Positions 1 to 64,000 of a stretch of DNA of 64,000 nt are shown here, piece after piece. Position 1 is the first letter of the stretch. Each line of letters opens with the position of its first letter. The position numbers and the translations under genes were made by a program. This DNA comes from Marivirga salinae (GTDB taxonomy: Bacteria > Bacteroidota > Bacteroidia > Cytophagales > Cyclobacteriaceae). The notes under the pieces were generated by a model. That model was given only the letters and a program-made list of their open reading frames with translations. It ran no database searches and was not told where the DNA came from. The stretch is taken from positions 1,991,501 to 2,055,500 of the forward strand of contig NZ_CP129971.1 in the NCBI RefSeq assembly GCF_030503855.1. The letters run 5' to 3'.

Positions 1-351
1 CCGGTTTGGTTTATAGCTAGAATGAAACCGATTAAGGCTATTCGATTTGATTGATTAGATTTAAGCCAATTTTGCTTAAGGTCGTCCCTCTGAAACTTGG
101 CTATTTGTTTTAATCTTTTTACGTAGGATAAGGTCGTCCTTACAGGACTTTATGTTCTATGGTTTGGGGACCCAACACCCTACTTCCAACTTTGCTAATT
201 TCTAACTTCCAACCTAAACACTACATCACCTCAACACATAAGTACATCCAAACCTCATCACTTATGAAAAATCTATTTTTTATCTTCCGATTCTTCCCGC
301 CTTTCACTAATTTCAAACTCTGAAAATCACCACCTTCTCAGCAAAGATTTT
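1..351. other. Non-coding leader region upstream of dnaE
   Basis: I see no credible gene here. The stretch carries a direct repeat, AAGGTCGTCC, at about 78-87 and again at 130-139. Further on, the short motif ACTTCCAAC or a variant of it recurs around 180-215. Such low-complexity, stop-rich repeats look like intergenic filler or remnants of a dispersed repeat. The dnaE promoter should lie in the right half, but no convincing TTG-N20-TAnnTTTG element stood out. Confidence 0.4.
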
Positions 352-3300
352 ATGTATTTAATTTACGATACCGAGACCACCGGATTACCAAAAAATTACA
401 ACGCCCCATTAAGTGATGCAGACAATTGGCCACGCTGTGTGCAGATTGCTTGGCAGCTGCACGGAGCCAATGGTGAGTTATTGGATGCACAAAATCACAT
501 CATCAAACCTGAAGGTTTTGATATTCCCTATAATGCCGAAAAAGTGCATGGTATTTCTACCGAAAGAGCCCAGAAAGAAGGTAAACTGCTAATTGAAGTT
601 TTAGAAGCTTTCGAAATGGTTCTGGAGAAAACCGATGTGGTGGTCGGACATAATATTAGTTTCGATGTTTCCATAATGGGAGCGGAGATGTTGAGAAAAG
701 AACTTTCTGAATTGGTTCTTACGGAAAAACCCATAATCGATACCAAAGAAGCGGGGACTGATTTCTGTAAAATACCTGGTGGAAGAGGAGGAAAGTTTAA
801 GTGGCCAACGCTAACAGAGCTTCATAAAAAACTTTTCGGACAAGATTTTGCAGATGCACATGATGCAGCTTACGATGTGGATGCTACTGCAAAATGTTTC
901 TTTGGCTTGATTAATGAAAAAGCAGTAAAGCCCTTGGGTGAAACTCCAATCGAAGCGATTAATTATGAGCCGCCAAAATTAGATGCAGCTAATTTTGCTG
1001 CAAGTTCAAAAAATGAAGAAAAGGCAGCTTCTGATGCATTAAAGCAAGCTAAAAATGCTGATATATCAGAATTAAGTGATACTAATTTTGTGCATCTTCA
1101 TTGCCATACGCAATTTTCCATTTTGCAATCGACTTCGGAAATTCCCTCAATGGTCAATAAGGCAAAAGAATTAGGTATGCCAGCCATCGCCATGACAGAT
1201 CACGGCAATATGATGGGTGCCTATAATTTTGTGCGTGACGCGAATAAAGCCGGAATAAAACCCATCGTGGGTTGTGAGTATTTCCTTACGCAGGATAGAA
1301 CTAATAAGAAAAATAAGGATGATGGTTTTCAAACTGTTCTTTTAGCAAAAAATAAAGCAGGATATCATAATTTAGCTAAGCTTTCTTCCATCGCCTTTGT
1401 GGAAGGCTTTTATTATGTGCCTCGAATTGATAAAGAAGCATTAATCCAATATAAAGATAATATCATTGCCACTACTGGTGGATTATGGGGAGAAGTCCCA
1501 TTTTTGATTCTAAATGCTGGGGAAAGCCAGGCGGAAGAAGCTTTTGTTTGGTGGAAAGAACAATTTGGGGAAGATTTTTACATTGAATTAAACCAACACG
1601 GGATTCCCGAAGAGCAAAAGGTCAATGAAGTATTATTAAAATTTGCCAAAAAGTATGATGTAAAATATTTCGCAGCCAATAATACGTACTACACCAATAA
1701 AGAAGATGCTGAAGCGCAAGATATTTTACTTTGCGTGAAAGATGGTGAAACGACTGGAGAGCATGGAAAGCCTAAAAAATATGTAGGAAAAAGAGGACGC
1801 GAATATCGTTTTGGTTTGCCAAATGATGAATTTTACATCAAGTCTCAGGACGAAATGAAGAAGTTGTTTGTTGATTATCCAGAAGCCATTGCGTGCACAG
1901 CTGAGATAGCAGACAAAATTGAAGGTTTTGAATTAGCAAGGGATGTTCTCTTACCTAAATATGATATTCCTCAAGAGTTTATTGATCCTAAAGATGCTGA
2001 GGATGGTGGAAACAGGGGGGAAAATGCTTATTTAAAACATATCACTTATGAAGGAGCTAAAAAGCGATATCCTGAAATAACAGATGAAATAAAGGAACGA
2101 CTTGATTTTGAGTTGGAAACTATTGAAAGAACTGGTTATCCAGGTTATTTCTTGATTGTACAGGATTTTACCACAGCCGCCAGAGAAATGGGCGTTTCAG
2201 TTGGGCCTGGAAGGGGTTCGGCAGCAGGTTCAGCAGTAGCTTACTGTACAGCCATTACCAATATTGACCCTATTAAATATGATTTACTATTCGAGCGTTT
2301 CTTGAATCCAGATAGGGTTTCATTACCCGATATTGATATTGATTTTGATGATCACGGAAGGCAAAAAGTAATTGATTATGTGATTAAAAAGTATGGAGCT
2401 AATCAGGTAGCCCAAATCACCACTTATGGTACTATGGCGGCTAAATCAGCCATTCGAGATACAGCAAGGGTGATGGAGTTGCCGCTTATGGATGCCGATA
2501 GGATTGCCAAATTGGTTCCTGATATTAAGCTCAAGGCCTTATTTGATTTGGCATCTGATAAAAAGAAGTTATCAGCAAAATTGAAGAATAATGGGGAAGC
2601 GATTAGCAAAGCGGAAGAATTATTGAATTTAGCAAAAGCAGATGATGCTTCTGCAAAAGTAATTAATCAAGCAAGAGTTCTAGAAGGCTCGGTTAGAAAC
2701 ACTGGGATTCATGCCTGCGGAGTAATTATCACCCCTGATGATATTACCAAATTCGTTCCAGTTGCATTGGCCAAGGATTCGGATATGTACTGCACGCAGT
2801 TTGATAATGCGGTGGTAGAGAATGCAGGTCTCCTGAAAATGGATTTCTTGGGTTTGAAGACTTTAACGCTGATCAAAGATGCTGTCAGAATTGTGGAGGA
2901 AAGACATGGTGTTAAACTTGATCCAGATGAATTTCCGATAGATGACCCAAAAACATATGAGCTGTTCCAAAAAGGAGAAACGGTTGGGATTTTCCAGTAT
3001 GAATCTGCTGGTATGCAAAAATATTTGCGGGATTTAAAGCCTACAGAGTTTTCGGATCTGATCGCGATGAACGCACTTTACCGACCAGGACCTTTAGAGT
3101 ATATTCCCAATTTCGTAAAGCGTAAAAATGGTCTGGAAGAAATCAGTTATGACCTTCCGGAAATGGAGGAATATCTGAAGGAAACTTATGGTATCACTGT
3201 TTACCAGGAGCAGGTGATGTTGCTGTCACAGAAATTAGCTGGTTTTACCAAAGGTGAAGCGGATGTTTTGCGTAAAGCAATGGGTAAAAAAATCTTTGCC

Positions 3301-4653
3301 CTACTGGAAGAACTGAAACCTAAATTTATTAATCAAGGAGCTGAAAAAGGGCATCCAAAAGATGTATTAGAGAAGATCTGGAAAGATTGGGAAGCCTTTG
3401 CAGCCTATGCTTTTAATAAATCACACTCAACTTGCTATGCTTGGGTGGCCTATCAAACAGCCTATTTAAAAGCGCATTATCCTGCTGAGTACATGGCTTC
3501 TGTGTTGAGCAATAACATGGGGCAAATCACGGATGTGACTTTCTTTATGGAAGAATGTAAACGTGCAGAAATAGAAGTTTTAGGGCCAGATGTTAATGAA
3601 TCAAATCCTGGCTTTACGGTAAATGAAAATGGTCAAATCCGATTTGGATTGGCAGCTATTAAAGGAGCTGGTTCTGCTGCGGTGGAAAGTATTATCCAAG
3701 AACGTAAAGCTAATGGCCAATACAAAGATATATTTGATTTTGCAGAACGAATTCCATTAAAGAGTGTCAATAAGAAGACTTTTGAATCACTTGCAATGGC
3801 TGGTGGGTTTGATTGTTTTAAAGAATATCATAGAAAGCAATTTTTGGTTTCAGATAATGGAGAAGGTACATTAATTGAAAAAATAATTAAATACGCTCAA
3901 AAGCTGCAACATGAAAAAGATAGTGCACAAACTTCCTTATTTGGCGGGGAAGGAGGAGTAGCCATTCCGCCTCCAAGAGTTGCTGAAATGGAACCTTATT
4001 CTGAATTAGAAAAACTAAATATTGAAAAAGAAGTAGTAGGACTTTTCATTTCTGGTCATCCGTTAGATGCTTACAGATTTGAAATGGAGAGCTTTTGCAA
4101 CACTCAAGTTTCGGAGTTAAATGATATTGAAAGTCTTGCATCTAAAAATGAAATAAAGGTTGGCGGTATTGTAACTGCTGTTGCACATAGACAAACCAAA
4201 ACAGGAAAGCCTTTCGGTACTTTAACCTTGGAAGATTATGGCGGTTCTTTCACATTCTTCATGTTTGGAGATGATTATTTGGCGAATAAGCAATTTTATG
4301 AAAATGGTTGGTTCATTTTTATTTCCGGAAGAGTAGGGAAAAAACCATGGGGAGACCAAGCATTGGAATTCAAAATCAGCAAAGTAGAGCTGCTTTCGGA
4401 ATTAAGAGACAAAAGAACCAAGAGTTTGGCTATTATGCTTGATTTAAATGCCATTACAGAAGATTTGATAGTAGAGCTTGATAATTTATGCCAAACATTT
4501 AAAGGAGAATGCGAAGTGAAATTGGAACTACAGGACAAAATCAACGGCTACAAAGTAGAAACTAAATCAAGAAAATATAAAGTTAATCCTAGTAATGAGT
4601 TGATAGAGGGTTTGAATAGAATTCCTGATTTGAATTATAGGATTTTGACTTAA
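352..4653 (+). CDS. dnaE: DNA polymerase III alpha subunit with fused 3'-5' exonuclease domain
   Basis: This is the replicative DNA polymerase catalytic subunit (family C). Residues 1-190 are a DnaQ-like DEDDh proofreading exonuclease: D6 and E8 in the DTET motif, D105 in HNISFD, and H170/D175 in the HDAAYD segment. A PHP domain starts near residue 246 (HLHCH, then TDHGN). The polymerase core has GPGRGSAAGS and the catalytic PDIDIDFDD motif with D660 and D662. An OB-fold (around KVGGIVTAV) lies near the C terminus. At 1433 residues it is about 230 longer than a standard DnaE, which the exonuclease domain explains. Domain order differs from PolC, where the exonuclease is inserted inside the PHP domain, so this is a DnaE with an N-terminal fusion. 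The start ATG places the DEDD motif correctly. The gene appears monocistronic. Confidence 0.97.
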   Translation: MYLIYDTETTGLPKNYNAPLSDADNWPRCVQIAWQLHGANGELLDAQNHIIKPEGFDIPYNAEKVHGISTERAQKEGKLLIEVLEAFEMVLEKTDVVVGHNISFDVSIMGAEMLRKELSELVLTEKPIIDTKEAGTDFCKIPGGRGGKFKWPTLTELHKKLFGQDFADAHDAAYDVDATAKCFFGLINEKAVKPLGETPIEAINYEPPKLDAANFAASSKNEEKAASDALKQAKNADISELSDTNFVHLHCHTQFSILQSTSEIPSMVNKAKELGMPAIAMTDHGNMMGAYNFVRDANKAGIKPIVGCEYFLTQDRTNKKNKDDGFQTVLLAKNKAGYHNLAKLSSIAFVEGFYYVPRIDKEALIQYKDNIIATTGGLWGEVPFLILNAGESQAEEAFVWWKEQFGEDFYIELNQHGIPEEQKVNEVLLKFAKKYDVKYFAANNTYYTNKEDAEAQDILLCVKDGETTGEHGKPKKYVGKRGREYRFGLPNDEFYIKSQDEMKKLFVDYPEAIACTAEIADKIEGFELARDVLLPKYDIPQEFIDPKDAEDGGNRGENAYLKHITYEGAKKRYPEITDEIKERLDFELETIERTGYPGYFLIVQDFTTAAREMGVSVGPGRGSAAGSAVAYCTAITNIDPIKYDLLFERFLNPDRVSLPDIDIDFDDHGRQKVIDYVIKKYGANQVAQITTYGTMAAKSAIRDTARVMELPLMDADRIAKLVPDIKLKALFDLASDKKKLSAKLKNNGEAISKAEELLNLAKADDASAKVINQARVLEGSVRNTGIHACGVIITPDDITKFVPVALAKDSDMYCTQFDNAVVENAGLLKMDFLGLKTLTLIKDAVRIVEERHGVKLDPDEFPIDDPKTYELFQKGETVGIFQYESAGMQKYLRDLKPTEFSDLIAMNALYRPGPLEYIPNFVKRKNGLEEISYDLPEMEEYLKETYGITVYQEQVMLLSQKLAGFTKGEADVLRKAMGKKIFALLEELKPKFINQGAEKGHPKDVLEKIWKDWEAFAAYAFNKSHSTCYAWVAYQTAYLKAHYPAEYMASVLSNNMGQITDVTFFMEECKRAEIEVLGPDVNESNPGFTVNENGQIRFGLAAIKGAGSAAVESIIQERKANGQYKDIFDFAERIPLKSVNKKTFESLAMAGGFDCFKEYHRKQFLVSDNGEGTLIEKIIKYAQKLQHEKDSAQTSLFGGEGGVAIPPPRVAEMEPYSELEKLNIEKEVVGLFISGHPLDAYRFEMESFCNTQVSELNDIESLASKNEIKVGGIVTAVAHRQTKTGKPFGTLTLEDYGGSFTFFMFGDDYLANKQFYENGWFIFISGRVGKKPWGDQALEFKISKVELLSELRDKRTKSLAIMLDLNAITEDLIVELDNLCQTFKGECEVKLELQDKINGYKVETKSRKYKVNPSNELIEGLNRIPDLNYRILT

Positions 4654-4660
4654 TAATCAA

Positions 4661-5332
4661 TTATGGTTTTTTGAATTCATTGATCAATTTAGGGAAATTG
4701 GTTCTTATTTGAAAAGAAAAGGTACTTAAGCTAGTCGGACTGTGATTATATTCCTGAATATCAGTTCTTATTCCAATAGAGGTGTGGTCAAAGATCATTA
4801 ATTCTAAATTTAGCCCGAAAGCCTTTCCAAAACTCAAACCGGAAAATGCTTCTTGTCTATAAGATTTATCTTCTTTAATTGGTTGCCCAGGAGGGGTTTT
4901 TGAGCCGTGTAAGTATCTTACTTCATCTGAATAACGAGATGAAATACCAGCGTGCGGAGTAATTGTAATCGGACCTAAATTAATCCTTAAATTGGCGTCT
5001 AATTGTAGTATTAAATTATAGGAATGTTCATCGACATATACGTCTTCTATATTAAAATAGCGCTGATTAGTCGCATGCATATAACTTAGTTGACTGCTTG
5101 CATATAAGAATCTCCAAACACTTTTATCAATACCAATGTAGTGATGACGGCCCCACAAAAAATCTTGTCCACCTTCACCTGATCCAGCAAAGTACGAAAT
5201 TGAACGATCTTTTTGATCAGTATTTTGAGCCAGTGAATCATTAGTAAAATGTAGGATAAGAATAACGAAAATTAATCCGAAAGTATATTTTTGTCTAAAG
5301 TGCATTTTATAATAAGGTTTGATAGTTTTCAA
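4661..5332 (-). CDS. Secreted hypothetical protein, probable outer-membrane beta-barrel
   Basis: This 223-residue protein begins with a basic segment and a hydrophobic stretch (FGLIFVILILHF) ending near SLAQN, a typical Bacteroidota Sec signal peptide. The rest is rich in alternating polar/hydrophobic strands with aromatic residues (YHYIGIDK, ASSQLSYMHA, NLILQLDANLRINLG), as expected of a small outer-membrane barrel or porin-like family. No enzyme motif is visible. An internal ATG at residue 10 gives a tighter signal peptide and may be the true start. It converges with dnaE with only 7 bases between the stops. The function is unknown and the beta-barrel call is an inference from composition. 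Confidence 0.6.
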   Translation of the reverse strand: MKTIKPYYKMHFRQKYTFGLIFVILILHFTNDSLAQNTDQKDRSISYFAGSGEGGQDFLWGRHHYIGIDKSVWRFLYASSQLSYMHATNQRYFNIEDVYVDEHSYNLILQLDANLRINLGPITITPHAGISSRYSDEVRYLHGSKTPPGQPIKEDKSYRQEAFSGLSFGKAFGLNLELMIFDHTSIGIRTDIQEYNHSPTSLSTFSFQIRTNFPKLINEFKKP

Positions 5333-5400
5333 AACTATTAAAACCTTAGGAAATATAAAATTCTTTTATGAATTGAATTAAATAATTCGGACTTGATAAA

Positions 5401-5447
5401 AATAAAAAATCCTCATTTCATAACATTGGATGTTAAGATGAGGATTT
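5401..5447 (-). terminator. Rho-independent terminator after the small heat-shock gene
   Basis: On the reverse strand, arms AAATCCTCAT and ATGAGGATTT (10 bp, perfect) flank an inner hairpin TTAACAT/ATGTTA. A T-rich tail follows. It lies about 45 bases after the stop of the Hsp20-like gene. Confidence 0.75.
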
Positions 5448-5490
5448 GTGTAGTTGAAATTCAATGCAGACTGAAAGTCTACACGCAGGT

Positions 5491-5883
5491 TTATATTTGT
5501 TTGATATTTACTTCTTTTTTATTATTTGCGCTATTTTTGCCAATTGGGACAAATATTTCCAATTTGTTATCATGGTGAACTGCATCTACATCATCCGTGT
5601 CTGCAAAAACTGGCAATTGTACCTTTCTATAAAAAAGTGGGATCATTACGCCTTGATTTTCAGCAGGATGATTTATGGTAGCGAATATCTGTAAAGAGTT
5701 TTGCTCTGAAATTACTTTAAGTTGTTCAGCCTCAATACCTGGAGCATTCACCACTATCAAAAAACCATCTTTTTGGTTTTCTATTTTAAAATCAACTTGT
5801 GCAACGCCCCCTGCCAAGGTATTCAATTGGTCACCTTGGTATAATAAGTTTCTTAATAAATCTTTATTTTTGAGTAGGTTCAT
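5491..5883 (-). CDS. Hsp20/alpha-crystallin family small heat-shock protein
   Basis: This 130-residue protein resembles the small heat-shock chaperones that hold unfolded proteins in the cytoplasm. The alpha-crystallin beta-sandwich runs from about residue 28 to 118: VDFKIENQKDGFLIVVNAPG, then a LKVISEQNSLQIFA strand pair, and LEIFVPI near the end in place of the usual I-x-I/V anchor. It is shorter than many Hsp20 proteins (140-160) and has a short N-terminal arm. A 41-codon open frame (5864-5989) overlaps its start and may be translated with it. A strong terminator follows. The family call rests on the fold pattern rather than on strict motif identity. Confidence 0.75.
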   Translation of the reverse strand: MNLLKNKDLLRNLLYQGDQLNTLAGGVAQVDFKIENQKDGFLIVVNAPGIEAEQLKVISEQNSLQIFATINHPAENQGVMIPLFYRKVQLPVFADTDDVDAVHHDNKLEIFVPIGKNSANNKKEVNIKQI

Positions 5884-5989
5884 ATTTTCTCAATTTTATA
5901 ATCAATGTCTTAACATCAAAAGCTGTTCCAATCAAAACTGTATTTTCAGGTAAGCCATAATGGCGCACTTCAATACTTCGTACTGACAT
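5864..5989 (-). CDS. Putative 41-residue small protein upstream of Hsp20
   Basis: An ATG-initiated frame of 41 codons reads MSVRSIEVRHYGLPENTVLI and continues to a TAA that lies inside the start of the Hsp20-like gene, overlapping it by 20 bases. The composition looks protein-like, with a beta-strand pattern and no low-complexity runs. The overlap suggests translational coupling. I recognise no family. It could be a chance frame in a leader region, so confidence is limited. Confidence 0.4.
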   Translation of the reverse strand: MSVRSIEVRHYGLPENTVLIGTAFDVKTLIIKLRKYEPTQK

Positions 5990-6049
5990 TTATTCCGATT
6001 AATTAGTAAATTTTGTCTATGCTGAGACATAATAAAAGTAGCGAATTCG

Positions 6050-6057
6050 TACTTTTG
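6050..6057 (+). promoter_or_regulatory. Candidate -7 element of the glycosyltransferase cluster
   Basis: TACTTTTG matches the Bacteroidota -7 consensus TAnnTTTG exactly and lies 16 bases before the ATG of the first glycosyltransferase. No good TTG element is visible 19-21 bases upstream, so only half of the promoter is supported. Confidence 0.35.
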
Positions 6058-6073
6058 CAGTCTAAATAAACAA

Positions 6074-6763
6074 ATGGATTCTAAAATAGTAGTTATAATT
6101 CCTGCCTTTAATGAGGAGAATGCCGTTGGTAAGGTAGTGAAAGCTATTCCAAAGGATTGGGTGGAGGAAATAGTAGTTGTAAATAATAATTCTACAGACC
6201 AAACTCGACAGGCAGCAGAAAAGGAAGGGGCATTGGTACTGGATCAGGCTATTAAAGGCTACGGAAATGCTTGTTTGAAGGGGATAGAATATGTAAAATC
6301 CAAAACACAAAAGCCAGATATCATTGTTTTTTTAGATGCAGATTATTCTGATTATCCAGAGCAATTACCTGATTTAGTAAATCCTATTTTAAAAGAAAAA
6401 ATAGATATGGTAATTGGTTCAAGGGCTTTAGGAGAAAGAGAAGGAGGAAGCATGACCTTTCCTCAAGTTTTTGGAAATTGGCTAGCTACCAGATTAATTA
6501 GACTCTTTTATGGCTATCGTTTTACAGACTTAGGTCCTTTTAGGGCAATCCGTTGGGATAAGCTGATGGAGATTAATATGCAGGATAAAACCTTCGGGTG
6601 GACTGTAGAGATGCAAGTGAAAGCAGCCAAAATGAAAATGAAATGCACGGAAGTGCCAATGGCTTACAGGAACCGAATTGGAAAATCGAAGGTTTCAGGT
6701 ACAGTATACGGAACAGTTATGGCAGGTTATAAAATTTTATATACCATTTTTAAATATTTATGA
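6074..6763 (+). CDS. Family 2 glycosyltransferase (dolichyl-phosphate mannosyltransferase-like)
   Basis: This GT-A fold transferase probably moves a sugar from a nucleotide donor to a lipid carrier or glycan at the inner face of the membrane. Motifs in order: PAFNEE at residues 10-15, NNNSTD near 37-42 and the metal-binding DADYSD starting at D88, then GSRALGERE. There is no transmembrane domain until a weakly hydrophobic C terminus (YKILYTIFKYL). The 229-residue length fits the DPM1/DPG-synthase type. Its stop overlaps the start of the next glycosyltransferase by 4 bases (ATGA), so the two are co-translated. Substrate unknown. Confidence 0.88.
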   Translation: MDSKIVVIIPAFNEENAVGKVVKAIPKDWVEEIVVVNNNSTDQTRQAAEKEGALVLDQAIKGYGNACLKGIEYVKSKTQKPDIIVFLDADYSDYPEQLPDLVNPILKEKIDMVIGSRALGEREGGSMTFPQVFGNWLATRLIRLFYGYRFTDLGPFRAIRWDKLMEINMQDKTFGWTVEMQVKAAKMKMKCTEVPMAYRNRIGKSKVSGTVYGTVMAGYKILYTIFKYL

Positions 6764-8241
6764 GCATGATTTGGGAGTGGATTATTATTGTACTTTACGG
6801 ACTCAGCTTATTGTTCATATTCTTTTTTAGTTTAGGGCAGTTACACCTGACTTATCATTATTTAAAAGCTAAGAAAAAGCAAAAGAGGCAAGCTGTAGAA
6901 ACGCCAGAAATGAAAGGTGATTTCCCTAAAGTTTGTGTACAGTTGCCTATTTTTAATGAAAAATATGTAGTCAATAGATTAGTTGATGCGGTTTGTCAAT
7001 TAGATTACCCCAATGAATCCCTTGAAATTCAGCTTTTGGATGATTCCACAGACGAAACTACTGAAATGCTGGAAGCCAAAGCTCAATATTGGCGTTCAAA
7101 AGGAAAAAATATTCAGCTCATTAGAAGGCCAGATCGAGTAGATTTTAAAGCTGGCGCCTTAAAATATGGTATGGAAATTACTGATGCGGAATTCATCGCC
7201 ATTTTTGATGCCGATTTCTTGCCACAATCACATTTTTTGAAAGCCACTGTTCCGCATTTTCAAAACGAAAAAATTGGGGTAGTACAAACCCGTTGGGGAC
7301 ACGTCAATAAAGATTATTCACTTCTCACTCGCTTACAAGCTTTCGGATTGGATGCACATTTCACTATAGAACAAGTAGGTAGAAATAAGGCAGGATCCTA
7401 CATTAATTTTAATGGAACAGGCGGTGTTTGGCGTAAAGAAACTATAATAGATGCAGGAGGATGGTCAGCTGATACTTTAACAGAGGATTTGGACTTGAGT
7501 TATCGTTCGCAATTGAAGGGTTGGGAGTTTTTATATAGAGAAGATGTGGAATCTCCTGCAGAATTGCCGATTATTATGCCAGCCATAAAATCACAGCAAT
7601 TCAGATGGAATAAAGGTGGAGCAGAAACAGCAAGAAAGAACTTTCTGAATGTATTAAAATCTCCCATTAAGTTTTCCAATAAGCTGCATGCATTTTTCCA
7701 TTTATTCAATAGCTCTATTTTTATTGCGATCCTGATTACCGCTGTACTTAGTGTCCCCATGCTTTGGATAAAGAGTATTCACCCTGAGTTGGCACTTTTA
7801 TTCCAAGTTGGAAGCGTTTTTTTATTAGGGTTTTTCTCCATTGCCATTTTTTACTGGGTAGCCAATAAACATTTGATGAAAGGAAAAGCTCATGGGAAAT
7901 ATTTCTTTAAGACCTTTCCGATTTTTATAACAGTATCCATGGGTTTGTCTTTGCATAATGCTTTGGCTGTGGCGGAAGGTTTACTCGGTTTCAAGTCAGC
8001 TTTTATCCGTACACCCAAATTCAATATTTCAGATAAAAATAGAAGCTGGAAGGATAATCAATACATTAAATTGCAATTCAGCTGGCTGAGTGTTTTGGAA
8101 ATGATCTTAGCACTCTATTTTGCTTTTGCTATTTTCTTAGGATTTAGCTTGGGCGATTATGGTCTCATCATTTTCCATCTAATGTTGATGCTAGGGTTTT
8201 TGATGGTTTTTTATCACTCGGTAAAGCCGCAACTTAAATAA
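6760..8241 (+). CDS. Processive membrane glycosyltransferase, cellulose synthase-like (GT2)
   Basis: This 493-residue integral membrane protein has an N-terminal helix (about 6-28), a cytosolic GT2 domain and several C-terminal helices (from about 310 on). The processive GT2 signature is complete: DDSTDET with D94/D95, DAD at 150-152, TEDLDLSY as the catalytic-base motif and QQFRW at 279-283. These are the D, DxD, TED, QxxRW features of cellulose/chitin/hyaluronan synthases and of bacterial glucosylceramide- or glucomannan-type synthases. No PilZ domain is seen. It overlaps the preceding transferase by 4 bases and sits 1 base before the next gene. The polymer or glycolipid made cannot be told from sequence. 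Confidence 0.88.
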   Translation: MSMIWEWIIIVLYGLSLLFIFFFSLGQLHLTYHYLKAKKKQKRQAVETPEMKGDFPKVCVQLPIFNEKYVVNRLVDAVCQLDYPNESLEIQLLDDSTDETTEMLEAKAQYWRSKGKNIQLIRRPDRVDFKAGALKYGMEITDAEFIAIFDADFLPQSHFLKATVPHFQNEKIGVVQTRWGHVNKDYSLLTRLQAFGLDAHFTIEQVGRNKAGSYINFNGTGGVWRKETIIDAGGWSADTLTEDLDLSYRSQLKGWEFLYREDVESPAELPIIMPAIKSQQFRWNKGGAETARKNFLNVLKSPIKFSNKLHAFFHLFNSSIFIAILITAVLSVPMLWIKSIHPELALLFQVGSVFLLGFFSIAIFYWVANKHLMKGKAHGKYFFKTFPIFITVSMGLSLHNALAVAEGLLGFKSAFIRTPKFNISDKNRSWKDNQYIKLQFSWLSVLEMILALYFAFAIFLGFSLGDYGLIIFHLMLMLGFLMVFYHSVKPQLK

Positions 8242-8242
8242 A

Positions 8243-9542
8243 TTGAAAGCTTCTGTGAAGTATATAGCTGTCATGATTATGGGCGTATTGCTCATCACCA
8301 TCAGTTATTTAACTTTTCGATATGAAAGCTCGCTCCTAATTGGGCAATTTTTAACTCTTTTTGCTCTTTATTTGTTTCTGGCTTTTCAGAAAAAGGAGTT
8401 TTCTCTTAATGAAATAATCACTTTTGGAATACTTTTCAGATTGCTTTTACTGCTTTTGACTCCCAATTTATCAGAAGATGTATATCGTTTCCTTTGGGAT
8501 GGCAAATTATGGTGGGAAGGAATAGATGCTTATGCCTTTTTACCTTCTGAAATTGCCAAGGAAAATATTCTTAAATCCAGAGTTATTTACTCAACTCAAT
8601 TCACCCAATTATTACAGCATTTATCCACCATTAAATCAATTGATTTTTGCTATTGGAGGAATACTTGAAAATACCACTTTGGGCATTATCACCATAAGGC
8701 TGTTTATTATTTCAGCCGAGATTGGAACATTAATTTTACTTCCAAAAGTCTTGATGCAATATGGTAAAGATTCAAATCTCTCACTTTTCTATGCTTTCAA
8801 TCCCTTAGTGATTTTGGAATTAAGTGGGAATCTTCATTTTGAAGCTTTTGTGATTTTCTTTCTGGCTTGGGGAATTTATGAATTTGAAAAAAGAAGAAAC
8901 CATAAAAGCGCTATAGCTTTGGGTTTGGCTATAAGCTTTAAGCTTGTCCCACTTATTTTGTTGGCAGGCTTTTTCAGAAAGCTGCATTTAAAACAATATA
9001 TTAAGTTTATTCTATTGGCTGGTTTAGTTGCAATAGTAAGTTTTCTACCGTTTTTATTTTCCGATGCGCTAAAAGGGATTTCCACTAGTACATCTTTATA
9101 CTTTAAGAATTTTGAATTCAATGCAAGCCTATATTATTTGATCAGGGAAATTGGTTTCGCTGTAAAGGGCTATAATATTATTGGTACAGCAGGTCCACTA
9201 TTAGGAATATTGTCTTTTTCTGCAATGGTAATATTCAATATTCTGGCTTCCTCAAAGATGAAATTGCCTGAAAGGATGTTATGGACATATCTGATTTATT
9301 TCCTATTTGCCACTACAGTCCATCCATGGTATGTTTTACCTATTCTGGTTTTAGGAATCTTAAGTGGTTATAAATTTCCTGTATTATGGACTTTTACAGT
9401 GTTTTTCACCTACTTGGGCTATTCATTAACAGGTTTTCAAGAGTATTTGTGGATTGTTGTTATAGAATACATCTCATTGGTAATATTTATCGTATTTGAA
9501 TTGATACAAAAAAGTAAAAAAAGCAAAAGACTTTATGCTTAA
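8243..9542 (+). pseudogene. Polytopic mannosyltransferase-like membrane protein, split by a frameshift
   Basis: Two overlapping frames encode the halves of one membrane protein. The first (from a TTG at 8243) carries EDVYRFLWDG, typical of lipid-linked-sugar GT-C transferases. It loses sense after about 8593. The second frame continues with NSPNYYSIYPPLNQ and about nine hydrophobic helices to 9542. Skipping one A at about 8593-8594 joins them smoothly as RVIYS then LNSPNYYSIYPP, the expected D/E...YPP arrangement of the family. The join would give a protein of about 430 residues. It starts 1 base after the cellulose-synthase-like gene and overlaps the following gene by 8 bases, so an intact copy is expected. 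This could be a true mutation or a sequencing error. Confidence 0.7.
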
Positions 9543-10044
9543 AATCTGGTTGAATATCATGTTGTTTTCATTTTTACAATCCTTAGTGGCTTGCGGTCAG
9601 CAGACCTATGATCAAAAGCTTCAGTCACTTTATAGTAATACGGTTCCTCTTGTTAAGCCACAAGAAGTAAAAGAAAAGCTTAATAGCAAGGAAGTAGTAA
9701 TTTTAGATACTCGTTCAGCAAAAGAATATAGTATTAGTCATTTACCAGATGCTCAATTTGTTGGTTATGATCATTTTGATATCGAACAAGTTAAAGACAT
9801 TCCCAAAGACAAGGAAGTAGTCGTTTATTGTTCTGTTGGATATAGAAGCGAAAAAATAGGAGAGAAGCTCAAAAATGCAGGTTTTCAGAATGTTAGCAAT
9901 ATGTATGGTGGTATTTTCCAATGGAAAAATGAAGACTTTGAAGTAGTGAACCAAAAAGGACAAATTACCGATAGTGTACATGTTTATAATAAGCGCTGGG
10001 GAAAATGGTTGGAAGAGGGAAAAGGGATTAAAGTTTATGAATAA
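9535..10044 (+). CDS. Rhodanese-domain lipoprotein
   Basis: A signal peptide with lipobox LVAC puts the lipidated cysteine at residue 20. A single rhodanese domain (about 38-135) follows, with LDTRSAKEYSISHLPDA and the active-site loop CSVGYRSE starting at C99. Rhodanese domains transfer sulfane sulfur or serve as sulfur-binding scaffolds. Here the domain would be exposed in the periplasm. The ATG overlaps the end of the split membrane gene and its stop overlaps the next start, so it belongs to the glycosyltransferase operon. The link between a sulfurtransferase and glycan synthesis is not explained by the sequence. Confidence 0.85.
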   Translation: MLKIWLNIMLFSFLQSLVACGQQTYDQKLQSLYSNTVPLVKPQEVKEKLNSKEVVILDTRSAKEYSISHLPDAQFVGYDHFDIEQVKDIPKDKEVVVYCSVGYRSEKIGEKLKNAGFQNVSNMYGGIFQWKNEDFEVVNQKGQITDSVHVYNKRWGKWLEEGKGIKVYE

Positions 10045-10663
10045 AAAGCGTTTGTTAATTATCTTCGTTAAAAATCCTGAATTAGGTAAATGTAAAACCC
10101 GATTGGCGGCTACAATAGGTGATGAAAAAGCATTGAATTTTTATAAGAACATGCTGGTAAGAACCAAAGAAGTAACTGTGCATGTCAATTCTGATAAAGC
10201 AGTATATTATTCTTCTTTCATTGATGAGAATGATTTATGGCCTAATCAGGCACCATTCTACAAGCATTTGCAATATAAAAATACTGACTTAGGGATCAAA
10301 ATGCAATCGGCTTTTGAGGAAGCCTTTCAAAGTGGTTATGAATCAGTTTGTATCATCGGAAGTGATTGCTATGCTTTAGATGAGAAAGTGATCAAAAAGG
10401 CTTTTGATGCTTTAGAAAATCAAGAAACTGTTTTGGGCCCTTGCAAGGATGGTGGTTACTATTTATTGGGTATGAATAAATTGTATCCTGAGTTTTTTAG
10501 AAATAAAAATTGGAGCACGGAGACCGTCACGCCAGATACTATTAGAGATTTTATTGACCTCAGATTAAATTATAGCTTATTGGATGAGTTGATTGATATA
10601 GATAATGAGGAAGATTTAAATTCATTGCCTAAAGAGAAGATTATCGAGTTATTATCATTTTAG
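10037..10663 (+). CDS. DUF2064 / TIGR04282-type glycosyltransferase-like protein
   Basis: This 208-residue cytosolic protein of the GT-A superfamily starts with LLIIFVKNPELGKCKTRLA and contains IIGSDCYAL and the GPCKDGGYYLLG segment, both hallmarks of DUF2064. Members are often annotated as arsenosugar-biosynthesis-associated glycosyltransferases, which is a genomic-context label rather than a demonstrated activity. I chose the ATG at 10037, 21 codons inside the longest open frame, because family similarity begins there. It overlaps the rhodanese gene by 8 bases (ATGAATAA). It is the last gene of the 6.1-10.7 kb cluster. No radical-SAM arsenosugar gene is present here. Confidence 0.8.
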   Translation: MNKKRLLIIFVKNPELGKCKTRLAATIGDEKALNFYKNMLVRTKEVTVHVNSDKAVYYSSFIDENDLWPNQAPFYKHLQYKNTDLGIKMQSAFEEAFQSGYESVCIIGSDCYALDEKVIKKAFDALENQETVLGPCKDGGYYLLGMNKLYPEFFRNKNWSTETVTPDTIRDFIDLRLNYSLLDELIDIDNEEDLNSLPKEKIIELLSF

Positions 10664-11102
10664 GCCGCATTATTCAATAAGTTTATAATAAATCAAAATG
10701 AATTTTTGGGGTTAAACCTATGCTCCTCCTAATAAATACTACAAACTTTCAAAATTAAATATTATCCCGATAAATACGAAACAGGTCTTTCTCGAAGAGG
10801 GAAGTTAGTAGGACAAAAAGGCGGGCCTGCTTGGGCAGACAAGCCAGCGTTGTGATATAGCGATAAAGCCAGCCAATAGCTGGTCAGCCTTTGGCTGATT
10901 TCTTTTTGATCAAACAAAAAGAAAAAGTAGAAACTGCGAAATATAATTTTGGTATAAATCTATATTTAATATCTTAAATCTCATACTCCCTCTAAATCAA
11001 AGCTTTCTGAGGTTTTAGATATGATGAGATTTCAGATTAAGGACTTTATATTTGCTATAATGAAAATTAGAGTTTCATTTTAATTTTCAAGAGAGCCCAA
11101 AC
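10664..11102. repeat. Intergenic region with three consecutive hairpins (REP-like)
   Basis: No gene is visible. At its centre are three adjacent palindromes: CCAGC-CAATA-GCTGG (10869-10883), TCAGCC-TTT-GGCTGA (10884-10898) and TTTCTTTTTG-ATCAAA-CAAAAAGAAA (10899-10924). A GC-rich segment (about 10818-10850, with GGCGGGCCTGCTTGGGCAG) precedes them. Base composition differs sharply from the AT-rich surroundings. This is the look of a dispersed palindromic repeat or a miniature mobile element remnant. The genome-wide copy number is unknown to me. Confidence 0.5.
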
Positions 11103-11777
11103 CTAATCTTGAACTTTATTTATTCTTTTTCCAAATGTCATCATAAACGAAGCTCCTAAAGTATTTTGATTAAAAAATCGTTCATCTGGAGGAGCGAATC
11201 CTGGGCCTTCAAAATTTTTCATTTGAAAATTCAGAATATTTAATCTCATTCCTGGTACAAGTATTAAATCATGAATTTCAATATAACCATTGAATAATAT
11301 ATGATAACCAATATTAACTTGGTATTCGGCACTTCCTAAATATTGATTATTCTCAGTTAGTTTTGCCGTACCTGGAATTGCTAAGCTCATTCCACCTCCA
11401 ATACTAAAACCATCTATATTTCGAGAGTCTTCTGTAAGAATAAACTTTGATAAGCTAGCCTCAATTGATTTCCAGTTAAATGAATAGGATGATAAATATT
11501 CCGCACCATTATTTAAAATGTAGTAGCGTGAGAAAAAACTGGCATTAATTCCCAATTGCCCATTCCATATCAAATTATTTTCTGTCCAGTATTCAATGCC
11601 AGCATTTAATTTTAAACCGCCACCAGGTTTGTAAAAGAGAAGTTGTTGGTTTATTTCTATTGGGTTTTGAATAACACCCATATTAAGTCCAATTGTGCCA
11701 TTTAGATATAAATCTTGGCTAGATGCATGGTTAAAATATAGGCCTGAAAGTAAGAACAGTACAAGTATCCTTTTCAT
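11103..11777 (-). CDS. Secreted hypothetical protein, probable outer-membrane beta-barrel
   Basis: This 224-residue protein has a signal peptide (ILVLFLLSGLYFNHASSQ). The mature part is built of alternating strands with Gly/aromatic turns (GLNMGVIQNP, GGGLKLNAGIEYW, GQLGINASFFSRYY, GFSIGGGMSLAIP) and a final strand SFMMTFGKR. This resembles the PorT-like or beta-barrel families of Bacteroidota. No enzymatic motif is visible. It is transcribed alone, reading away from the tsf terminator. The role is unknown. Confidence 0.6.
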   Translation of the reverse strand: MKRILVLFLLSGLYFNHASSQDLYLNGTIGLNMGVIQNPIEINQQLLFYKPGGGLKLNAGIEYWTENNLIWNGQLGINASFFSRYYILNNGAEYLSSYSFNWKSIEASLSKFILTEDSRNIDGFSIGGGMSLAIPGTAKLTENNQYLGSAEYQVNIGYHILFNGYIEIHDLILVPGMRLNILNFQMKNFEGPGFAPPDERFFNQNTLGASFMMTFGKRINKVQD

Positions 11778-11810
11778 TATATTATAGAGAATGTTTTCGA
11801 CTTTGAAAAT

Positions 11811-11844
11811 AAAAAAAAGCCTTTGAATAATCTATCCAAAGGCT
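11811..11844 (-). terminator. Terminator of the rplM-rpsI-rpsB-tsf operon
   Basis: On the reverse strand AGCCTTTG and CAAAGGCT form a perfect 8-bp stem with an 11-base loop, followed by eight T. It stands 43 bases after the tsf stop. Confidence 0.85.
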
Positions 11845-11886
11845 CATTATATGTTTTCTAAAATTTAGATTCTAGAAATTTGTATT

Positions 11887-12717
11887 TTATCCAATCGCTA
11901 CTCTCTTGAATTCAGTAACAGTCATTCCTTTATTAACTGAATCTAAGTATTGAGCAATAGAAGTTTTGTTATCTTTTACGAAAGCTTGAGGTAATAAAGT
12001 ACTTTCTTTGAAGAATTTGTTCAATTTACCTTGAGCAATTTTTTCTAACATTTCTTCTGGCTTGCCTTCCTGACGAGCAGTTTCTTTTCCTATTTCGATT
12101 TCTTTTTCGATTACTGAAGAATCAACACCATCTTTATCAACTGCAACTGGGTTCATAGCAGCAATTTGCATTGCAACATCTCTACCTGCATCTTTTACAT
12201 CAACACCACCAGTGTTTTTCAATGCAACCAAAACGCCTAATTTAGCACCAGCGTGAACATAAGAAACTACTTTTTCACCAGATAAAGTTTCGTAATGACT
12301 GATTTCGATTTTTTCACCGATTTTACCTACCATTTCGATTACTTTCTCACCAATAGTGATGTCTTCATAAGGGATTGCTTTTAAAGCATCCATGTCAGCT
12401 GGCTTTTCAGCAGCAACTTTACCGATGATTTCCTCACCAAATTTTTGAAAATCTTCATTTTTTGAAACGAAGTCAGTTTCACAAGTTAAAGAAATTAAGA
12501 AAGCTTGCGTTTCATCATCATTAGTTTTGATGAAAACATTTCCTTCAGTTGTTTCTCTATCGGCTCTTTTTTCAGATAATTTCTGTCCTTTTTTTCTTAA
12601 GAACTCAATGGCTTTGTCAAAATCACCATCAGCTTCAGTTAATGCCTTTTTGCAATCCATCATGCCGGCACCTGTTATTTCTCTAAGCTTTTTTACTTCT
12701 TGTGCTGTAATAGCCAT
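11887..12717 (-). CDS. tsf: Elongation factor Ts
   Basis: EF-Ts is the guanine nucleotide exchange factor for EF-Tu. The N-terminal UBA-like domain contains TGAGMMDCKKAL (residues 15-26) and the core carries the signature TCETDFVSKNEDF. Two dimerisation subdomains follow and the length of 276 is normal. It is the last gene of the rplM-rpsI-rpsB-tsf unit but is separated from rpsB by 118 bases holding a terminator-like hairpin. Its expression may therefore be partly uncoupled. Confidence 0.98.
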   Translation of the reverse strand: MAITAQEVKKLREITGAGMMDCKKALTEADGDFDKAIEFLRKKGQKLSEKRADRETTEGNVFIKTNDDETQAFLISLTCETDFVSKNEDFQKFGEEIIGKVAAEKPADMDALKAIPYEDITIGEKVIEMVGKIGEKIEISHYETLSGEKVVSYVHAGAKLGVLVALKNTGGVDVKDAGRDVAMQIAAMNPVAVDKDGVDSSVIEKEIEIGKETARQEGKPEEMLEKIAQGKLNKFFKESTLLPQAFVKDNKTSIAQYLDSVNKGMTVTEFKRVAIG

Positions 12718-12764
12718 GCTTAATTGATTTTAATGTTAAATTTTATTTTATGGAATGGGTTAAA

Positions 12765-12807
12765 TAAAAAATTGAACACCGGACAAAGTCTGATGTTCAA
12801 TTTTTTT
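12765..12807 (-). terminator. Terminator-like hairpin between rpsB and tsf
   Basis: On the reverse strand AATTGAACA and TGTTCAATT (9 bp, perfect) enclose a second stem around CAGAC-TTT-GTCCG. Six T follow, ahead of tsf. Since rpsB-tsf is normally one transcript, this hairpin more likely attenuates than ends transcription, or tsf has its own promoter just downstream. Confidence 0.65.
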
Positions 12808-12835
12808 ATTTATTCAATATTGTTCATTTGAAGAA

Positions 12836-13645
12836 TTATTCAGCAGACTTTTCAGAAGCTTCCTCTTTCTTAGGCTCTTCCTTTTTAGATTCCTCTTTAG
12901 CATCTACTGCTTTTTTCTCTTCTTCAGCTTGTTTCATTTTAGCATCATCTTTCTCTGCTTTTCTTTCCATTAAGCCTTCTTCAATAGCTTTACCGAAAGA
13001 TTTCAAGATTAAGCTGATTGATTTCCATGCATCATCATTAGCAGGAATTGGATAATCAACTTGAGTTGGATCAGAGTTAGTATCCACCATTGCAAAAACA
13101 GGGATATTTAATTTCTGAGCTTCTTTAATTGCGATGTGCTCTCTTTTAATATCGATAACAAATAGCGCAGAAGGGATTCTGTTCAAGTCGGCAATACCAC
13201 CTAAAACTCTCTCCATTTTTTCCTTCTCTCTTTGAATCATCAAACGCTCTCTTTTTGCAAGATTAAGGTATGATTCTTCTTTTTGCATCTTATCGATGTT
13301 AGCCAATTTTTTCAATGACTTTCTGATAGTTGCAAAGTTGGTCATCATACCACCTTGCCATCTATCCACTACATAAGGCATGTTTAATCTTTTTGCCTCT
13401 TCCATCACGATATCCTGTGCTTGTTTTTTTGTAGCAACAAATAAAACTTTTTTACCAGAACGAACATGTTGCTTAATTGCGTGACATGCTTCATCTAAAG
13501 CAGCTAAAGTTTTATTTAAATCAATGATGTGGATGCCATTACGCTCCATGAAAATGTAAGGAGCCATTTTTGGATCCCACTTTCTTGTTAAGTGTCCGAA
13601 ATGGACACCAGCTTCAAGTAAGTCGTTGTACTCAAGCTTAGCCAT
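12836..13645 (-). CDS. rpsB: 30S ribosomal protein S2
   Basis: S2 binds the head-body junction of the small subunit. The N terminus LLEAGVHFGHLTRKWDPKM and the segment PSALFVIDIKREHIAI with TQVDYPIPANDDA are diagnostic. The last 45 residues form a Lys/Glu/Ala-rich tail, a common extension in Bacteroidota S2 that is absent from the 241-residue E. coli protein. It lies 30 bases downstream of rpsI. Confidence 0.98.
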   Translation of the reverse strand: MAKLEYNDLLEAGVHFGHLTRKWDPKMAPYIFMERNGIHIIDLNKTLAALDEACHAIKQHVRSGKKVLFVATKKQAQDIVMEEAKRLNMPYVVDRWQGGMMTNFATIRKSLKKLANIDKMQKEESYLNLAKRERLMIQREKEKMERVLGGIADLNRIPSALFVIDIKREHIAIKEAQKLNIPVFAMVDTNSDPTQVDYPIPANDDAWKSISLILKSFGKAIEEGLMERKAEKDDAKMKQAEEEKKAVDAKEESKKEEPKKEEASEKSAE

Positions 13646-13675
13646 AAGTGTTTATATTTATATTGTTTGTAAAAA

Positions 13676-14062
13676 TTAACGTTTCGAGAACTGGAATGCT
13701 CTTCTCGCTTTTCTTCGTCCGTATTTCTTACGTTCAACCATTCTAGGGTCTCTAGTAAGGAATCCTTCTGCTTTCAATGCTGGTCTATGTTCAGGATCAA
13801 GTTCACAAAGAGCACGAGCAATTGCTAAACGTACTGCTTCTGCTTGACCTGCAACTCCACCACCATCAACATTAACTTTCAGGTCGAAAGAACCTTCAGT
13901 TTTTGTTGTAGCAAATGGTTGGTTAACGATTGCTTGAAGAATTTCTGTTGGGAAATAATCTTTTATATCCTTTGTGTTAACGGTAATAGCACCTTTGCCT
14001 GACTGCATATACAATCTAGCAACAGATGTTTTTCTTCTACCAATGGTGTTTATAATTTCCAT
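13676..14062 (-). CDS. rpsI: 30S ribosomal protein S9
   Basis: The 128-residue protein shows the S9 features [13 protein letters not shown] at the N terminus, [19 protein letters not shown] in the middle and the basic tail [16 protein letters not shown] whose C-terminal arg/lys contacts P-site tRNA. It lies 11 bases after rplM, the universal rplM-rpsI pairing. Confidence 0.98.
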
Positions 14063-14073
14063 CTATTGATTTT

Positions 14074-14517
14074 TTAGATTTCTTTAACTTTAGGTTTTTG
14101 TGCTTCATGACCGTGCTCTGCTCCTTCATATACATAAAGGTTTCTGAACAAGTCTCTGCCCAATCTGTTTTTCGGCAACATGCCTCGTATAGCTCTTTCT
14201 ACTAATAAAGTAGAAGATTTCGCTTTCAACTGACGAGGGGTGATTTCACGCTGACCACCAGGATATCCTGTGTAGTGCTGGTAAACTCTATTATCCCATT
14301 TCTTTCCAGTCATAAGGATTTTGTCTGCATTGATAACGATCACGTTATCACCGCAGTCCACATTAGGCGTAAAACTTGGTTTGTTTTTACCACGAAGAAT
14401 TTTGGCTACATCGCTGGCAAATCTACCTAATACTTTTCCTGCAGCATCTACTACAACCCAGTCTTTTTCAACTGTTGCTTTATTTGCCGAGATGGTTTTG
14501 TAACTAAGCGTATCCAC
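14074..14517 (-). CDS. rplM: 50S ribosomal protein L13
   Basis: L13 is an early-assembly large-subunit protein. The motifs WVVVDAAGKVLGRFAS, GDNVIVINA and AIRGMLPKNRLGRDLFRNL are typical. Length 147 is normal. This is the first gene of the rplM-rpsI-rpsB-tsf operon and is preceded by a clear promoter and a leader of about 90 bases. Confidence 0.98.
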   Translation of the reverse strand: MDTLSYKTISANKATVEKDWVVVDAAGKVLGRFASDVAKILRGKNKPSFTPNVDCGDNVIVINADKILMTGKKWDNRVYQHYTGYPGGQREITPRQLKAKSSTLLVERAIRGMLPKNRLGRDLFRNLYVYEGAEHGHEAQKPKVKEI

Positions 14518-14613
14518 TATTTTTTCTTTTTGTTAGTTCTTAACTCCTTATTAATTAGCTTTTTACAGATAGTAAACATTTATGATCGGGCGAACTATCC
14601 GCTAAAAGGGACA

Positions 14614-14644
14614 CAAAGATAGAAGCTTATTAATTGAAAAACAA
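14614..14644 (-). promoter_or_regulatory. Promoter of the rplM operon
   Basis: On the reverse strand TTG (14644-14642), 20 bases, then TATCTTTG (14621-14614) matches the Bacteroidota sigma-ABfr-type consensus TTTG-N19/20-TAnnTTTG. It leaves a leader of roughly 90 bases before the L13 start, long enough for a ribosomal-protein autoregulatory structure. Confidence 0.75.
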
Positions 14645-14729
14645 CATCCTACGGAAAAAATCGCATTGATTTACATATTGTTTTTGCTCTTTTTCAATGT
14701 AAATCTCAAAGATTGACCAATTTCCATAC

Positions 14730-15443
14730 TTAACTATTTTTTTCCAATTGCTTTAGCGCCACTTCTATGTCTTTAGGATAGGGGGCTTCAACTGAGATTA
14801 ATTGCCCTTTTAAATCTGTTAAACTTAAAGTGACTGCATGAAGGGCAAATCTTTTAATAATAGGTTGTTCTTCTTTTTCTTTCCCTTTAACATACTTCTT
14901 TTTAAAGGAAGATAAATACAATGCTTGACCTCCATAGGTTTCATCTCCTGTAATAGAAGCATTTAAGGAGGCTAAATGGACTCTAATTTGATGCATTCTT
15001 CCTGTTTCAGGTCTGCAAGCAACTAAAGTGTGCTTTTTAAAAGTTTTGAGTGTATTGAAAATAGTCTTAGCATTTTTTCCTTGCCTATGTGATATTTTGA
15101 CATATCCTGATGCGGTGGTATGCAAAGGTAAATTCACTTCTTCATCATTAAATTGATGTAATCCATCTACGATAGCATTGTAAATTTTTTCTACTTGCCG
15201 GTGTTCAAATTGCATAGATGCATTTCTATAGGCTTCAGGATTTTTCGCTACTAATAATACTCCTGATGTTTCTTTATCTAATCTATGACAGATTTGATAA
15301 TCATCATTGTATTTTTTTACTAAAGATAAAATCGTCACTGGATCGTTTCTATCAGCTAATGTGGAAACGAATGGTGGTTTATTAATAAAAATATAATCCT
15401 CTGTCTCTTCTATAATCAGAGGTTTTAGTGATTTGTAATACAT
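14730..15443 (-). CDS. RluA-family RNA pseudouridine synthase
   Basis: The enzyme isomerises uridine to pseudouridine in rRNA or tRNA. The catalytic motif HRLDKETSG has the nucleophile D56, and GRMHQIRVHLASL is the second family motif. No S4 RNA-binding domain precedes the catalytic domain, so at 237 residues it resembles the short RluA/TruC type rather than RluC/RluD. It follows the histidine kinase gene by 17 bases and may be co-transcribed. Exact target unknown. Confidence 0.9.
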   Translation of the reverse strand: MYYKSLKPLIIEETEDYIFINKPPFVSTLADRNDPVTILSLVKKYNDDYQICHRLDKETSGVLLVAKNPEAYRNASMQFEHRQVEKIYNAIVDGLHQFNDEEVNLPLHTTASGYVKISHRQGKNAKTIFNTLKTFKKHTLVACRPETGRMHQIRVHLASLNASITGDETYGGQALYLSSFKKKYVKGKEKEEQPIIKRFALHAVTLSLTDLKGQLISVEAPYPKDIEVALKQLEKNS

Positions 15444-15460
15444 TCTAAAATTAAAATTAT

Positions 15461-16540
15461 TTACTCTGCCTCTTCATCCTCTACAGGTACATACGGTTCT
15501 GGTATTTTTTTCACAGGTAGTTTAAAGCTAAACAAAGAACCTTTCCCCACGGTACTTGTAACGGATACAGAAGAACCGTGTGCTTCTATAATATGCTTCA
15601 CAATTGCTAAGCCCAGACCTGTACCACCTCTTTCTTTAGACCTACTTTTATCGATTCGGTAAAATCTTTCAAATATTCTCTTTATGTGTTCAGGTGATAT
15701 TCCAGCACCATGGTCTTGAATTGCTATGATAACATCCTTATCTGTTATTTCAAAACCGACCACAATTTCGGTATTTTCATCGGAATATTTGATGGCATTG
15801 GAGATCAAATTTACAATTACTTGATAAATACGTTGATAATCAGCAATTACATTGATTGGTCCTTCATATGTCTTATCAAATTGAAGATCCATATTCTTTT
15901 TGTCAGTTTTCCCCTCAAACTGGTCAAAAACATCTTCAACCAACCCCAATAAATCAATTTCTTCAAAATGCATGGTGATTTCACCAGCTTCAATATGGGA
16001 GAGCGTTAATAAATCATTGACCAACATTTCCAGGCCATCCAAGCTTTTGGCAGCTTTTTTAAGAAATTTACCTCTCACTTTTTTGTCTTCAACAGCCCCA
16101 TCCAAAAGCGTATAAACAAATCCTTGAGCAGCGAAAATAGGGGTTTTCAATTCATGAGATACATCAGCAAGAAACTCACGCCTGTAGGTAGCCATTCTTT
16201 TCAGCTCATCAATTTCTTGTTGCTTATTGGCAGCATAACTAAAAATTTCTTGATTGATTTTCCTTAATGGATTAGAAGATTTTTGAGTTTCTATATCATT
16301 CACGAATGAATAATCTTTTTCTCCAAGCTTATTAAAAACTTCATAAAGTTTGTTGATTTCCTTGAAAAATAGGAATTCCAATACGATGCTAATTAGTAAG
16401 TAGGAAGAAGAGGAAGATAAAATAAAGGTGAGAACCAATGCTGTTGTTCCAACGCCTTCTAATAAACTTAGAAAGGCAGTCGTAACTATGGCAATTGAAA
16501 GTGCTAATAAAACTGAAACTCCTCTGGAATTAAAAAGCAT
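15461..16540 (-). CDS. PhoR-like sensor histidine kinase
   Basis: Two N-terminal membrane helices (about 8-28 and 33-57) with almost no periplasmic loop lead into a linker, a HisKA domain and an HATPase_c domain. The phosphoacceptor is H129 in DVSHELKTP. The ATP-binding region shows NLISNAIKYS (N box), DHGAGI (G1), FERFYR (F box) and GGTGLGLAIVKHI (G2). Length 359. It has no PAS domain, unlike E. coli PhoR. It lies 8 bases after the response regulator gene, its obvious partner. The signal sensed is unknown; regulation of phosphate uptake is possible but no pst gene is nearby. Confidence 0.9.
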   Translation of the reverse strand: MLFNSRGVSVLLALSIAIVTTAFLSLLEGVGTTALVLTFILSSSSSYLLISIVLEFLFFKEINKLYEVFNKLGEKDYSFVNDIETQKSSNPLRKINQEIFSYAANKQQEIDELKRMATYRREFLADVSHELKTPIFAAQGFVYTLLDGAVEDKKVRGKFLKKAAKSLDGLEMLVNDLLTLSHIEAGEITMHFEEIDLLGLVEDVFDQFEGKTDKKNMDLQFDKTYEGPINVIADYQRIYQVIVNLISNAIKYSDENTEIVVGFEITDKDVIIAIQDHGAGISPEHIKRIFERFYRIDKSRSKERGGTGLGLAIVKHIIEAHGSSVSVTSTVGKGSLFSFKLPVKKIPEPYVPVEDEEAE

Positions 16541-16548
16541 AGTTTTTA

Positions 16549-17238
16549 CTATTCCATATCAAATTTATAACCAACTCCTTTTACAGTGGAGATATAACCA
16601 TCTCCGACCTTTTCTCTTACTTTACGAACATGGACATCAACCGTTCTGGCTAATACATAAACGTCTGAACCCCAGATATTTTGCAATAAATCGTCTCTGT
16701 TAAAGACTTTATTGGGGTTTTGAGCAAGGAAATATAATAATTCAAATTCTTTTTTAGGTAATGAAACCTGTTTACCATCTACCGTGACCGTGTAACTAGT
16801 TCTGTCAATCATTAAACCACCAATTGTGATTTTATTGCTATCCTTTTGTTTCTTAATATCTCGCCTAAAATAAGCATTAATTCTACTCATTAAAGCGCGT
16901 GGTTTTATTGGTTTAGTGATGTAATCATCAGCGCCATTTTCAAATGCAGCAACTTCAGAATATTCTTCAGAACGGGCAGTAAGGAATATAATGAATGCAT
17001 TAGCCGATTCTGGACTTTCTCTGAGCTGACGGCAGGTTTCTACACCATCTTGATTAGGCATCATGATGTCAAGCAGAATCAATTGTGGTTGAAACTTTTG
17101 AGCTTTTTCAACTGCCGTTTTTCCATCTTGAGCTGTTTTTACCTCATAGCCTTCTTTTGTGAGGTTATATTCCAATAACTCTAAAATGTCTGATTCATCA
17201 TCAACGACAAGCACCTTGTGGCTTTGCTTGTTTCCCAT
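16549..17238 (-). CDS. OmpR/PhoB-family response regulator
   Basis: The receiver domain (1-122) has the acidic pair D13/D14, phosphoacceptor D57 in LILLDIMMP, T87 and K109 in YITKPIKP. A winged-helix Trans_reg_C domain (about 135-229) ends with RTVDVHVRKVREKVGD and a GVGYKFD strand. It is the first gene of the regulator-kinase-RluA unit. The pair resembles PhoB/PhoR or the essential YycF-like systems. Target genes cannot be named from sequence. Confidence 0.93.
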   Translation of the reverse strand: MGNKQSHKVLVVDDESDILELLEYNLTKEGYEVKTAQDGKTAVEKAQKFQPQLILLDIMMPNQDGVETCRQLRESPESANAFIIFLTARSEEYSEVAAFENGADDYITKPIKPRALMSRINAYFRRDIKKQKDSNKITIGGLMIDRTSYTVTVDGKQVSLPKKEFELLYFLAQNPNKVFNRDDLLQNIWGSDVYVLARTVDVHVRKVREKVGDGYISTVKGVGYKFDME

Positions 17239-17349
17239 GGTTTATTGTATTTTGTTTTGGGCTAAATTCGATAAAAATATTTATAAATTAAGCGATTAAA
17301 ATGGTAATAACAATTTCTTAATATTGAATTAAACTTTAGGATATATTTA

Positions 17350-18384
17350 TTATAAAGAATCGAAGTTCTTATGATAGAAATCTAACATTTTCAAAACATC
17401 TCCATTAAACTCTTCTTCCATTTCATTTTTTAGTAACTGCTGATGTCCAGAATAGCGTTTAAATGATAATAAATAAGCATTATTCACATCCATTTCACTT
17501 TTTTGAAACTTAGTGTATTTCGGATTGATAAACTTTTGTTTCTTTAAATCTTCCTTAAATCTTTCTATAAAATAATATTTCTGATTTTCTTTTTCTGTAG
17601 TTTTAAAGGTTTCGATTTGTTGATAAAGACTATCGAATTTGGGTATGTAATTCCTAACAAATTGATTTAAAGATTGTCTATCTTCAAGATGCGTTAAGTA
17701 TTCTTTATAATCTTCCTCAAATTTTTCATGCTGTTTTTTAAAAAATAGTTTGGTGAATTCCTGTCCGAAAAAGGAAGCTAAGTTTTCATTGAAATCGACA
17801 CTATCTTTTATAAAAATTTCATCGTGTGTGAGCTCATGGAAAATCAATTCAGCTAATCTTCCATTGCTGTATTGCAATACATTGCTTAATAATGGGTCAT
17901 TCAACCAACCTAGTGTTGACCAAGCACTTGCGGTTCTTAATCTCACATCAAAACCATCTTTTTTTAATTCTTGTTCAAGTTTTAAAGCTTCTTCTTTAAT
18001 GAAAAATCCCTTATAACTAACTTTCCCTAAAACTGGAAATTTCCATTGATAGCTTTCTAGTTTGTAAGGATAGGCTGCCGTTACCACCCACATCAATTCC
18101 TTTCCTTTTTGGTCAAACATTTTTTCATATTGATCTTCCGAAGAGAATCCTAATTCAGAATGTGCAAAAGATTTGACTGCTTCAACTAGTTTGATTTTTG
18201 CTTTTAAAGAGTCGGGGTAGGATGGGTTTTCAAAATATGAATCCAGTGGTTCAGCATTATACATGATAGAAAACTGACCTTTAGCTTGTTGTAAACCATA
18301 TCGGATTAAATCCCATTTCAATACAATGAAGATAGTGACTATGATTAAACCGAGGAGTATTATTTTACGGAATACAGACTTCAC
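17350..18384 (-). CDS. Putative zinc aminopeptidase (PF10023 family)
   Basis: An N-terminal membrane anchor (about 7-23) precedes a long helical domain. The metal site is HELTH at residues 183-187, followed by FNENLASFFG, which provides the third zinc ligand in gluzincin-like fashion. This combination is typical of the predicted-aminopeptidase family PF10023. The start is a GTG overlapping the stop of the upstream gene (GTGA), indicating translational coupling. It would face the periplasm if anchored with N-in topology. Substrate unknown. Confidence 0.8.
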   Translation of the reverse strand: MKSVFRKIILLGLIIVTIFIVLKWDLIRYGLQQAKGQFSIMYNAEPLDSYFENPSYPDSLKAKIKLVEAVKSFAHSELGFSSEDQYEKMFDQKGKELMWVVTAAYPYKLESYQWKFPVLGKVSYKGFFIKEEALKLEQELKKDGFDVRLRTASAWSTLGWLNDPLLSNVLQYSNGRLAELIFHELTHDEIFIKDSVDFNENLASFFGQEFTKLFFKKQHEKFEEDYKEYLTHLEDRQSLNQFVRNYIPKFDSLYQQIETFKTTEKENQKYYFIERFKEDLKKQKFINPKYTKFQKSEMDVNNAYLLSFKRYSGHQQLLKNEMEEEFNGDVLKMLDFYHKNFDSL

Positions 18385-19508
18385 TTATTTTTTATGGGTA
18401 GTGTTTTAAAAATATTAAAATAAATAGCGTGGGAGAATTCAAACACTTGATTTTTGAAATCCCAATAAGGTTCAAACCTTAATAATAAAGTTGAAGATTC
18501 TCCAATATGAAATTCATTCATCACTCTTAAAATTAATAGTTGCCGCTCATCTTCAAAATATCTTGAATTTGGATCAGTACTATAGGATTGATAAAGTCGA
18601 CCACCTTTATAAGAATAAAAATGATCTCCATGCCAATAGCTCAGCATAAAATCCCCAATTTTTGTTTCCAAAGTTCCGTTCATGTAGTAACCATAACCTT
18701 GAGTATATGGTAACATGAAATCAAAACTATTATCTATATAATGCAAAAAATAACCCTCCCATTTATGGCCTTGAATAAAGCCTGTATTGTATTTTTTATG
18801 ATAAGAAGCCCCAACTGCATTATTAAATCTGGTAACTAATGGTTGTCCTCTCAATGCATCAATTTGCCCTGCACGATGATAACCTCTAAACTGATAATGA
18901 AGTGTTGCTTTATTGCCATTCTTTTTAATTAGATCATATTGACTTACTAATCCACCAGAGACTTCTTCTTTAAAAGGAGAGTCCTGGTAGATCATTTTTT
19001 CCCAATTTATCCACGCATCAAAAAATATTTTTTCGGTATTGAATAAATACTGGATCCCATTTTCGGGAGTATCAACCAATAATCTTTCAAAATCTTCAAG
19101 AGGTTCCAGCATTCGGTGATGGATAGATCCATTATAATTTCCAAAAATTAATTGACTGTTATTCCAATCATATAGAATACTGAAATAGGGGATGGAGTAA
19201 GTGAGGTTATTATTCCCGAAATCTTTTTGAAGAAAAATACCAGCTTGTATGTTAACTTGTTCATGTAATTGATAACCAATGCTTGGGGTAAATCTGGTAC
19301 CGAACAAAGTATAGCCTTTTACGATTCTATTGAAATACTCATTATTTTTATTAAATGACAAGATCCTCATAGAAAAACTAAATGGATCATCCAAAGTGCT
19401 ATCCTTTTCAATTTTTTTTTCGAACCCTGTATTATCTAATTGAGCCATTAAAGGATTAACACAAAAGGCTAAAATAATGAAGTAAACAGTAATATATTTG
19501 AATTGCAT
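18381..19508 (-). CDS. Secreted hypothetical protein, probable outer-membrane beta-barrel
   Basis: This 375-residue protein has a signal peptide (YFIILAFCVNPLMAQ) and a mature region of repeated amphipathic strands with many aromatic residues (FTPSIGYQLHEQVNIQAGIF, YGYYMNGTLETKIGDFMLSY). It ends near LLLRFEPYWDFKNQVFEF. This composition suits a 14- to 18-stranded outer-membrane barrel. Its stop overlaps the GTG of the aminopeptidase gene by 4 bases, so the two form one unit and may act together at the envelope. I do not recognise the family. Confidence 0.6.
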   Translation of the reverse strand: MQFKYITVYFIILAFCVNPLMAQLDNTGFEKKIEKDSTLDDPFSFSMRILSFNKNNEYFNRIVKGYTLFGTRFTPSIGYQLHEQVNIQAGIFLQKDFGNNNLTYSIPYFSILYDWNNSQLIFGNYNGSIHHRMLEPLEDFERLLVDTPENGIQYLFNTEKIFFDAWINWEKMIYQDSPFKEEVSGGLVSQYDLIKKNGNKATLHYQFRGYHRAGQIDALRGQPLVTRFNNAVGASYHKKYNTGFIQGHKWEGYFLHYIDNSFDFMLPYTQGYGYYMNGTLETKIGDFMLSYWHGDHFYSYKGGRLYQSYSTDPNSRYFEDERQLLILRVMNEFHIGESSTLLLRFEPYWDFKNQVFEFSHAIYFNIFKTLPIKNK

Positions 19509-19538
19509 AAAATTTAGTTATAAAGCGAGGCTAAAGCA

Positions 19539-19570
19539 TTTGGCAATTGTTTCTTTTCCTGCTAAATTCG
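19539..19570 (+). promoter_or_regulatory. recA promoter
   Basis: TTTG (19539-19542), a 20-base spacer and TAAATTCG (19563-19570) match the Bacteroidota promoter form, with one substitution in the -7 box (TTCG for TTTG). It lies about 41 bases before the recA ATG. I saw no LexA-box palindrome. Confidence 0.6.
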
Positions 19571-19611
19571 ATGCAGCAATTTACAAATAAGCCCTATACA
19601 AAATATTAAAG

Positions 19612-20652
19612 ATGAGCGAAAAAAGCGAAAAATTAAAAGCATTACAACTAACTATTGATAAACTGGATAAAACTTACGGGAAAGGTTCCGTAATGAAGTT
19701 GAGTGATGAGAAAGTTGTGGATGTTCCATCCATTCATACTGGTTCTTTAGGCTTAGACATAGCATTAGGAATCGGAGGTATTCCAAGAGGAAGAGTGATA
19801 GAAGTTTATGGTCCTGAATCTTCAGGTAAAACCACCTTAGCCATGCATTGTATTGCTGAAGCTCAAAAAGCAGGTGGAATGGCTGCCATTATTGATGCTG
19901 AGCATGCTTTTGATAAAGCGTATGCTGAAAAATTAGGGATTGATACTGAGAATTTGTTGATTTCTCAGCCGGATAGTGGAGAGCAAGCTTTAGAAATAGC
20001 GGAACATTTAATTCGCTCAGGTGCTTTGGATATAGTTGTGATAGATTCCGTTGCAGCTTTGGTTCCTAAAGGGGAATTGGAAGGCGAAATGGGAGATAGT
20101 AAAATGGGGCTGCAAGCCAGATTGATGTCTCAGGCATTGAGAAAATTAACTGGGGCAATTAGTAAAACAGGCTGTTCATGTATCTTTATTAACCAGCTAA
20201 GAGAAAAGATTGGAGTAATGTTCGGTAATCCCGAAACTACAACTGGTGGTAATGCATTAAAATTTTATGCTTCTGTTCGATTGGATATCAGAAGAATAGG
20301 GAGTATCAAAGAAGGGCCTGATAACATCACTGGAAATAGAGTGAAGGTTAAGGTTGTGAAAAATAAAATGGCTCCTCCATTCAAAGTGGTAGAATTTGAC
20401 ATCATGTATGGAGAAGGAATTTCTAAGGTAGGGGAGATTATTGATTTAGGTGTAGAATTAGATGTGATTAAGAAAGCCGGTTCTTGGTTCTCTTATATGG
20501 ATAATAAACTAGGGCAAGGTAGGGATTCAGTCAAATCTTTAATTTTGGATAATCCGGAACTGATGGAAGAATTAGAAACTAAAATCAGAGCAAAAATAAA
20601 CGGTGAAGATTTGGAAGAGAAAGCCGGAAAGCCTGAGAAAGCTAAAAAGTAA
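19612..20652 (+). CDS. recA: Recombinase RecA
   Basis: RecA forms ATP-dependent filaments on single-stranded DNA for homologous recombination and triggers the SOS response. Walker A is GPESSGKTT (67-75). The hallmark segments [16 protein letters not shown] and [21 protein letters not shown] (written here in two parts as INQLREKIG and [11 protein letters not shown]) are present. The 346-residue length and acidic/basic tail are normal. It is monocistronic with its own promoter and terminator. Confidence 0.99.
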
Positions 20653-20682
20653 TTTCAAATATTTATTTCTTTAAATACATAT

Positions 20683-20716
20683 AAAAGCAGCTACTGAATG
20701 GTGGTTGCTTTTTTTG
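20683..20716 (+). terminator. recA terminator
   Basis: AAAGCAGCTAC and GTGGTTGCTTT form an 11-bp stem with two G-U pairs and a 6-base loop, followed by seven T. It begins about 30 bases after the recA stop. Confidence 0.8.
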
Positions 20717-20798
20717 TATCCACTTACATGTAAAATTCATTAAAGCTTAATATGGTTTTTAATTTATTAGTTTGATTTTCACTTACATTTATGTGTAA

Positions 20799-21413
20799 AT
20801 GAGCCCTGAATATTTAAAAAATAAAAGCCAATTTCAAAATGTGCTTTCCATTATGGATAGCTCAGAATGGTTATTGTTTATTAGTACTTTCATTCGTAGA
20901 AATAACCCCATCACTAAAATTTATTGGATTTATCTATTACTCGGTTTGATTGGAGGTGTTTATATCCTATTTAATGATGATTTAGTAAGCATTGAATCTA
21001 GGTTTTGGATTGTGGGCTTAACTGGTGGATTGTTACTTTCGCTATTAGTTAGTCCTGTTTTGCATGAACTGATTCATTCATTAGCTTTTAAATTTTTCGG
21101 TGCAAAATCTATAAAATTCAAATGGAGTTGGAGCCTTTTTCGCTTTAATGTTCAGGCCAATGATTTTGTTTTAAGCAAAAAGAAATATTATTTAATATGT
21201 AGCATTACATTTTTCCTTTTTTCAATTTTACCATTCATATTAGCTTTCTACACTGATGGCATAATCCTTTTTACGTTACTTTCCCTTTCTTTTTTTCATG
21301 CGCTTTATGCTATGAAGAATTTAGCCGTATGTAGTTACTTATATAAGTTTCCAAACTGCTTTATATACAGTTCTGAAGAAAATAAAACTATTTTTTATAA
21401 GTCAATACCATAA
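20799..21413 (+). CDS. DUF3267 putative membrane zinc metalloprotease
   Basis: This 204-residue membrane protein has about four helices (43-60, 70-90, 130-148, 152-170). The motif HELIH at 89-93, embedded at the end of a helix, is the zinc-binding site expected of DUF3267, a predicted site-2-protease-like family. The second-site Asp motif of classic S2P enzymes is not obvious. The gene stands alone between recA and a small lipoprotein gene. Activity is predicted only. Confidence 0.7.
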   Translation: MSPEYLKNKSQFQNVLSIMDSSEWLLFISTFIRRNNPITKIYWIYLLLGLIGGVYILFNDDLVSIESRFWIVGLTGGLLLSLLVSPVLHELIHSLAFKFFGAKSIKFKWSWSLFRFNVQANDFVLSKKKYYLICSITFFLFSILPFILAFYTDGIILFTLLSLSFFHALYAMKNLAVCSYLYKFPNCFIYSSEENKTIFYKSIP

Positions 21414-21478
21414 TTTTCGCTTAATAAAACCTCCTTCATTTATTCTCGTTTCCGAATTAAATTCTTTAAGCTAATATT

Positions 21479-21880
21479 ATGAAAACTTTACTTAAATTAA
21501 ACCTAGTGCTAATTGCTGTGCTTGTTATAAGTTGTGAATCAAAGGAGAAGGAAGTCGAAAAGCTGAAATCTGAAACCATCGCAGTTCATGACGAAGTGAT
21601 GCCCAAAATGGATGACATCATGAAATTGAAAAAATCATTGAGAGAAAAAAAAGATTCAATTTCAACAGAAGGAAATCAAACAATTGAAGAGTTAATTAGC
21701 TCGCTTGAAGAATCAGATAATGCCATGATGAATTGGATGCGAAATTATGATCCACAGATGAAGGATATGTCGGAGGATGAAAAAATCGACTATCTAAATG
21801 ATCAAAAATCTTCTATTGAAAAAGTAAGTAAACAAATGAAAAATAGTATTTCTGAAGCAGAAAGATATTTGAATCAATAG
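21479..21880 (+). CDS. Small helical lipoprotein
   Basis: A lipobox VISC makes C19 the lipidation site. The remaining roughly 115 residues are highly charged and helical, with a likely coiled coil (EVEKLKSETIAVHDEVMPKM and onward). Similar short proteins in Bacteroidota are often labelled viral A-type inclusion protein-like on coiled-coil grounds alone, with no known role. It converges with the cytochrome gene with 2 bases between the stops. Confidence 0.75.
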   Translation: MKTLLKLNLVLIAVLVISCESKEKEVEKLKSETIAVHDEVMPKMDDIMKLKKSLREKKDSISTEGNQTIEELISSLEESDNAMMNWMRNYDPQMKDMSEDEKIDYLNDQKSSIEKVSKQMKNSISEAERYLNQ

Positions 21881-21882
21881 AA

Positions 21883-22344
21883 TTAATGGCAGTTGGAAAG
21901 CGACTCTTCAACTGTCTCTAATTCAATCATTCCTTTTTCATTTCCCCAGCTATTGAAGATATAGGTTGAGATTTCCGCGATTTCCAGGTTAGTTAATCTG
22001 TCTAAAGCTGGCATTGCCTGATTATACGTTTTGCCATTAACCTTAATCTCTCCTTTTAAGCCATTTTTTATAGCACAAATGCTTCTAGGAATATCAGCTA
22101 ACATATAATCTGACTTTGCTAATGGTGGGAAAAGCTTACCTAAGCCATCGCCATTTTCTTGGTGGCAATTGCTACAATGGGTAGTATAAAGTTGCTTGCC
22201 CTGTATCATATACTTGGCATACTTCTGCATTTTAGCATCAGAATAATTTTTAGTAGCGGAGTTTTTAAATTCCTCGTATCTACCACATGAAACTAGTACA
22301 AGGATAAATATTACAATGGAGAAAAATCCTGATTTACTCTTCAT
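21883..22344 (-). CDS. c-type cytochrome lipoprotein
   Basis: A lipobox (LVSC, C20) anchors the protein in an envelope membrane. A single class I cytochrome c domain has the haem site CSNCH (C57, C60, H61), the GDGLGKLFPPL segment and M111 as the likely sixth ligand. The final residues contain an extra cysteine. Its start overlaps the end of the SCO gene by 11 bases. With SCO and HemJ it forms a respiratory-assembly unit. Confidence 0.9.
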   Translation of the reverse strand: MKSKSGFFSIVIFILVLVSCGRYEEFKNSATKNYSDAKMQKYAKYMIQGKQLYTTHCSNCHQENGDGLGKLFPPLAKSDYMLADIPRSICAIKNGLKGEIKVNGKTYNQAMPALDRLTNLEIAEISTYIFNSWGNEKGMIELETVEESLSNCH

Positions 22345-22996
22345 AAGTAGCCAAAAGTAATTCGATGTCAGTGATTAATTTATCGACTTCTTCAGATCGT
22401 GTTCCATCATAAACCCCTCTAATCTTTCTTTCTTTATCCACTAATACAAAAGCACCACTATGAAGATAACCACCTACTTCGTTTTCATCTTCCATGGCAG
22501 TTACCATATAGCCTTTTTGACCTAATTCGTAAATAGCTTCTTTTTCTCCTGTAAGAAAGTGCCATTTTGGTGCTTTTACATCCAGTTTTTCGGCAAAATC
22601 TTTCAATAAAGCAACGGTGTCGTATTCAGGATCAATGGTGTGAGAGATAATGGCAACTTTATCATTCTCTTTATAAGCTTCATATACCCTCAGCATTTCT
22701 TTTTTCATAGTGGGGCAAATGGTAGGGCAAGAAGTGAAAAAGAAATCAGCTACATATACCTTTCCTTCAAATGTTTCAGGAGTAACCCAATTGCTGTCTT
22801 GATTCACTAATTTGTAGTCAGGAATTGTGTGATCCACAGTATCCGTTACAATTTTCCCATCTACTTCCTTTTCAACATATTGCTTTCTTCCCAATACAGG
22901 AAATTCCGCCTTTTTATTCTTTTGGTTCTCTAATCCGCAAGCAACTAATGTTAAGCTTATAAATGTGAATAGAATAATTGATTTAAATTTATTCAT
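22334..22996 (-). CDS. SCO1/SenC-family copper chaperone lipoprotein
   Basis: SCO proteins deliver copper to the CuA site of cytochrome c oxidase or reduce its cysteines. A lipobox (LVAC, C20) is followed by a thioredoxin-like fold with the copper motif TSCPTICP (C90, C94) and the distal ligand H179 in GYLHSGAF. All three ligands are present. It overlaps the downstream cytochrome c gene and sits 26 bases after hemJ. No oxidase subunit gene is in the window. Confidence 0.92.
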   Translation of the reverse strand: MNKFKSIILFTFISLTLVACGLENQKNKKAEFPVLGRKQYVEKEVDGKIVTDTVDHTIPDYKLVNQDSNWVTPETFEGKVYVADFFFTSCPTICPTMKKEMLRVYEAYKENDKVAIISHTIDPEYDTVALLKDFAEKLDVKAPKWHFLTGEKEAIYELGQKGYMVTAMEDENEVGGYLHSGAFVLVDKERKIRGVYDGTRSEEVDKLITDIELLLATYEE

Positions 22997-23022
22997 TTTG
23001 ATTAATTACAAATTATTAATTA

Positions 23023-23553
23023 CTAATTCTCTCTCAGGGCTTTATAGATTTTAATGGCAACCATTAAAAGGACTCCAAATCCTATAAAACCAACTGTTCC
23101 CCATATCCAGTTGATTTCATTTTTAAGAACTATTAAGAATACTACGGCAACCAGGAAAAGAGTTGCTACTTCATTCCAAATTCTTAACTGCGTAGAACTG
23201 TATTTGATTTCCCCTTTTTGCAGTTTTTTGTAAATATAATGACAAGAGAAATGGTATAAGTAAAGGAAAAACACAAAGGTTAATTTGATGTGCATAAAAG
23301 GTTGCTGTAACCAATTAGGTCGTAGTAAAAGTAAAGTGGTTGCCAAGACCAAAGTTATGATGGCAGATGGCCACGTGATAACATTCCATAAAAGTTTGGA
23401 CATCTTACTTAACTGATTATGCAGAATTGATCTTTCAGGTTCAGATTTTTGAAGAGCTTCTGTTTGATAAATAAACAGCCTTACAATATAGAATAATCCT
23501 GCAAACCATGTGACTACAAAAATGATATGCAAAGATTTAATATATAAATACAT
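23023..23553 (-). CDS. hemJ: HemJ-type protoporphyrinogen IX oxidase
   Basis: This 176-residue protein has four to five membrane helices and begins with the HemJ signature SLHIIFVVTWFAGLFY. The conserved H9 and K90 (in MHIKLTF) are both present. The usual YLPRLFVY is YIVRLFIY here. HemJ oxidises protoporphyrinogen IX to protoporphyrin IX in haem synthesis. The gene leads the hemJ-SCO-cytochrome c unit, linking haem supply to cytochrome assembly. Related CopD-family proteins are the alternative, but motif placement favours HemJ. Confidence 0.85.
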   Translation of the reverse strand: MYLYIKSLHIIFVVTWFAGLFYIVRLFIYQTEALQKSEPERSILHNQLSKMSKLLWNVITWPSAIITLVLATTLLLLRPNWLQQPFMHIKLTFVFFLYLYHFSCHYIYKKLQKGEIKYSSTQLRIWNEVATLFLVAVVFLIVLKNEINWIWGTVGFIGFGVLLMVAIKIYKALREN

Positions 23554-23705
23554 ATTGTGTTAATTGGAATTTTACTTTAATGATTTAGTAATTATTAATT
23601 TCACTCTGTTGCAAAAGTAATGAATATGAACAAACTTTTGTTTAGTTCCGTAAAGTATAACGTTATAATCAATAGTAAATATCACATTTTATAAACCCTA
23701 TTCAA

Positions 23706-24386
23706 ATGGCAGACTCTACCAAATTATGGTATTTTGAAAATGTTGATTTGTTCAATATTCTTTGTCCTCATAAAATTGAAGGAATAGAAGATGATCATCC
23801 CATGACTAAATTTAAGAAGGAAGAGTTTGTGTATTTCCCAGAGGATGTCTCAAATTATATTTATATGATAGCCGAAGGTAGAATAAAAATCGGCTCATAT
23901 CTTGAAGATGGTAAAGAATCAGTTAAAGCGATTTTAAGTAAAGGAGAAATTTTTGGTGAATTGGCTTTAGCTGGTGAGGATACAAGACAAGATTTTGCAC
24001 AAGCAATGGATAGCGGAACCATCATTTGTCCTATGACTTTAAAAGATATGCAAAACTTGATGGCAAATAATCAGCCTTTGAGTTTTAAAATGATGAAATT
24101 AATAGGTCTACGCCTTCGGAAAACAGAGAGAAGATTAGAATCATTGGTTTTTAAAGATGCAAGGACAAGAATTATAGAATTTCTGAAAGATGAAGCAAAT
24201 GAGAGGGGAAAGAAAATAGGTTTTGAAACTATGATTCCTAGTCATTTTACTCATAAAGATATTGCAGCCTTAACAGGAACTTCAAGACAAACCGTTACTA
24301 CTATCTTGAATGAATTACGAGAAAAAAATATTATCAATTTTGATAGAAGGAAGATCCTGATTCGGGATATGGAACTATTGGCATAA
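23706..24386 (+). CDS. Crp/Fnr-family transcription regulator
   Basis: An N-terminal cyclic-nucleotide-binding beta-barrel (about 25-140, with GEIFGELALAGE) is followed by a helix and a winged HTH (about 165-220). The recognition region is KDIAALTGTSRQTVTTILNE. The cysteines (two in the N-terminal half) do not form the FNR iron-sulfur pattern, and the cAMP-contact RS motif of Crp is not kept. The ligand is therefore unknown. It is divergent from the hemJ-SCO-cytochrome unit across 150 bases and is a natural candidate to regulate it. Confidence 0.85.
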   Translation: MADSTKLWYFENVDLFNILCPHKIEGIEDDHPMTKFKKEEFVYFPEDVSNYIYMIAEGRIKIGSYLEDGKESVKAILSKGEIFGELALAGEDTRQDFAQAMDSGTIICPMTLKDMQNLMANNQPLSFKMMKLIGLRLRKTERRLESLVFKDARTRIIEFLKDEANERGKKIGFETMIPSHFTHKDIAALTGTSRQTVTTILNELREKNIINFDRRKILIRDMELLA

Positions 24387-24419
24387 AAAAAGGAAGCACT
24401 TTTCAGGCTTCCTTTTTTA
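24386..24419 (+). terminator. Terminator of the Crp/Fnr gene
   Basis: AAAAAAGGAAGC and GCTTCCTTTTTT pair perfectly over 12 bp with a 9-base loop. The stem begins at the stop codon. The A/T-flanked symmetry would let it work in both directions. Confidence 0.85.
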
Positions 24420-24462
24420 GTTTAGGTTTGGTTTTAATTCTTAAATTGCTTTAATCTACCAA

Positions 24463-24502
24463 TTGATAATCAGTCCAGATATCTATTGGGACTGATTATC
24501 AA
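24463..24502. repeat. Perfect 14-bp inverted repeat between convergent genes
   Basis: TTGATAATCAGTCC and GGACTGATTATCAA are exact complements around a 12-base loop. No T-run follows on either strand, so it is not a standard terminator. It lies between the Crp-gene terminator and the end of the FecR/TPR-like gene. It may be a protein-binding site, an RNA stabiliser or a dispersed repeat. Confidence 0.6.
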
Positions 24503-24545
24503 ATAGATTTAACAGATTCACTATTAAATGCCTAATAGGCTCTAT

Positions 24546-25472
24546 TTAATTTGTAAATCCATTTCTGATCAAGAAATCTTCATAAGCTTTTTCAAAAACC
24601 GGAACATCCGGTGCTTTCTGAATGGCTTGTTCATAAGCTGTCAAAGCATCTAAAAGTAAGTCGTTATCTTCATAGAAAGCAGCCATAATTAATTTATCCA
24701 TTGCTGACTCACCTTCGATCTCACTTTTTAATTCTTTTAAAGTAGCTTTAATCTCAGCAGTTTCATCCTCAGGTTTGATGGTGATCGCATAATCATCAGA
24801 TTTTAGATCCTTTCCTTTAACCTGAACTTTTACTTTAATAAAAGATTGATCTTTGAATGCTTCTTCAGTTCTATTTAACATGTAAGAAGTTTTGTCAACT
24901 GTTTCTGTTTTGATAGTTTCATCGAATAGATTACTAAAAGTAAGTTCATATTTTAATTCTTCGATTTCACCTTCCTGCTTAGGCTTATTCCATCTTAAGA
25001 TGACTTCATCATTAATGATTTCACTTGAACTTAGTGCCATAATCTTAATGGAAGCACCGCTAGCTAAAGCACGATCAACCGCACCTGTAGCACCAATACT
25101 TTTTCTGTAATCACCACTACCTTCTTCATCACTCATTTTGTTCATTACAAAATCAGCATATTTGCTGGCAACACTAGTATTTTTGCTTTTTAAATTAGCA
25201 GCTAAGCCTGAAACAGTATGAGAACCAGGGGTTTTAACTTCTAAGGTTTTACCAGAACTGTGCATTAAGCCTAAATAAGCCTCATCTGATAGTTTTAATT
25301 CATCGCCTGAATTTAAAGACTGTCCTGTTTTTAAAGGGCTCCAATCTGCTCCTTCAATTTTTACAGAATTATCGCCTTTGTTTGCCAGTACCTTAAATAC
25401 GTAACTTTGGGCATTAGCAGCGTAATTACCTAGCCATAATACCACGACTAAAATTTTAATTAAAGATTTCAT
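24546..25472 (-). CDS. Secreted FecR/TPR-like protein partnered with CHASE2 protein
   Basis: The 308-residue protein has a signal peptide (ILVVVLWLGNYAANAQ). Residues 25-95 resemble a FecR-type beta-sandwich (LKTGQSLNSGDELKLSDEAY then KTLEVKTPGSH). A middle beta domain has fibronectin-like strands. A C-terminal TPR-like pair ends at LDALTAYEQAIQKAPDVPVF. It follows the CHASE2 gene by 10 bases. This CHASE2-FecR combination suggests an envelope-spanning sensory or structural module. I assign no precise function. Confidence 0.65.
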   Translation of the reverse strand: MKSLIKILVVVLWLGNYAANAQSYVFKVLANKGDNSVKIEGADWSPLKTGQSLNSGDELKLSDEAYLGLMHSSGKTLEVKTPGSHTVSGLAANLKSKNTSVASKYADFVMNKMSDEEGSGDYRKSIGATGAVDRALASGASIKIMALSSSEIINDEVILRWNKPKQEGEIEELKYELTFSNLFDETIKTETVDKTSYMLNRTEEAFKDQSFIKVKVQVKGKDLKSDDYAITIKPEDETAEIKATLKELKSEIEGESAMDKLIMAAFYEDNDLLLDALTAYEQAIQKAPDVPVFEKAYEDFLIRNGFTN

Positions 25473-25482
25473 AATTCTCGGT

Positions 25483-26760
25483 TTAATTGATTTCTACTTT
25501 GTCCTTTACTCTTTTATTAACACTAAATAATTCTTTTCTACCTTCTTTGGTAAACATATTTTTCACTACTCCATTATAAACTTCTAAGGAGTCACCCACT
25601 ACCGCCACAACACCCATTGCGAGTGTTAATTCTAAATTAATATTGTATAAATGGTAGCTGTATATAATAGCTCCTAATATAAGTAATAACTCTATTAACT
25701 GAACTATTTTTGTTATTCCGTCATACCAATTCTTCAATGCATAATATACCCACATAAAAGCTACTACATTAAGATAGCATAATAATACGGCTATTATAAT
25801 TTGATAATGCTCTTCTAATTTATAAACATAATCTTCATCCATTATCATGGATATGATATTAGCGTGAATTACAGCCCCGTACATATCAGGAGCTCCTCTA
25901 CCTGCATATTTTTTATTTAAAGGTGTGTAATATTTATCTTCAACATTATAAGGGTCACCGAAATATTCACCTAGCATCCCGAAAATCACTATTTTGTCTT
26001 CAATTAATTCAGGGACAAAATTTTCATTTAATACATCTGGCACATCCAAGGCAAAGAAAGTAGGAGCGAAGTTAGTTTCACTTCCCATTGCATTTCCTTT
26101 GTAATTAATATACTCAACATCATTATCGCGTTCGATAAATCTTTTTACTTTTTCAGGAGCTTTGTATTCTGCTAATTTTACTGCAAATGCATAATGCAAA
26201 CTGTCTTTGTTTAAGTAGGGCTCTTTTGGAATAAAAGATCGGCACGTTTTCACGTCTTCCTGTTCCACCCCTTCACCCACTATTAAATTGGCAAAACCAA
26301 AATCTTCAGCATGTACTCTGAATTTCTCAGCTGATAGCTTCAATGAATCAACCACTTTATCATCCCATCTTTCCAATTTAGTAGCCATTACTAAGTTGTC
26401 CACTTCTTTAAAAGCATTAACCAAGGCAGTGTCTTGAGCCTCACCTTTAGGGTAAGGAAAGAATGTGTCCATTCCTATTACTTTTGGATTGTATTTATTA
26501 ATGATCCTAACTTGTTCTGCAATTAAACGTCTTGGCAACCTACCAATATTGACTAAAACAATATTATCGTCTGCAGGTGGGTCTTCTCTTAAAGTAGAGT
26601 AAACTATATCATTAAATTCTACATCTTCTAACGCTTCACCAACAGGATCTATAGCATCAAAAACATTTATTAAAGAGAAAAGTCCAAAAATCACAACGAA
26701 TATAAAGGCTGTTGCCAATATTGAATCAATCCATATGTTCTTGAAGATACTTCCTTTCAT
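25483..26760 (-). CDS. CHASE2-domain membrane protein
   Basis: A signal-anchor helix (about 10-30) is followed by an extracytoplasmic CHASE2 domain of about 280 residues, with VIGMDTFFPYPKGEAQDTAL and MYGAVIHANIISMIM as typical segments. Three membrane helices close the protein (about 322-345, 352-370, 375-395), and a 30-residue basic tail remains in the cytoplasm. Classical CHASE2 proteins continue into a cyclase or kinase domain. Here there is none, so output must come through another protein. It heads a two-gene unit with the FecR/TPR-like protein. Confidence 0.85.
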   Translation of the reverse strand: MKGSIFKNIWIDSILATAFIFVVIFGLFSLINVFDAIDPVGEALEDVEFNDIVYSTLREDPPADDNIVLVNIGRLPRRLIAEQVRIINKYNPKVIGMDTFFPYPKGEAQDTALVNAFKEVDNLVMATKLERWDDKVVDSLKLSAEKFRVHAEDFGFANLIVGEGVEQEDVKTCRSFIPKEPYLNKDSLHYAFAVKLAEYKAPEKVKRFIERDNDVEYINYKGNAMGSETNFAPTFFALDVPDVLNENFVPELIEDKIVIFGMLGEYFGDPYNVEDKYYTPLNKKYAGRGAPDMYGAVIHANIISMIMDEDYVYKLEEHYQIIIAVLLCYLNVVAFMWVYYALKNWYDGITKIVQLIELLLILGAIIYSYHLYNINLELTLAMGVVAVVGDSLEVYNGVVKNMFTKEGRKELFSVNKRVKDKVEIN

Positions 26761-26896
26761 CCTTTATTAAAATAATACATTTTTTTAATTGAATAGTAAA
26801 ATTAATTTAATTTATTGAATATAACAATTATATGTATAAAAAATTGCATTTTAATGATTTACCACCTTAACTTTTGACTTTAAATGGAAGATCAGC

Positions 26897-27895
26897 TTGA
26901 AAAAGAAGAATAGATTATCAATTGAAGAATATAAATCTGGTGTGCTATCAGGAGATAGAGTTGCACTTAGTAGGGCTATCACTTTGGTAGAGAGTACTTT
27001 GGATGAGGATAATGAGCTAGCAGCTCAATTAATAGATGAGTTATACCAATATACTGGTAATTCATTTAGGGTGGGAATTACAGGTGTTCCAGGTGTAGGA
27101 AAAAGCACTTTTATTGAGTCATTCGGCTCTCATATTCTTGCTGAAGGAAAAAAATTGGCAGTTTTAACAATTGATCCCTCAAGCCAAAAAACTGGAGGTA
27201 GCATTTTGGGGGATAAAACTCGGATGGAAAAACTTAGTCAATCTAAGAATGCTTTTATCCGCCCATCTCCATCTGGTGATGCCTTAGGAGGTGTAGCACA
27301 AAAAACAAGGGAAAGCATGTTACTTTGTGAAGCTGCTGGTTTTGAAGTGATTTTTGTTGAAACAGTAGGAGTGGGGCAATCAGAAACAGCTGTAAAAAAT
27401 ATGGTGGATTTTTTCCTTTTATTGATGTTGGCAGGTGCTGGTGATGAACTGCAAGGAATTAAAAAAGGTATAATGGAAATGGCTGATACCATTGCTATCA
27501 ATAAGGCAGATGGAAGTAATATAGAATCAGCTAAAAGAGCAAAAAAAGAATATCAAAATGCATTACATCTATTTCCTGCAAATGAAAATGGATGGATACC
27601 TGAAGTTAAAATATGTTCTGCTTTAGAGGATAATGGATTGTCAGATATTTGGCAACTATTAAAGGAGTTTCAATCTCAACAAAAAGAGTCTGGTTTTTTC
27701 GATCAAAACCGAAAGGAACAATCCGTCCATTGGATGCATCAAACCATTCATCATTTTTTGAAGAGAAACTTCTACAAAAGTCCAGAAATTAAAGAGAATT
27801 TGCTGAAATTTGAAGATGCTGTGAGAAAAGGAGATAAGCACTCCGTTCAAGCGGCTAGAATTTTATTACAGAACTATTTTAATAAACTATCATGA
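26897..27895 (+). CDS. meaB: Methylmalonyl-CoA mutase-associated GTPase MeaB
   Basis: MeaB is the G3E-family GTPase that protects and reloads B12-dependent methylmalonyl-CoA mutase. The P loop is GVPGVGKST (63-71). The segments TIDPSSQKTGGSILGDKTRM, VETVGVGQSE and INKAD are standard. The likely start is a TTG. A 9-codon frame beginning with ATG at 26884 (MEDQLEKEE then stop) overlaps it out of frame. Length 332 is normal. The mutase genes are not in the window. The gene overlaps the next by ATGA. Its nearness to the B12-riboswitch operon fits a cobalamin theme. Confidence 0.93.
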   Translation: MKKKNRLSIEEYKSGVLSGDRVALSRAITLVESTLDEDNELAAQLIDELYQYTGNSFRVGITGVPGVGKSTFIESFGSHILAEGKKLAVLTIDPSSQKTGGSILGDKTRMEKLSQSKNAFIRPSPSGDALGGVAQKTRESMLLCEAAGFEVIFVETVGVGQSETAVKNMVDFFLLLMLAGAGDELQGIKKGIMEMADTIAINKADGSNIESAKRAKKEYQNALHLFPANENGWIPEVKICSALEDNGLSDIWQLLKEFQSQQKESGFFDQNRKEQSVHWMHQTIHHFLKRNFYKSPEIKENLLKFEDAVRKGDKHSVQAARILLQNYFNKLS

Positions 27896-29868
27896 CAAAA
27901 ATATTTACCTTATTTGCTGTTTTAATATCAGTGAATTTAATTGCTCAGACACCTTGCGAAAATGGCGAGGTAGATGGATATCCATGTAATCAAGTAGATT
28001 TTTATGCTAACTTAAACAATTCAGCGCTCTCTGGTACCTCTGGTGTTGGGTCTAATGATATTTGGGGATGGACTGACCCGGAAACCAATACGGAATATGT
28101 GATAATTGGACAAGACAATGGGACTGTATTTGTTGATATTAGTAATCCTTCTTCACCTGTTGTAATTGGAAGGCTTCCTAGCCACACTGGAAACTCTAGT
28201 TCTTGGCGAGATATAAAAGTTTATGATAATCATGCATTTATAGTAGCAGATAATAATTCAGGACATGGTATGCAGGTTTTTGATTTAACCCGGTTAAGAG
28301 ATGCAGGGAGTTCAATAGTGACCTTTGACAATGACGCACATTACGATGGTGTGTCTAGCGCACATAATGTAGTCATAAATGAAGAAACAGGTTTTGCATA
28401 CATAGTGGGTGCTAGAGGAGCTGGAAATGAATGCGGACAAGGTGGCTTGCATATTGTGAATATTCAAGACCCTAAAAACCCAGTTTTTACGGGTTGTTTC
28501 GATGCCGATGGTTATACTCACGATGCACAATGTGTGATTTATAATGGCCCTGATTCTGATTATCAAGGTCAAGAGATATGTTTTAATGCAAATGAAAACA
28601 CTGTTACCATTGCTAATGTTGATGATAAAAACAATACTTCTTTAATTGCGAAGGAAGGATATCCACAGTCTGCCTATTCTCATCAAGGTTGGCTTACAGA
28701 AGACCATAAATATTTCATATCAGGTGATGAATTGGATGAAGGAAATTCAGTTTATAGAACGCGTACATTAGTTTGGGATGTAAGAGATTTAGATAATCCT
28801 GTTTTACTGACCCAATATTATTCTGAAAGGGTAGCCATTGACCATAATCTTTATACAAAAGATGATATGGTATTCCAATCTAACTATACGAATGGATTGG
28901 TTATTTTGGATTCAAAAAAGGTGGAAAATGGAAATTTGAGAGAAATAGCCTTTTTTGATACTTTTCCTCAAGGAAACAATACCGGATTTAATGGGTCATG
29001 GAGTAATTACCCTTTCTTTGAAAGTGGAATAATTGCAGTTAGCGACATTAGTAATGGTCTATTTTTATTACAGCCTAATATAAAGGATATCATTACCGAA
29101 CATCCAAATTTTACTGAATGCGGATCAGGCCAAAAAGTAATAAATGTAAGTGTTGATGCGCAATATGAAGTGGATAACTTTCAGTGGCAAATAATCACGG
29201 AAAATATCCCAAGTGATTTACAAGAAGGAGATAATTTTTCGGGTATAAACACATCTGAATTAACCATAAACTCAATCACTGAAGATATTGTAAATTCTAA
29301 ATTCAGATGTAAAGTTCAGCTTTCAACTGGTGAAATTGCTTATAGTTATCCTTCAAGCCAACCCTCTGGTTTGCCTGAACCTTCTTTTACTTTTAATAGA
29401 TCTGGTGATTTAACGGTAAGTTTCACTAATAAATCTATTAATGCGGATAGTGTTGTATGGGATTTTGGTGATGGTAGTGATTTTTCAAATGAAGAAAACC
29501 CTGTTCACATTTATAATGAATTAAAAGAATATACAGTGACACTTACGGGCTTTAATTTCTGTGGTGAGCAGACTATTTCGGAAAATCTTGGTGCTTCAGT
29601 ATTGAACAATAGACAAGAATTAGGAAAGGATGTTAATATTTACCCTAATCCGGTAAAGGATATATTGAAAATTAAACAGAGTGAAAATTCTAACTTATTA
29701 AGTTTTAGAGTTTTAAATATTTCCGGTCATACTGTTTATGAATCAGGAAAACAGTCAGCAATCATAGCTGATAATATAAATACAGCTGAGTGGAAATCTG
29801 GAATGTATTTAGTTTTATTAACCTTTGAGGATGGTGGTAGAATAGTGAAAAAAATCATCAAGGAATAA
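27892..29868 (+). CDS. Choice-of-anchor B family secreted protein with PKD domain and type IX sorting tail
   Basis: A signal peptide (about 1-20) precedes a region of LVIVD-type repeats (GTVFVDISNPSSPVVIGRLP, GGLHIVNIQDPKNPVFTG, TRTLVWDVRDLDNPVLL). These form a beta-propeller typical of TIGR04312. An Ig-like part and a PKD domain (VVWDFGDGSDFSNEENPVHI) follow. The last 75 residues, from VNIYPNPVKDILK to GRIVKKIIKE, are a type A sorting domain of the type IX secretion system. The mature protein should be released or anchored on the cell surface. Its ATG overlaps the meaB stop, though a functional link is not evident. Confidence 0.88.
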   Translation: MTKIFTLFAVLISVNLIAQTPCENGEVDGYPCNQVDFYANLNNSALSGTSGVGSNDIWGWTDPETNTEYVIIGQDNGTVFVDISNPSSPVVIGRLPSHTGNSSSWRDIKVYDNHAFIVADNNSGHGMQVFDLTRLRDAGSSIVTFDNDAHYDGVSSAHNVVINEETGFAYIVGARGAGNECGQGGLHIVNIQDPKNPVFTGCFDADGYTHDAQCVIYNGPDSDYQGQEICFNANENTVTIANVDDKNNTSLIAKEGYPQSAYSHQGWLTEDHKYFISGDELDEGNSVYRTRTLVWDVRDLDNPVLLTQYYSERVAIDHNLYTKDDMVFQSNYTNGLVILDSKKVENGNLREIAFFDTFPQGNNTGFNGSWSNYPFFESGIIAVSDISNGLFLLQPNIKDIITEHPNFTECGSGQKVINVSVDAQYEVDNFQWQIITENIPSDLQEGDNFSGINTSELTINSITEDIVNSKFRCKVQLSTGEIAYSYPSSQPSGLPEPSFTFNRSGDLTVSFTNKSINADSVVWDFGDGSDFSNEENPVHIYNELKEYTVTLTGFNFCGEQTISENLGASVLNNRQELGKDVNIYPNPVKDILKIKQSENSNLLSFRVLNISGHTVYESGKQSAIIADNINTAEWKSGMYLVLLTFEDGGRIVKKIIKE

Positions 29869-29923
29869 ATTATAGATATCTATTTATCATGGAGGTGAAA
29901 AGAGAATTTTAATACTGTATGGA

Positions 29924-30631
29924 TTATTCGAATTCAGCAAAATAAAATTCGCTTTTCACCTTTTTTATTCCCTCATTTTCTTCAATCTGATATTCATAAA
30001 AGTGCGATTGAATTGATTTTAAATTGATTTTGACTGCATTCTTGAACAGAGGGCCATCATACACAAATGTGTGGAATTCTCCATTTTCTCCGCAAGGGTC
30101 AACATCTTTCGGTAATTGAATGAGGGTATCTTGAGTGATGGTTTTACCTATTATTTCCTTGTTTAATTTAGAAGCATCACCAGCACAAATTTTAGTTTGA
30201 AAGCCTAAATCTAAAAATTCATTGATCACATTCTTTGTATCTTTTTTCCACAGAGGAAACAAGCATTTTATATCTACTTCGGCCATTTTTTCTTCTCTGT
30301 ATTTTTTCAAATCCTCAAGAAAAATATCACCAAAAGCAATGTTGCCAATATTTTTTGACTTACAATAATCAGCATATTCTCTCATGACTTGCTCATATGA
30401 TTTATTGCTTTTACTAGATGGTAAATAACTGATCTTAAGTGGGAGGTTCAAAGAACTTGCTTGAGCTTCAATCAATTCTTTTTTGATCCCGTGCATGCCC
30501 ACTCTATTAGTGTCTTCTCCAATTACTGTATGCAAGTGGTCTATTTCATATTCATTTGATTGGGTTAAATAATGCAATGCCAAACATGCATCCTTACCTC
30601 CACTCCAGCTTAAAGCAATTTTCTTCCTCAT
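29924..30631 (-). CDS. DUF71/COG2102 (Dph6-like) ATP pyrophosphatase
   Basis: This N-type ATP pyrophosphatase has the PP-loop SGGKDA at residues 10-15 and the family segments AFGDIFLEDLKKYREE and GENGEFHTFVYDGP. In eukaryotes and archaea the family makes diphthamide (Dph6). Bacteria have no diphthamide. Comparative genomics of DUF71/COG2102 proposed that a bacterial subgroup acts in B12 salvage. Its place here as last gene of a cobalamin-riboswitch operon behind btuB-like and btuG-like genes matches that subgroup. It lies 3 bases after the DUF3667 gene. The exact reaction is unproven. Confidence 0.85.
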   Translation of the reverse strand: MRKKIALSWSGGKDACLALHYLTQSNEYEIDHLHTVIGEDTNRVGMHGIKKELIEAQASSLNLPLKISYLPSSKSNKSYEQVMREYADYCKSKNIGNIAFGDIFLEDLKKYREEKMAEVDIKCLFPLWKKDTKNVINEFLDLGFQTKICAGDASKLNKEIIGKTITQDTLIQLPKDVDPCGENGEFHTFVYDGPLFKNAVKINLKSIQSHFYEYQIEENEGIKKVKSEFYFAEFE

Positions 30632-30634
30632 TTA

Positions 30635-31618
30635 TTATATCGTTAAAAATGAAATATAGAGCTCAAAAGCAAACCCAAATAGTAAGAGTATAAAATAGAA
30701 AAATCCTAAAATGAAAAATTTAAAAACAGATTTTGCCCAACTGTTTTGATAAAGTCTTTTTATTGAAAAAAGTGTATAGAGGCTCACCCAAATAAAACTT
30801 ATAAAGACTATCCAACCTTCAGCTTTAGAGAAAACACTAATTAATAAAATGGCCAATCCATAAATAAAATAGGCAAATGCATGAAGGTGCAATCCATGGA
30901 TCAGATGTTCCATAAAATACCTTTTCTTCATAAATAAGAGATAAAGTATAAAAGCAAAAATTGGGAGAAAGAAAAACATCATCAAAGGCAGATTTCTAAT
31001 GGCCTGATAAGTAAACATAGAAGAATTTAGTAAAAATGACCTTTTATACTTTGCTGGAATACCTTCGATATTTCCACCTACTTTATTTAGGTTCGCTTCG
31101 AATTCCTCATCACTCAAAGTTTCATCTTCAGCCCAATATTTTAGGGTAGCCCATTTATTAATTGAATCTTCCTTTTTCGCTACTTTATTCTGTTCTGCCT
31201 TTATAATCAGTTGTTGAACTTTAGCACTGTCGAGTTCTTCAACTTTTAGAGAATCCATCATAGGTTTTTGATTGACAATAGATCTTAAAACTGAGTCAGT
31301 CAAATCTTTAGGAACGGTAAGACTAATCATAAAAAAATAGAAAAGGGAAAAAATTAAATACAACCTAATGGGGTTGATGTATCGCCTTCTTTTCCCTTCA
31401 TTAAAAGCCTTGGTAAGCTTTCCTGGCCTGAAAATGAAGGGGTTTAAGGTTTTGAATAAGATTGTATCAAAACTCAGATAATTAGAAAAGAAGTCTTTCA
31501 AAAATGCACCTAAAGCTAGTTTTTTATCGGAATTTTCTTGCCCGCAATTAGAACAAAAGTTTTGGTCAGTTTCTAATTGCTCACCGCAATTAAGACATTT
31601 TTGCAATTTTTCTTTCAA
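30635..31618 (-). CDS. DUF3667 membrane protein with N-terminal zinc ribbon
   Basis: The N terminus is a CxxC...CxxC zinc ribbon (C8, C11, C22, C25). The DUF3667 signature follows with FFSNYLSFDTILFKTLNPFI and RRRYINPIRLYLIFSLFYFF. About five membrane helices are visible (100-118, 212-232, 240-262, 265-285, 300-323), with a charged soluble loop between about 120 and 200. The family is widespread in Bacteroidota and uncharacterised. Within this operon it sits between the DUF5522 gene and the DUF71 gene, so a B12-linked membrane role is possible but inferred only from position. Confidence 0.8.
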   Translation of the reverse strand: MKEKLQKCLNCGEQLETDQNFCSNCGQENSDKKLALGAFLKDFFSNYLSFDTILFKTLNPFIFRPGKLTKAFNEGKRRRYINPIRLYLIFSLFYFFMISLTVPKDLTDSVLRSIVNQKPMMDSLKVEELDSAKVQQLIIKAEQNKVAKKEDSINKWATLKYWAEDETLSDEEFEANLNKVGGNIEGIPAKYKRSFLLNSSMFTYQAIRNLPLMMFFFLPIFAFILYLLFMKKRYFMEHLIHGLHLHAFAYFIYGLAILLISVFSKAEGWIVFISFIWVSLYTLFSIKRLYQNSWAKSVFKFFILGFFYFILLLFGFAFELYISFLTI

Positions 31619-31671
31619 TTTTTCTTTCAGTTAGCTTATCACGAAAGTAAAAAATAAAATGAAACTTTGTG

Positions 31672-31830
31672 TTATTTTTTTGCTTTCACATTTTTATACT
31701 GGAAGGGGCAATGTCTGCATTTATTTCCACAGCAATAACCTCTTTTTAAATGATATTTTTCAGTGAAAACGAAAAAGCCATTTTCCATATAAAAATCATC
31801 GTTCTCTATTTTTAAATTTTTTGCACTCAT
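31672..31830 (-). CDS. DUF5522-type small cysteine motif protein, 52 residues
   Basis: This gene was found by reading the gap between its neighbours. The protein has GYCCGNKCRHCPF (C33, C34, C38, C41) after a short FVFTEKYHLKRG segment, the pattern of the DUF5522 family. The clustered cysteines suggest zinc or iron-sulfur binding. Its ATG overlaps the thioesterase stop as ATGA, strong evidence of translational coupling. Its function is unknown. Confidence 0.85.
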   Translation of the reverse strand: MSAKNLKIENDDFYMENGFFVFTEKYHLKRGYCCGNKCRHCPFQYKNVKAKK

Positions 31831-32216
31831 GTAATTAAAATTGGTTTCTTATTTTCATCTATAGCTACCATAGTAAAACAGCCTGAAATGGATTTTTCTC
31901 TGTGGTTGGAATACATTTCTTCTGTAAAAACATCCACTCTAACCTCTAAACTGGTATTACCTACTTTTTCTATTTGACCAACTAATTCCACTATGGTTCC
32001 AGCAGGAATTGCTTTATTGAAGTCAATTTTATCACTGCTAACCGTCACCATTTTCTGTCTTGAATAACGGGTGGCCGTAATAAAAGCCACCTCGTCCATC
32101 CATTGAAGGGCAGTTCCTCCAAATAGCGTATCATAATGATTAGTCGTATTTGGAAAAACTGCCTTGGTTACTTTTGTAATGGCGTTATCTGCCTTATTTC
32201 CTTTAGTTACAATCAT
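31827..32216 (-). CDS. Acyl-CoA thioesterase, hot-dog fold (YciA-like)
   Basis: This 129-residue single hot-dog domain hydrolyses acyl-CoA thioesters. Typical segments are NHYDTLFGGTALQWMDEVAF, with the catalytic Asp, and VTVSSDKIDFNKAIPAG. It is coupled to its neighbours by ATGA overlaps at both ends: its ATG with the stop of the beta-propeller lipoprotein, and its stop with the DUF5522 start. Why a thioesterase sits in a B12 operon is unclear; cobalamin-dependent methylmalonyl-CoA metabolism is one possible link. Confidence 0.88.
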   Translation of the reverse strand: MIVTKGNKADNAITKVTKAVFPNTTNHYDTLFGGTALQWMDEVAFITATRYSRQKMVTVSSDKIDFNKAIPAGTIVELVGQIEKVGNTSLEVRVDVFTEEMYSNHREKSISGCFTMVAIDENKKPILIT

Positions 32217-33262
32217 CTATCTCTTTCGATGTTAAAAGAAAATTGAGTAGGGGCAATTCCAGACTCAAATGTATCCAGTAGTTCTCCTTCTGCATCATAG
32301 CGAATCACTAGGCCTTCACTCGAAAAATCTAGGGCGTCACCTAAGTAAAAATCTCCTGAAACTGGATCAACAGCGAAAGCATAAGGAGTTTGCATTTCAA
32401 CCTCAATTCCTGTTGAGCTAATACTATTATCTGAAATATTTAAAAATGAAATTTCACTACCCGAGTAAAAATAGATAGCACCTTCATGTGAGTCAATATC
32501 ACCTAATACTGAATTATCCAGTTCAATTTGATTTGCAATGCCTGTTAAAGATGCACTTAATTGTATCAAGTTTCCGCTAGTGCAAACCACCCAAACATTG
32601 CCGTTATCATCTTCTGTTATTTCTTTTGGGCTGCTTGGAACCTCAAGAGTTTCTTCTATTTGTAAGTTATCAAGATTGATAATAGATATTTCGCTAATGC
32701 TTCCATCAAAGGATGCGTGGCTTACAATAAGTTTGTTGTTTTTAATAAAAAGATGTTCAGGATATTCCTGAGTTTCAATACGGTCTACTAATTCATTTGT
32801 ACTTAAGTCTACAACAAATATTTCACTATTCGTTAACGCAAAATTTTCATTGTAAGGGCCCCAATTTGCAATAAAGGCTAAGCCATCCAATACAGCAATA
32901 TCCCTTGGTTTATCTAATTCAGGGAAACTGATTTTTGCTTCTGATTTTAAGTTTGAAGTCATTATATCAATGGAATTACTTCCGTTCAATACACTGTAGA
33001 TTCTGTCATTATTATTATCCACTAAAATATTTTGTTGAACATCTCCAATAAAGCTGCTGTTTTGACCTCTGTAAAGTGAAGCATTATAATCATAAGATTC
33101 AGGATCATAATTACCAATGGTTGCATTATTGCTTCCAAATGCCCCTTCATGATATACGTAAACTCCTGCTGTTTTGAGTTCTATATCCTCAGTGTCATCA
33201 CAAGCTGAGAAAATGAATAGTGCAACAATTAAGTTGATTAAAATTGAATAATTCTTTGTCAT
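32213..33262 (-). CDS. Surface beta-propeller lipoprotein, BtuG-like (YncE/DUF5074)
   Basis: A lipobox (FSAC, C21) is followed by acidic residues, consistent with outer-membrane surface export. The remaining 325 residues are seven or so repeats of a YncE-type beta-propeller (for example SNLKSEAKISFPELDKPRDI, NGNVWVVCTSGNLIQLSAS). In Bacteroides the lipoprotein BtuG, a propeller of this type encoded beside btuB, binds cobalamin very tightly and hands it to the receptor. The location here, 1 base after a btuB-like gene behind a cobalamin riboswitch, supports the same role. Direct sequence orthology to BtuG was not tested. Confidence 0.75.
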   Translation of the reverse strand: MTKNYSILINLIVALFIFSACDDTEDIELKTAGVYVYHEGAFGSNNATIGNYDPESYDYNASLYRGQNSSFIGDVQQNILVDNNNDRIYSVLNGSNSIDIMTSNLKSEAKISFPELDKPRDIAVLDGLAFIANWGPYNENFALTNSEIFVVDLSTNELVDRIETQEYPEHLFIKNNKLIVSHASFDGSISEISIINLDNLQIEETLEVPSSPKEITEDDNGNVWVVCTSGNLIQLSASLTGIANQIELDNSVLGDIDSHEGAIYFYSGSEISFLNISDNSISSTGIEVEMQTPYAFAVDPVSGDFYLGDALDFSSEGLVIRYDAEGELLDTFESGIAPTQFSFNIERDR

Positions 33263-33263
33263 G

Positions 33264-35150
33264 TTAATTAAATTTAAATTTTCGGGTTATACTGAGTTGA
33301 TAATTTCTACCAGGCATTGCATAGCCTGAGTAGAGGAAATATTCTGAGTTAAATAAATTCTTTGCTTTGACTGATAATTGCCAAGAAGTTGATTGCCAGT
33401 TCAATCCAAGATCGGATAATAAAAATGGCTGAAGGGAAAATAAATCTGAGTTATTATTGGTAGTGTAAACTTTTCCAGTCCATCGCTGGAAAATATCTAA
33501 TGAAAAATTCATCCAAGAAACGGAAGCAGATGCATTTGCTTTATGTAAAGGCGTATAGATTAATTGTTTGCCAACCTCATTAGTGTTCGTTTCACTTTCC
33601 AAAACTCTGGATTGCGTATAGCTATATTGCAAATCTAACTCAAACCATAATTCATTATAAATAGGGAAATGAATTCCTGCTGTTGTTTCAATCCCTTTTG
33701 CCAGTACTTTTTTTATGTTTCTAGGTCGCCATTGATTGTTTTCATCTGGTATCCACTGAATCCAATTATCCACCTCATTATGATAAGCGGTCACCGAAAA
33801 GTCTACTTTGGTTTTATCCCAATTATGATTTGAATGAATAGACGCTTCTTTATTCCATGCTGTTTCTGAATTCAGTTCCGGATTTCCGGCTTCGTTCCAG
33901 AACCGATCATTTAAAGTAGGAAGTCTGTAGTTGTAAGAAGTATTTAATTTAAGATCGAGTTGATGATTTTCAGTTCTGAATAGTTGATGTGAAATCCCCG
34001 CATACGGAGAAATTGGAATATTAACTTCTGGTACCAATTGTTGTCTCAAATGCACGGCATAATCAAAGTTCCTCCATATTTCTCCTTTAAATAAAGCACC
34101 TAAACTATAGCGTTGTTCAGTGGCACCACCGCCTGCGTAATTTTGATTTTTCGCATCAATATAATTGTATCGAGCTGATAATTTTAGCTGATGTTTAATG
34201 GAGATTTGATATTTATAGTCAGCGAAGCTTTCCCATCTATCTACTTTATAATAAGAAATAGCCTGGTTCAATCGATAATCCATTTCATCCATGAAGTAGC
34301 CAGTCCCAATAGTTAGACTGCTTTTTTCTCCCATTTTTTCAAAGTTAAGATGTGTCCTTAGGTTTTGATCTGTTTGCTCGTTTACATCTCTGGTAGATCC
34401 TATTGGAGGTTGAATTTCCCTGAAGTTGTCATTATACCAAATCGCTAATTTTATTTTTTCAGTATTTCTGATTTTATAGCCGATGCTTTGGTTTATCCCC
34501 CATCTTTTAAATCTTGCATTATCCTGTTTTTCACCAGTTTGTAAAATTTCAAAATCATTTTTGGCTTTTCCCCAATATAACTTAGTGTCATAAGCCCATT
34601 TGCCGTTACTGCCATTTGCATTTACATTACTATTTAACAATCCAAAACTACCGATTTGCTGCCCGATAGATAATCTATTTCCTTTTTTGAATGAAAGTGG
34701 ATTTTCCAATAAAACAGCACCACCAAATGCACCACTTCCTCCCATGCTGCTGCCACTTCCCGGAATGATGGATATTTCAGAAATGGCTTGAGAGGGTATT
34801 AAAGAAAAATCAGTTTGGCCTAGTGTGAAACTATTGATGTTGAAATTGTCCCAAAGCACTGCGGTTTGGCTGGCATTGGTGCCGCGGAAGGCTATGGTTG
34901 TGAGCATTCCATTTCCGTATTCCTTGAAATAAATACTGCTGTTCTGCTTTAAAATTTCGCTAATATTAGCGCCATCGTAGAAATTCAGTGTTTTGGCTTT
35001 GGGCAAAATAATAGTATTACCATGCAAAAATTGTTTTTCAAAATGGCCTTGCACAGACACTTCTTCTAACACAGGAATACTGTCCTGATGGTTTTGTGCC
35101 CATAGTTCATTGGAGAACCATAGCAATAAAAATAAAGCACCTAATCGCAT
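33264..35150 (-). CDS. btuB: TonB-dependent cobalamin receptor, BtuB-like
   Basis: The 628-residue protein has a signal peptide (LGALFLLLWFSNELWAQ), a plug domain (about 30-150, with IPVLEEVSVQGH near the TonB box position and GSGSSMGGSGAFGGAVLLEN) and a 22-stranded barrel ending in LSITRKFKF with a terminal aromatic. There is no carboxypeptidase-like N-terminal extension, so it resembles BtuB rather than SusC. The specificity call comes from the cobalamin riboswitch directly upstream. It is the first gene of a six-gene reverse-strand operon. Confidence 0.9.
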   Translation of the reverse strand: MRLGALFLLLWFSNELWAQNHQDSIPVLEEVSVQGHFEKQFLHGNTIILPKAKTLNFYDGANISEILKQNSSIYFKEYGNGMLTTIAFRGTNASQTAVLWDNFNINSFTLGQTDFSLIPSQAISEISIIPGSGSSMGGSGAFGGAVLLENPLSFKKGNRLSIGQQIGSFGLLNSNVNANGSNGKWAYDTKLYWGKAKNDFEILQTGEKQDNARFKRWGINQSIGYKIRNTEKIKLAIWYNDNFREIQPPIGSTRDVNEQTDQNLRTHLNFEKMGEKSSLTIGTGYFMDEMDYRLNQAISYYKVDRWESFADYKYQISIKHQLKLSARYNYIDAKNQNYAGGGATEQRYSLGALFKGEIWRNFDYAVHLRQQLVPEVNIPISPYAGISHQLFRTENHQLDLKLNTSYNYRLPTLNDRFWNEAGNPELNSETAWNKEASIHSNHNWDKTKVDFSVTAYHNEVDNWIQWIPDENNQWRPRNIKKVLAKGIETTAGIHFPIYNELWFELDLQYSYTQSRVLESETNTNEVGKQLIYTPLHKANASASVSWMNFSLDIFQRWTGKVYTTNNNSDLFSLQPFLLSDLGLNWQSTSWQLSVKAKNLFNSEYFLYSGYAMPGRNYQLSITRKFKFN

Positions 35151-35253
35151 AAAATTGAGTTTAATGCGACCACGGTCAAAATCAGATGTAAAAAAGTTAG
35201 CTTATAGCTTTCGTACATTCCTGACCTTTCACCCGAAAGTCGAAAATAGTTAT

Positions 35254-35421
35254 GAGCTATGGCAGGTCTCCTGACTCGTCCGTTGAAGTTGCGGCCTTCC
35301 CATCAGCCGAAAGGCTAACAGTGGCAAGGGTAGTGCACTTCAATTAAAAATGGACTTACAGTTGCGGGGACAGTTTCGGAATATTGGTCTCAAAAATTAA
35401 AACCAAGCACCGAATTCCCTT
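35254..35421 (-). promoter_or_regulatory. Cobalamin riboswitch
   Basis: On the reverse strand the conserved blocks appear in order: a GAATTCGGTGC stem with its return strand ATTCCGAAACTG, then CCCCGCAACTGTAAG, GCCACTG, GGGAAGGC and the B12-box-like end GACGAGTCAGGAGACCTGCC. Together they define the adenosylcobalamin aptamer. A hairpin (GACTTTC/GAAAGGTC, about 35222-35243) downstream may be part of the expression platform. It stands about 100 bases before the btuB-like gene and should repress the operon when B12 is plentiful. Confidence 0.93.
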
Positions 35422-35536
35422 TTAATTCTGAAGGAATGAAATCCAACAGAAACCATAATTCTTCAACAAATGTAGGGGAATGAAATCTGAAATCAAATTT
35501 TAATTCTTTAACTTTATTAATTAAAATGTTTGCGCA

Positions 35537-36181
35537 GTGAAAATAGTACCTATGTATCCTGACCCCTACAAGCTCAAAATCCATTTGGAGCATACGGATA
35601 TATATAGAATAGTTTTAGTACCCTCCTTCATTAATATGCTTCAACTTCATTTGGTTTGCCAAGAAGCTATGGGTTGGATGATGGCACATTTATTCACATT
35701 TACAGATAAAAAAGGATCTACAGCTAGAATTAAGGCAGGCTTACCAATTGAAGATTTACCATTTTTATCAGGACCTAAGGAAATAAAAGCAGATAAAGTC
35801 AAGTTAAATGAATTTCATGAGATCACGGGTGGAAAATCGTTTTGGTATTGGTATGATTTCGGAGATGATTGGTGGCATAAAATAAGTTTCCAAAAACCTA
35901 CTAAAAAGGACTTGGAATTATATAGTGGTACTCCAGTTTGTTTAGATGGAAAAAAAGCTTGCCCACCTGAAGATATAGGTGGAGTAGATGGTTATTTGCA
36001 CTTCTTGAAAATTATAAATGAAAATACCCAACCTGATAAAGACGAATTAATGGATTTTTATGGCTTTATGGAAGGAGATGTTTTTGATCCAGAGTTTTTT
36101 GAAATTGACTTTATTAACGAGGAACTGACGGAAATAATGGAATGGGATGAATGGAATAAAACGGCTGACGATTTTATTTGA
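35537..36181 (+). CDS. Plasmid pRiA4b ORF-3-like protein (PF07929)
   Basis: The 214-residue protein shows the family features KIHLEHTDIYRIVLVPS, MGWMMAHLFTF near residue 50 and YWYDFGDDWWHKI near 112, with PPEDIGGVDGY near 152. These proteins are annotated as pRiA4b ORF-3 or IS1096 passenger TnpR-like and have no established activity. The frame opens with GTG; an ATG five codons in (35552) is an equally good start. No transposase is nearby. It converges with the LysR gene. Confidence 0.8.
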   Translation: MKIVPMYPDPYKLKIHLEHTDIYRIVLVPSFINMLQLHLVCQEAMGWMMAHLFTFTDKKGSTARIKAGLPIEDLPFLSGPKEIKADKVKLNEFHEITGGKSFWYWYDFGDDWWHKISFQKPTKKDLELYSGTPVCLDGKKACPPEDIGGVDGYLHFLKIINENTQPDKDELMDFYGFMEGDVFDPEFFEIDFINEELTEIMEWDEWNKTADDFI

Positions 36182-36205
36182 TATTAGAGAAAGTAATGGA
36201 GTTAA

Positions 36206-37102
36206 TCATTTATATTCCTGATACCATTGAAACTTCTCATCAAGAATTTCATTTTTCTTAAGTCTTATAAAATCCAGATAAGCTTGAGCAACGGGTGAAA
36301 TTCTTTTTCCTTTTAGCCAAATTAATCTCCATTTCGTTGTTACTGGTAAATCCTCAGTAGGTAAAATATATAGTTGCTTATTTAATAATTCGTTTTTAAT
36401 CCCAATTAAAGGCATAATAGAATTACCTAATCCTGCGATAACGGCTTGTTTTACAGCCTCATTAGATGTAAGCTCTAATCTCTTTCTAGACTTTGAATTA
36501 TGTGTTCCATAATAGTGTTCCATCGCACTTCTTGTGGCAGAGCCTTCCTCCCGGTAAATCAAAGGCATACTTTCATTTTGCTGTGCTTCGCTACTCACTA
36601 AATATAATTTATTATCGATTAAGAGTTCTTCTTCTATATCTAATAAATCAGGAATTACGCTTACAAGGGCGAAATCAATTTCGTTATTTTTTAAGCTTTG
36701 AATTACTTTAGTTTTATTGGTAACATCTAAAACCAAATCAATTCCAGAGTTTTTGGACAAGAATTCTTCAAGGAAAAAAGGAATTACATATTTTCCTGTG
36801 GAGGCGGAAGAAATTTTCAGTTTTCCTGTCATCATTCCACTATAGGCCTCCGTTTTATAATTTATATTATTCAATTCTTCTATTACACGCTCCGCAATTA
36901 GGGCAATTTCTTTACCGAAATCTGTTATGAATAATTTTCTTCCTACAACCTCATATAATGGTATGTCGAATTGATCTTGAAAGTTTTTTAGCTGGATGGA
37001 AACTGCTGGCTGTGACATAAATAGTTCTTCCGAAGCTTTAGTGATGCTTTGTTTTTGGACCACTTTTAAAAATATCTGTAGCTGATGTATAGTGTAATGC
37101 AT
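36206..37102 (-). CDS. LysR-family regulator divergent from the carbon-uptake operon
   Basis: An N-terminal winged HTH (1-60, with SITKASEELFMSQPAVSIQL) precedes a periplasmic-binding-like effector domain (about 90-290). Overall layout resembles CbbR/CysB-type regulators. It is transcribed away from the DAB operon across 106 bases. LysR genes divergent from inorganic-carbon transport or CO2-fixation genes typically control them in response to metabolites. This context makes it the likely regulator of dabB-dabA. Confidence 0.9.
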   Translation of the reverse strand: MHYTIHQLQIFLKVVQKQSITKASEELFMSQPAVSIQLKNFQDQFDIPLYEVVGRKLFITDFGKEIALIAERVIEELNNINYKTEAYSGMMTGKLKISSASTGKYVIPFFLEEFLSKNSGIDLVLDVTNKTKVIQSLKNNEIDFALVSVIPDLLDIEEELLIDNKLYLVSSEAQQNESMPLIYREEGSATRSAMEHYYGTHNSKSRKRLELTSNEAVKQAVIAGLGNSIMPLIGIKNELLNKQLYILPTEDLPVTTKWRLIWLKGKRISPVAQAYLDFIRLKKNEILDEKFQWYQEYK

Positions 37103-37110
37103 AATAATAT

Positions 37111-37128
37111 TTTATGGTTTACATTAAA
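37111..37128. promoter_or_regulatory. Candidate LysR-binding dyad in the lysR-dab intergenic region
   Basis: TTTATGGTTTACATTAAA has partial dyad symmetry (TTTA...TAAA) of the T-N11-A kind used by LysR regulators. A related segment, CATAAAACATTAAAC, recurs about 60 bases downstream, just before the 95-residue gene. In an AT-rich spacer this is only suggestive. Confidence 0.3.
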
Positions 37129-37208
37129 TATATAAATAAAAATATATGAAAAATGTTTGCCAAATTTGTGTAAATAATTTCATAAAACATTAAACAACAA
37201 TAAAAATT

Positions 37209-37496
37209 ATGGAACAAGTTTTAATTAACAAGCAAGAAAAAGACCTACTAAGAGGTGAGTATTCGGCTGAGGAAGCAAAAGAGATTATTTCAAATTTCAT
37301 TACTCAGAAAATCAATTTTCATAATATGAGGAATTTTAGATCACAAGTAAGATATGAAAAACCAGATGAAAATTCTTTGAAAAGAATAGAGGAGCTTAAG
37401 GAAAGTAGAAAATCAATAATGGAATTAATTAATACTGCCAAAGAAGAAGGCAAAATGCTTAAAATCGATTCAACCATCACCATTGAATTAATTTAA
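37209..37496 (+). CDS. Conserved-looking 95-residue protein at head of the DAB operon
   Basis: This small, charged, soluble protein has an N-terminal amphipathic helix with KEAKEIISNFITQK-like character (residues 19-34), then an Arg/Lys-rich middle and a second helix (54-80). No signal peptide, membrane segment or known motif is seen. It ends with a beta strand, IDSTITIELI. It lies 11 bases before dabB and right after the divergent promoter region, so it is translated as part of the inorganic carbon system. It may be an accessory or regulatory subunit. I do not recognise a family. Confidence 0.7.
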   Translation: MEQVLINKQEKDLLRGEYSAEEAKEIISNFITQKINFHNMRNFRSQVRYEKPDENSLKRIEELKESRKSIMELINTAKEEGKMLKIDSTITIELI

Positions 37497-37507
37497 AACT
37501 GTAAATC

Positions 37508-39109
37508 ATGACCAAAGAACTAATCATAAGCACGGTTTTTCTATCGCCACTTTTATTTACACTTATCGCCATTTTATCATGGTTTATGAGCGGCTTAAGG
37601 CCTAAAAAATTGATATGGGTAAGTAAAATCTCCATTTATGCAGGTGTACTTATGGCCATATTTTCTGCCGTGATGGTATATCAATATGGATTATTGGAGA
37701 GCAATAGTATAGGCTATAATGGTCTTGGATTATCCATACGATTAGATGCTTTAAGTGTATTGATCTTTACCATGATTAATCTCATCTCTTTTATAGTGAT
37801 GCGGTTTAGTTTCAATTATATGGATGGCGATAATAGACAAGGGGTTTTTATAGGGAGATTAGCCGCTACTATTGCCTCCGTACAATTGTTGGTGCTATCA
37901 GGAAATGTAGGTTTACTGTGGATTTCTTGGGTTCTCACAAGTATTTCTTTGCATCGATTACTTATTTTTTATTCTGAAAGACGCAGATCTAAACTGGCAG
38001 CCAGGAAAAAATTTATTGCGGCCCGATTGAGTGATTTATTCCTACTAGCTGCTGTTATCTTGATTTTTAACCAATTCGGTACAGGAAATTTAGAAGAAGT
38101 CATAACCGGAATAAAAAGTTTTGCTAACAATGTCCCATTTAAAATAGAATTAGCGGCTATTTGTATTGTGTTGGCGGCTATCTTAAAATCCGCTTTATTT
38201 CCAACTCATGCATGGCTTGTAGAAGTAATGGAAACACCAACTCCTGTTTCTGCATTACTGCATGCAGGTTTATTGAATGCTGGCCCATTTTTAGTGGCAA
38301 GAATGTCATTTATAGTGGTGGAAACCACCTATGCGCCTCTACTACTGATTATTTTTGGTGGTATAACAGCCATATTTGGCTCCATTGCTTATATGACTCA
38401 ATCTTCGGTGAAGACAGCTCTTGGTTATTCCAGTATTTCTCACATGGGTTTTAGTTTATTGCTTTGTGGATTTGGAATTTATGCTGCAGCCATGTTGCAC
38501 TTGGTGGCACATTCTTTCTATAAAGCGCATGCATTTCTTTCTTCGGGTAGTTTTATTGATGTTAAAAAAGCATCCAAAATATCGCTGCCAGCAAGAAAAG
38601 CTAACCCACTTGTGCTTTTAACAAGTATAGGGCTTGCTTTTACAATTTTTGGAATAATGGCATATGCTTGGGGCATTAACCCAATAGAGGAATTGTCATT
38701 ATTGGTGATAAGCTGCATTATAGTGATGGGATTATCATTATTAATAGGTACTGCTTTAGATTCTTATGAAAGCAGGAGGTTGATTCCAAGAGTGGTCTTA
38801 ATGGCTGCTCTTGTTGCCTTTGCATTTTTCAGTTTGGAAACGCTAATGGGCGCCATTTTGAAATCCCAAATCCCCGTAATTATGCAACCTTCTACTGCAG
38901 TAGTAATTTTATTGTTTTTTTGGTTGATTGTTTTTGCAGGATTGGTGCTTATTCAAATTTTTTCACCTTTTATGAAAAACTCCACTATTTGGAGGAAATG
39001 GGCCATTCATTTTAGAAATGGTCTCTATGCAAATGTACTATATGACCGTTTGGTAGGAGCCCTTTATGTGAAAGCTTCTAAACCTGGAATCATGAAAGGA
39101 TATGAATAA
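37508..39109 (+). CDS. dabB: DabB-like proton-conducting membrane subunit (NuoL/MrpA family)
   Basis: A polytopic protein of 533 residues with about 13-14 helices. The conserved antiporter-family core KSALFPTHAWLVEVMETPTP, then VSALLHAGLLNAG, carries the lysine and glutamate used for proton movement. In DAB systems the NuoL-like DabB couples a cation gradient to the CO2-hydrating DabA. The dabA gene follows by 5 bases, and no other complex I or Mrp subunit is nearby, which favours DabB over a respiratory subunit. Confidence 0.9.
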   Translation: MTKELIISTVFLSPLLFTLIAILSWFMSGLRPKKLIWVSKISIYAGVLMAIFSAVMVYQYGLLESNSIGYNGLGLSIRLDALSVLIFTMINLISFIVMRFSFNYMDGDNRQGVFIGRLAATIASVQLLVLSGNVGLLWISWVLTSISLHRLLIFYSERRRSKLAARKKFIAARLSDLFLLAAVILIFNQFGTGNLEEVITGIKSFANNVPFKIELAAICIVLAAILKSALFPTHAWLVEVMETPTPVSALLHAGLLNAGPFLVARMSFIVVETTYAPLLLIIFGGITAIFGSIAYMTQSSVKTALGYSSISHMGFSLLLCGFGIYAAAMLHLVAHSFYKAHAFLSSGSFIDVKKASKISLPARKANPLVLLTSIGLAFTIFGIMAYAWGINPIEELSLLVISCIIVMGLSLLIGTALDSYESRRLIPRVVLMAALVAFAFFSLETLMGAILKSQIPVIMQPSTAVVILLFFWLIVFAGLVLIQIFSPFMKNSTIWRKWAIHFRNGLYANVLYDRLVGALYVKASKPGIMKGYE

Positions 39110-39168
39110 GTATAGTGATTTTTAACTATTTATTTAAAAACAATTTTTGTGTATTTAAACAATTTGAA

Positions 39169-41703
39169 ATGTTAAATAAAATCAAGGATTCTGAAATCAA
39201 TTTAATGAAAACTTCAATAAGTAAGACCTTAAATGAAGCTTCTAAAAAAATTGCACCTTTATGGCCTTTGGAGAATTTTGTTGCTGTAAACCCTTATTTG
39301 GGTTTGAGTGATCATTCTTTCGAATCCATTGCTCAACGATTATCTTTTACTGCAGGTATCAAGACAACTATGCCGCTAAGCTACTATTTGGATATTATAG
39401 AGCAAGAGAAGATATTGATGGAGGATTTAGAAATAGCATTAAATCAAAAATTCCCCCATGAAAATAGAAGTGCAAAATCATTTATTGAAGAACTGAAAAG
39501 GAAAGAATTTAAAAGTTTAAGTACTTTTCAAATTAATACGGTTGCAGAACTGGCTAAGAAAATAAGCACTGCCAATTGGCCCGATTTCATGTTAGACTGT
39601 ATTTCTTCATGGGCGGCTTCTTATTTTGATGAAGCTCAAAGTCAGTGGAATTCTGAGGGGCAAACTATAGATTTATTTTCCGCTTGGAAAATTGAAGCAG
39701 AAACGAATCGATCACCATCTTTGATGGGGCTAAAAGGATTCCATAAGCTGATAAAAGAGCTACCAGATAATCATATTGAAGCCGCAACTATTGCACTTCA
39801 TCATTTGGAAGTGGAGGAGAAGGCTCTGCCAATTTATTTACACAGTTTATTGCTAAAGGTAGGAGGTTGGTCATCTTACATTGCGCATTTTGATTGGGAT
39901 GCTAAGCGATACGGTCGCGAAGAGGAAAGATTAAGTGAATTCTTAAGTGTTTTAATCTGCTGGGAATATGGGATTTTTAATGCACTGCAAAACCCGGTTT
40001 TGGAAAGCCAGTGGAAAAAGGAAAAGCTGGAAATGCTTAAATTTAATGATTCAGAAATCCATCATTCGGACTTATCGGATTTAATTATATTACAAAATGC
40101 TTATGACTTAACTGCCCAAAGGCGATTAATCAAAAAGTTTAAGAAAAAAGATTCTTCCAATCTAGAAATAGTTAAACCTAAAGTTCAGGCTGTTTTCTGT
40201 ATTGATGTTAGGTCAGAAGTTTATCGTAGAAATCTGGAATCAGTGGCACCTGAAATTGATACTTTGGGCTTTGCTGGTTTCTTTGGTTTCCCAATAAACG
40301 TAAGGAAAATTGGCCACGATCAAGGATATGACCAATGTCCAGCTTTAATTCCTTCAGGCTATACTGTAAAGGAGCAGTTGCTTGAAAAGAATCAAAATGA
40401 TAAAGTAGTTTTAAGAAGAAAACTTAACAGATTGTTCCATTTCTCATGGAAGTCCTTCAAATCAAGTGCTATCAGTTCTTTTGGTTTTGTAAGTCCTATT
40501 GGATTGTCTTTACTGCCTAAACTTTTTACCGATTCTTTTGGGATTACTAGACCCGTGCCGCATCCACAAAAAAATGGACTAAGTAAGGAAGAGCAAGAAA
40601 ATTTATCGATGGATATCGACAGCAGTCCAGATGAATTGAATACCGGAATTCCTCTGGCAGACAGAGTTAATATGGCAAAAGGAGCCCTTCAGGCAATGTC
40701 ATTAACAGAAAATTTTGCAAGAGTTGTGATGATAGTAGGTCATGGTTCTACTTCAGTCAATAACCCACATGCTTCTGGTTTGGATTGTGGTGCTTGTGCT
40801 GGTCAATCAGGTGAGGCCAATGCAAAAGTGGCTTCCATTATCTTAAATGATAATGAAGTAAGAAAGCAACTTGCTGAACAAAAGATTATCATCCCTGACT
40901 CTACCTATTTCTTAGCTTGTCTGCATGATACCACCACTGATGAAGTCTCTCTTTTTAATACAAGTCAAGTTCCTTCTTCTCATCAGGAAGATTTAGAAAA
41001 TATTAAGGACAGAATATCAAAGGCTGGAAAAGCTACACGTGCTGAAAGGATTTTAAGAATGAATATGAGAGATGGAAAGGATGTTGATTCATTTATAAAA
41101 TTAAGAGCCAAAGATTGGTCGCAAGTAAGGCCAGAGTGGGGACTAGCAGGATGTTCTTCTTTTGTGGTGGCGCCTCGTTCCATAACCAAAGGAGTTAACC
41201 TGGAAGGGCGTTCGTTTTTACATTCTTATAATTGGAAGGATGATCAAGGGTTTAAGGTCTTGGAAGCTATAATGACCGCACCAATGATTGTGACTAGCTG
41301 GATAAACCTACAATATTATGCCTCCACAGTGGATAATAAACATTTTGGATCAGGAAATAAGACTTTACATAATGTGACTTCAGGAATTGGTGTTTTAGAA
41401 GGATTTGCAGGAGATTTAAGATCAGGGCTGCCCATGCAATCTATTCATGATGGGGTGAACTATCAACATGAACCATTACGATTAAGTGTCGTAATTAATG
41501 CACCTAAAGAAGCCATGATCAAAATTTTGGAAAAACATGAATCAGTAAGGAATCTTTGTGATAACCAATGGATTTTTCTTCTGGCCATGAATGATGATGG
41601 AGAAATAACCGATGTGTATGACGGAGATTTTATGTGGAGAAAGTTGAATTCAACAGAGCTTGTTAATAAGCAAAATGAAAAAATGGTTGAAGAGTATGCT
41701 TAA
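39169..41703 (+). CDS. dabA: DabA-like inorganic carbon transporter subunit (DUF2309)
   Basis: DabA is a large peripheral protein with a beta-carbonic-anhydrase-like zinc site that hydrates CO2 directionally with DabB. The zinc and catalytic residues are visible: CIDVRSE with C344/D346, then HGSTSVNNPHASG with H525 and DCGACAGQ with C540. Numbering is for the ATG at 39169, which gives PLWPLENFVAVNPY near residue 28 as in the family. A GTG at 39115 would add 18 residues of unlikely sequence. At 844 residues the length is normal. Confidence 0.92.
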   Translation: MLNKIKDSEINLMKTSISKTLNEASKKIAPLWPLENFVAVNPYLGLSDHSFESIAQRLSFTAGIKTTMPLSYYLDIIEQEKILMEDLEIALNQKFPHENRSAKSFIEELKRKEFKSLSTFQINTVAELAKKISTANWPDFMLDCISSWAASYFDEAQSQWNSEGQTIDLFSAWKIEAETNRSPSLMGLKGFHKLIKELPDNHIEAATIALHHLEVEEKALPIYLHSLLLKVGGWSSYIAHFDWDAKRYGREEERLSEFLSVLICWEYGIFNALQNPVLESQWKKEKLEMLKFNDSEIHHSDLSDLIILQNAYDLTAQRRLIKKFKKKDSSNLEIVKPKVQAVFCIDVRSEVYRRNLESVAPEIDTLGFAGFFGFPINVRKIGHDQGYDQCPALIPSGYTVKEQLLEKNQNDKVVLRRKLNRLFHFSWKSFKSSAISSFGFVSPIGLSLLPKLFTDSFGITRPVPHPQKNGLSKEEQENLSMDIDSSPDELNTGIPLADRVNMAKGALQAMSLTENFARVVMIVGHGSTSVNNPHASGLDCGACAGQSGEANAKVASIILNDNEVRKQLAEQKIIIPDSTYFLACLHDTTTDEVSLFNTSQVPSSHQEDLENIKDRISKAGKATRAERILRMNMRDGKDVDSFIKLRAKDWSQVRPEWGLAGCSSFVVAPRSITKGVNLEGRSFLHSYNWKDDQGFKVLEAIMTAPMIVTSWINLQYYASTVDNKHFGSGNKTLHNVTSGIGVLEGFAGDLRSGLPMQSIHDGVNYQHEPLRLSVVINAPKEAMIKILEKHESVRNLCDNQWIFLLAMNDDGEITDVYDGDFMWRKLNSTELVNKQNEKMVEEYA

Positions 41704-41743
41704 TAGTAATTAATATTATTTTCAGAATTTTAGGTTGTAATTT

Positions 41744-41779
41744 GGGGCTTCTTTATTGATTTAATGAGGCCCTTTTTTT
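41744..41779 (+). terminator. Terminator of the dab operon
   Basis: GGGGCTTC and GAGGCCCT pair over 8 bp (two G-U) with a 14-base loop and are followed by seven T. It lies about 40 bases after the dabA stop. Confidence 0.7.
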
Positions 41780-41984
41780 ATTCTTTCTTTTTTTGATAAA
41801 ATAAAGTACAGTGTAAATGTCATAATATAATTCACTTAAAAATAAATAGCGGAGTATTTAGGTTGATTTTCCTGGTGTCTTTCTAATTGAAAATGAGAAT
41901 TGCATTTGTTTGACTTAATAAATCTGTCTTAAATTTTCATACCTTCATTTTTAATTATTCTTTTACCCGCAATATTGATTTGAC

Positions 41985-42512
41985 ATGAAAAATCTTATAA
42001 AAGGAATTTGCCTTCTACTAACTTTTTCCTTCACCATAATGGAAGGAAAAGCACAAGACTATTTTCAAGAGGAATATCCCAAGGTTTGGGAACGAACTAC
42101 TGCCTATTCCCGAACGATTGCGGAATCTATGCCAGAGCAGCTTTATAATTTTAAAGTTTATCAGGATGGCATGAGTTTTAAAGAACAGCAATTGCACATA
42201 GTAGGAAATATCAGTTTTCTATGCCGTCATATTACTGGAGAGTACAAAAACTTTTATTCAAGAGATGAGATAAAAGGGCTTAGCAAAAAGCAGGTTTTGC
42301 AGATTTCAGATGTAGCATTTAGCTATGTGGCAGATTTAATTGAAAGCACAAAACCTTCAGTGCTTTCTCAAAAAGTAATGTTTAAGGGAACTGAAATGAC
42401 CAAAATGAATATATTTTACCTGATTAGAAGTCATGCAATTCACCATTTAGGACAATCCATTATTTATTTGCGCATGAATGATATTGAGGCGCCTGAGTAT
42501 GTGGGGTGGTAA
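41985..42512 (+). CDS. Secreted DinB-like four-helix protein
   Basis: A signal peptide (LIKGICLLLTFSFTIMEGKAQ) is followed by a DinB/YfiT-like four-helix bundle. The metal-ligand histidines typical of the fold are visible in QQLHIVGNISFLCRH and SHAIHHLGQSIIYLRM. DinB-like proteins are metal-dependent thiol transferases or uncharacterised. An exported form is common in Bacteroidota. No operon partner is evident. Confidence 0.8.
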   Translation: MKNLIKGICLLLTFSFTIMEGKAQDYFQEEYPKVWERTTAYSRTIAESMPEQLYNFKVYQDGMSFKEQQLHIVGNISFLCRHITGEYKNFYSRDEIKGLSKKQVLQISDVAFSYVADLIESTKPSVLSQKVMFKGTEMTKMNIFYLIRSHAIHHLGQSIIYLRMNDIEAPEYVGW

Positions 42513-42635
42513 ATGTTTTTTTTAATTTCTAACTGATTGATGTTTCAATCCATCTCTTCAAATAATACCTGATTTCCCTAATTATTGTAAGACCCTGGAT
42601 TTCAAGAAGATTTCATTCAGACAGTTTCAAAATTA

Positions 42636-42657
42636 TATTTAAGTATTTGCTTAAATA
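42636..42657. promoter_or_regulatory. Operator 1: inverted repeat TATTTAAG-N6-CTTAAATA
   Basis: Perfect 8-bp arms flank a 6-base spacer, TATTTG. The TTTG in that spacer (42646-42649) is also the -33 element of the arsR promoter, so a bound repressor would block RNA polymerase directly. The same arms and spacing recur at 43732-43753. Confidence 0.8.
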
Positions 42658-42676
42658 ATAAAATTAATTAAATTTG
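42646..42676 (+). promoter_or_regulatory. Promoter of the arsR-merTP unit
   Basis: TTTG (42646-42649), a 19-base spacer and TAAATTTG (42669-42676) match the Bacteroidota consensus exactly. The -7 box ends 1 base before the ATG at 42678. Transcription should therefore begin inside that reading frame, which argues for translation from the next ATG at 42708. Confidence 0.75.
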
Positions 42677-42707
42677 AATGAGTCATGAAATAGCAAACAA
42701 TATAATC

Positions 42708-43085
42708 ATGGATAAAAATCAATCATGTATAAGGGTATTGGCTGATGAGGTGCAAATTCAACAATGCAAGGAAAATCTGGAAGAAAATAATGAATCATTT
42801 GGTAAGCTAAGTAGCATTCTGAATTTGGCTGGCAATGAGGTGAGATTGAAAATTCTATACCTTTTAGAGCAAGAAGGTCAATTATGCCCATGTGATCTTT
42901 CCGATATTTTAGGAATGAGTATTCCAGCAATATCTCAGCATATCAGGAAAATGAAAGACCGAAATATCATAACAGGAAAGAGAAGCGGGCAAACAATCTT
43001 TTATTCTATTAATGAAGAGCATTTAGGGCTTCTAAAACCCTTGTTTAAGGAAATTAGAGTTAGTGACCAAAAAGAATTGATATGA
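42708..43085 (+). CDS. ArsR-family metal-responsive repressor
   Basis: The winged HTH is of the ArsR/SmtB type: LAGNEVRLKILYLLEQEGQL, CPCDLSDILG and SIPAISQHIRKMKDR. Candidate metal ligands are C7 and C20 in the N-terminal arm (SCIRVLADEVQIQQC) and the CPC pair in alpha-3, as in CadC/ArsR sensors of soft metals. I take the start at 42708 (125 residues) because the promoter -7 box ends just before an earlier ATG at 42678; the longer form would add ten residues. Its stop overlaps the merTP start (ATGA). It should bind the paired operators and release them on binding metal, probably Hg(II) or another thiophilic ion. Confidence 0.9.
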   Translation: MDKNQSCIRVLADEVQIQQCKENLEENNESFGKLSSILNLAGNEVRLKILYLLEQEGQLCPCDLSDILGMSIPAISQHIRKMKDRNIITGKRSGQTIFYSINEEHLGLLKPLFKEIRVSDQKELI

Positions 43086-43714
43086 ACTCGAAAGAAAACT
43101 CAAATATTGACTCTAATAGTAACAACAAATTATTAGGTGCAGGATTAGTATCGGCAATTACAGCATCTCTATGCTGTATTACCCCGGTTTTAGCCCTGGT
43201 TTCAGGTGCATCCGGTATCGCCTCTGCTTTTTCATGGTTAGATCCTTTAAGACCTTTTCTGATAGGAGTGACCATATTGGTTTTAGCATTTGCCTGGTAT
43301 CAAAATTTGAGGCCCAGAACTGAGGAGGAGATAGCTTGTGCGTGCGAGGAAGGTGAAAAATCGAATTTTTGGCAAAGCAAGAAGTTTCTCGGAATTGTAA
43401 CTGTTTTTGCCGTAGTGATGATGGCTTTCCCTTTATATGCCGATATGTTTTATTCTTCTCAGGATAAAAAACAGACGATTGTGGTAGAAAGTGATAATCT
43501 GCAAACTGCCACTTTCGAAATTAAAGGAATGACCTGTAATAGCTGTGCTTCGCACGTAGAAAATGATGTCAACAAATTGGACGGCATAGTGGGAGTAGAT
43601 GCGAGTTATGAAGATGCTGATGCCACAGTAAAATATGATAAATCAAAAGTAAGCAGCGAGGAGATTGAGGCTGTGATAAACGGCACAGGTTATATAGTAA
43701 TCAGTCAGAAATAG
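43082..43714 (+). CDS. MerTP-like mercuric ion transporter with HMA domain
   Basis: Residues 1-125 resemble MerT, with three membrane helices, the vicinal pair C31-C32 in SLCCITPVL and C86/C88 in the IACACEE loop. A periplasmic HMA domain follows, with GMTCNSCASH giving C152 and C155, equivalent to MerP. The fused MerT-MerP layout is common in Bacteroidota. Such proteins import Hg(II) for reduction by MerA, but no merA is in this window. It is translationally coupled to the repressor. Confidence 0.88.
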   Translation: MNSKENSNIDSNSNNKLLGAGLVSAITASLCCITPVLALVSGASGIASAFSWLDPLRPFLIGVTILVLAFAWYQNLRPRTEEEIACACEEGEKSNFWQSKKFLGIVTVFAVVMMAFPLYADMFYSSQDKKQTIVVESDNLQTATFEIKGMTCNSCASHVENDVNKLDGIVGVDASYEDADATVKYDKSKVSSEEIEAVINGTGYIVISQK

Positions 43715-43731
43715 TATTTTTTTGGCTTTTA

Positions 43732-43753
43732 TATTTAAGAAGTTGCTTAAATA
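43732..43753. promoter_or_regulatory. Operator 2: inverted repeat TATTTAAG-N6-CTTAAATA
   Basis: This site has the same 8-bp arms as operator 1 with spacer AAGTTG instead of TATTTG, so both spacers end in TTG. It lies 12 bases before the GDCCVxC gene ATG. A matching -7 box is not clear, so any promoter here is weak or non-standard. The exact arm conservation marks it as a second binding site of the ArsR-family repressor. Confidence 0.75.
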
Positions 43754-43765
43754 AATTAATTAGAA

Positions 43766-43972
43766 ATGGAAGTAATATTAGAATCAACGATAAAATGTCC
43801 CAATTGTGGGCACGAAAAAACAGAAGAAATGCCAACAGATGCTTGTCAATTCTTCTATGAGTGTGAAAATTGTAAAACAGTTTTGAAGCCAAAAGCTGGC
43901 GACTGCTGTGTGTATTGTAGTTATGGAACAGTGGATTGTCCTCCAATTCAACAAAACAAAGATTGTTGTTAA
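43766..43972 (+). CDS. GDCCVxC-domain cysteine-rich protein
   Basis: A 68-residue protein with 11 cysteines: CPNC and CENC near the N terminus form a zinc-ribbon pattern, the family motif GDCCVYC follows, and the tail ends in DCC. The GDCCVxC family is often found beside mercury genes. Such a cysteine density suits metal binding or buffering in the cytoplasm. It has its own operator copy 12 bases upstream, so it should respond with merTP, and a strong terminator follows it. Confidence 0.88.
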   Translation: MEVILESTIKCPNCGHEKTEEMPTDACQFFYECENCKTVLKPKAGDCCVYCSYGTVDCPPIQQNKDCC

Positions 43973-43977
43973 TGAGA

Positions 43978-44015
43978 AAGCGTCTGACAATAACTAACCG
44001 TCAGACGCTTTTTTT
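43978..44015. terminator. Bidirectional terminator between GDCCVxC and MFS-rhodanese genes
   Basis: AAGCGTCTGAC and GTCAGACGCTT form a perfect 11-bp stem with an 11-base loop, followed by a run of seven T on the forward strand. The reverse strand also carries an A/T flank. It separates the convergent units. Confidence 0.85.
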
Positions 44016-44019
44016 AACA

Positions 44020-45522
44020 TCAGGCCAACCACTTATTCGTTCCACCACATAACCAAATAGCACTCAAACCGGCTTCTTTTAATGTTTTAGCTCCTTCAGC
44101 TGAGCGCCCACCGCCTTTTCCACAAACTGTTACATAATAGGTGTTTTTATCCAATGTTGAGATTTTTTCACTTAGCTCACCTAATGGAATATTGATTGCC
44201 TCTGGAATATGAGCAGTTTCATATTCATCCTTATTTCTAACATCTATAATTTGAATAGCTTCATTTTTATTTAATGCTTCTTTTAGCTCCTCTGGTTCTA
44301 GGCAGTCCTTTGTTTGCTTGATGTTGGCCGGCATTCGGAATTTGATAATTAAAGAAGACATAATAGTCAGCCCTGCAATAGTTAGAATCGCATATTCTAT
44401 CCCAAATAAATCAGCCATTACCCCTGAAATGATAGCACCAAATGCATACCCTAAATCTCTCCAAAGCCTAAAGGTACCCACACTTTCAGCTCTTTGTTGT
44501 GGACTGGTTGCCTGTGCAATGGTGGATAAAAAAGTAGGATAAACCAAGGCAGTTCCCAAACCTAAAATGGCAGATAAGCCCGCTAAAACGGTAAAACTGC
44601 TGCTGTACGGAATAAACAGTATAGCAATACCTTGCATTAGCATACCCCAGAACAGCATCCCTTTTTTGGAATAATGATCGGACATTTTACCGGTAAATAA
44701 CTGACCAATTCCCCAGACGGTAGGATAGATAGCAGTGATTATACCAATATTTTCATTGTCATAATTCAATGAAAAAAGCACCATCGGTAAAAGCCCCCAT
44801 ATCATCCCGTCATTCAGGTTATTGATTAGACCTGCCTGCGTGACAGAGCTTAAGGTTTTGTTTTTGAAAGTGGTTTCTAAAAAGATATTTTTCAAATGCA
44901 CGGTTATGTCAGTCCCGCTTTCTTTATTTACATGACCTCGGGTATCTTTCACCCAAAGTAATGTTAAAAGAAAACCTACAATTGAAAGGAAGATTCCAAT
45001 GTAAAAAGGATAGGGTGTGATGCCATAACTATTCGCAACATAACCTGTGATGAAAGCCATAATACCTACAGCGAAATATCCGGCAAACTCATTTAATCCC
45101 ATGGCGAATCCTCGGTCTTTTTCGCCTACTAGGTCAATTTTCATCACTACAGTACTGCTCCAGGTCAATCCCTGACTTAATCCTAACAAAATATTAGCGA
45201 TTATGACGAATGTCCAGCTTGGCGCATAAATCAGCATGAAAGGAACAGGGATTGCCAATAACCATCCAAAGAGGAGGAGATTTCTCCTACCAAATTTATT
45301 GGCCAATTTTCCTGTATAATAATTGGCAATGGCTTTACTAATACCAAAAGCTGTAATAAAAGTCAGAATAGCCGATTTGGATGCAATCCCGAATTCCACT
45401 TCAGCAAATTGCGGGAATATACTTCTTTCCATCCCCACCATACCGCCAACAAAACCGTTGACGATCACCAATAATGTAAACTGCTTCCAGTTTTCTCTAA
45501 GTCCTAATTTTATATTATCCAT
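44020..45522 (-). CDS. MFS transporter fused to a C-terminal rhodanese domain
   Basis: Residues 1-395 form a 12-helix major facilitator with the A-like motif GKLANKFGRRN between helices 2 and 3. Residues about 402-500 are a rhodanese domain: IIDVRNKDEYETAHIPEAIN and the active loop CGKGGGRS with C467. The soluble domain would lie in the cytoplasm and could hand a persulfide or another sulfur species to or from the transported substrate. It converges with the metal unit and is likely functionally near it. Substrate unknown. Confidence 0.88.
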   Translation of the reverse strand: MDNIKLGLRENWKQFTLLVIVNGFVGGMVGMERSIFPQFAEVEFGIASKSAILTFITAFGISKAIANYYTGKLANKFGRRNLLLFGWLLAIPVPFMLIYAPSWTFVIIANILLGLSQGLTWSSTVVMKIDLVGEKDRGFAMGLNEFAGYFAVGIMAFITGYVANSYGITPYPFYIGIFLSIVGFLLTLLWVKDTRGHVNKESGTDITVHLKNIFLETTFKNKTLSSVTQAGLINNLNDGMIWGLLPMVLFSLNYDNENIGIITAIYPTVWGIGQLFTGKMSDHYSKKGMLFWGMLMQGIAILFIPYSSSFTVLAGLSAILGLGTALVYPTFLSTIAQATSPQQRAESVGTFRLWRDLGYAFGAIISGVMADLFGIEYAILTIAGLTIMSSLIIKFRMPANIKQTKDCLEPEELKEALNKNEAIQIIDVRNKDEYETAHIPEAINIPLGELSEKISTLDKNTYYVTVCGKGGGRSAEGAKTLKEAGLSAIWLCGGTNKWLA

Positions 45523-45594
45523 TGATAATTAATTTCCAAACAGGCAAAGTTCGAAAAATTTTGAGGACTGTTATGTAACAATTATTATATTGTT

Positions 45595-46215
45595 TTATAT
45601 TTTGTCTAAAGCCTTCATTATTTCCTCTGCACTTGCTCTTTTTTTATAGTCTCTATCGAAATGTCTCCAAGCAACTCTTCCATCTTGGTCAATGATAAAA
45701 GTTGCAGGTACAGGAATTCTTTTTGAATTGTCTGAATGTGCATTTTCTAAATCAGCATCCAGGCGAGTGTCATAGAGCTCAATCAATTGTTCTTTTGGGA
45801 CAAAGGCCACATCGAAATCTTCACTGATTTTGTAATTTTTATCGTAAAGCAAAGTGAATTCAGCTCCTGTTTGAGATTTTGTCTTTTGAAGATTCTCCTG
45901 CTTTTCAGGTGAAACTGCTATCACTTTAGCACCTTTGTTTTTTATTAAATCTAAGTTTTCCTGCAACTGACTTAGGTGATGATTGCACACTGGACACCAT
46001 TGACCTCGATAAAACAGTAAAACTACAGGGCCTTCTTTCAAGGAAGTTTTTAAATTGAATGTATTGCCATCAGCATCTGTAGCAATAAAGTTTTCAACAG
46101 TTTCGCCTACCGCTTTTCCTTCTACTTCTTCCACGGTTTTATGTTGTGCATTTGCAGAGAAAGCAAATATGAAGAAAGTCAGTATTATTAGTGAGTTGTG
46201 TTTTATGTTTCTCAT
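45595..46215 (-). CDS. Secreted redoxin-domain (AhpC/TSA, peroxiredoxin-like) protein
   Basis: From the ATG at 46215 the protein has a signal peptide (LIILTFFIFAFSANAQ) and a thioredoxin-fold peroxiredoxin-like domain with YRGQWCPVCNHHL, C74 and C77 forming a CxxC pair. The segment AVSPEKQENLQKT is typical of the family. The reading frame is open for 40 codons further upstream, but that would bury the signal peptide, so I reject the longer start. It lies 37 bases after the flavodoxin-like gene. It probably reduces disulfides or peroxides in the periplasm. Confidence 0.85.
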   Translation of the reverse strand: MRNIKHNSLIILTFFIFAFSANAQHKTVEEVEGKAVGETVENFIATDADGNTFNLKTSLKEGPVVLLFYRGQWCPVCNHHLSQLQENLDLIKNKGAKVIAVSPEKQENLQKTKSQTGAEFTLLYDKNYKISEDFDVAFVPKEQLIELYDTRLDADLENAHSDNSKRIPVPATFIIDQDGRVAWRHFDRDYKKRASAEEIMKALDKI

Positions 46216-46252
46216 CTGTAATTTTTTTTCTATTATCTTAAATCTTTTAAAA

Positions 46253-46999
46253 TTATCTATACTCTGGATTCGGGTTGTCTTTATGTGTTGAAGCATCCCA
46301 TTCCGTTCTTTGATTGCCATGTGCTGGAATTCCATTATTATCCTTCAGCATTTTAGCCATATGCATTAAATTCCAAGTCATGAAAGTGGTATTTCTATTG
46401 GTAAAATCATTCTCAGGCCCGCCACTTCCTTCATCCATATAGGATGCACCTGGTCCTGCTTCACCTACCCATCCTGCATCTGCTTGTGGAGGAATTACAT
46501 AGCCCAAATGCTGCAAACCATACAAAGTACTCATGGCAACATGTTTGATGCCATCTTCATTTCCGGTCACCAAACAGCCGCCTACTCTTCCGTAATAAGC
46601 ATATTGCCCATGCTCGTTGGTTTCCCCTGAAAAGCCATATAGTCTTTCAATCACCTGAGTGGCAACCGAGGATTTTTCTCCCAACCAGATAGGTGTACCA
46701 ATTATTAAAATATTAGCATCCATTACCTTTTTTTGAATGGCAGGCCAGTCATCTTTATCCCAACCATGCTCGGTCATATCAGGGTAAACCCCAAAAGCTA
46801 TATCATGATCAACCGCTCTGATGATATCTACATGAATCCCATTATCTTCCATGATTTGTGCAGACATACTTATCAGTCCAGAGGTATGCGATTTTTCAGG
46901 TGATTTCTTTAAAGTACAATTGATAAAAACGGCTTTTAAACCGCTGAAATCTGTTTTATTTTCTTTATTAAGTTGTGATTGATAGCTGCTGAGTTTCAT
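46253..46999 (-). CDS. Flavodoxin-like NADPH-dependent FMN reductase family protein
   Basis: This 248-residue cytosolic protein has the flavodoxin fold, with strand AVFINCTLKKSP leading to a phosphate-binding loop and LIIGTPIWLGEKSS as the flavin-contact segment. The C terminus is longer than in typical FMN reductases. It precedes the redoxin gene on the same strand, so the pair may form a reductive couple across the membrane, though the compartments differ. Substrate unknown. Confidence 0.82.
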   Translation of the reverse strand: MKLSSYQSQLNKENKTDFSGLKAVFINCTLKKSPEKSHTSGLISMSAQIMEDNGIHVDIIRAVDHDIAFGVYPDMTEHGWDKDDWPAIQKKVMDANILIIGTPIWLGEKSSVATQVIERLYGFSGETNEHGQYAYYGRVGGCLVTGNEDGIKHVAMSTLYGLQHLGYVIPPQADAGWVGEAGPGASYMDEGSGGPENDFTNRNTTFMTWNLMHMAKMLKDNNGIPAHGNQRTEWDASTHKDNPNPEYR

Positions 47000-47385
47000 A
47001 GTTTATAATTTATTTGCCCTAAGAAAAAGAATTTGTTCTTAATGAAATGTTTAATAGGTGACACTTGTATTGTTTTTAACTCTAATAATCAATTTAAAGT
47101 TATGAGGATAAGGGAAATGAAAATTATGTGATTTTAACTGTAATTATAATTCAATTTTTTAATTGATTTGCAACGATTAAGTACCTTATTTGTCATAAAA
47201 AAATGTAAAGAATAAAAAGTATTAGTTACTCACTATAGATTGTATTTCATTCACGTATACAACTACCTTGTCGGCTGCCTGCATCGCATGTAAAATTTTA
47301 AGTTGAAAACACTTGAAAGAGGGCGCAATGTAAGTTACCTACTCAAGAGCGGTAATTCTTAATTACTAATTATTAATTCATCACA
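47000..47385. other. Intergenic region without a supported gene
   Basis: This 386-base AT-rich stretch lies between the starts and ends of two reverse-strand genes. The left half should hold the promoter of the flavodoxin-like gene. The right half (about 47222-47338) is open for about 38 codons on the reverse strand without a start codon at a sensible place. I see no RNA gene. Confidence 0.4.
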
Positions 47386-47706
47386 CTACTCTTCAAATTG
47401 AAAATTCATATAAGCATTTTGTAATTCCCTCAGAGCATGATGTTCACCATTTTTTTGAGCAAGCGCAATTCCTTTTTGGTAAATTTCTTCCGCTTTATCT
47501 CTATCAAAGAATTCTGCATATAAAGCTGCTGCATGATAGTAAGTTCCGATGTAGTTTTCATGCTTTTCTAGCAGTTCATCGAAAAGTTCCTTGGCTTTTT
47601 GTGGTACTTCTTCTTTAAATTCTGTAGCCAAAGCATAGATTATAAAGGGATCATTGGGAGATTCTTCTCGAAATTTTTGAAGTTGTGCTATTCTATCTTC
47701 ATTCAT
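47386..47706 (-). CDS. Small tetratricopeptide-repeat protein
   Basis: This 106-residue protein contains two to three TPR helices: SPNDPFIIYALATEFKE, then NYIGTYYHAAALYAEFFDRD and KAEEIYQKGIALAQKNG. It has no signal peptide, so it is likely cytosolic and binds a protein partner. It is divergent from etfB across 133 bases. Function unknown. Confidence 0.82.
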   Translation of the reverse strand: MNEDRIAQLQKFREESPNDPFIIYALATEFKEEVPQKAKELFDELLEKHENYIGTYYHAAALYAEFFDRDKAEEIYQKGIALAQKNGEHHALRELQNAYMNFQFEE

Positions 47707-47839
47707 TAGTCGGATTCAGTTTTTATTTTTTTCAATTATACTTAACTTCGGGCTTTAATATCAGTTATACTTTATAAATCTTCAAATTGTCTTCAACAAA
47801 AAGTGTTTTAGGCAATGAACCATAAACTCAATATATTTT

Positions 47840-48577
47840 ATGAAAATATTAGTTTGCATAACGCATGTGCCAGATACAACGGCAAAGATTTCCTTTAAGG
47901 ATGATAATACAAAATTTAATTCAGACGGAGTACAATTCATCATTGGCCCATATGATGATTACGCTTTAGCAAGAGCCGTTGAATTAAAAGAAGCTACTGG
48001 AGGTACAGTTACCGTATTAAATGTTGGGGGTGCTGAAACAGAACCTACTATCAGAAAAGCATTAGCAATTGGAGCTGATGATGCTATCAGAATTGATGCT
48101 GAACCAACGGATTCATTTTTTGTAGCAGAGCAAATAGCAAACCATGCAAAAGATGCTGGTTATGATTTAATCATGATGGGTAGAGAATCCATTGATTTTA
48201 ATGGTGGTATGGTGCACGGAATGGTAGGTGAATTATTAGGCTTGCCCGCTATTTCTCCAGTAATGAAATTGGATATCGAAGGACAAACTGCTAAGTTAGC
48301 TCGTGAGATTGAAGGAGGTAAAGAATATTTAGAATTAGAATTACCTTTCATTGCAGGATGCCAAGAGCCAATTGCTGAATGGAAAATTCCTAATATGAGA
48401 GGAATCATGTCTGCTAGAAGTAAAAAGCTAGAGGTAGTAGCTCCATCAGATTCTTCTGAAGCGGTGAAATTACAGAAATACGAATTGCCGCCTGCTAAAG
48501 GAGATGTGAAAATGATTGATGCCGACAATGTAGAGGAGTTGGTGAAATTGTTGAAAAACGAGGCTAAAGTTATTTAA
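47840..48577 (+). CDS. etfB: Electron transfer flavoprotein beta subunit
   Basis: EtfB binds AMP and, with EtfA, carries electrons from acyl-CoA dehydrogenases to the quinone pool. The N terminus MKILVCITHVPDT, the segment IGPYDDYALARAVELKE and GRESIDFNGGMVHGMVGELL are typical. Length 245 is normal. A possible -7 element TAACTTCG lies at 47743-47750 with a poor -33. It is followed by etfA after 48 bases. Confidence 0.96.
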   Translation: MKILVCITHVPDTTAKISFKDDNTKFNSDGVQFIIGPYDDYALARAVELKEATGGTVTVLNVGGAETEPTIRKALAIGADDAIRIDAEPTDSFFVAEQIANHAKDAGYDLIMMGRESIDFNGGMVHGMVGELLGLPAISPVMKLDIEGQTAKLAREIEGGKEYLELELPFIAGCQEPIAEWKIPNMRGIMSARSKKLEVVAPSDSSEAVKLQKYELPPAKGDVKMIDADNVEELVKLLKNEAKVI

Positions 48578-48625
48578 TAACTGAAAAGTCGATTAATCAT
48601 TGTTGAACGAAATTATTAGAAAGAA

Positions 48626-49582
48626 ATGTCAATATTAGTATTTATAGAACACGCAGAAGGCGAAATTAAAAAATCATCTCTTGAGGCAGTATCTTATGCT
48701 GCGGCAATGGGAGAGGATGTAACGGCAATCGCTTTAGGTCCAGTAGATGAGTCAGTTTTGAAAGTGGCTGGAAAAGCAGGAGCTTCAAAAGTTTTGCACG
48801 CTGCAGACGAGAAATTAGAGAAAGGATTAATTCAGCCATATGCAAAGGTAATTGCACAAGCAATGGAAAAAGAAGGAGCGAAAACTTTAGTTCTTGCTAA
48901 ATCTTCTTTAGGTGATCCGGTTGCTGCTAGAATTGCAGCTAAATTGAAAGCAGGATTTGTTTCTAACGTAGCTGATTTACCTGATACTTCGAGCGGATTT
49001 ACAGTGAAAAGAAGTATTTATACGGGTAAAGCTTATGCTAATGTGGAAATGACCACAGAAAATAAAATCATTGGTATCAAGAAAAATGCTGTAGAGTTGA
49101 AAGAAGATGGGGGAGATGCTTCAGTTGAAGCTTTTGAGCCAACTTTGGATGATGCTGATTTCGCAGTAAAAATCACTTCTCAAGATAAGCAAGAAGGTGA
49201 AATCTTATTACCGGAAGCAGAAATTGTAGTTTCAGGTGGTAGAGGAATGAAAGGACCTGAAAACTGGGGAATGATAGAAGATTTAGCGAAAACTTTGGGA
49301 GCAGCTACTGGATGTTCAAAACCAGTTTCTGATATCGGTTGGAGACCTCACCATGAGCACGTAGGACAAACAGGAGTTAAAGTTTCTCCTCAGTTGTATG
49401 TTGCAATTGGTATTTCTGGAGCTATTCAGCATTTAGCGGGAGTGAATTCATCTAAATATATTTTAGTGATTAACAAAGATGAAGAAGCACCGTTCTTCTC
49501 AGCAGCAGATTATGGTATTGTAGGAGATGCTTTTGAAGTAGTTCCTAAGTTAACTGAAGCATTAAAAGCAGCACAAAACTAA
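48626..49582 (+). CDS. etfA: Electron transfer flavoprotein alpha subunit
   Basis: EtfA carries the FAD. The C-terminal FAD domain shows VSGGRGMKGPENWGMIEDLA, then SKPVSDIGWRPHHEHVGQTG, with QLYVAIGISGAIQHLAG and VINKDEEAPFFSAADYGIVG. The 318-residue length is normal. It forms the etfBA operon, and its stop lies 9 bases before the next gene. Confidence 0.97.
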   Translation: MSILVFIEHAEGEIKKSSLEAVSYAAAMGEDVTAIALGPVDESVLKVAGKAGASKVLHAADEKLEKGLIQPYAKVIAQAMEKEGAKTLVLAKSSLGDPVAARIAAKLKAGFVSNVADLPDTSSGFTVKRSIYTGKAYANVEMTTENKIIGIKKNAVELKEDGGDASVEAFEPTLDDADFAVKITSQDKQEGEILLPEAEIVVSGGRGMKGPENWGMIEDLAKTLGAATGCSKPVSDIGWRPHHEHVGQTGVKVSPQLYVAIGISGAIQHLAGVNSSKYILVINKDEEAPFFSAADYGIVGDAFEVVPKLTEALKAAQN

Positions 49583-49591
49583 AATTCACTT

Positions 49592-50215
49592 GTGGATAAA
49601 ATCAAATTAGAAATATTAGGTTTATCGTCTAGTCAGTCGCAATCAGGTTCTTTTGCCTTAGTTTTAGGTGAAACACCTGGTAGTAGAAGACTTCCGATTA
49701 TCATTGGGATGTTTGAAGCACAAGCTATCGCTATTGAAATAGAGAAGATTGTGCCCAACAGACCTATGACACATGATTTATTCAAATCCTTTGCACACAG
49801 TTTTAATTACACAGTAAAAGAAATTGTGATTTCAGATTTGAAAGAAGGTGTGTTTTTTGCCAAAATCGTTTGCGATAACGGCATGGAAACGGTAGAAATA
49901 GATAGTAGACCTTCCGATGCCATTGCAATAGGTATTCGTTTTGATGCACCTATTTACACTTATGAGAAAATCATGTCGGAGGCAGGAATAGTACTTTCAG
50001 ACGAGAAAGAAGACGAAGATATTTCTGAGTTGAAAAAGCCGGTTGAAAAATCATCTTCACCAGGATCGTCATCAACTCCAACCTCAAAATCCGATTTCGA
50101 CAAATTGAAAAATATGCCGATGGATAAATTGAATGAGTTGTTGGATAAAATGATTCAAAGTGAGGATTATGAGAAAGCCGCTAAAATCCGCGATGAAATA
50201 AATAGAAGGAATTAA
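49592..50215 (+). CDS. Bifunctional nuclease family protein (DUF151) with UVR motif
   Basis: The N-terminal domain (about 5-135) has the PF02577 features GETPGSRRLPIIIGMFEAQA, RPMTHDLF and DSRPSDAIAIG. A Ser/Pro-rich linker (about 150-170) leads to a C-terminal UVR motif, MIQSEDYEKAAKIRDEINRR, as in UvrB/UvrC. Members have been reported to have RNase and DNase activity. The start is GTG. It probably shares the etf transcript and is followed by a clear terminator. Confidence 0.9.
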   Translation: MDKIKLEILGLSSSQSQSGSFALVLGETPGSRRLPIIIGMFEAQAIAIEIEKIVPNRPMTHDLFKSFAHSFNYTVKEIVISDLKEGVFFAKIVCDNGMETVEIDSRPSDAIAIGIRFDAPIYTYEKIMSEAGIVLSDEKEDEDISELKKPVEKSSSPGSSSTPTSKSDFDKLKNMPMDKLNELLDKMIQSEDYEKAAKIRDEINRRN

Positions 50216-50240
50216 GAAATATATTCTTAGATCATTTAAT

Positions 50241-50278
50241 AAATAGCTTTGCCATTATTGGTGAAGCTATTTTTTTTA
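50241..50278 (+). terminator. Terminator after the bifunctional nuclease gene
   Basis: AAATAGCTT and AAGCTATTT pair over 9 bp, with additional GCC/GGT pairing inside, followed by eight T. It starts 25 bases after the stop codon. Confidence 0.8.
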
Positions 50279-50303
50279 TTGAAACTTCGATTCAATAGGG
50301 CAA

Positions 50304-50437
50304 GATTTCTGCCTCCGCAGGAATGACGCACTGATTAGATTTCTTTAATTAATTTGGAACAGTATACCACAGATAAATTGCTTGTGTTTTTTTCTTAAAG
50401 GCTAGAAAAGACCGTCATTCCTGCAAAGGCAGGAATC
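50304..50437. repeat. Pair of inverted repeats of a dispersed palindromic type
   Basis: Two 25-base arms face each other: one at 50304-50328 (core GCAGGAATGACG) and one at 50413-50437 (core CGTCATTCCTGC). The arms are complementary at all but about four positions, and each is itself a small hairpin around CTGCCT..GCAGG. The 84 bases between are AT-rich and non-coding. The core GTCATTCCTGC..AGGCAGGAAT resembles a palindrome seen scattered in many bacterial genomes. The layout suggests a miniature non-autonomous element. Confidence 0.65.
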
Positions 50438-50681
50438 TATCCATTTTAATTTTCAATTAAAATATAATGATGGCTTATCCCTTGAATAAGAAGATCCACC
50501 TAACGCCAAACTCTTCCACATCAAATAATCTCTAAAAAAGTATAATTTAAGCTTAAAATACTTCTCAATTTCATACTCTTATCATCAAATTATACTAAAT
50601 TTACGATCACTTAATACGAAGCCTTTATTTATTCTATTGAGTTTTCAATACTTGGTAAAAACATCATCCTAAGTAGTAATA

Positions 50682-52097
50682 ATGAATTTCTCTGCACTTC
50701 TTGCACAACATCCAGTTTTTGAGTTAGTAAAAAAAAGCGCACAATCGCTTGGGATTGAAGCCTATGTAGTAGGTGGGTATGTACGCGATTTAATCTTAAA
50801 AAGACCATCAAAAGATATTGATTTTGTATGCGTGGGGAGCGGAATAGAATTAGCTAAAGAAGTAGCTGCCAATATTGGTTCCAAGAAGAAATTTCAAGTA
50901 TTTAAAAATTTCGGAACTGCCAGTATCCATCATCAAGATTTGGAACTGGAGTTCGTTGGCGCAAGAAAAGAATCTTACCAAAGAGAAAGCCGCAAACCCA
51001 TAGTGGAGGAAGGAACCCTTGAAGATGACCAAAATAGAAGGGATTTTACGATTAATGCTTTAGCTATAAGTTTAAATGAGGAAAATTATGGAGCGCTAAT
51101 TGATCCTTTTGGTGGAGTAAAAGACTTAAAGAAAAAGCTAATTAAAACACCATTAGAGCCAGATGTTACTTTTTCAGATGATCCCTTGAGAATGATGAGA
51201 GCAATTCGTTTTGCTGCTCAATTGAATTTCGATATTGCTCCTAAAACTTTTGATAGCATTATTAAAAATGCTGAAAGATTAAAGATTATTTCCGCTGAAC
51301 GCATTACAGATGAATTGAATAAAATCATTTTAACAGAGAAACCTTCTTATGGTTTTAAACTACTCTATCATGCTCAATTGTTAGATAAATTCTTTCCGGA
51401 AATGATAGAATTACAAGGCGTAGAGGAAAAGAATGGATTTAAGCATAAAGATAATTTCTATCATACTTTGCAGGTATTAGATAATACAGCGGAATATGGT
51501 GGGGATCTCTGGTTGAGATGGGCGGCCATTTTACACGATATTGCAAAACCTGCAACCAAAAGATTTAATCCGAAGCAAGGATGGACATTCCATGGCCATG
51601 AAGATAAAGGTGCTCGAATGGTGCCTAAAATTTTCAAGAGAATGAAGCTGCCACTGAACGAAAAAATGAAGTATGTGCAAAAGCTCGTATTACTTCATTT
51701 AAGACCGATCCCTTTAGTCAGGGATAATATCACAGATAATGCAGTTCGAAGATTACTTTTTGAAGCAGGTGATGATATTGAAGATTTAATGACCCTTTGC
51801 CGTGCGGATGTCACCTCAAAGAACATGAATAAAGTCAAGCAATTTCGAGCTAATTTTGATAAGGTAGAGCAGAAAATGAAAGAAGTGGAGGAAAATGACC
51901 AAGTCAGGAATTTTCAACCTCCCATTAGTGGAGAAGATATCATGAAGGCTTTTGATTTATCCCCTTGCAAAGAGATTGGAATTATTAAAAGTGAAATAAA
52001 AGAGGCGATTTTGGATGGTAAAATTCAAAATAATAAGGAAGAAGCCTATGAATTTATGCTTGGCATTGGTCGAAAACTTAATTTAAAAGCTGTATAA
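50682..52097 (+). CDS. CCA tRNA nucleotidyltransferase with HD domain
   Basis: The head domain has YVVGGYVRDLILKRPSKDID and RRDFTINALA, the class II nucleotidyltransferase motifs that add or repair the 3' CCA end of tRNA. The neck has DPLRMMRAIRFAAQL. A C-terminal HD phosphohydrolase domain contains AAILHDIAKPATK and FHGHEDKGA. Length 471 fits the HD-containing CCA/poly(A)-polymerase-like enzymes of Bacteroidota. A gap of about 45 bases precedes the next gene. Confidence 0.92.
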   Translation: MNFSALLAQHPVFELVKKSAQSLGIEAYVVGGYVRDLILKRPSKDIDFVCVGSGIELAKEVAANIGSKKKFQVFKNFGTASIHHQDLELEFVGARKESYQRESRKPIVEEGTLEDDQNRRDFTINALAISLNEENYGALIDPFGGVKDLKKKLIKTPLEPDVTFSDDPLRMMRAIRFAAQLNFDIAPKTFDSIIKNAERLKIISAERITDELNKIILTEKPSYGFKLLYHAQLLDKFFPEMIELQGVEEKNGFKHKDNFYHTLQVLDNTAEYGGDLWLRWAAILHDIAKPATKRFNPKQGWTFHGHEDKGARMVPKIFKRMKLPLNEKMKYVQKLVLLHLRPIPLVRDNITDNAVRRLLFEAGDDIEDLMTLCRADVTSKNMNKVKQFRANFDKVEQKMKEVEENDQVRNFQPPISGEDIMKAFDLSPCKEIGIIKSEIKEAILDGKIQNNKEEAYEFMLGIGRKLNLKAV

Positions 52098-52141
52098 AAA
52101 ATTAATTGGCACAGTATTAGTAAACACATTAATATAAAAAA

Positions 52142-52837
52142 ATGAATATGCGAAATTTTACTCAAAAAATAGTTCTGTCGGTTTTTGCTTTACTATTGGT
52201 ATTTAATTTTGATTTAACAGCTCAAAATGAAGCTGAAATTGAAAGAGCTAAGCAGAAGTACAGTAGATCAATTAAATACAATGATTTTGCTGTTGCTAAA
52301 AATGCTATATATGATTTACTGATTTTAGAGCCAAATAATACCTCATACCTAGATTCATTGGCCTATATGTATTTTGAGTTTAATCAATTTGCATCTGCAG
52401 CTTTAGTGGGCAGGGATGCTTTGAAGAATAATCCAAATAATCAAATGATGTTGCAAATCAGTGCTAAAAGCTTGGATCAATTAGGTGCTTTGGATCAATC
52501 CTTGAAAATGTATCAAAAGCTTTATACTATTTCTGATGATGGCTTTGTATTATTTGAAGTAATTCAAAAACAATATGACCTGAAAAAATATGATGACGCT
52601 ATGATTAATTCAGAGTTATTGTTGGGTAAAAGAATAGTTGAAGGCAGTCGGGTTTATGCGAAAGACCAGAATGGAAATGAAATTGAAGTTCCTTTTAAGG
52701 CCGTCATCAAAAACTTACAAGGAATGATTGCAAGAGGACAGGGAGATGAGGAATCTGCAAAAAAATACTTTAATAGTGCATTAAATTTAGCGCCAAACTA
52801 CGCTTTACCAAAAGAAAATTTGAATCCTAAAGACTAA
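52142..52837 (+). CDS. Secreted TPR protein
   Basis: A signal peptide (IVLSVFALLLVFNFDLTAQ) precedes about four TPR-like repeats (YNDFAVAKNAIYDLLILEPN, SLAYMYFEFNQFASAALVGR, DESAKKYFNSALNLAPNY). Length 231. It precedes two further envelope genes on the same strand with short gaps and may form a unit with them. No partner or function can be named. Confidence 0.8.
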   Translation: MNMRNFTQKIVLSVFALLLVFNFDLTAQNEAEIERAKQKYSRSIKYNDFAVAKNAIYDLLILEPNNTSYLDSLAYMYFEFNQFASAALVGRDALKNNPNNQMMLQISAKSLDQLGALDQSLKMYQKLYTISDDGFVLFEVIQKQYDLKKYDDAMINSELLLGKRIVEGSRVYAKDQNGNEIEVPFKAVIKNLQGMIARGQGDEESAKKYFNSALNLAPNYALPKENLNPKD

Positions 52838-52890
52838 TGTTTTTATTTACTAATTGATTTAAGTGGAATTAATACCCTAAACTGAAAATT

Positions 52891-53757
52891 ATGAAACAAT
52901 TTAAAATTGTATTTTTTACGGCTACTTTCTTTTTTTTAAGTAGTGCTGTATTATCTCAAAATTTAACAGGAGATAACTATGCAACTGCAAAAGCAGCTGG
53001 CAATGGAACGGTTACTTTCACTTATGTGGAAACTCCAGGATTTGTGTATAAAGATCAAAGTGGAAAATTGACAGGAGTTTGTGTTGATATCATGAATGAT
53101 TTTTTACAATATGTTAGACAAAATCATGGTATTAATTTGAATGCTCGTTTTTTAGGAAATGGTAGTAGTTTTAGCGCCATGTATAATGGAGTTAAAAACA
53201 GTCAAAATGGTGTTTTCGGTTTGGGAAACATTACTGTGACAGAAGCTAGGAAAAGCGAAATTTTATTTAGTCCGCCCTTTATCACCAACTTTGCTATTTT
53301 AGTTACGCATAGTAGTGTTCCATCTTTGGAATCCATGGATGAAATACCACAAAAATTTAAGGGTTTTACAGCTTACACGGCAAAAGGAACTCTAAATGAA
53401 AAACGTATTAATAATCTAAAATCTAATTATTATCCTGAGCTGAAAATAAGCTATGTGAATTCAAGTCCTGATGTTTTGGATAAGATATTATCTGACAAGA
53501 AGTCAATGTCTTATTTGGATTTGGCTTTTTATTTATCAGCCGTAAAGGAACGAAAACCATTGAAAAGACATAAAGTAGGAGATGAGGGTTCTGAAGAGTT
53601 TGCTTTTGTAATGCCAAAATCAAGTGATTGGCAACCAATTATTGAAGAGTTTTTTAATGCAAACGGAGGATATAAAAATACTACAGAGTACAAAAAAATT
53701 CTAGTTGATCACTTAGGCTTATCAGCAGTAAAATTATTGGATTCTGCATCAGAGTAA
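52891..53757 (+). CDS. Periplasmic solute-binding protein (SBP_bac_3 type)
   Basis: A signal peptide (IVFFTATFFFLSSAVLSQ) is followed by a type 2 periplasmic-binding fold of about 250 residues, with FVYKDQSGKLTGVCVDIMND, GLGNITVTEARKSEILFSPP and GSEEFAFVMPKSSDW. This resembles amino-acid-binding proteins of ABC transporters, but no permease or ATPase gene is beside it. It may act as an orphan sensor or binding protein. The membrane protein gene follows after 15 bases. Confidence 0.85.
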   Translation: MKQFKIVFFTATFFFLSSAVLSQNLTGDNYATAKAAGNGTVTFTYVETPGFVYKDQSGKLTGVCVDIMNDFLQYVRQNHGINLNARFLGNGSSFSAMYNGVKNSQNGVFGLGNITVTEARKSEILFSPPFITNFAILVTHSSVPSLESMDEIPQKFKGFTAYTAKGTLNEKRINNLKSNYYPELKISYVNSSPDVLDKILSDKKSMSYLDLAFYLSAVKERKPLKRHKVGDEGSEEFAFVMPKSSDWQPIIEEFFNANGGYKNTTEYKKILVDHLGLSAVKLLDSASE

Positions 53758-53772
53758 AAGCTGAATTAATTT

Positions 53773-54282
53773 ATGGACCAAAAAACAGATTTTAAGTATT
53801 GGGAATCATTTTTTCAATCATTACAAATGACCTATTATGGTTTATTAGCAGCACCATTGTTTCTCTTTGCTGTGGTATTTTTAAGGGCTGAAAATGGCAA
53901 TGCAAAATTACTAGGTATTCCTGCAGATATAGAGGATATCGTGGTAGGTATAGTTGTGATTTTAGCTATTATTGAAATTTTATTCCTTCATCTTTTAGCG
54001 AATAGGCAATATAAATTGGCTGCACAAGAAGAGGAATTAATATCTAAAATGCGTAAATATAAAAGTGCCACTTTAGTGAAATATATAGGTTTAGCCATTT
54101 ATCAAATCATTACTGTTGCTGTATTTGCAATGACTTATCATAGTGGATTGATGGGGCTATTTACAGGTCTATTGCTTTACAGTTCTTTTTTTAGGCCAGA
54201 AATTCAAAATGCAAGAAGGGATTTGAAGCTGAGTAAAGAAGAATATCAAAAAATAGATTATAAAACAGGTTTAGTAACCTAA
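53773..54282 (+). CDS. Hypothetical membrane protein, four helices
   Basis: Predicted membrane segments lie at about 18-38 (YYGLLAAPLFLFAVVFL), 50-72, 103-120 and 123-140. Charged segments (QYKLAAQEEELISKMRKYK and the C-terminal KLSKEEYQKIDYK) face the cytoplasm if both ends are inside. No known motif is visible. It follows the solute-binding gene closely, suggesting a shared role, and ends at a bidirectional terminator. Confidence 0.7.
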   Translation: MDQKTDFKYWESFFQSLQMTYYGLLAAPLFLFAVVFLRAENGNAKLLGIPADIEDIVVGIVVILAIIEILFLHLLANRQYKLAAQEEELISKMRKYKSATLVKYIGLAIYQIITVAVFAMTYHSGLMGLFTGLLLYSSFFRPEIQNARRDLKLSKEEYQKIDYKTGLVT

Positions 54283-54317
54283 AAACAAAAGGCTTTCTAA
54301 GAAAGCCTTTTGTTTTT
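54281..54317. terminator. Bidirectional terminator between convergent genes
   Basis: An almost uninterrupted 18-bp palindrome, AAAAACAAAAGGCTTTCT and its complement AGAAAGCCTTTTGTTTTT, is separated by one base. T-runs end each strand. It serves the membrane-protein gene and the convergent OsmC gene. Confidence 0.9.
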
Positions 54318-54753
54318 ATATCTCTTTAATCACCACTTCATATGTTGCTTTAACATTTAGAGTACCAGAAACAGAGCAATATTTACCCGCTGCCAATTCA
54401 ACCAATTTCATAAATTCATCTTCCTTTAAATTGTCTGATGTAGCGGTAAAAATCATATGGATACTTTCATATGCCCTCGGGTGTTCTTCTCTTCTTTTTC
54501 CTACGGTCTCAACTTGAAGGTCCATTAGATTTTTCCTTCTTTTCTTAATCATTTCCACTAAATCTACCGATGCGCACGAAGCTAAGGCAGCCAAGAGACT
54601 TTCCATTGGAGAAAAATAGTCCTTGCTTTTGGCGTCATACATATCAATATTTAAGATATTGCCTGACTCATTTTTGCTCTCATATTCCTTAGGAGCCAGC
54701 ATATTTGTGATTACTCTCATTTCTTTATAATTAAAATTTTCAGGAAATCGCAA
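54316..54753 (-). CDS. OsmC/Ohr-family peroxide-detoxifying protein
   Basis: The 145-residue protein has the OsmC fold with the two reactive cysteines C60 (ALASCASVDLVEMI) and C126 (GKYCSVSGTL). Such proteins reduce organic hydroperoxides using lipoyl or thiol donors. The position of the second cysteine in a CSVSGTL context fits the YhfA-like subgroup rather than Ohr. It stands alone. Confidence 0.9.
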   Translation of the reverse strand: MRFPENFNYKEMRVITNMLAPKEYESKNESGNILNIDMYDAKSKDYFSPMESLLAALASCASVDLVEMIKKRRKNLMDLQVETVGKRREEHPRAYESIHMIFTATSDNLKEDEFMKLVELAAGKYCSVSGTLNVKATYEVVIKEI

Positions 54754-54858
54754 AGCTACAATCTTATAAATAAATTAGTAAGCTTATAACTTATATTTTC
54801 AATCGCTGTAAGATTCCATTATCTTTTCCTAATTTTAGAAAAGCCTAAATTAGCATAA

Positions 54859-56847
54859 ATGTTAAAAATAATTCAAGACGATCCTTGGTTAGCTCCGTAC
54901 GAACCCGATATTCAAAGCCGGTTCGATTATTTTAAATCAGAATTGGATAGAATTCAATTTCAATATGGAGATTTATTAAAATATGCTTCTCGACATCAGG
55001 AGCTGGGTTTTCAAAAGACAAAAGCTGGGGTTTCTTATAAAGAATGGGCACCCGGGGCTCAAGCTCTATCTTTAGTGGGTGATTTTAATAATTGGGATGA
55101 AAATGCTCACCCGATGCAGAAAGATGAAAATGGAATTTGGGAAGTTGAAATTAAAAAGGATGAGGGTTTAGCACATCTTTCACCTATTAAAGTGAGAGTT
55201 ACTTCGGCCAATGGAAAGCATGACAGAATTCCTGCTTACATAAAATATGCTACACAAAACGAAGAGGATTATGATTTTACGGGAAGAGTTTGGGATCCTG
55301 AAAAAGCATTCAAGTGGACAGATACTAAATTTAAGTTAGCGGAAATTAAAAATCCTGTAATTTATGAATGCCATCCAGGTATGGCGCAGGAAAAAGAAGG
55401 AGTGGGCACTTTCAAGGAATTCGAAGAGAATATATTACCAAGAATAAAGGACTTAGGATATAATTGCATTCAATTGATGGCGGTGGCAGAACATCCTTAT
55501 TATGGATCTTTTGGTTATCATGTGGCTAACTTTTATGCGCCTTCTTCTCGCTTTGGTACACCCGAGGAATTGAAATCTTTAGTCAATGCTGCTCATAAAA
55601 TGGGGATTGCTGTGATTATGGATGTGGTCCATTCCCACGCAGTCAAGAATTTTTCAGAGGGCTTAAATGATTTTGATGGAAGCGGAAATCAATATTTTCA
55701 TGAAGGCGGGAGAGGGTATCATACTGGCTGGGATTCCAAATTATTTAATTATGGAAAAGAGGAAGTATCTCGTTTTCTCTTGTCGAATTTACATTATTGG
55801 CTGGAAGAATTCCATTTTGATGGTTTTCGTTTTGATGGTGTAACTTCTATGCTCTATCATCATCATGGGGAAGGAGTGAGTTTTGATCATTATGATAAAT
55901 ATTTTAAAGAAGGAGTGGACTGGGATGCTGTTAGATATTTACAATTAGCCAATACATTAATCCATGAAATTAAATCCAATGCCATCACCATAGCAGAAGA
56001 TATGAGCGGAATGCCTGGTACTTGTCAAGCAATTGAAGAAGGTGGCTTAGGCTTTGATTACCGTTTGGGAATGGGTATACCCGATAACTGGATTAAATGG
56101 CTCAAGCATAAGCAAGATGAAGAATGGGGCATGCAGGAAATCTGGAATGTGTTGGGTAATAGAAGATATGGAGAGAAAACCGTTGCTTATGCAGAATCTC
56201 ATGATCAGGCTATGGTAGGAGATAAAACACTTGCTTTTTGGCTGATGGATAAAGAAATGTATTGGCATATGAAGAAGGGCGATGATAATTTAATTATCGA
56301 CCGAGGAATAGCCTTACATAAAATGATTCGCTTGGTGACTGCCTCAGCTGGTGGGGAAGCCTATTTGAATTTCATTGGGAATGAGTTTGGTCATCCTGAA
56401 TGGATGGATTTTCCCAGAGAAGGCAATAATTGGAGTTATAAATATGCCCGAAGACAATGGTCATTGGTTGACAATAAAGAATTGAAATATCATTATCTCA
56501 ATGATTTTGAGGAGGCAATGCTAGACGTATTGAAATCAGAGAATGTATTGCAAGCAGCTCCGGCTAATTTGCTCAATGTAGATGAAACCAATAAAGTACT
56601 GATTTTTGAAAGAGCAAATTTGATTTTTGTCTTTAATTTTCATCCTAATAATTCTGTTCCAGACTATGAGTTTTGGGTGCCAAAAGCTGGCAAGTTCAAA
56701 TACCTTTTAAACAGTGATGACGCAAAATTCGGAGGTCATGAAAGGATCGATCAATCTACTATTCATGAAAGCTTTAAAAAGGAGGGTGGAGATTTTATTA
56801 AAATTTACTGTGTGAATAGGGCGGCTTTGGTTTTGAAAAGAAAGTAA
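54859..56847 (+). CDS. glgB: 1,4-alpha-glucan branching enzyme, GH13_8 (eukaryote-like) type
   Basis: The enzyme makes alpha-1,6 branches in glycogen. A CBM48 domain (about 55-150, VSYKEWAPGAQALSLVGDFN) precedes a GH13 barrel. The catalytic residues are D326 in FDGFRFDGV, E380 in ITIAEDMSG and D449 in AESHDQ. The sequence GVTSMLYHHHG and overall length of 662 match the GH13_8 subfamily of eukaryotes and Bacteroidota, not the longer GH13_9 GlgB of E. coli. No other glycogen gene is adjacent. Confidence 0.93.
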   Translation: MLKIIQDDPWLAPYEPDIQSRFDYFKSELDRIQFQYGDLLKYASRHQELGFQKTKAGVSYKEWAPGAQALSLVGDFNNWDENAHPMQKDENGIWEVEIKKDEGLAHLSPIKVRVTSANGKHDRIPAYIKYATQNEEDYDFTGRVWDPEKAFKWTDTKFKLAEIKNPVIYECHPGMAQEKEGVGTFKEFEENILPRIKDLGYNCIQLMAVAEHPYYGSFGYHVANFYAPSSRFGTPEELKSLVNAAHKMGIAVIMDVVHSHAVKNFSEGLNDFDGSGNQYFHEGGRGYHTGWDSKLFNYGKEEVSRFLLSNLHYWLEEFHFDGFRFDGVTSMLYHHHGEGVSFDHYDKYFKEGVDWDAVRYLQLANTLIHEIKSNAITIAEDMSGMPGTCQAIEEGGLGFDYRLGMGIPDNWIKWLKHKQDEEWGMQEIWNVLGNRRYGEKTVAYAESHDQAMVGDKTLAFWLMDKEMYWHMKKGDDNLIIDRGIALHKMIRLVTASAGGEAYLNFIGNEFGHPEWMDFPREGNNWSYKYARRQWSLVDNKELKYHYLNDFEEAMLDVLKSENVLQAAPANLLNVDETNKVLIFERANLIFVFNFHPNNSVPDYEFWVPKAGKFKYLLNSDDAKFGGHERIDQSTIHESFKKEGGDFIKIYCVNRAALVLKRK

Positions 56848-56995
56848 AAAAAATGTCTATTGCCATCCTCTAGATGGTGATGGTTACTGGTCTCTTGGTG
56901 CTTAAGCTTGCTTGCCGATGAATAGAGGTGGAGTCCCATAGACTTTAAGTCTACTTTAAAATAATTCAATAATAGAAGAACCAATAAATTAGTTA

Positions 56996-57026
56996 TTGAC
57001 CAATTTATTGTTTTCCATTAACTTCG
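56996..57026 (+). promoter_or_regulatory. Promoter of the FecR-like lipoprotein gene
   Basis: TTG (56996-56998), a 20-base spacer and TAACTTCG (57019-57026) fit the TTG-N20-TAnnTTCG variant also seen before recA. It lies about 20 bases before the first ATG. Confidence 0.55.
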
Positions 57027-57045
57027 TAGCTATGACTAAAATCAT

Positions 57046-57681
57046 ATGATAATGAAATTTAATTACCTTTTTAGTTTACTTATATTTTCAGTTTTAATTT
57101 CAGCCTGTTCTAAGGAGAGAGTAATTACTCAGGATAATTATGAAGTAGTGGATTTGCCCGATGGCAGCATAGTTTTTTTAAATCATTATTCAGAATTAGA
57201 ATATATTGAAGCATTTAATCAGCGCAGAGTTGCTATTTCCGGTGAGTGCTATTTTTCAGTTGAAGCTTCCGATAAATCATTCACAGTAACAGGTGAATTA
57301 GGAGAAGTTGAGGTGTTAGGTACTGAATTTAGTGTAAAATCAGATATTGAGGATATGAAAGTTGAAGTTGAATCGGGAAGTGTCCAATTTACTGTTGAAG
57401 ATCATTCTGAAAAATTATCCAAAGGGGAAATGGCTTCTTATCAAAAAGGAGATAATTCCATTAAGACTGGAAAAGCTTCCAATGGTTTTAAGAAATGGAT
57501 GGCTAAATTAAGAATTGAGTTCAAGCGATTGGATAAAAAATTGAATGATGAAGCAAAAGGCATAGAAGAAGAACTCAATGAAAAAGCCAAGGAAATTGAA
57601 AAAGAAGCTAATAAAATTGGAAAGGAACTGGAAGATGTGGGAGATCAAATTGGCAAGAGTATTAAGAAAATTACAGATTGA
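57046..57681 (+). CDS. FecR-domain lipoprotein with coiled-coil tail
   Basis: A lipobox (LISAC, C21 counting from the first ATG; the second ATG two codons later is equally likely) anchors the protein. A FecR-type domain (about 35-130) has SIVFLNHYSELEY, VAISGECYFSVEASDKSFTV and GEVEVLGTEFSVKSDIED. The last 70 residues are a heptad-rich coiled coil (LNDEAKGIEEELNEKAKEIE). FecR proteins are usually anti-sigma factors with a cytoplasmic N terminus and a sigma partner. Here the N terminus is a lipoprotein signal and no sigma gene is nearby, so it is likely a structural or sensor variant. Confidence 0.82.
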   Translation: MIMKFNYLFSLLIFSVLISACSKERVITQDNYEVVDLPDGSIVFLNHYSELEYIEAFNQRRVAISGECYFSVEASDKSFTVTGELGEVEVLGTEFSVKSDIEDMKVEVESGSVQFTVEDHSEKLSKGEMASYQKGDNSIKTGKASNGFKKWMAKLRIEFKRLDKKLNDEAKGIEEELNEKAKEIEKEANKIGKELEDVGDQIGKSIKKITD

Positions 57682-57957
57682 GATTAATTAATAAGCCTCT
57701 ACTATAATTAAATGTCTTTAAAGAAATCGTTCAGGTTTTTTAGGTATTGTGAATTAAGTTGAGCACTTACATTTATTTTCACCTTTAGACCAAATATTTA
57801 CAATTGTATTTTGGTCATGTCCCTACCTTGCAGTATTTTAGCTTTTTAATAAAGGTTGAATACTATTGACAAAAGTTAAAATTTTTCATTTAAACATAAC
57901 CAAATTTGGTGTAATAGCATCTAATTTAAATCTCTTCATTTTTCACCTGAGGATCTT

Positions 57958-60900
57958 ATGAATCTCTTTTTACTAAAAACTATGGACAAATTATTACGAT
58001 TATTTAAATTACTAAGCATTGTCACAGCATTTATCTTTGGTATGAGTCTTGAGATAAGTGCACAAAATATTACCATTTCAAACTTCACTCCTAAAAGTGG
58101 AGCAGTAGGCACAACGGTAACCATATCAGGCACTAACTTTAATACCACTGCTGTTAATAACATAGTGATATTCGGAGCTACAAGAGCAACAGTCACAGCG
58201 GCCACAGCTACTGAACTTACGGTTACCGTTCCGACTGGGGCAACTTATGCACCTGTAACAGTGCTTAATACTGAGACTGATTTAATAGCTTCTACCAATA
58301 GTAACTTTACGCCCACCTTCTCGCCCAACAAAAGCAGTATTACTGCTACCGATTTTGAAACTAAAGTGGATTTTGCGACTGGAGCTGATCCTTTCTCGGT
58401 TGCAATAGGTGATTTGGATGGGGACGGCAAAGCAGACTTAGTATTAGCAAATTTTACTAGCAATACTGTCTCTGTTTTACGGAATATAGGCAGCCCTGGT
58501 GTTGTGGACTATGCTGAAAAAGTGGATTTTAATACTAATACAAATCCTATATCAGTTGCCATTGGTGATTTGGATGGAGATGGCAAGGCGGATTTAGCAG
58601 TAGCGAATTACAGTAGCACTAATGTTTCTGTTTTGCGCAATACGAGTACTATTGGTACCATAAATTTTGAACCTAAAGTGGATTTTGCTACAGGTGCAAA
58701 TCCTCACTTAATAGCCATAGACGATTTCGATGGAGATGGTAAGGCAGATATAGCAGTTGCGAATCGTAACTCTACTTTTAAAGTTTCTGTTTTACGCAAT
58801 ACGAGCATTCCCGGTAATATAAGTTATGAGACAAAAATAGATTTTCTATCAGGTGGTGTTCCTTATTCAATTGCCACGGGCGATTTGGATGGGGATGGGA
58901 AGTCAGACCTTGCAGTAGCGAATTATAATAGCAATAGGGTTTCTGTTTTACGTAATGAGAGCAGCTCTGGAACCATAAACTTTGCGCCTAAAGATGATTT
59001 TTTTACTGGTGGAAATCCTCATTCTGTTGCCATAGGTGATTTGGATGGAGATGGGAAAGCTGACTTAGCAACAGCGAATTATGGCGATGCTACCGTTTCT
59101 GTTTTACATAATAGGAGTACCACTGGTGACATAGACTTTGCATTTAGAGAGGATTTCCCTACTGGCCCACTTCCAATTTCAGTTGCGATAGGAGACCTGA
59201 ATGGGGATGGGAAAGCTGACTTAGCAACAGCGAATTATGGTAGTGGTGAGAGGACAGTTTCTGTTTTACGAAATATAGGTGCCCCAGAAGATGCCATAAA
59301 TTACGCCACCAAAGTTGATTTTACGACCTATACAGGTCCTGTCTTAGTCGCGATAGGCGATCTGGATGGGGATGGAAAGGCTGACTTAGCAGTAGCGAAT
59401 CGTTTTAGTGATTTTGTATCTGTTATCAGAAACAATCCTGATTTTATTCCTTTTGTAACTGCTTATTCACCTGCAGATGACGAAACAGGCCTAGTGGAGG
59501 TCAATACAGACCTAATCCTTACCTTCAACGAAGATATTCAGAAAGGAACAGGTAACATTCTGATCAAGGAAGATGGAGTAATCACGCAGACTATTCCGGT
59601 AACGGATGCTAGTGTCACGGTTTCAGGAAATACGGTGACCATTAACCCTGAAGATTTTACAATAGGTGCTACAGTCAACATAGAAATGGATGCTGGTGTA
59701 TTTAAAGATCTGACTGATAATAACTATTCAGGAATCACTGGTCCTACTACTTGGAATTTTGTTGCAGGCTTGCTTAGTCAAATGATCAGTTTTGATGCAT
59801 TGGGTGATCAAACTTATGGTGATGCTAATTTTGATTTAACCGCCACAGCCAGCTCAGGTCTACCTGTGAATTATACCAGTTCAGACCAAAGTGTGGCAAC
59901 CATTAATGGGAGTGAGGTAACCATTACGGGAGCAGGAACTACTACAATAACGGCAAGTCAAGAAGGTAATTCGGATTATAAATCAGCTCCATCAGTAGAG
60001 CAAACATTTACTGTAAATAAATCTTCTCAAACTATTACGTTTGATGCATTGCCTACTAAAAATTATGATGTTGCAGCTTTTAATTTAACTGCAACGGCCA
60101 GCTCAGGTTTATCTGTGAATTATACCAGTTCAGACCAAAGTGTGGCAACCATTAACGGAAGTGAGGTAACAATAATCGGAACAGGAACTACTACAATAAC
60201 GGCAAGTCAAGAAGGTAATTCGGATTATAAATCAGCTCCATCAGTAGAGCAAACATTTACTGTAAATAAATCTTCTCAAACTATTACGTTTGATGCATTA
60301 CCTACTAAAAATTATGGTGATGCAGCTTTTAATTTAACTGCAACGGCCAGCTCAGATTTGCTTGTGGAATATACTAGCTCAAACTTAAACGTGGCAACCA
60401 TTAACGGAAGTGAGGTAACAATAATCGGAACAGGAACTACCACTATAACGGCAAGCCACCCAGGTAATGCAAATTATAAGGCAGCTTCTTCAGTAGGTCA
60501 ATCATTGACTGTAAACAAAGGTTCTCAAACAATTACATTTGAAAGCTTAGAAAACAGAACTTATGGAGATGAGGCTTTTGATTTAACCGCTACATCGAGT
60601 TCAGCTTTAGAACTAACTTTTAGCAGTTCAGATGAAACTGTTGCTACCATTGAGGGAAAAACGGTAACCATAATCGGAGCAGGGACTGCAACCATCACTG
60701 CAACTCAGGCAGGAAATCAAAACTATGAACAGGCTACAGCTGTAGAGCAAATTTTAACAGTAAATAAAGCGGCACAAAGTATCACATTTGAAAGCTTAGA
60801 AGCCAAAACCTATGGAGATGCGAATTTTGATTTAACAGCTACAGCTAGTTCAGGCTTAGAACTGACTTACAGCAGTTCAGATGAAACTGTAGCAACCATT

Positions 60901-61962
60901 GATGGCAATACGGTAAGTATTGTTGGAGGAGGAACGGCAAGCATTACTGCCAATCAATCAGGTAATTCAAACTATGAGGCAGCTTCAGCAACCGAACAAA
61001 TTCTAACGGTAAATAAAGCAGCTCAAAGCATCAGTATTACGGCCATTGAAGATAAATTGGTTGATGCAGCACCCTTTGAGGTTGTAGCGATTGTGAATAG
61101 CGGTTTGGATTTAACCTACAGTTTGACAGGCCCCGCTACTATTAGCGGAAATACTATTACTCTTGATGGATCAGAGGGAACTGTTGAAGTAACGGTTAGT
61201 CAGTCAGGCAATACGAACTACAATTCTACTTCGGCTAGCATTAGTTTTGAAGTAACAGACCCTTGCATTGACTTTGGTGCAGAGGCAATAAATATCACGA
61301 ATGTACTATGTAATGGAGAGGCGAATGGAAGCTTTGAAATTTTAGCCACTGGAACAGAACCCTTCCTTTATACAATGGATGGAACTGATCAAGAGAGTGA
61401 AATATTCAGTAACTTAACTGCAGGAGACTATGATGTGATCGTAACGGATGGGAATAACTGTACCCAAACAGTTACTGTTACAGTAAAAGAACCTGCAATG
61501 CTTACAATCAGCGGAGAAGTAGCGAATAGTAATAGTACAGATGGTAATGGTAGTATTTCATTAACTGCCAATGGAGGAACAGGAAATCTAAGTTATGAGT
61601 GGAGCAATGGTGCTACTTCAGCTAATATTAGTGAATTAACTATTGGAGAATATACTGTAACAGTGACCGATGAGAATGGTTGCAGCTTAACAGAAAAATT
61701 TACAATAAGTGGGGTTACTGCCAATGGAGAAAAGCTGAATAGTCAAGTTAGCATATATCCAAATCCGACTAGTCAATCTATAAAAATACTGCATGCAGAG
61801 GCAGTAGAGATTATAACATTGTATAATGCACAAGGTAAATTGATCCTAACACAGAAAGCAAAAGGCACCGAAAGTAATCTGCAATTGACACAATTACCAA
61901 TAGGACTTTACTTTATTCAATTGGACAATAGTGCAGAAATGCATAGAATAGTTAAAAAGTAG
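57958..61962 (+). CDS. 1334-residue type IX-secreted multi-domain repeat adhesin
   Basis: After a signal peptide (to about SAQ at residue 36) come an IPT/TIG domain (about 38-120), seven FG-GAP/VCBS blades each with GDLDGDGKADLAVAN or similar (about 137-500), a Big_5-like Ig domain (about 500-605), five tandem MBG/Ig-like units of about 83 residues plus a degenerate sixth (about 607-1100), two SprB-like repeats (about 1105-1245, with NVLCNGEANGSFEI) and a type A sorting tail from SIYPNPTSQSIKI. The DGDGKAD loops should bind calcium. An ATG at residue 9 may be the start. The product should be displayed or released at the cell surface and act in adhesion or as a substrate-binding scaffold. Confidence 0.9.
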   Translation: MNLFLLKTMDKLLRLFKLLSIVTAFIFGMSLEISAQNITISNFTPKSGAVGTTVTISGTNFNTTAVNNIVIFGATRATVTAATATELTVTVPTGATYAPVTVLNTETDLIASTNSNFTPTFSPNKSSITATDFETKVDFATGADPFSVAIGDLDGDGKADLVLANFTSNTVSVLRNIGSPGVVDYAEKVDFNTNTNPISVAIGDLDGDGKADLAVANYSSTNVSVLRNTSTIGTINFEPKVDFATGANPHLIAIDDFDGDGKADIAVANRNSTFKVSVLRNTSIPGNISYETKIDFLSGGVPYSIATGDLDGDGKSDLAVANYNSNRVSVLRNESSSGTINFAPKDDFFTGGNPHSVAIGDLDGDGKADLATANYGDATVSVLHNRSTTGDIDFAFREDFPTGPLPISVAIGDLNGDGKADLATANYGSGERTVSVLRNIGAPEDAINYATKVDFTTYTGPVLVAIGDLDGDGKADLAVANRFSDFVSVIRNNPDFIPFVTAYSPADDETGLVEVNTDLILTFNEDIQKGTGNILIKEDGVITQTIPVTDASVTVSGNTVTINPEDFTIGATVNIEMDAGVFKDLTDNNYSGITGPTTWNFVAGLLSQMISFDALGDQTYGDANFDLTATASSGLPVNYTSSDQSVATINGSEVTITGAGTTTITASQEGNSDYKSAPSVEQTFTVNKSSQTITFDALPTKNYDVAAFNLTATASSGLSVNYTSSDQSVATINGSEVTIIGTGTTTITASQEGNSDYKSAPSVEQTFTVNKSSQTITFDALPTKNYGDAAFNLTATASSDLLVEYTSSNLNVATINGSEVTIIGTGTTTITASHPGNANYKAASSVGQSLTVNKGSQTITFESLENRTYGDEAFDLTATSSSALELTFSSSDETVATIEGKTVTIIGAGTATITATQAGNQNYEQATAVEQILTVNKAAQSITFESLEAKTYGDANFDLTATASSGLELTYSSSDETVATIDGNTVSIVGGGTASITANQSGNSNYEAASATEQILTVNKAAQSISITAIEDKLVDAAPFEVVAIVNSGLDLTYSLTGPATISGNTITLDGSEGTVEVTVSQSGNTNYNSTSASISFEVTDPCIDFGAEAINITNVLCNGEANGSFEILATGTEPFLYTMDGTDQESEIFSNLTAGDYDVIVTDGNNCTQTVTVTVKEPAMLTISGEVANSNSTDGNGSISLTANGGTGNLSYEWSNGATSANISELTIGEYTVTVTDENGCSLTEKFTISGVTANGEKLNSQVSIYPNPTSQSIKILHAEAVEIITLYNAQGKLILTQKAKGTESNLQLTQLPIGLYFIQLDNSAEMHRIVKK
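58366..59450 (+). repeat. Seven FG-GAP/VCBS blade repeats
   Basis: Seven units of about 52-54 residues recur, each with a DF(x)TG opening, IGDLDGDGKAD calcium loop, LAVANY strand and VSVLRN close. Seven is the number of blades of an integrin-like beta-propeller, so the segment probably folds into one closed ring. Confidence 0.85.
59776..61017 (+). repeat. Tandem 249-bp Ig-like repeats
   Basis: Units begin at 59776, 60022, 60271, 60520 and 60769, exactly 249 bases apart after the first (246). The first three share long identical stretches, such as the segment around ACGGCAAGTCAAGAAGGTAA at 59950 and 60199. The fourth and fifth are more diverged. This points to recent unequal crossing-over or conversion among units 1-3. 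Confidence 0.9.
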
Positions 61963-61967
61963 ATAGT

Positions 61968-62008
61968 ATTGAGTAGTGAGATAATTTATCTTCTCACTAC
62001 TCAATTTT
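61968..62008 (+). terminator. Terminator of the repeat adhesin gene
   Basis: ATTGAGTAGTGAGA and TCTCACTACTCAAT form a perfect 14-bp stem with a 10-base loop and a short T-run. It starts 5 bases after the stop codon. Confidence 0.8.
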
Positions 62009-62079
62009 ATGTTTTTATATGGGATGAGGAAATTTCCATATTTTTGTTGTTTTCCTCACAATAAACCTCAAAAATAATA

Positions 62080-63228
62080 ATGAAATGTTCAATTTCGATT
62101 ATTGTATACTTGATAACATCATTTCTAGCGTTTTCCCAAAAGCATCATACCATAAAAGGCCAGTTACTTCAGCATAGTGATTCATCACCAGTATTTAATG
62201 CGCATATTTATTTTGATAAAACAGCTATTGGTACCACCACCAATGAAGATGGATTATTTGCATTTCACTTTCTGGAAAATGAAAAACAGTCTAACATTCA
62301 TATTTCTTGTATCGGATATAAAATTGATAGTATACCCATAAGCGAATTCCAGAATAAGCCTTTAACAATATTTATTGAGGAGGATAAATTATTCTTATCA
62401 GAAGTAGTGGTTAGCCCTAGTGACCCAAATGATATCCTAGAAAAAGCGATTGAAAACTTAGGACAAAATTATCCTAAGGAAAAAATCAGTAAAACGATAT
62501 ATTACAAAGAATCAGTTAAGCAAAATGGGAAACCCATTAGGTTGCTGGAAGTAGTGGCAACCATTGTTTCAGATGGCTTCAGTGATTCTCGTCAAAACCC
62601 TAAGAAGTATGAACTTTTTATTGATCAAAAACGACCAGATTTTAATTACGATTCAACTTTTGAGGGAGGAAATGGAATAGGAGTTTTGCATGGGCTTCTC
62701 TGGACAGAAGCATACTTGAATAAAAGAAAACTTAGAAAATACAATGTTTCATTTGATGGTAAATCCTTTTTTAGAAATCATGAAGTATATAAAATCAGCA
62801 TTAGCAAACCTAATAGTCTGGGGACTACCTCAATGTACATTACGGTGGATGAATTTGCTATTGTTGCAATAAGTCAATCCTTTGTAAATCCTAGCAGGAA
62901 AAAACCGGATTCGAAACAGCAATTTCAGTTTTTAGCCTTTGATTTATACGTGGATTTTATACAAATGAAGGATGGATATTGGTATATTCATACTATTGAT
63001 GACATCAGGGAAAGCATTTCTCAAGATGGCGCTATCACCAAAATCATAAGGTCCATTCGTACCACTTCTGTAGGTGAAATTCAGGATTTAAATAAAAAGA
63101 ACAGGATTAAGATGAATACTGATTTATATAAATATCCGACCGAATACGACCCTGAGTTTTGGAATCATTACAATGCACCACTTGAAACACAAGAGGAGTT
63201 AAAAGCAAAGCAAGAATTTTCTGAATAG
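62080..63228 (+). CDS. Secreted protein with carboxypeptidase regulatory-like domain
   Basis: A signal peptide (about 1-20, ending FLAFSQ) precedes a CarboxypepD_reg-like beta-sandwich (about 24-105, TIKGQLLQHSDSSPVFNAHI and TNEDGLFAFHF). The remaining 275 residues have no plug or barrel, so this is not a TonB receptor. The middle part (SKTIYYKESVKQNGKPIRLL) resembles domains seen in DUF5686-like envelope proteins. It has its own terminator-bounded position. Function unknown. Confidence 0.75.
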   Translation: MKCSISIIVYLITSFLAFSQKHHTIKGQLLQHSDSSPVFNAHIYFDKTAIGTTTNEDGLFAFHFLENEKQSNIHISCIGYKIDSIPISEFQNKPLTIFIEEDKLFLSEVVVSPSDPNDILEKAIENLGQNYPKEKISKTIYYKESVKQNGKPIRLLEVVATIVSDGFSDSRQNPKKYELFIDQKRPDFNYDSTFEGGNGIGVLHGLLWTEAYLNKRKLRKYNVSFDGKSFFRNHEVYKISISKPNSLGTTSMYITVDEFAIVAISQSFVNPSRKKPDSKQQFQFLAFDLYVDFIQMKDGYWYIHTIDDIRESISQDGAITKIIRSIRTTSVGEIQDLNKKNRIKMNTDLYKYPTEYDPEFWNHYNAPLETQEELKAKQEFSE

Positions 63229-63573
63229 GAAATCAATTTCTTTCCCATTTCGATCAGTATTTCAAAATATAAAGAATAGAACATTTTAAGCCCTCTACTA
63301 TGTCCAAATTCGTTCATTTTTGTTCAAAAATGAACAGCATTTGTACAATAAAAGTACCTCTATTGCCTTTTAATGAAGATGTTTTGAATGGTTTAATTAT
63401 TGAACAAAAATAAAAAGTAATATTTGCAACTTTTTAAAGATAGTAGACATCTTTAAATAAATCTACTTTCTCAAAGTAAATAGAAATAGCACTCTGATAC
63501 TTCTTTTTATGCTGTAAAATGTAGAAATGCAATAGTTAATTATTGTCTGTAAAATTGATATTAAATATTCACC
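63229..63573. other. Intergenic region with a near-palindromic site
   Basis: No gene is visible in these 345 bases. At 63312-63335 GTTCATTTTT and AAAAATGAAC form perfect 10-bp arms around GTTC, a candidate operator or transcript hairpin. A weak promoter-like TAATATTTG appears further on at about 63419-63427, but no clean consensus promoter is evident before the next gene. Confidence 0.45.
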
Positions 63574-64000
63574 ATGCTGAAGTGTTATCTAGTCACATTA
63601 TTTCTGTTTTTGAGTTTTAGTAGTTTTGCACTAGAAACAGATAGTATTTCTCGAAAAAGCATAGAAATTCCTAGAATCTCAGAAGCCCCTAAAATTGATG
63701 GTGTTCTTGACGATATTGCCTGGCAAAATGCCCCCATCGCAACAGATTTTGTCGAAAGAAATCCTAATAATGGAAGACCTATTCCAGATAGTCTATCCAC
63801 TGAAGTGAAAGTAATTTATGATGATTTGGGGGTTTATTTTGGAGCCAAAATGAAAGATCCTGAACCAGATAAAATTTCAAAAGAGCTAACGGAAAGAGAT
63901 AATATAGCAGCGGATGATTTCTTTTTCATTTTATTAAACGGATATAACGATCGCCAACAAAGTATGCAATTTATTGTAACTGCAGCTGGAGTTCAATATG
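63574..64000 (+). CDS. DUF5916 / CBM9-like protein, truncated by the window edge
   Basis: Only the first 142 residues are visible. A signal peptide (LVTLFLFLSFSSFA) is followed by ISEAPKIDGVLDDIAWQNAP and EVKVIYDDLGVYFGAKMKD, the start of a carbohydrate-binding family 9-like domain, as found in DUF5916 outer-membrane proteins. The full protein of this family is usually 700-850 residues with a C-terminal barrel, which lies outside the window. Confidence 0.8.
   Translation, partial: MLKCYLVTLFLFLSFSSFALETDSISRKSIEIPRISEAPKIDGVLDDIAWQNAPIATDFVERNPNNGRPIPDSLSTEVKVIYDDLGVYFGAKMKDPEPDKISKELTERDNIAADDFFFILLNGYNDRQQSMQFIVTAAGVQY

Follow-up and report, generated by a model that had tools for sequence, protein, structure and literature searches.

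Organization of the operon

The window (the whole 64,000-nucleotide stretch of Marivirga salinae DNA analysed) carries six open reading frames (ORFs) on its reverse strand behind one cobalamin riboswitch, in the order btuB, btuG, thioesterase, DUF5522, DUF3667, and DUF71. The features of the locus are as follows.

35467..35496, reverse strand: promoter, TTG-N19-TACATTTG (single strict match on the operon strand)
35244..35472, reverse strand: cobalamin riboswitch aptamer (RF00174, full model 1-189)
35144..35170, reverse strand: hairpin whose 3' arm contains the btuB start codon, a possible expression platform (arms conserved in the genus)
33264..35150, reverse strand: btuB, TonB-dependent corrinoid receptor (Pfam and nearest solved relatives)
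32213..33262, reverse strand: btuG-type propeller lipoprotein (lipobox-like ...FSAC, Cys21; profile match to BtuG structures)
31827..32216, reverse strand: hotdog acyl-CoA thioesterase (4HBT; riboswitch-linked orthologue group)
31672..31830, reverse strand: DUF5522 (PF17653), 52 amino acids, RGxCCxxxCRHCP motif (Pfam)
31642..31649, reverse strand: TACTTTCG, resembling a -7 element, in the gap ahead of DUF3667, possibly a weak internal promoter (conservation)
30635..31618, reverse strand: DUF3667 protein with N-terminal zinc-ribbon-like cysteines and a TTG start, a probable passenger (Pfam)
29924..30631, reverse strand: DUF71, B12 subgroup (SGGKDA and ENGEFH motifs)

The junctions between the six ORFs are, in order, +1, -4, -4, +53, and +3 bases, and every product scores above the cut-off of its own Pfam family (TonB receptor, DUF5074, 4HBT, DUF5522, DUF3667, and Diphthami_syn_2). 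RF00174 covers its whole model, 1-189, at 103 bits (gathering score 31.5; E 1.1e-24), and is the only Rfam match in the window to reach the gathering threshold. ORFs, junctions, and riboswitch match agree, indicating that the six-gene reverse-strand operon proposed in the initial annotation is real; the aptamer it described is present, but its match extends to 35472 rather than 35421. Riboswitches were detected by Rfam, a B12-box regular expression having been abandoned because it missed the known riboswitches of L150 and L138. ORFs were called as the longest ORF, a crude procedure that over-extends starts in GC-rich loci (e.g., L126).

A strict promoter scan of the operon strand from 29901 to 35700 returned a sole match, TTG-N19-TACATTTG at 35496-35467, which we take to be the Bacteroidota -33/-7 promoter type. 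The same arrangement, with a spacer of 19 or 20, is present in all nine loci of the genus examined, the window counted; in a tenth genome of the genus (G001, 86% complete), neither the riboswitch nor DUF5522 was found. The arms of the start-codon hairpin are conserved in eight of nine genus loci and shortened in L070. It appears in the consensus fold, the single-sequence fold of L071 differs, and the window leader folded alone gives no significant structure (z -1.60). This hairpin is a possible candidate for the expression platform.

The BtuB/BtuG pair

BtuB contains both the TonB plug and the barrel, and its nearest solved structures are B12 receptors: 8bmx_C (172 bits; the entry also contains a BtuG-type chain), 8p98_A ("Vitamin B12 transporter BtuB"; 158 bits), and 1nqf ("Vitamin B12 receptor"; 44 bits). 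It falls below the cut-off of the NCBIfam BtuB equivalog TIGR01779 (104.2 versus 599.7 bits). The adjoining gene encodes a propeller with a lipobox-like ...FSAC sequence, judged by eye, that places the cysteine at position 21. A profile of eight propeller sequences, the window's own included, matches 8p97_B at 226 bits over residues 1-341 of 343, and 3dsm, a BtuG structure according to a passage in PMC6143338, at 209 bits. The profile, the lipobox, and the adjacency to btuB together suggest a BtuG-type protein and putative B12 binder, and the matches to solved B12 receptors and BtuG propellers uphold the earlier assignment of the first two genes as a BtuB/BtuG capture pair.

As described in PMC6143338 and PMC10404256, the Bacteroides uptake loci likewise consist of a riboswitch and a BtuB receptor adjoining a BtuG propeller lipoprotein. 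The present locus differs from these in that the thioesterase, DUF5522, DUF3667, and DUF71 genes come after the pair. The word "thioesterase" does not occur in the main text of either paper, nor the string "DUF" in the main text of PMC6143338.

A riboswitch-linked thioesterase

The thioesterase passes the 4HBT superfamily cut-off and matches solved acyl-CoA hydrolases. It shares this family with the YciA/ACOT7-type hotdog thioesterases, but fails the YciA NCBIfam equivalog cut-off (42.9 versus 162 bits) and belongs to an orthologue group of its own. This group is sharply bounded (62-100% identity, at least 165 bits) and present in 21 of 59 related genomes, the set from which riboswitch linkage was counted with Infernal under stricter filters. 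In 18 of these 21 genomes, from five families, the orthologue has a cobalamin riboswitch upstream, compared with 0 of 62 paralogue matches; these counts, like the others reported here, are uncorrected for phylogeny. An apparent loss in G002 was rejected as an ORF-picker artefact, the gene being present by tblastn (83% identity).

The riboswitch-linked orthologues occur in two kinds of operon. MetE is the B12-independent methionine synthase, and in metE units a cobalamin riboswitch controls this isozyme. In L209, L210, and L212, the orthologue follows metE with the riboswitch upstream, whereas in the window it sits within an uptake operon. An ordinary housekeeping enzyme merely neighbouring B12 genes would fit a family that is common and broad, as well as the three orthologues lacking a riboswitch link (G020, G025, and G052), but the contrast between orthologues and paralogues and the occurrence in both uptake and metE operons make this very improbable. 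On the sequence evidence, the thioesterase very likely belongs to the B12 regulon. The initial annotation had suggested a new B12-dependent or B12-processing function; the link to B12 stands, but the presence of the gene in metE operons is better explained by a B12-starvation gene. Its role could plausibly, if not quite probably, be to relieve the trapping of CoA when B12-dependent mutases stall; the genome contains three MM_CoA_mutase ORFs.

DUF5522 is associated with B12 genes

DUF5522 passes the curated PF17653 cut-off (78.2 versus 25 bits), and no mention of DUF5522 or PF17653 was found in the literature searched. Among 43 genomes having both DUF5522 and a cobalamin riboswitch, 18 carry the gene within 7 kb downstream of the riboswitch on the same strand, against a chance expectation of about 0.045-0.05 genomes (5-Mb genomes assumed); the remaining 25 show no such link. 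DUF5522 is also found in cobU-cobT-cobS salvage clusters. Of the 23 genomes that encode both it and CobU, 18, all from one genus, have the two no more than 1 kb apart, and L117 combines it with CobU, DUF71, CobT, CobS, and divergent Peripla_BP_2-FecCD-ABC genes.

Gene fusions extend these associations. A wider set of loci comprises the 80 that scored best, among 585, against a sequence taken from a fusion. It contains 11 genome-contig loci in which DUF5522 and DUF71 form one ORF, a share biased by the fusion-led search; L119 brings the total to 12, from several phyla. All 12 fusions contain E[NH]GEFH. Both domains are confirmed by Pfam in L119 and L126, and in the other fusions by our own profiles and alignment. 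In L138, which has a riboswitch, DUF5522 is fused to a BtuF-family protein, and BtuF-family genes adjoin DUF5522 in L124, L125, L130, L134, and L084. An apparent DUF5522-propeller fusion in L080 was rejected because a run of N had produced it.

Comparison with solved structures gave no relative of DUF5522 at E up to 1. The predicted model of DUF5522 alone (pLDDT 65.6, pTM 0.38) did not reach the quality needed for a search by fold. That of a fusion (pLDDT 82.9, pTM 0.75) recovered the archaeal DUF71/N-type ATP pyrophosphatase fold and was uninformative for DUF5522, the cysteine loop being resolved in neither model.

The fusions raise the alternative that DUF5522 serves DUF71 alone, as an accessory subunit with zinc or another metal, and owes its B12 links to DUF71. 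Where DUF71 clusters with DUF5522 in the loci retrieved around the latter (14 copies in 13 loci), every copy is on the DUF5522 strand and no more than 1.5 kb away, and one is fused to it; the two families co-occur across 395 genomes with an odds ratio of 3.2, uncorrected for descent. Against this, DUF71 is missing from 59 of 109 DUF5522 genomes. Of the 18 genomes whose DUF5522 is riboswitch-linked, nine yielded no DUF71, two of these nine genomes being 88-89% complete. DUF5522 is therefore not merely a DUF71 subunit; we rejected that bare role and consider the alternative unlikely.

A general small metal-binding protein, for instance in translation or zinc handling, might instead hitchhike in B12 loci. 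Most DUF5522 loci outside Bacteroidota carry no B12 signal: a cobalamin riboswitch was found in 4 of 50 loci scanned with Rfam among the best 80 of 585, and 82 same-strand neighbours outside the listed Bacteroidota loci have no dominant family, the commonest being Peripla_BP_2, in 3. DUF5522 also lies near an L28 (rpmB) cluster in seven loci and near an SRP54-domain (FtsY-like) cluster in four. The variety of B12-gene arrangements across several families and phyla, fusions included, nevertheless makes hitchhiking quite improbable.

Riboswitch linkage, salvage clusters, and DUF71 fusions thus lend good support to the earlier proposal of a new B12-linked function for DUF5522, which likely acts in corrinoid salvage or handling. 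It is probably cytosolic, a protein based on thiols or a metal that deals with corrinoid once imported; thiolate-cobalt chemistry is a tentative suggestion. More speculatively, DUF5522 might be a widespread and so far unnamed corrinoid-handling family, its small thiolate proteins binding the cobalt ligand of B12 after import, or removing it, in concert with DUF71 and a BtuF-like carrier in the cytosol. In animals it would then be an unrecognised B12-trafficking factor: human C1orf53 presumably carries the PF17653 domain and has the CCxxxCRHC motif in common with the window protein.

DUF71 in a genome without CobU and CobS

The DUF71-B12 subgroup, as characterized in PMC3541065, has a PP-loop and an ENGEF/YH motif and clusters with B12 transport genes. 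The window protein shows ENGEFH rather than EGGE/DxE and lies among B12 genes, supporting its earlier placement in this subgroup, and falls below the cut-off of the Dph6 diphthine-ammonia ligase TIGR03679 (91.3 versus 197.3 bits). The same paper hypothesizes that DUF71 substitutes for CbiZ and cleaves other cobamides for reassembly into cobalamin. The motif and the location in a B12 uptake operon agree with this. Against it, the genome (99.99% complete) has no match to CobU or CobS, for which control genomes were positive in 6 of 14 and 10 of 14, respectively, so that reassembly along the established pathway seems impossible (CobT and CbiB lay outside the search). CobU is also missing at E<1e-30 from 86 of 110 DUF71 genomes, although part of these DUF71 proteins could fall into other subgroups. 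The lack of CobU and CobS speaks against this DUF71 having the CbiZ-like role that was published, and we regard such a role as improbable here. A further difference from the subgroup as characterized there is that in other genomes studied here DUF71 forms fusions or pairs with DUF5522.

DUF3667 and the preceding gap

DUF3667 passes the PF12412 curated cut-off (57.5 versus 27 bits). Among the loci scanned with our own profiles, it is confined to those of the genus, and we rejected it as a B12 gene on these grounds; a B12-related role is highly doubtful, and DUF3667 is probably a passenger. A gap of 42-62 bases separates it from DUF5522 in all eight genus loci having DUF3667, and TACTTTCG within the gap is conserved in seven of the eight while its flanks diverge. 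This pattern suggests that DUF3667 and DUF71 could be transcribed as a second unit, from a separate promoter and independently of B12. On the other side, the gap contains no strict promoter match on the operon strand, and btuB is followed directly by DUF71 in L073 and L072; we view a second unit as a serious but less probable alternative. Of the three middle genes once suggested as new B12 functions, the linkage comparisons thus favour DUF5522 and the thioesterase, but not DUF3667, which is restricted to the genus and lies behind this gap.

A working model for the operon

The riboswitch, promoter, gene order, motifs, fusions, and cross-family riboswitch linkage of the thioesterase and DUF5522 point, with fair likelihood, to a B12-starvation operon with the roles proposed above, in which repression by B12 and all of the chemistry are presumed. 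Under corrinoid shortage, the riboswitch, having no ligand bound, would permit btuB expression, and the tightly joined btuG, thioesterase, and DUF5522 ORFs would be expressed after it. BtuB and BtuG would capture corrinoid. Acyl-CoA (propionyl- or methylmalonyl-CoA) would accumulate if a B12-dependent mutase lacked its cofactor, and the thioesterase would release the CoA. DUF5522, a predicted cytosolic four-cysteine protein, may handle corrinoid after entry, by ligand removal or hand-over, joined in other bacteria to DUF71 or a BtuF-like binder as its partner. DUF71 may be an ATP-using enzyme of amide chemistry on corrinoid side chains.

To our knowledge, how bacteria treat corrinoids on their way from the inner membrane to the enzymes is poorly understood. 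Linkage to riboswitches, membership in salvage clusters, and fusions over several phyla now connect DUF5522, a family of unknown function, with B12, and this assignment is testable. If its domain is truly common to human C1orf53, the bacterial context would offer a hint to an uncharacterised gene. That the genome lacks both CobU and CobS puts the published DUF71 role to the test, and the new assignment of the thioesterase among B12-starvation genes is likewise testable.

Operon organization and probable cobalamin-dependent control

All six reverse-strand genes lie where the initial annotation had placed them, with junctions of +1, -4, -4, +53, and +3 bases in gene order. Pfam assigns them, all above cut-off, to a TonB receptor, DUF5074, 4HBT, DUF5522, DUF3667, and Diphthami_syn_2 (DUF71). 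The predicted cobalamin riboswitch is present and is the sole Rfam match at the gathering threshold in the whole 64-kb window; its end had been set about 50 bases short, at 35421.

Control elements of the operon (window coordinates)
35244-35472, minus strand: cobalamin riboswitch (Rfam, 103 bits)
35496-35467, minus strand: promoter TTG-N19-TACATTTG (strict pattern match)

The promoter lies at the 5' boundary of the matched aptamer, and the operon strand has no other strict match between 29901 and 35700. The same TTG/TACATTTG arrangement, with a spacer of 19 or 20, occurs in all nine genus loci inspected, the window among them. The btuB start codon lies within the 3' arm of a hairpin that belongs to the consensus fold, although L071 folded singly gives another structure. 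Eight of nine loci conserve the hairpin arms, which are shorter in L070. These features would fit control exerted at the btuB start codon. In the gap preceding DUF3667, seven of eight loci retain an TACTTTCG element amid diverging flanks, but no strict promoter match was found there. Co-regulation is therefore best supported for btuB through DUF5522 and less so for DUF3667 and DUF71.

Among solved structures, the receptor is most closely related to 8bmx_C (172 bits) and 8p98_A (158 bits), the latter named vitamin B12 transporter BtuB; the vitamin B12 receptor 1nqf scores 44 bits. A profile built from eight propellers of the compared loci, including that of the window, matches 8p97_B with 226 bits (positions 1-341 of 343) and 3dsm, identified as the BtuG structure in PMC6143338, with 209 bits. 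The window propeller has a lipobox-like cysteine, as judged by eye.

A riboswitch-linked thioesterase

Thioesterase orthologues occur in 21 of 59 related genomes (62-100% identity, at least 165 bits) and are well separated from the remaining matches (at most 84 bits). Taking linkage as a position within 7 kb downstream of a cobalamin riboswitch on the same strand, 18 of the 21 orthologues are linked versus 0 of 62 paralogue matches, supporting the earlier proposal that the thioesterase is a new B12-linked function. Outside the genus, 9 of 12 genomes have a linked orthologue, spanning five families (f1, f3, f4, f9, and f15); the unlinked orthologues are those of G020, G025, and G052.

The thioesterase is found in btuB operons (L078, L079, L208, L211, and L213), in metE operons (L209, L210, and L212; MetE confirmed by Pfam), and in a riboswitch-PAS-thioesterase unit (L207). 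Its presence in both uptake and B12-independent isozyme units is best explained if it is a starvation-response gene. Three ORFs of the genome carry a methylmalonyl-CoA mutase domain (747, 620, and 1144 aa, the last IcmF-like by length only), which make relief of trapped CoA the leading candidate for its putative role.

The genome's second cobalamin riboswitch (G000:C1:3644643-3644833, minus strand; 15644-15834 of locus L063) has a PAS-domain gene downstream.

L063 14816-15391, minus strand: PAS-domain gene behind the second cobalamin riboswitch

The L063 PAS protein shares 40-42% identity with those encoded immediately ahead of the thioesterase in the riboswitch units L207 and L209. Could these proteins form a B12-regulated sensor family? 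The thioesterase-containing riboswitch operon at L213 also encodes a DUF6580 protein (9061-9618, minus strand), placed between btuB and DUF71.

DUF5522 is linked to cobalamin riboswitches and salvage genes

Among the 59 relatives, 44 have DUF5522, 53 a cobalamin riboswitch, and 43 both. DUF5522 lies within 7 kb downstream of the riboswitch on the same strand in 18 of these 43, versus about 0.045 genomes expected by chance for 5-Mb genomes, and so its suggested status as a new B12-linked function gains support. Nine of the 18 belong to the genus itself; the others fall in f1 (six), f4 (two), and f12 (one, G047, where the linkage spans a run of N). In four more relatives (L084, L087, L096, and L110), DUF5522 lies beside DUF71 on a contig without a riboswitch.

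At L117, DUF5522 comes first in a group of genes that also includes CobU, DUF71, CobT, and CobS; Peripla_BP_2, FecCD, and ABC genes, read here as BtuF-BtuC-BtuD, run divergently from this group. L072 has a btuB piece, DUF71, DUF5522, CobU, and DUF71, followed by DBI_PRT (CobT) and CobS cluster members; L074 and L077 resemble it, with CobU identified there by start sequence only. Across a 395-genome set, DUF5522 is within 1 kb of CobU in 18 of 23 genomes with both, all 18 from one genus.

DUF5522 and DUF71 form a single protein at L119 (Pfam), whose DUF5522 domain led a scan of named genomes in which the best 80 of 585 loci were retained. One ORF carries both domains in 11 of these best 80, a share inflated because the lead sequence derived from a fusion. 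The 11 come from Rhodothermales, Nitrospinae, Gemmatimonadetes (six), Myxococcota, Gammaproteobacteria, and 'bacterium'; Pfam confirmed both domains at L126 as well. Across the 12 fused DUF71 domains, the SGGKDS loop and E[NH]GEFH are conserved without exception. In the Planctomycetales locus L138, a BtuF-family protein adjoining DUF71 ends in DUF5522, and a cobalamin riboswitch precedes the DUF71 domain. BtuF-family genes also flank DUF5522 at L124, L125, L130, and L134, and one lies between DUF5522 and DUF71 at L084. In the Verrucomicrobia loci L150, L154, and L159, the DUF5522 ORF follows a cobalamin riboswitch at a distance of about 1 kb.

In these three loci, Cys_rich_CWC and DUF5522 share one frame. 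At L115 (3587-4651, plus strand) and L139 (491-1555, plus strand), ORFs located between btuB and the propeller join DUF5522 in-frame to a hydrophobic segment and a domain that looks secreted.

A possible wider role for DUF5522

An Rfam scan of 50 of the best 80 of 585 loci found a cobalamin riboswitch in four (L138, L150, L154, and L159) and none in 46, including all 11 fusions. The commonest neighbour family outside the list of Bacteroidota loci, Peripla_BP_2, accounts for 3 of 82 neighbours. DUF5522 is near an SRP54-domain cluster in four loci (one representative annotated) and within 1.5 kb, on the same strand, of a cluster whose one annotated representative is ribosomal protein L28 in seven (L083, L086, L089, L093, L099, L104, and L105). 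The sparse riboswitches, mixed neighbours, and proximity to L28 and SRP54 leave room for a role wider than B12. The DUF5522/DUF71 co-occurrence odds ratio is 3.2 in 395 genomes, a statistic that ignores descent. DUF71 was not found in 9 of the 18 genomes with riboswitch-linked DUF5522 (G033 and G047 are only 88-89% complete), so DUF5522 must have some function without DUF71.

Among 62 aligned members (the window protein, 47 of 105 proteins, and 14 locus-derived domains), the RGxCCxxxCRHCP motif has an invariant glycine and four invariant cysteines, with R, H, and P almost as well conserved, at a 90% count. No signal peptide was seen by eye in the window protein, which is thus probably cytosolic. 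A small, low-confidence model has a hairpin and helix, then a cysteine loop without clear structure. A thiol or metal site that contacts the corrin cobalt would fit, as would a metal-held docking domain; we favour corrinoid handling as the probable role, with no chemistry strongly preferred. No mention of DUF5522 or PF17653 was found among the papers searched. Presumably, C1orf53 carries a DUF5522 domain. C1orf53 is mentioned in 29 of the papers searched, one of which counts it with the uncharacterised genes that have evidence at the transcript level only.

DUF71 and the neighbouring genes

The window DUF71 carries the B12-subgroup motif defined in PMC3541065, where DUF71 is proposed to replace CbiZ, and it scores under the Dph6 cut-off of NCBIfam. 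A search of the genome for CobU and CobS gave no match to either, and CobU is absent from 86 of 110 genomes with DUF71; rebuilding of the DUF71 product along the established route thus looks impossible in these cells. DUF71 may be an amide ligase that works on damaged side chains of corrinoids, consistent with the ligase chemistry of its Dph6 relatives.

Converging on the operon is meaB (26897-27895, plus strand), encoding the methylmalonyl-CoA mutase chaperone, which is also nearby in the eight genus loci L064-L071 and in L073-L076. A choice-of-anchor B protein with a T9SS tail (27892-29868, plus strand) separates meaB from the operon, and its homologues occupy the same place in L064-L071.
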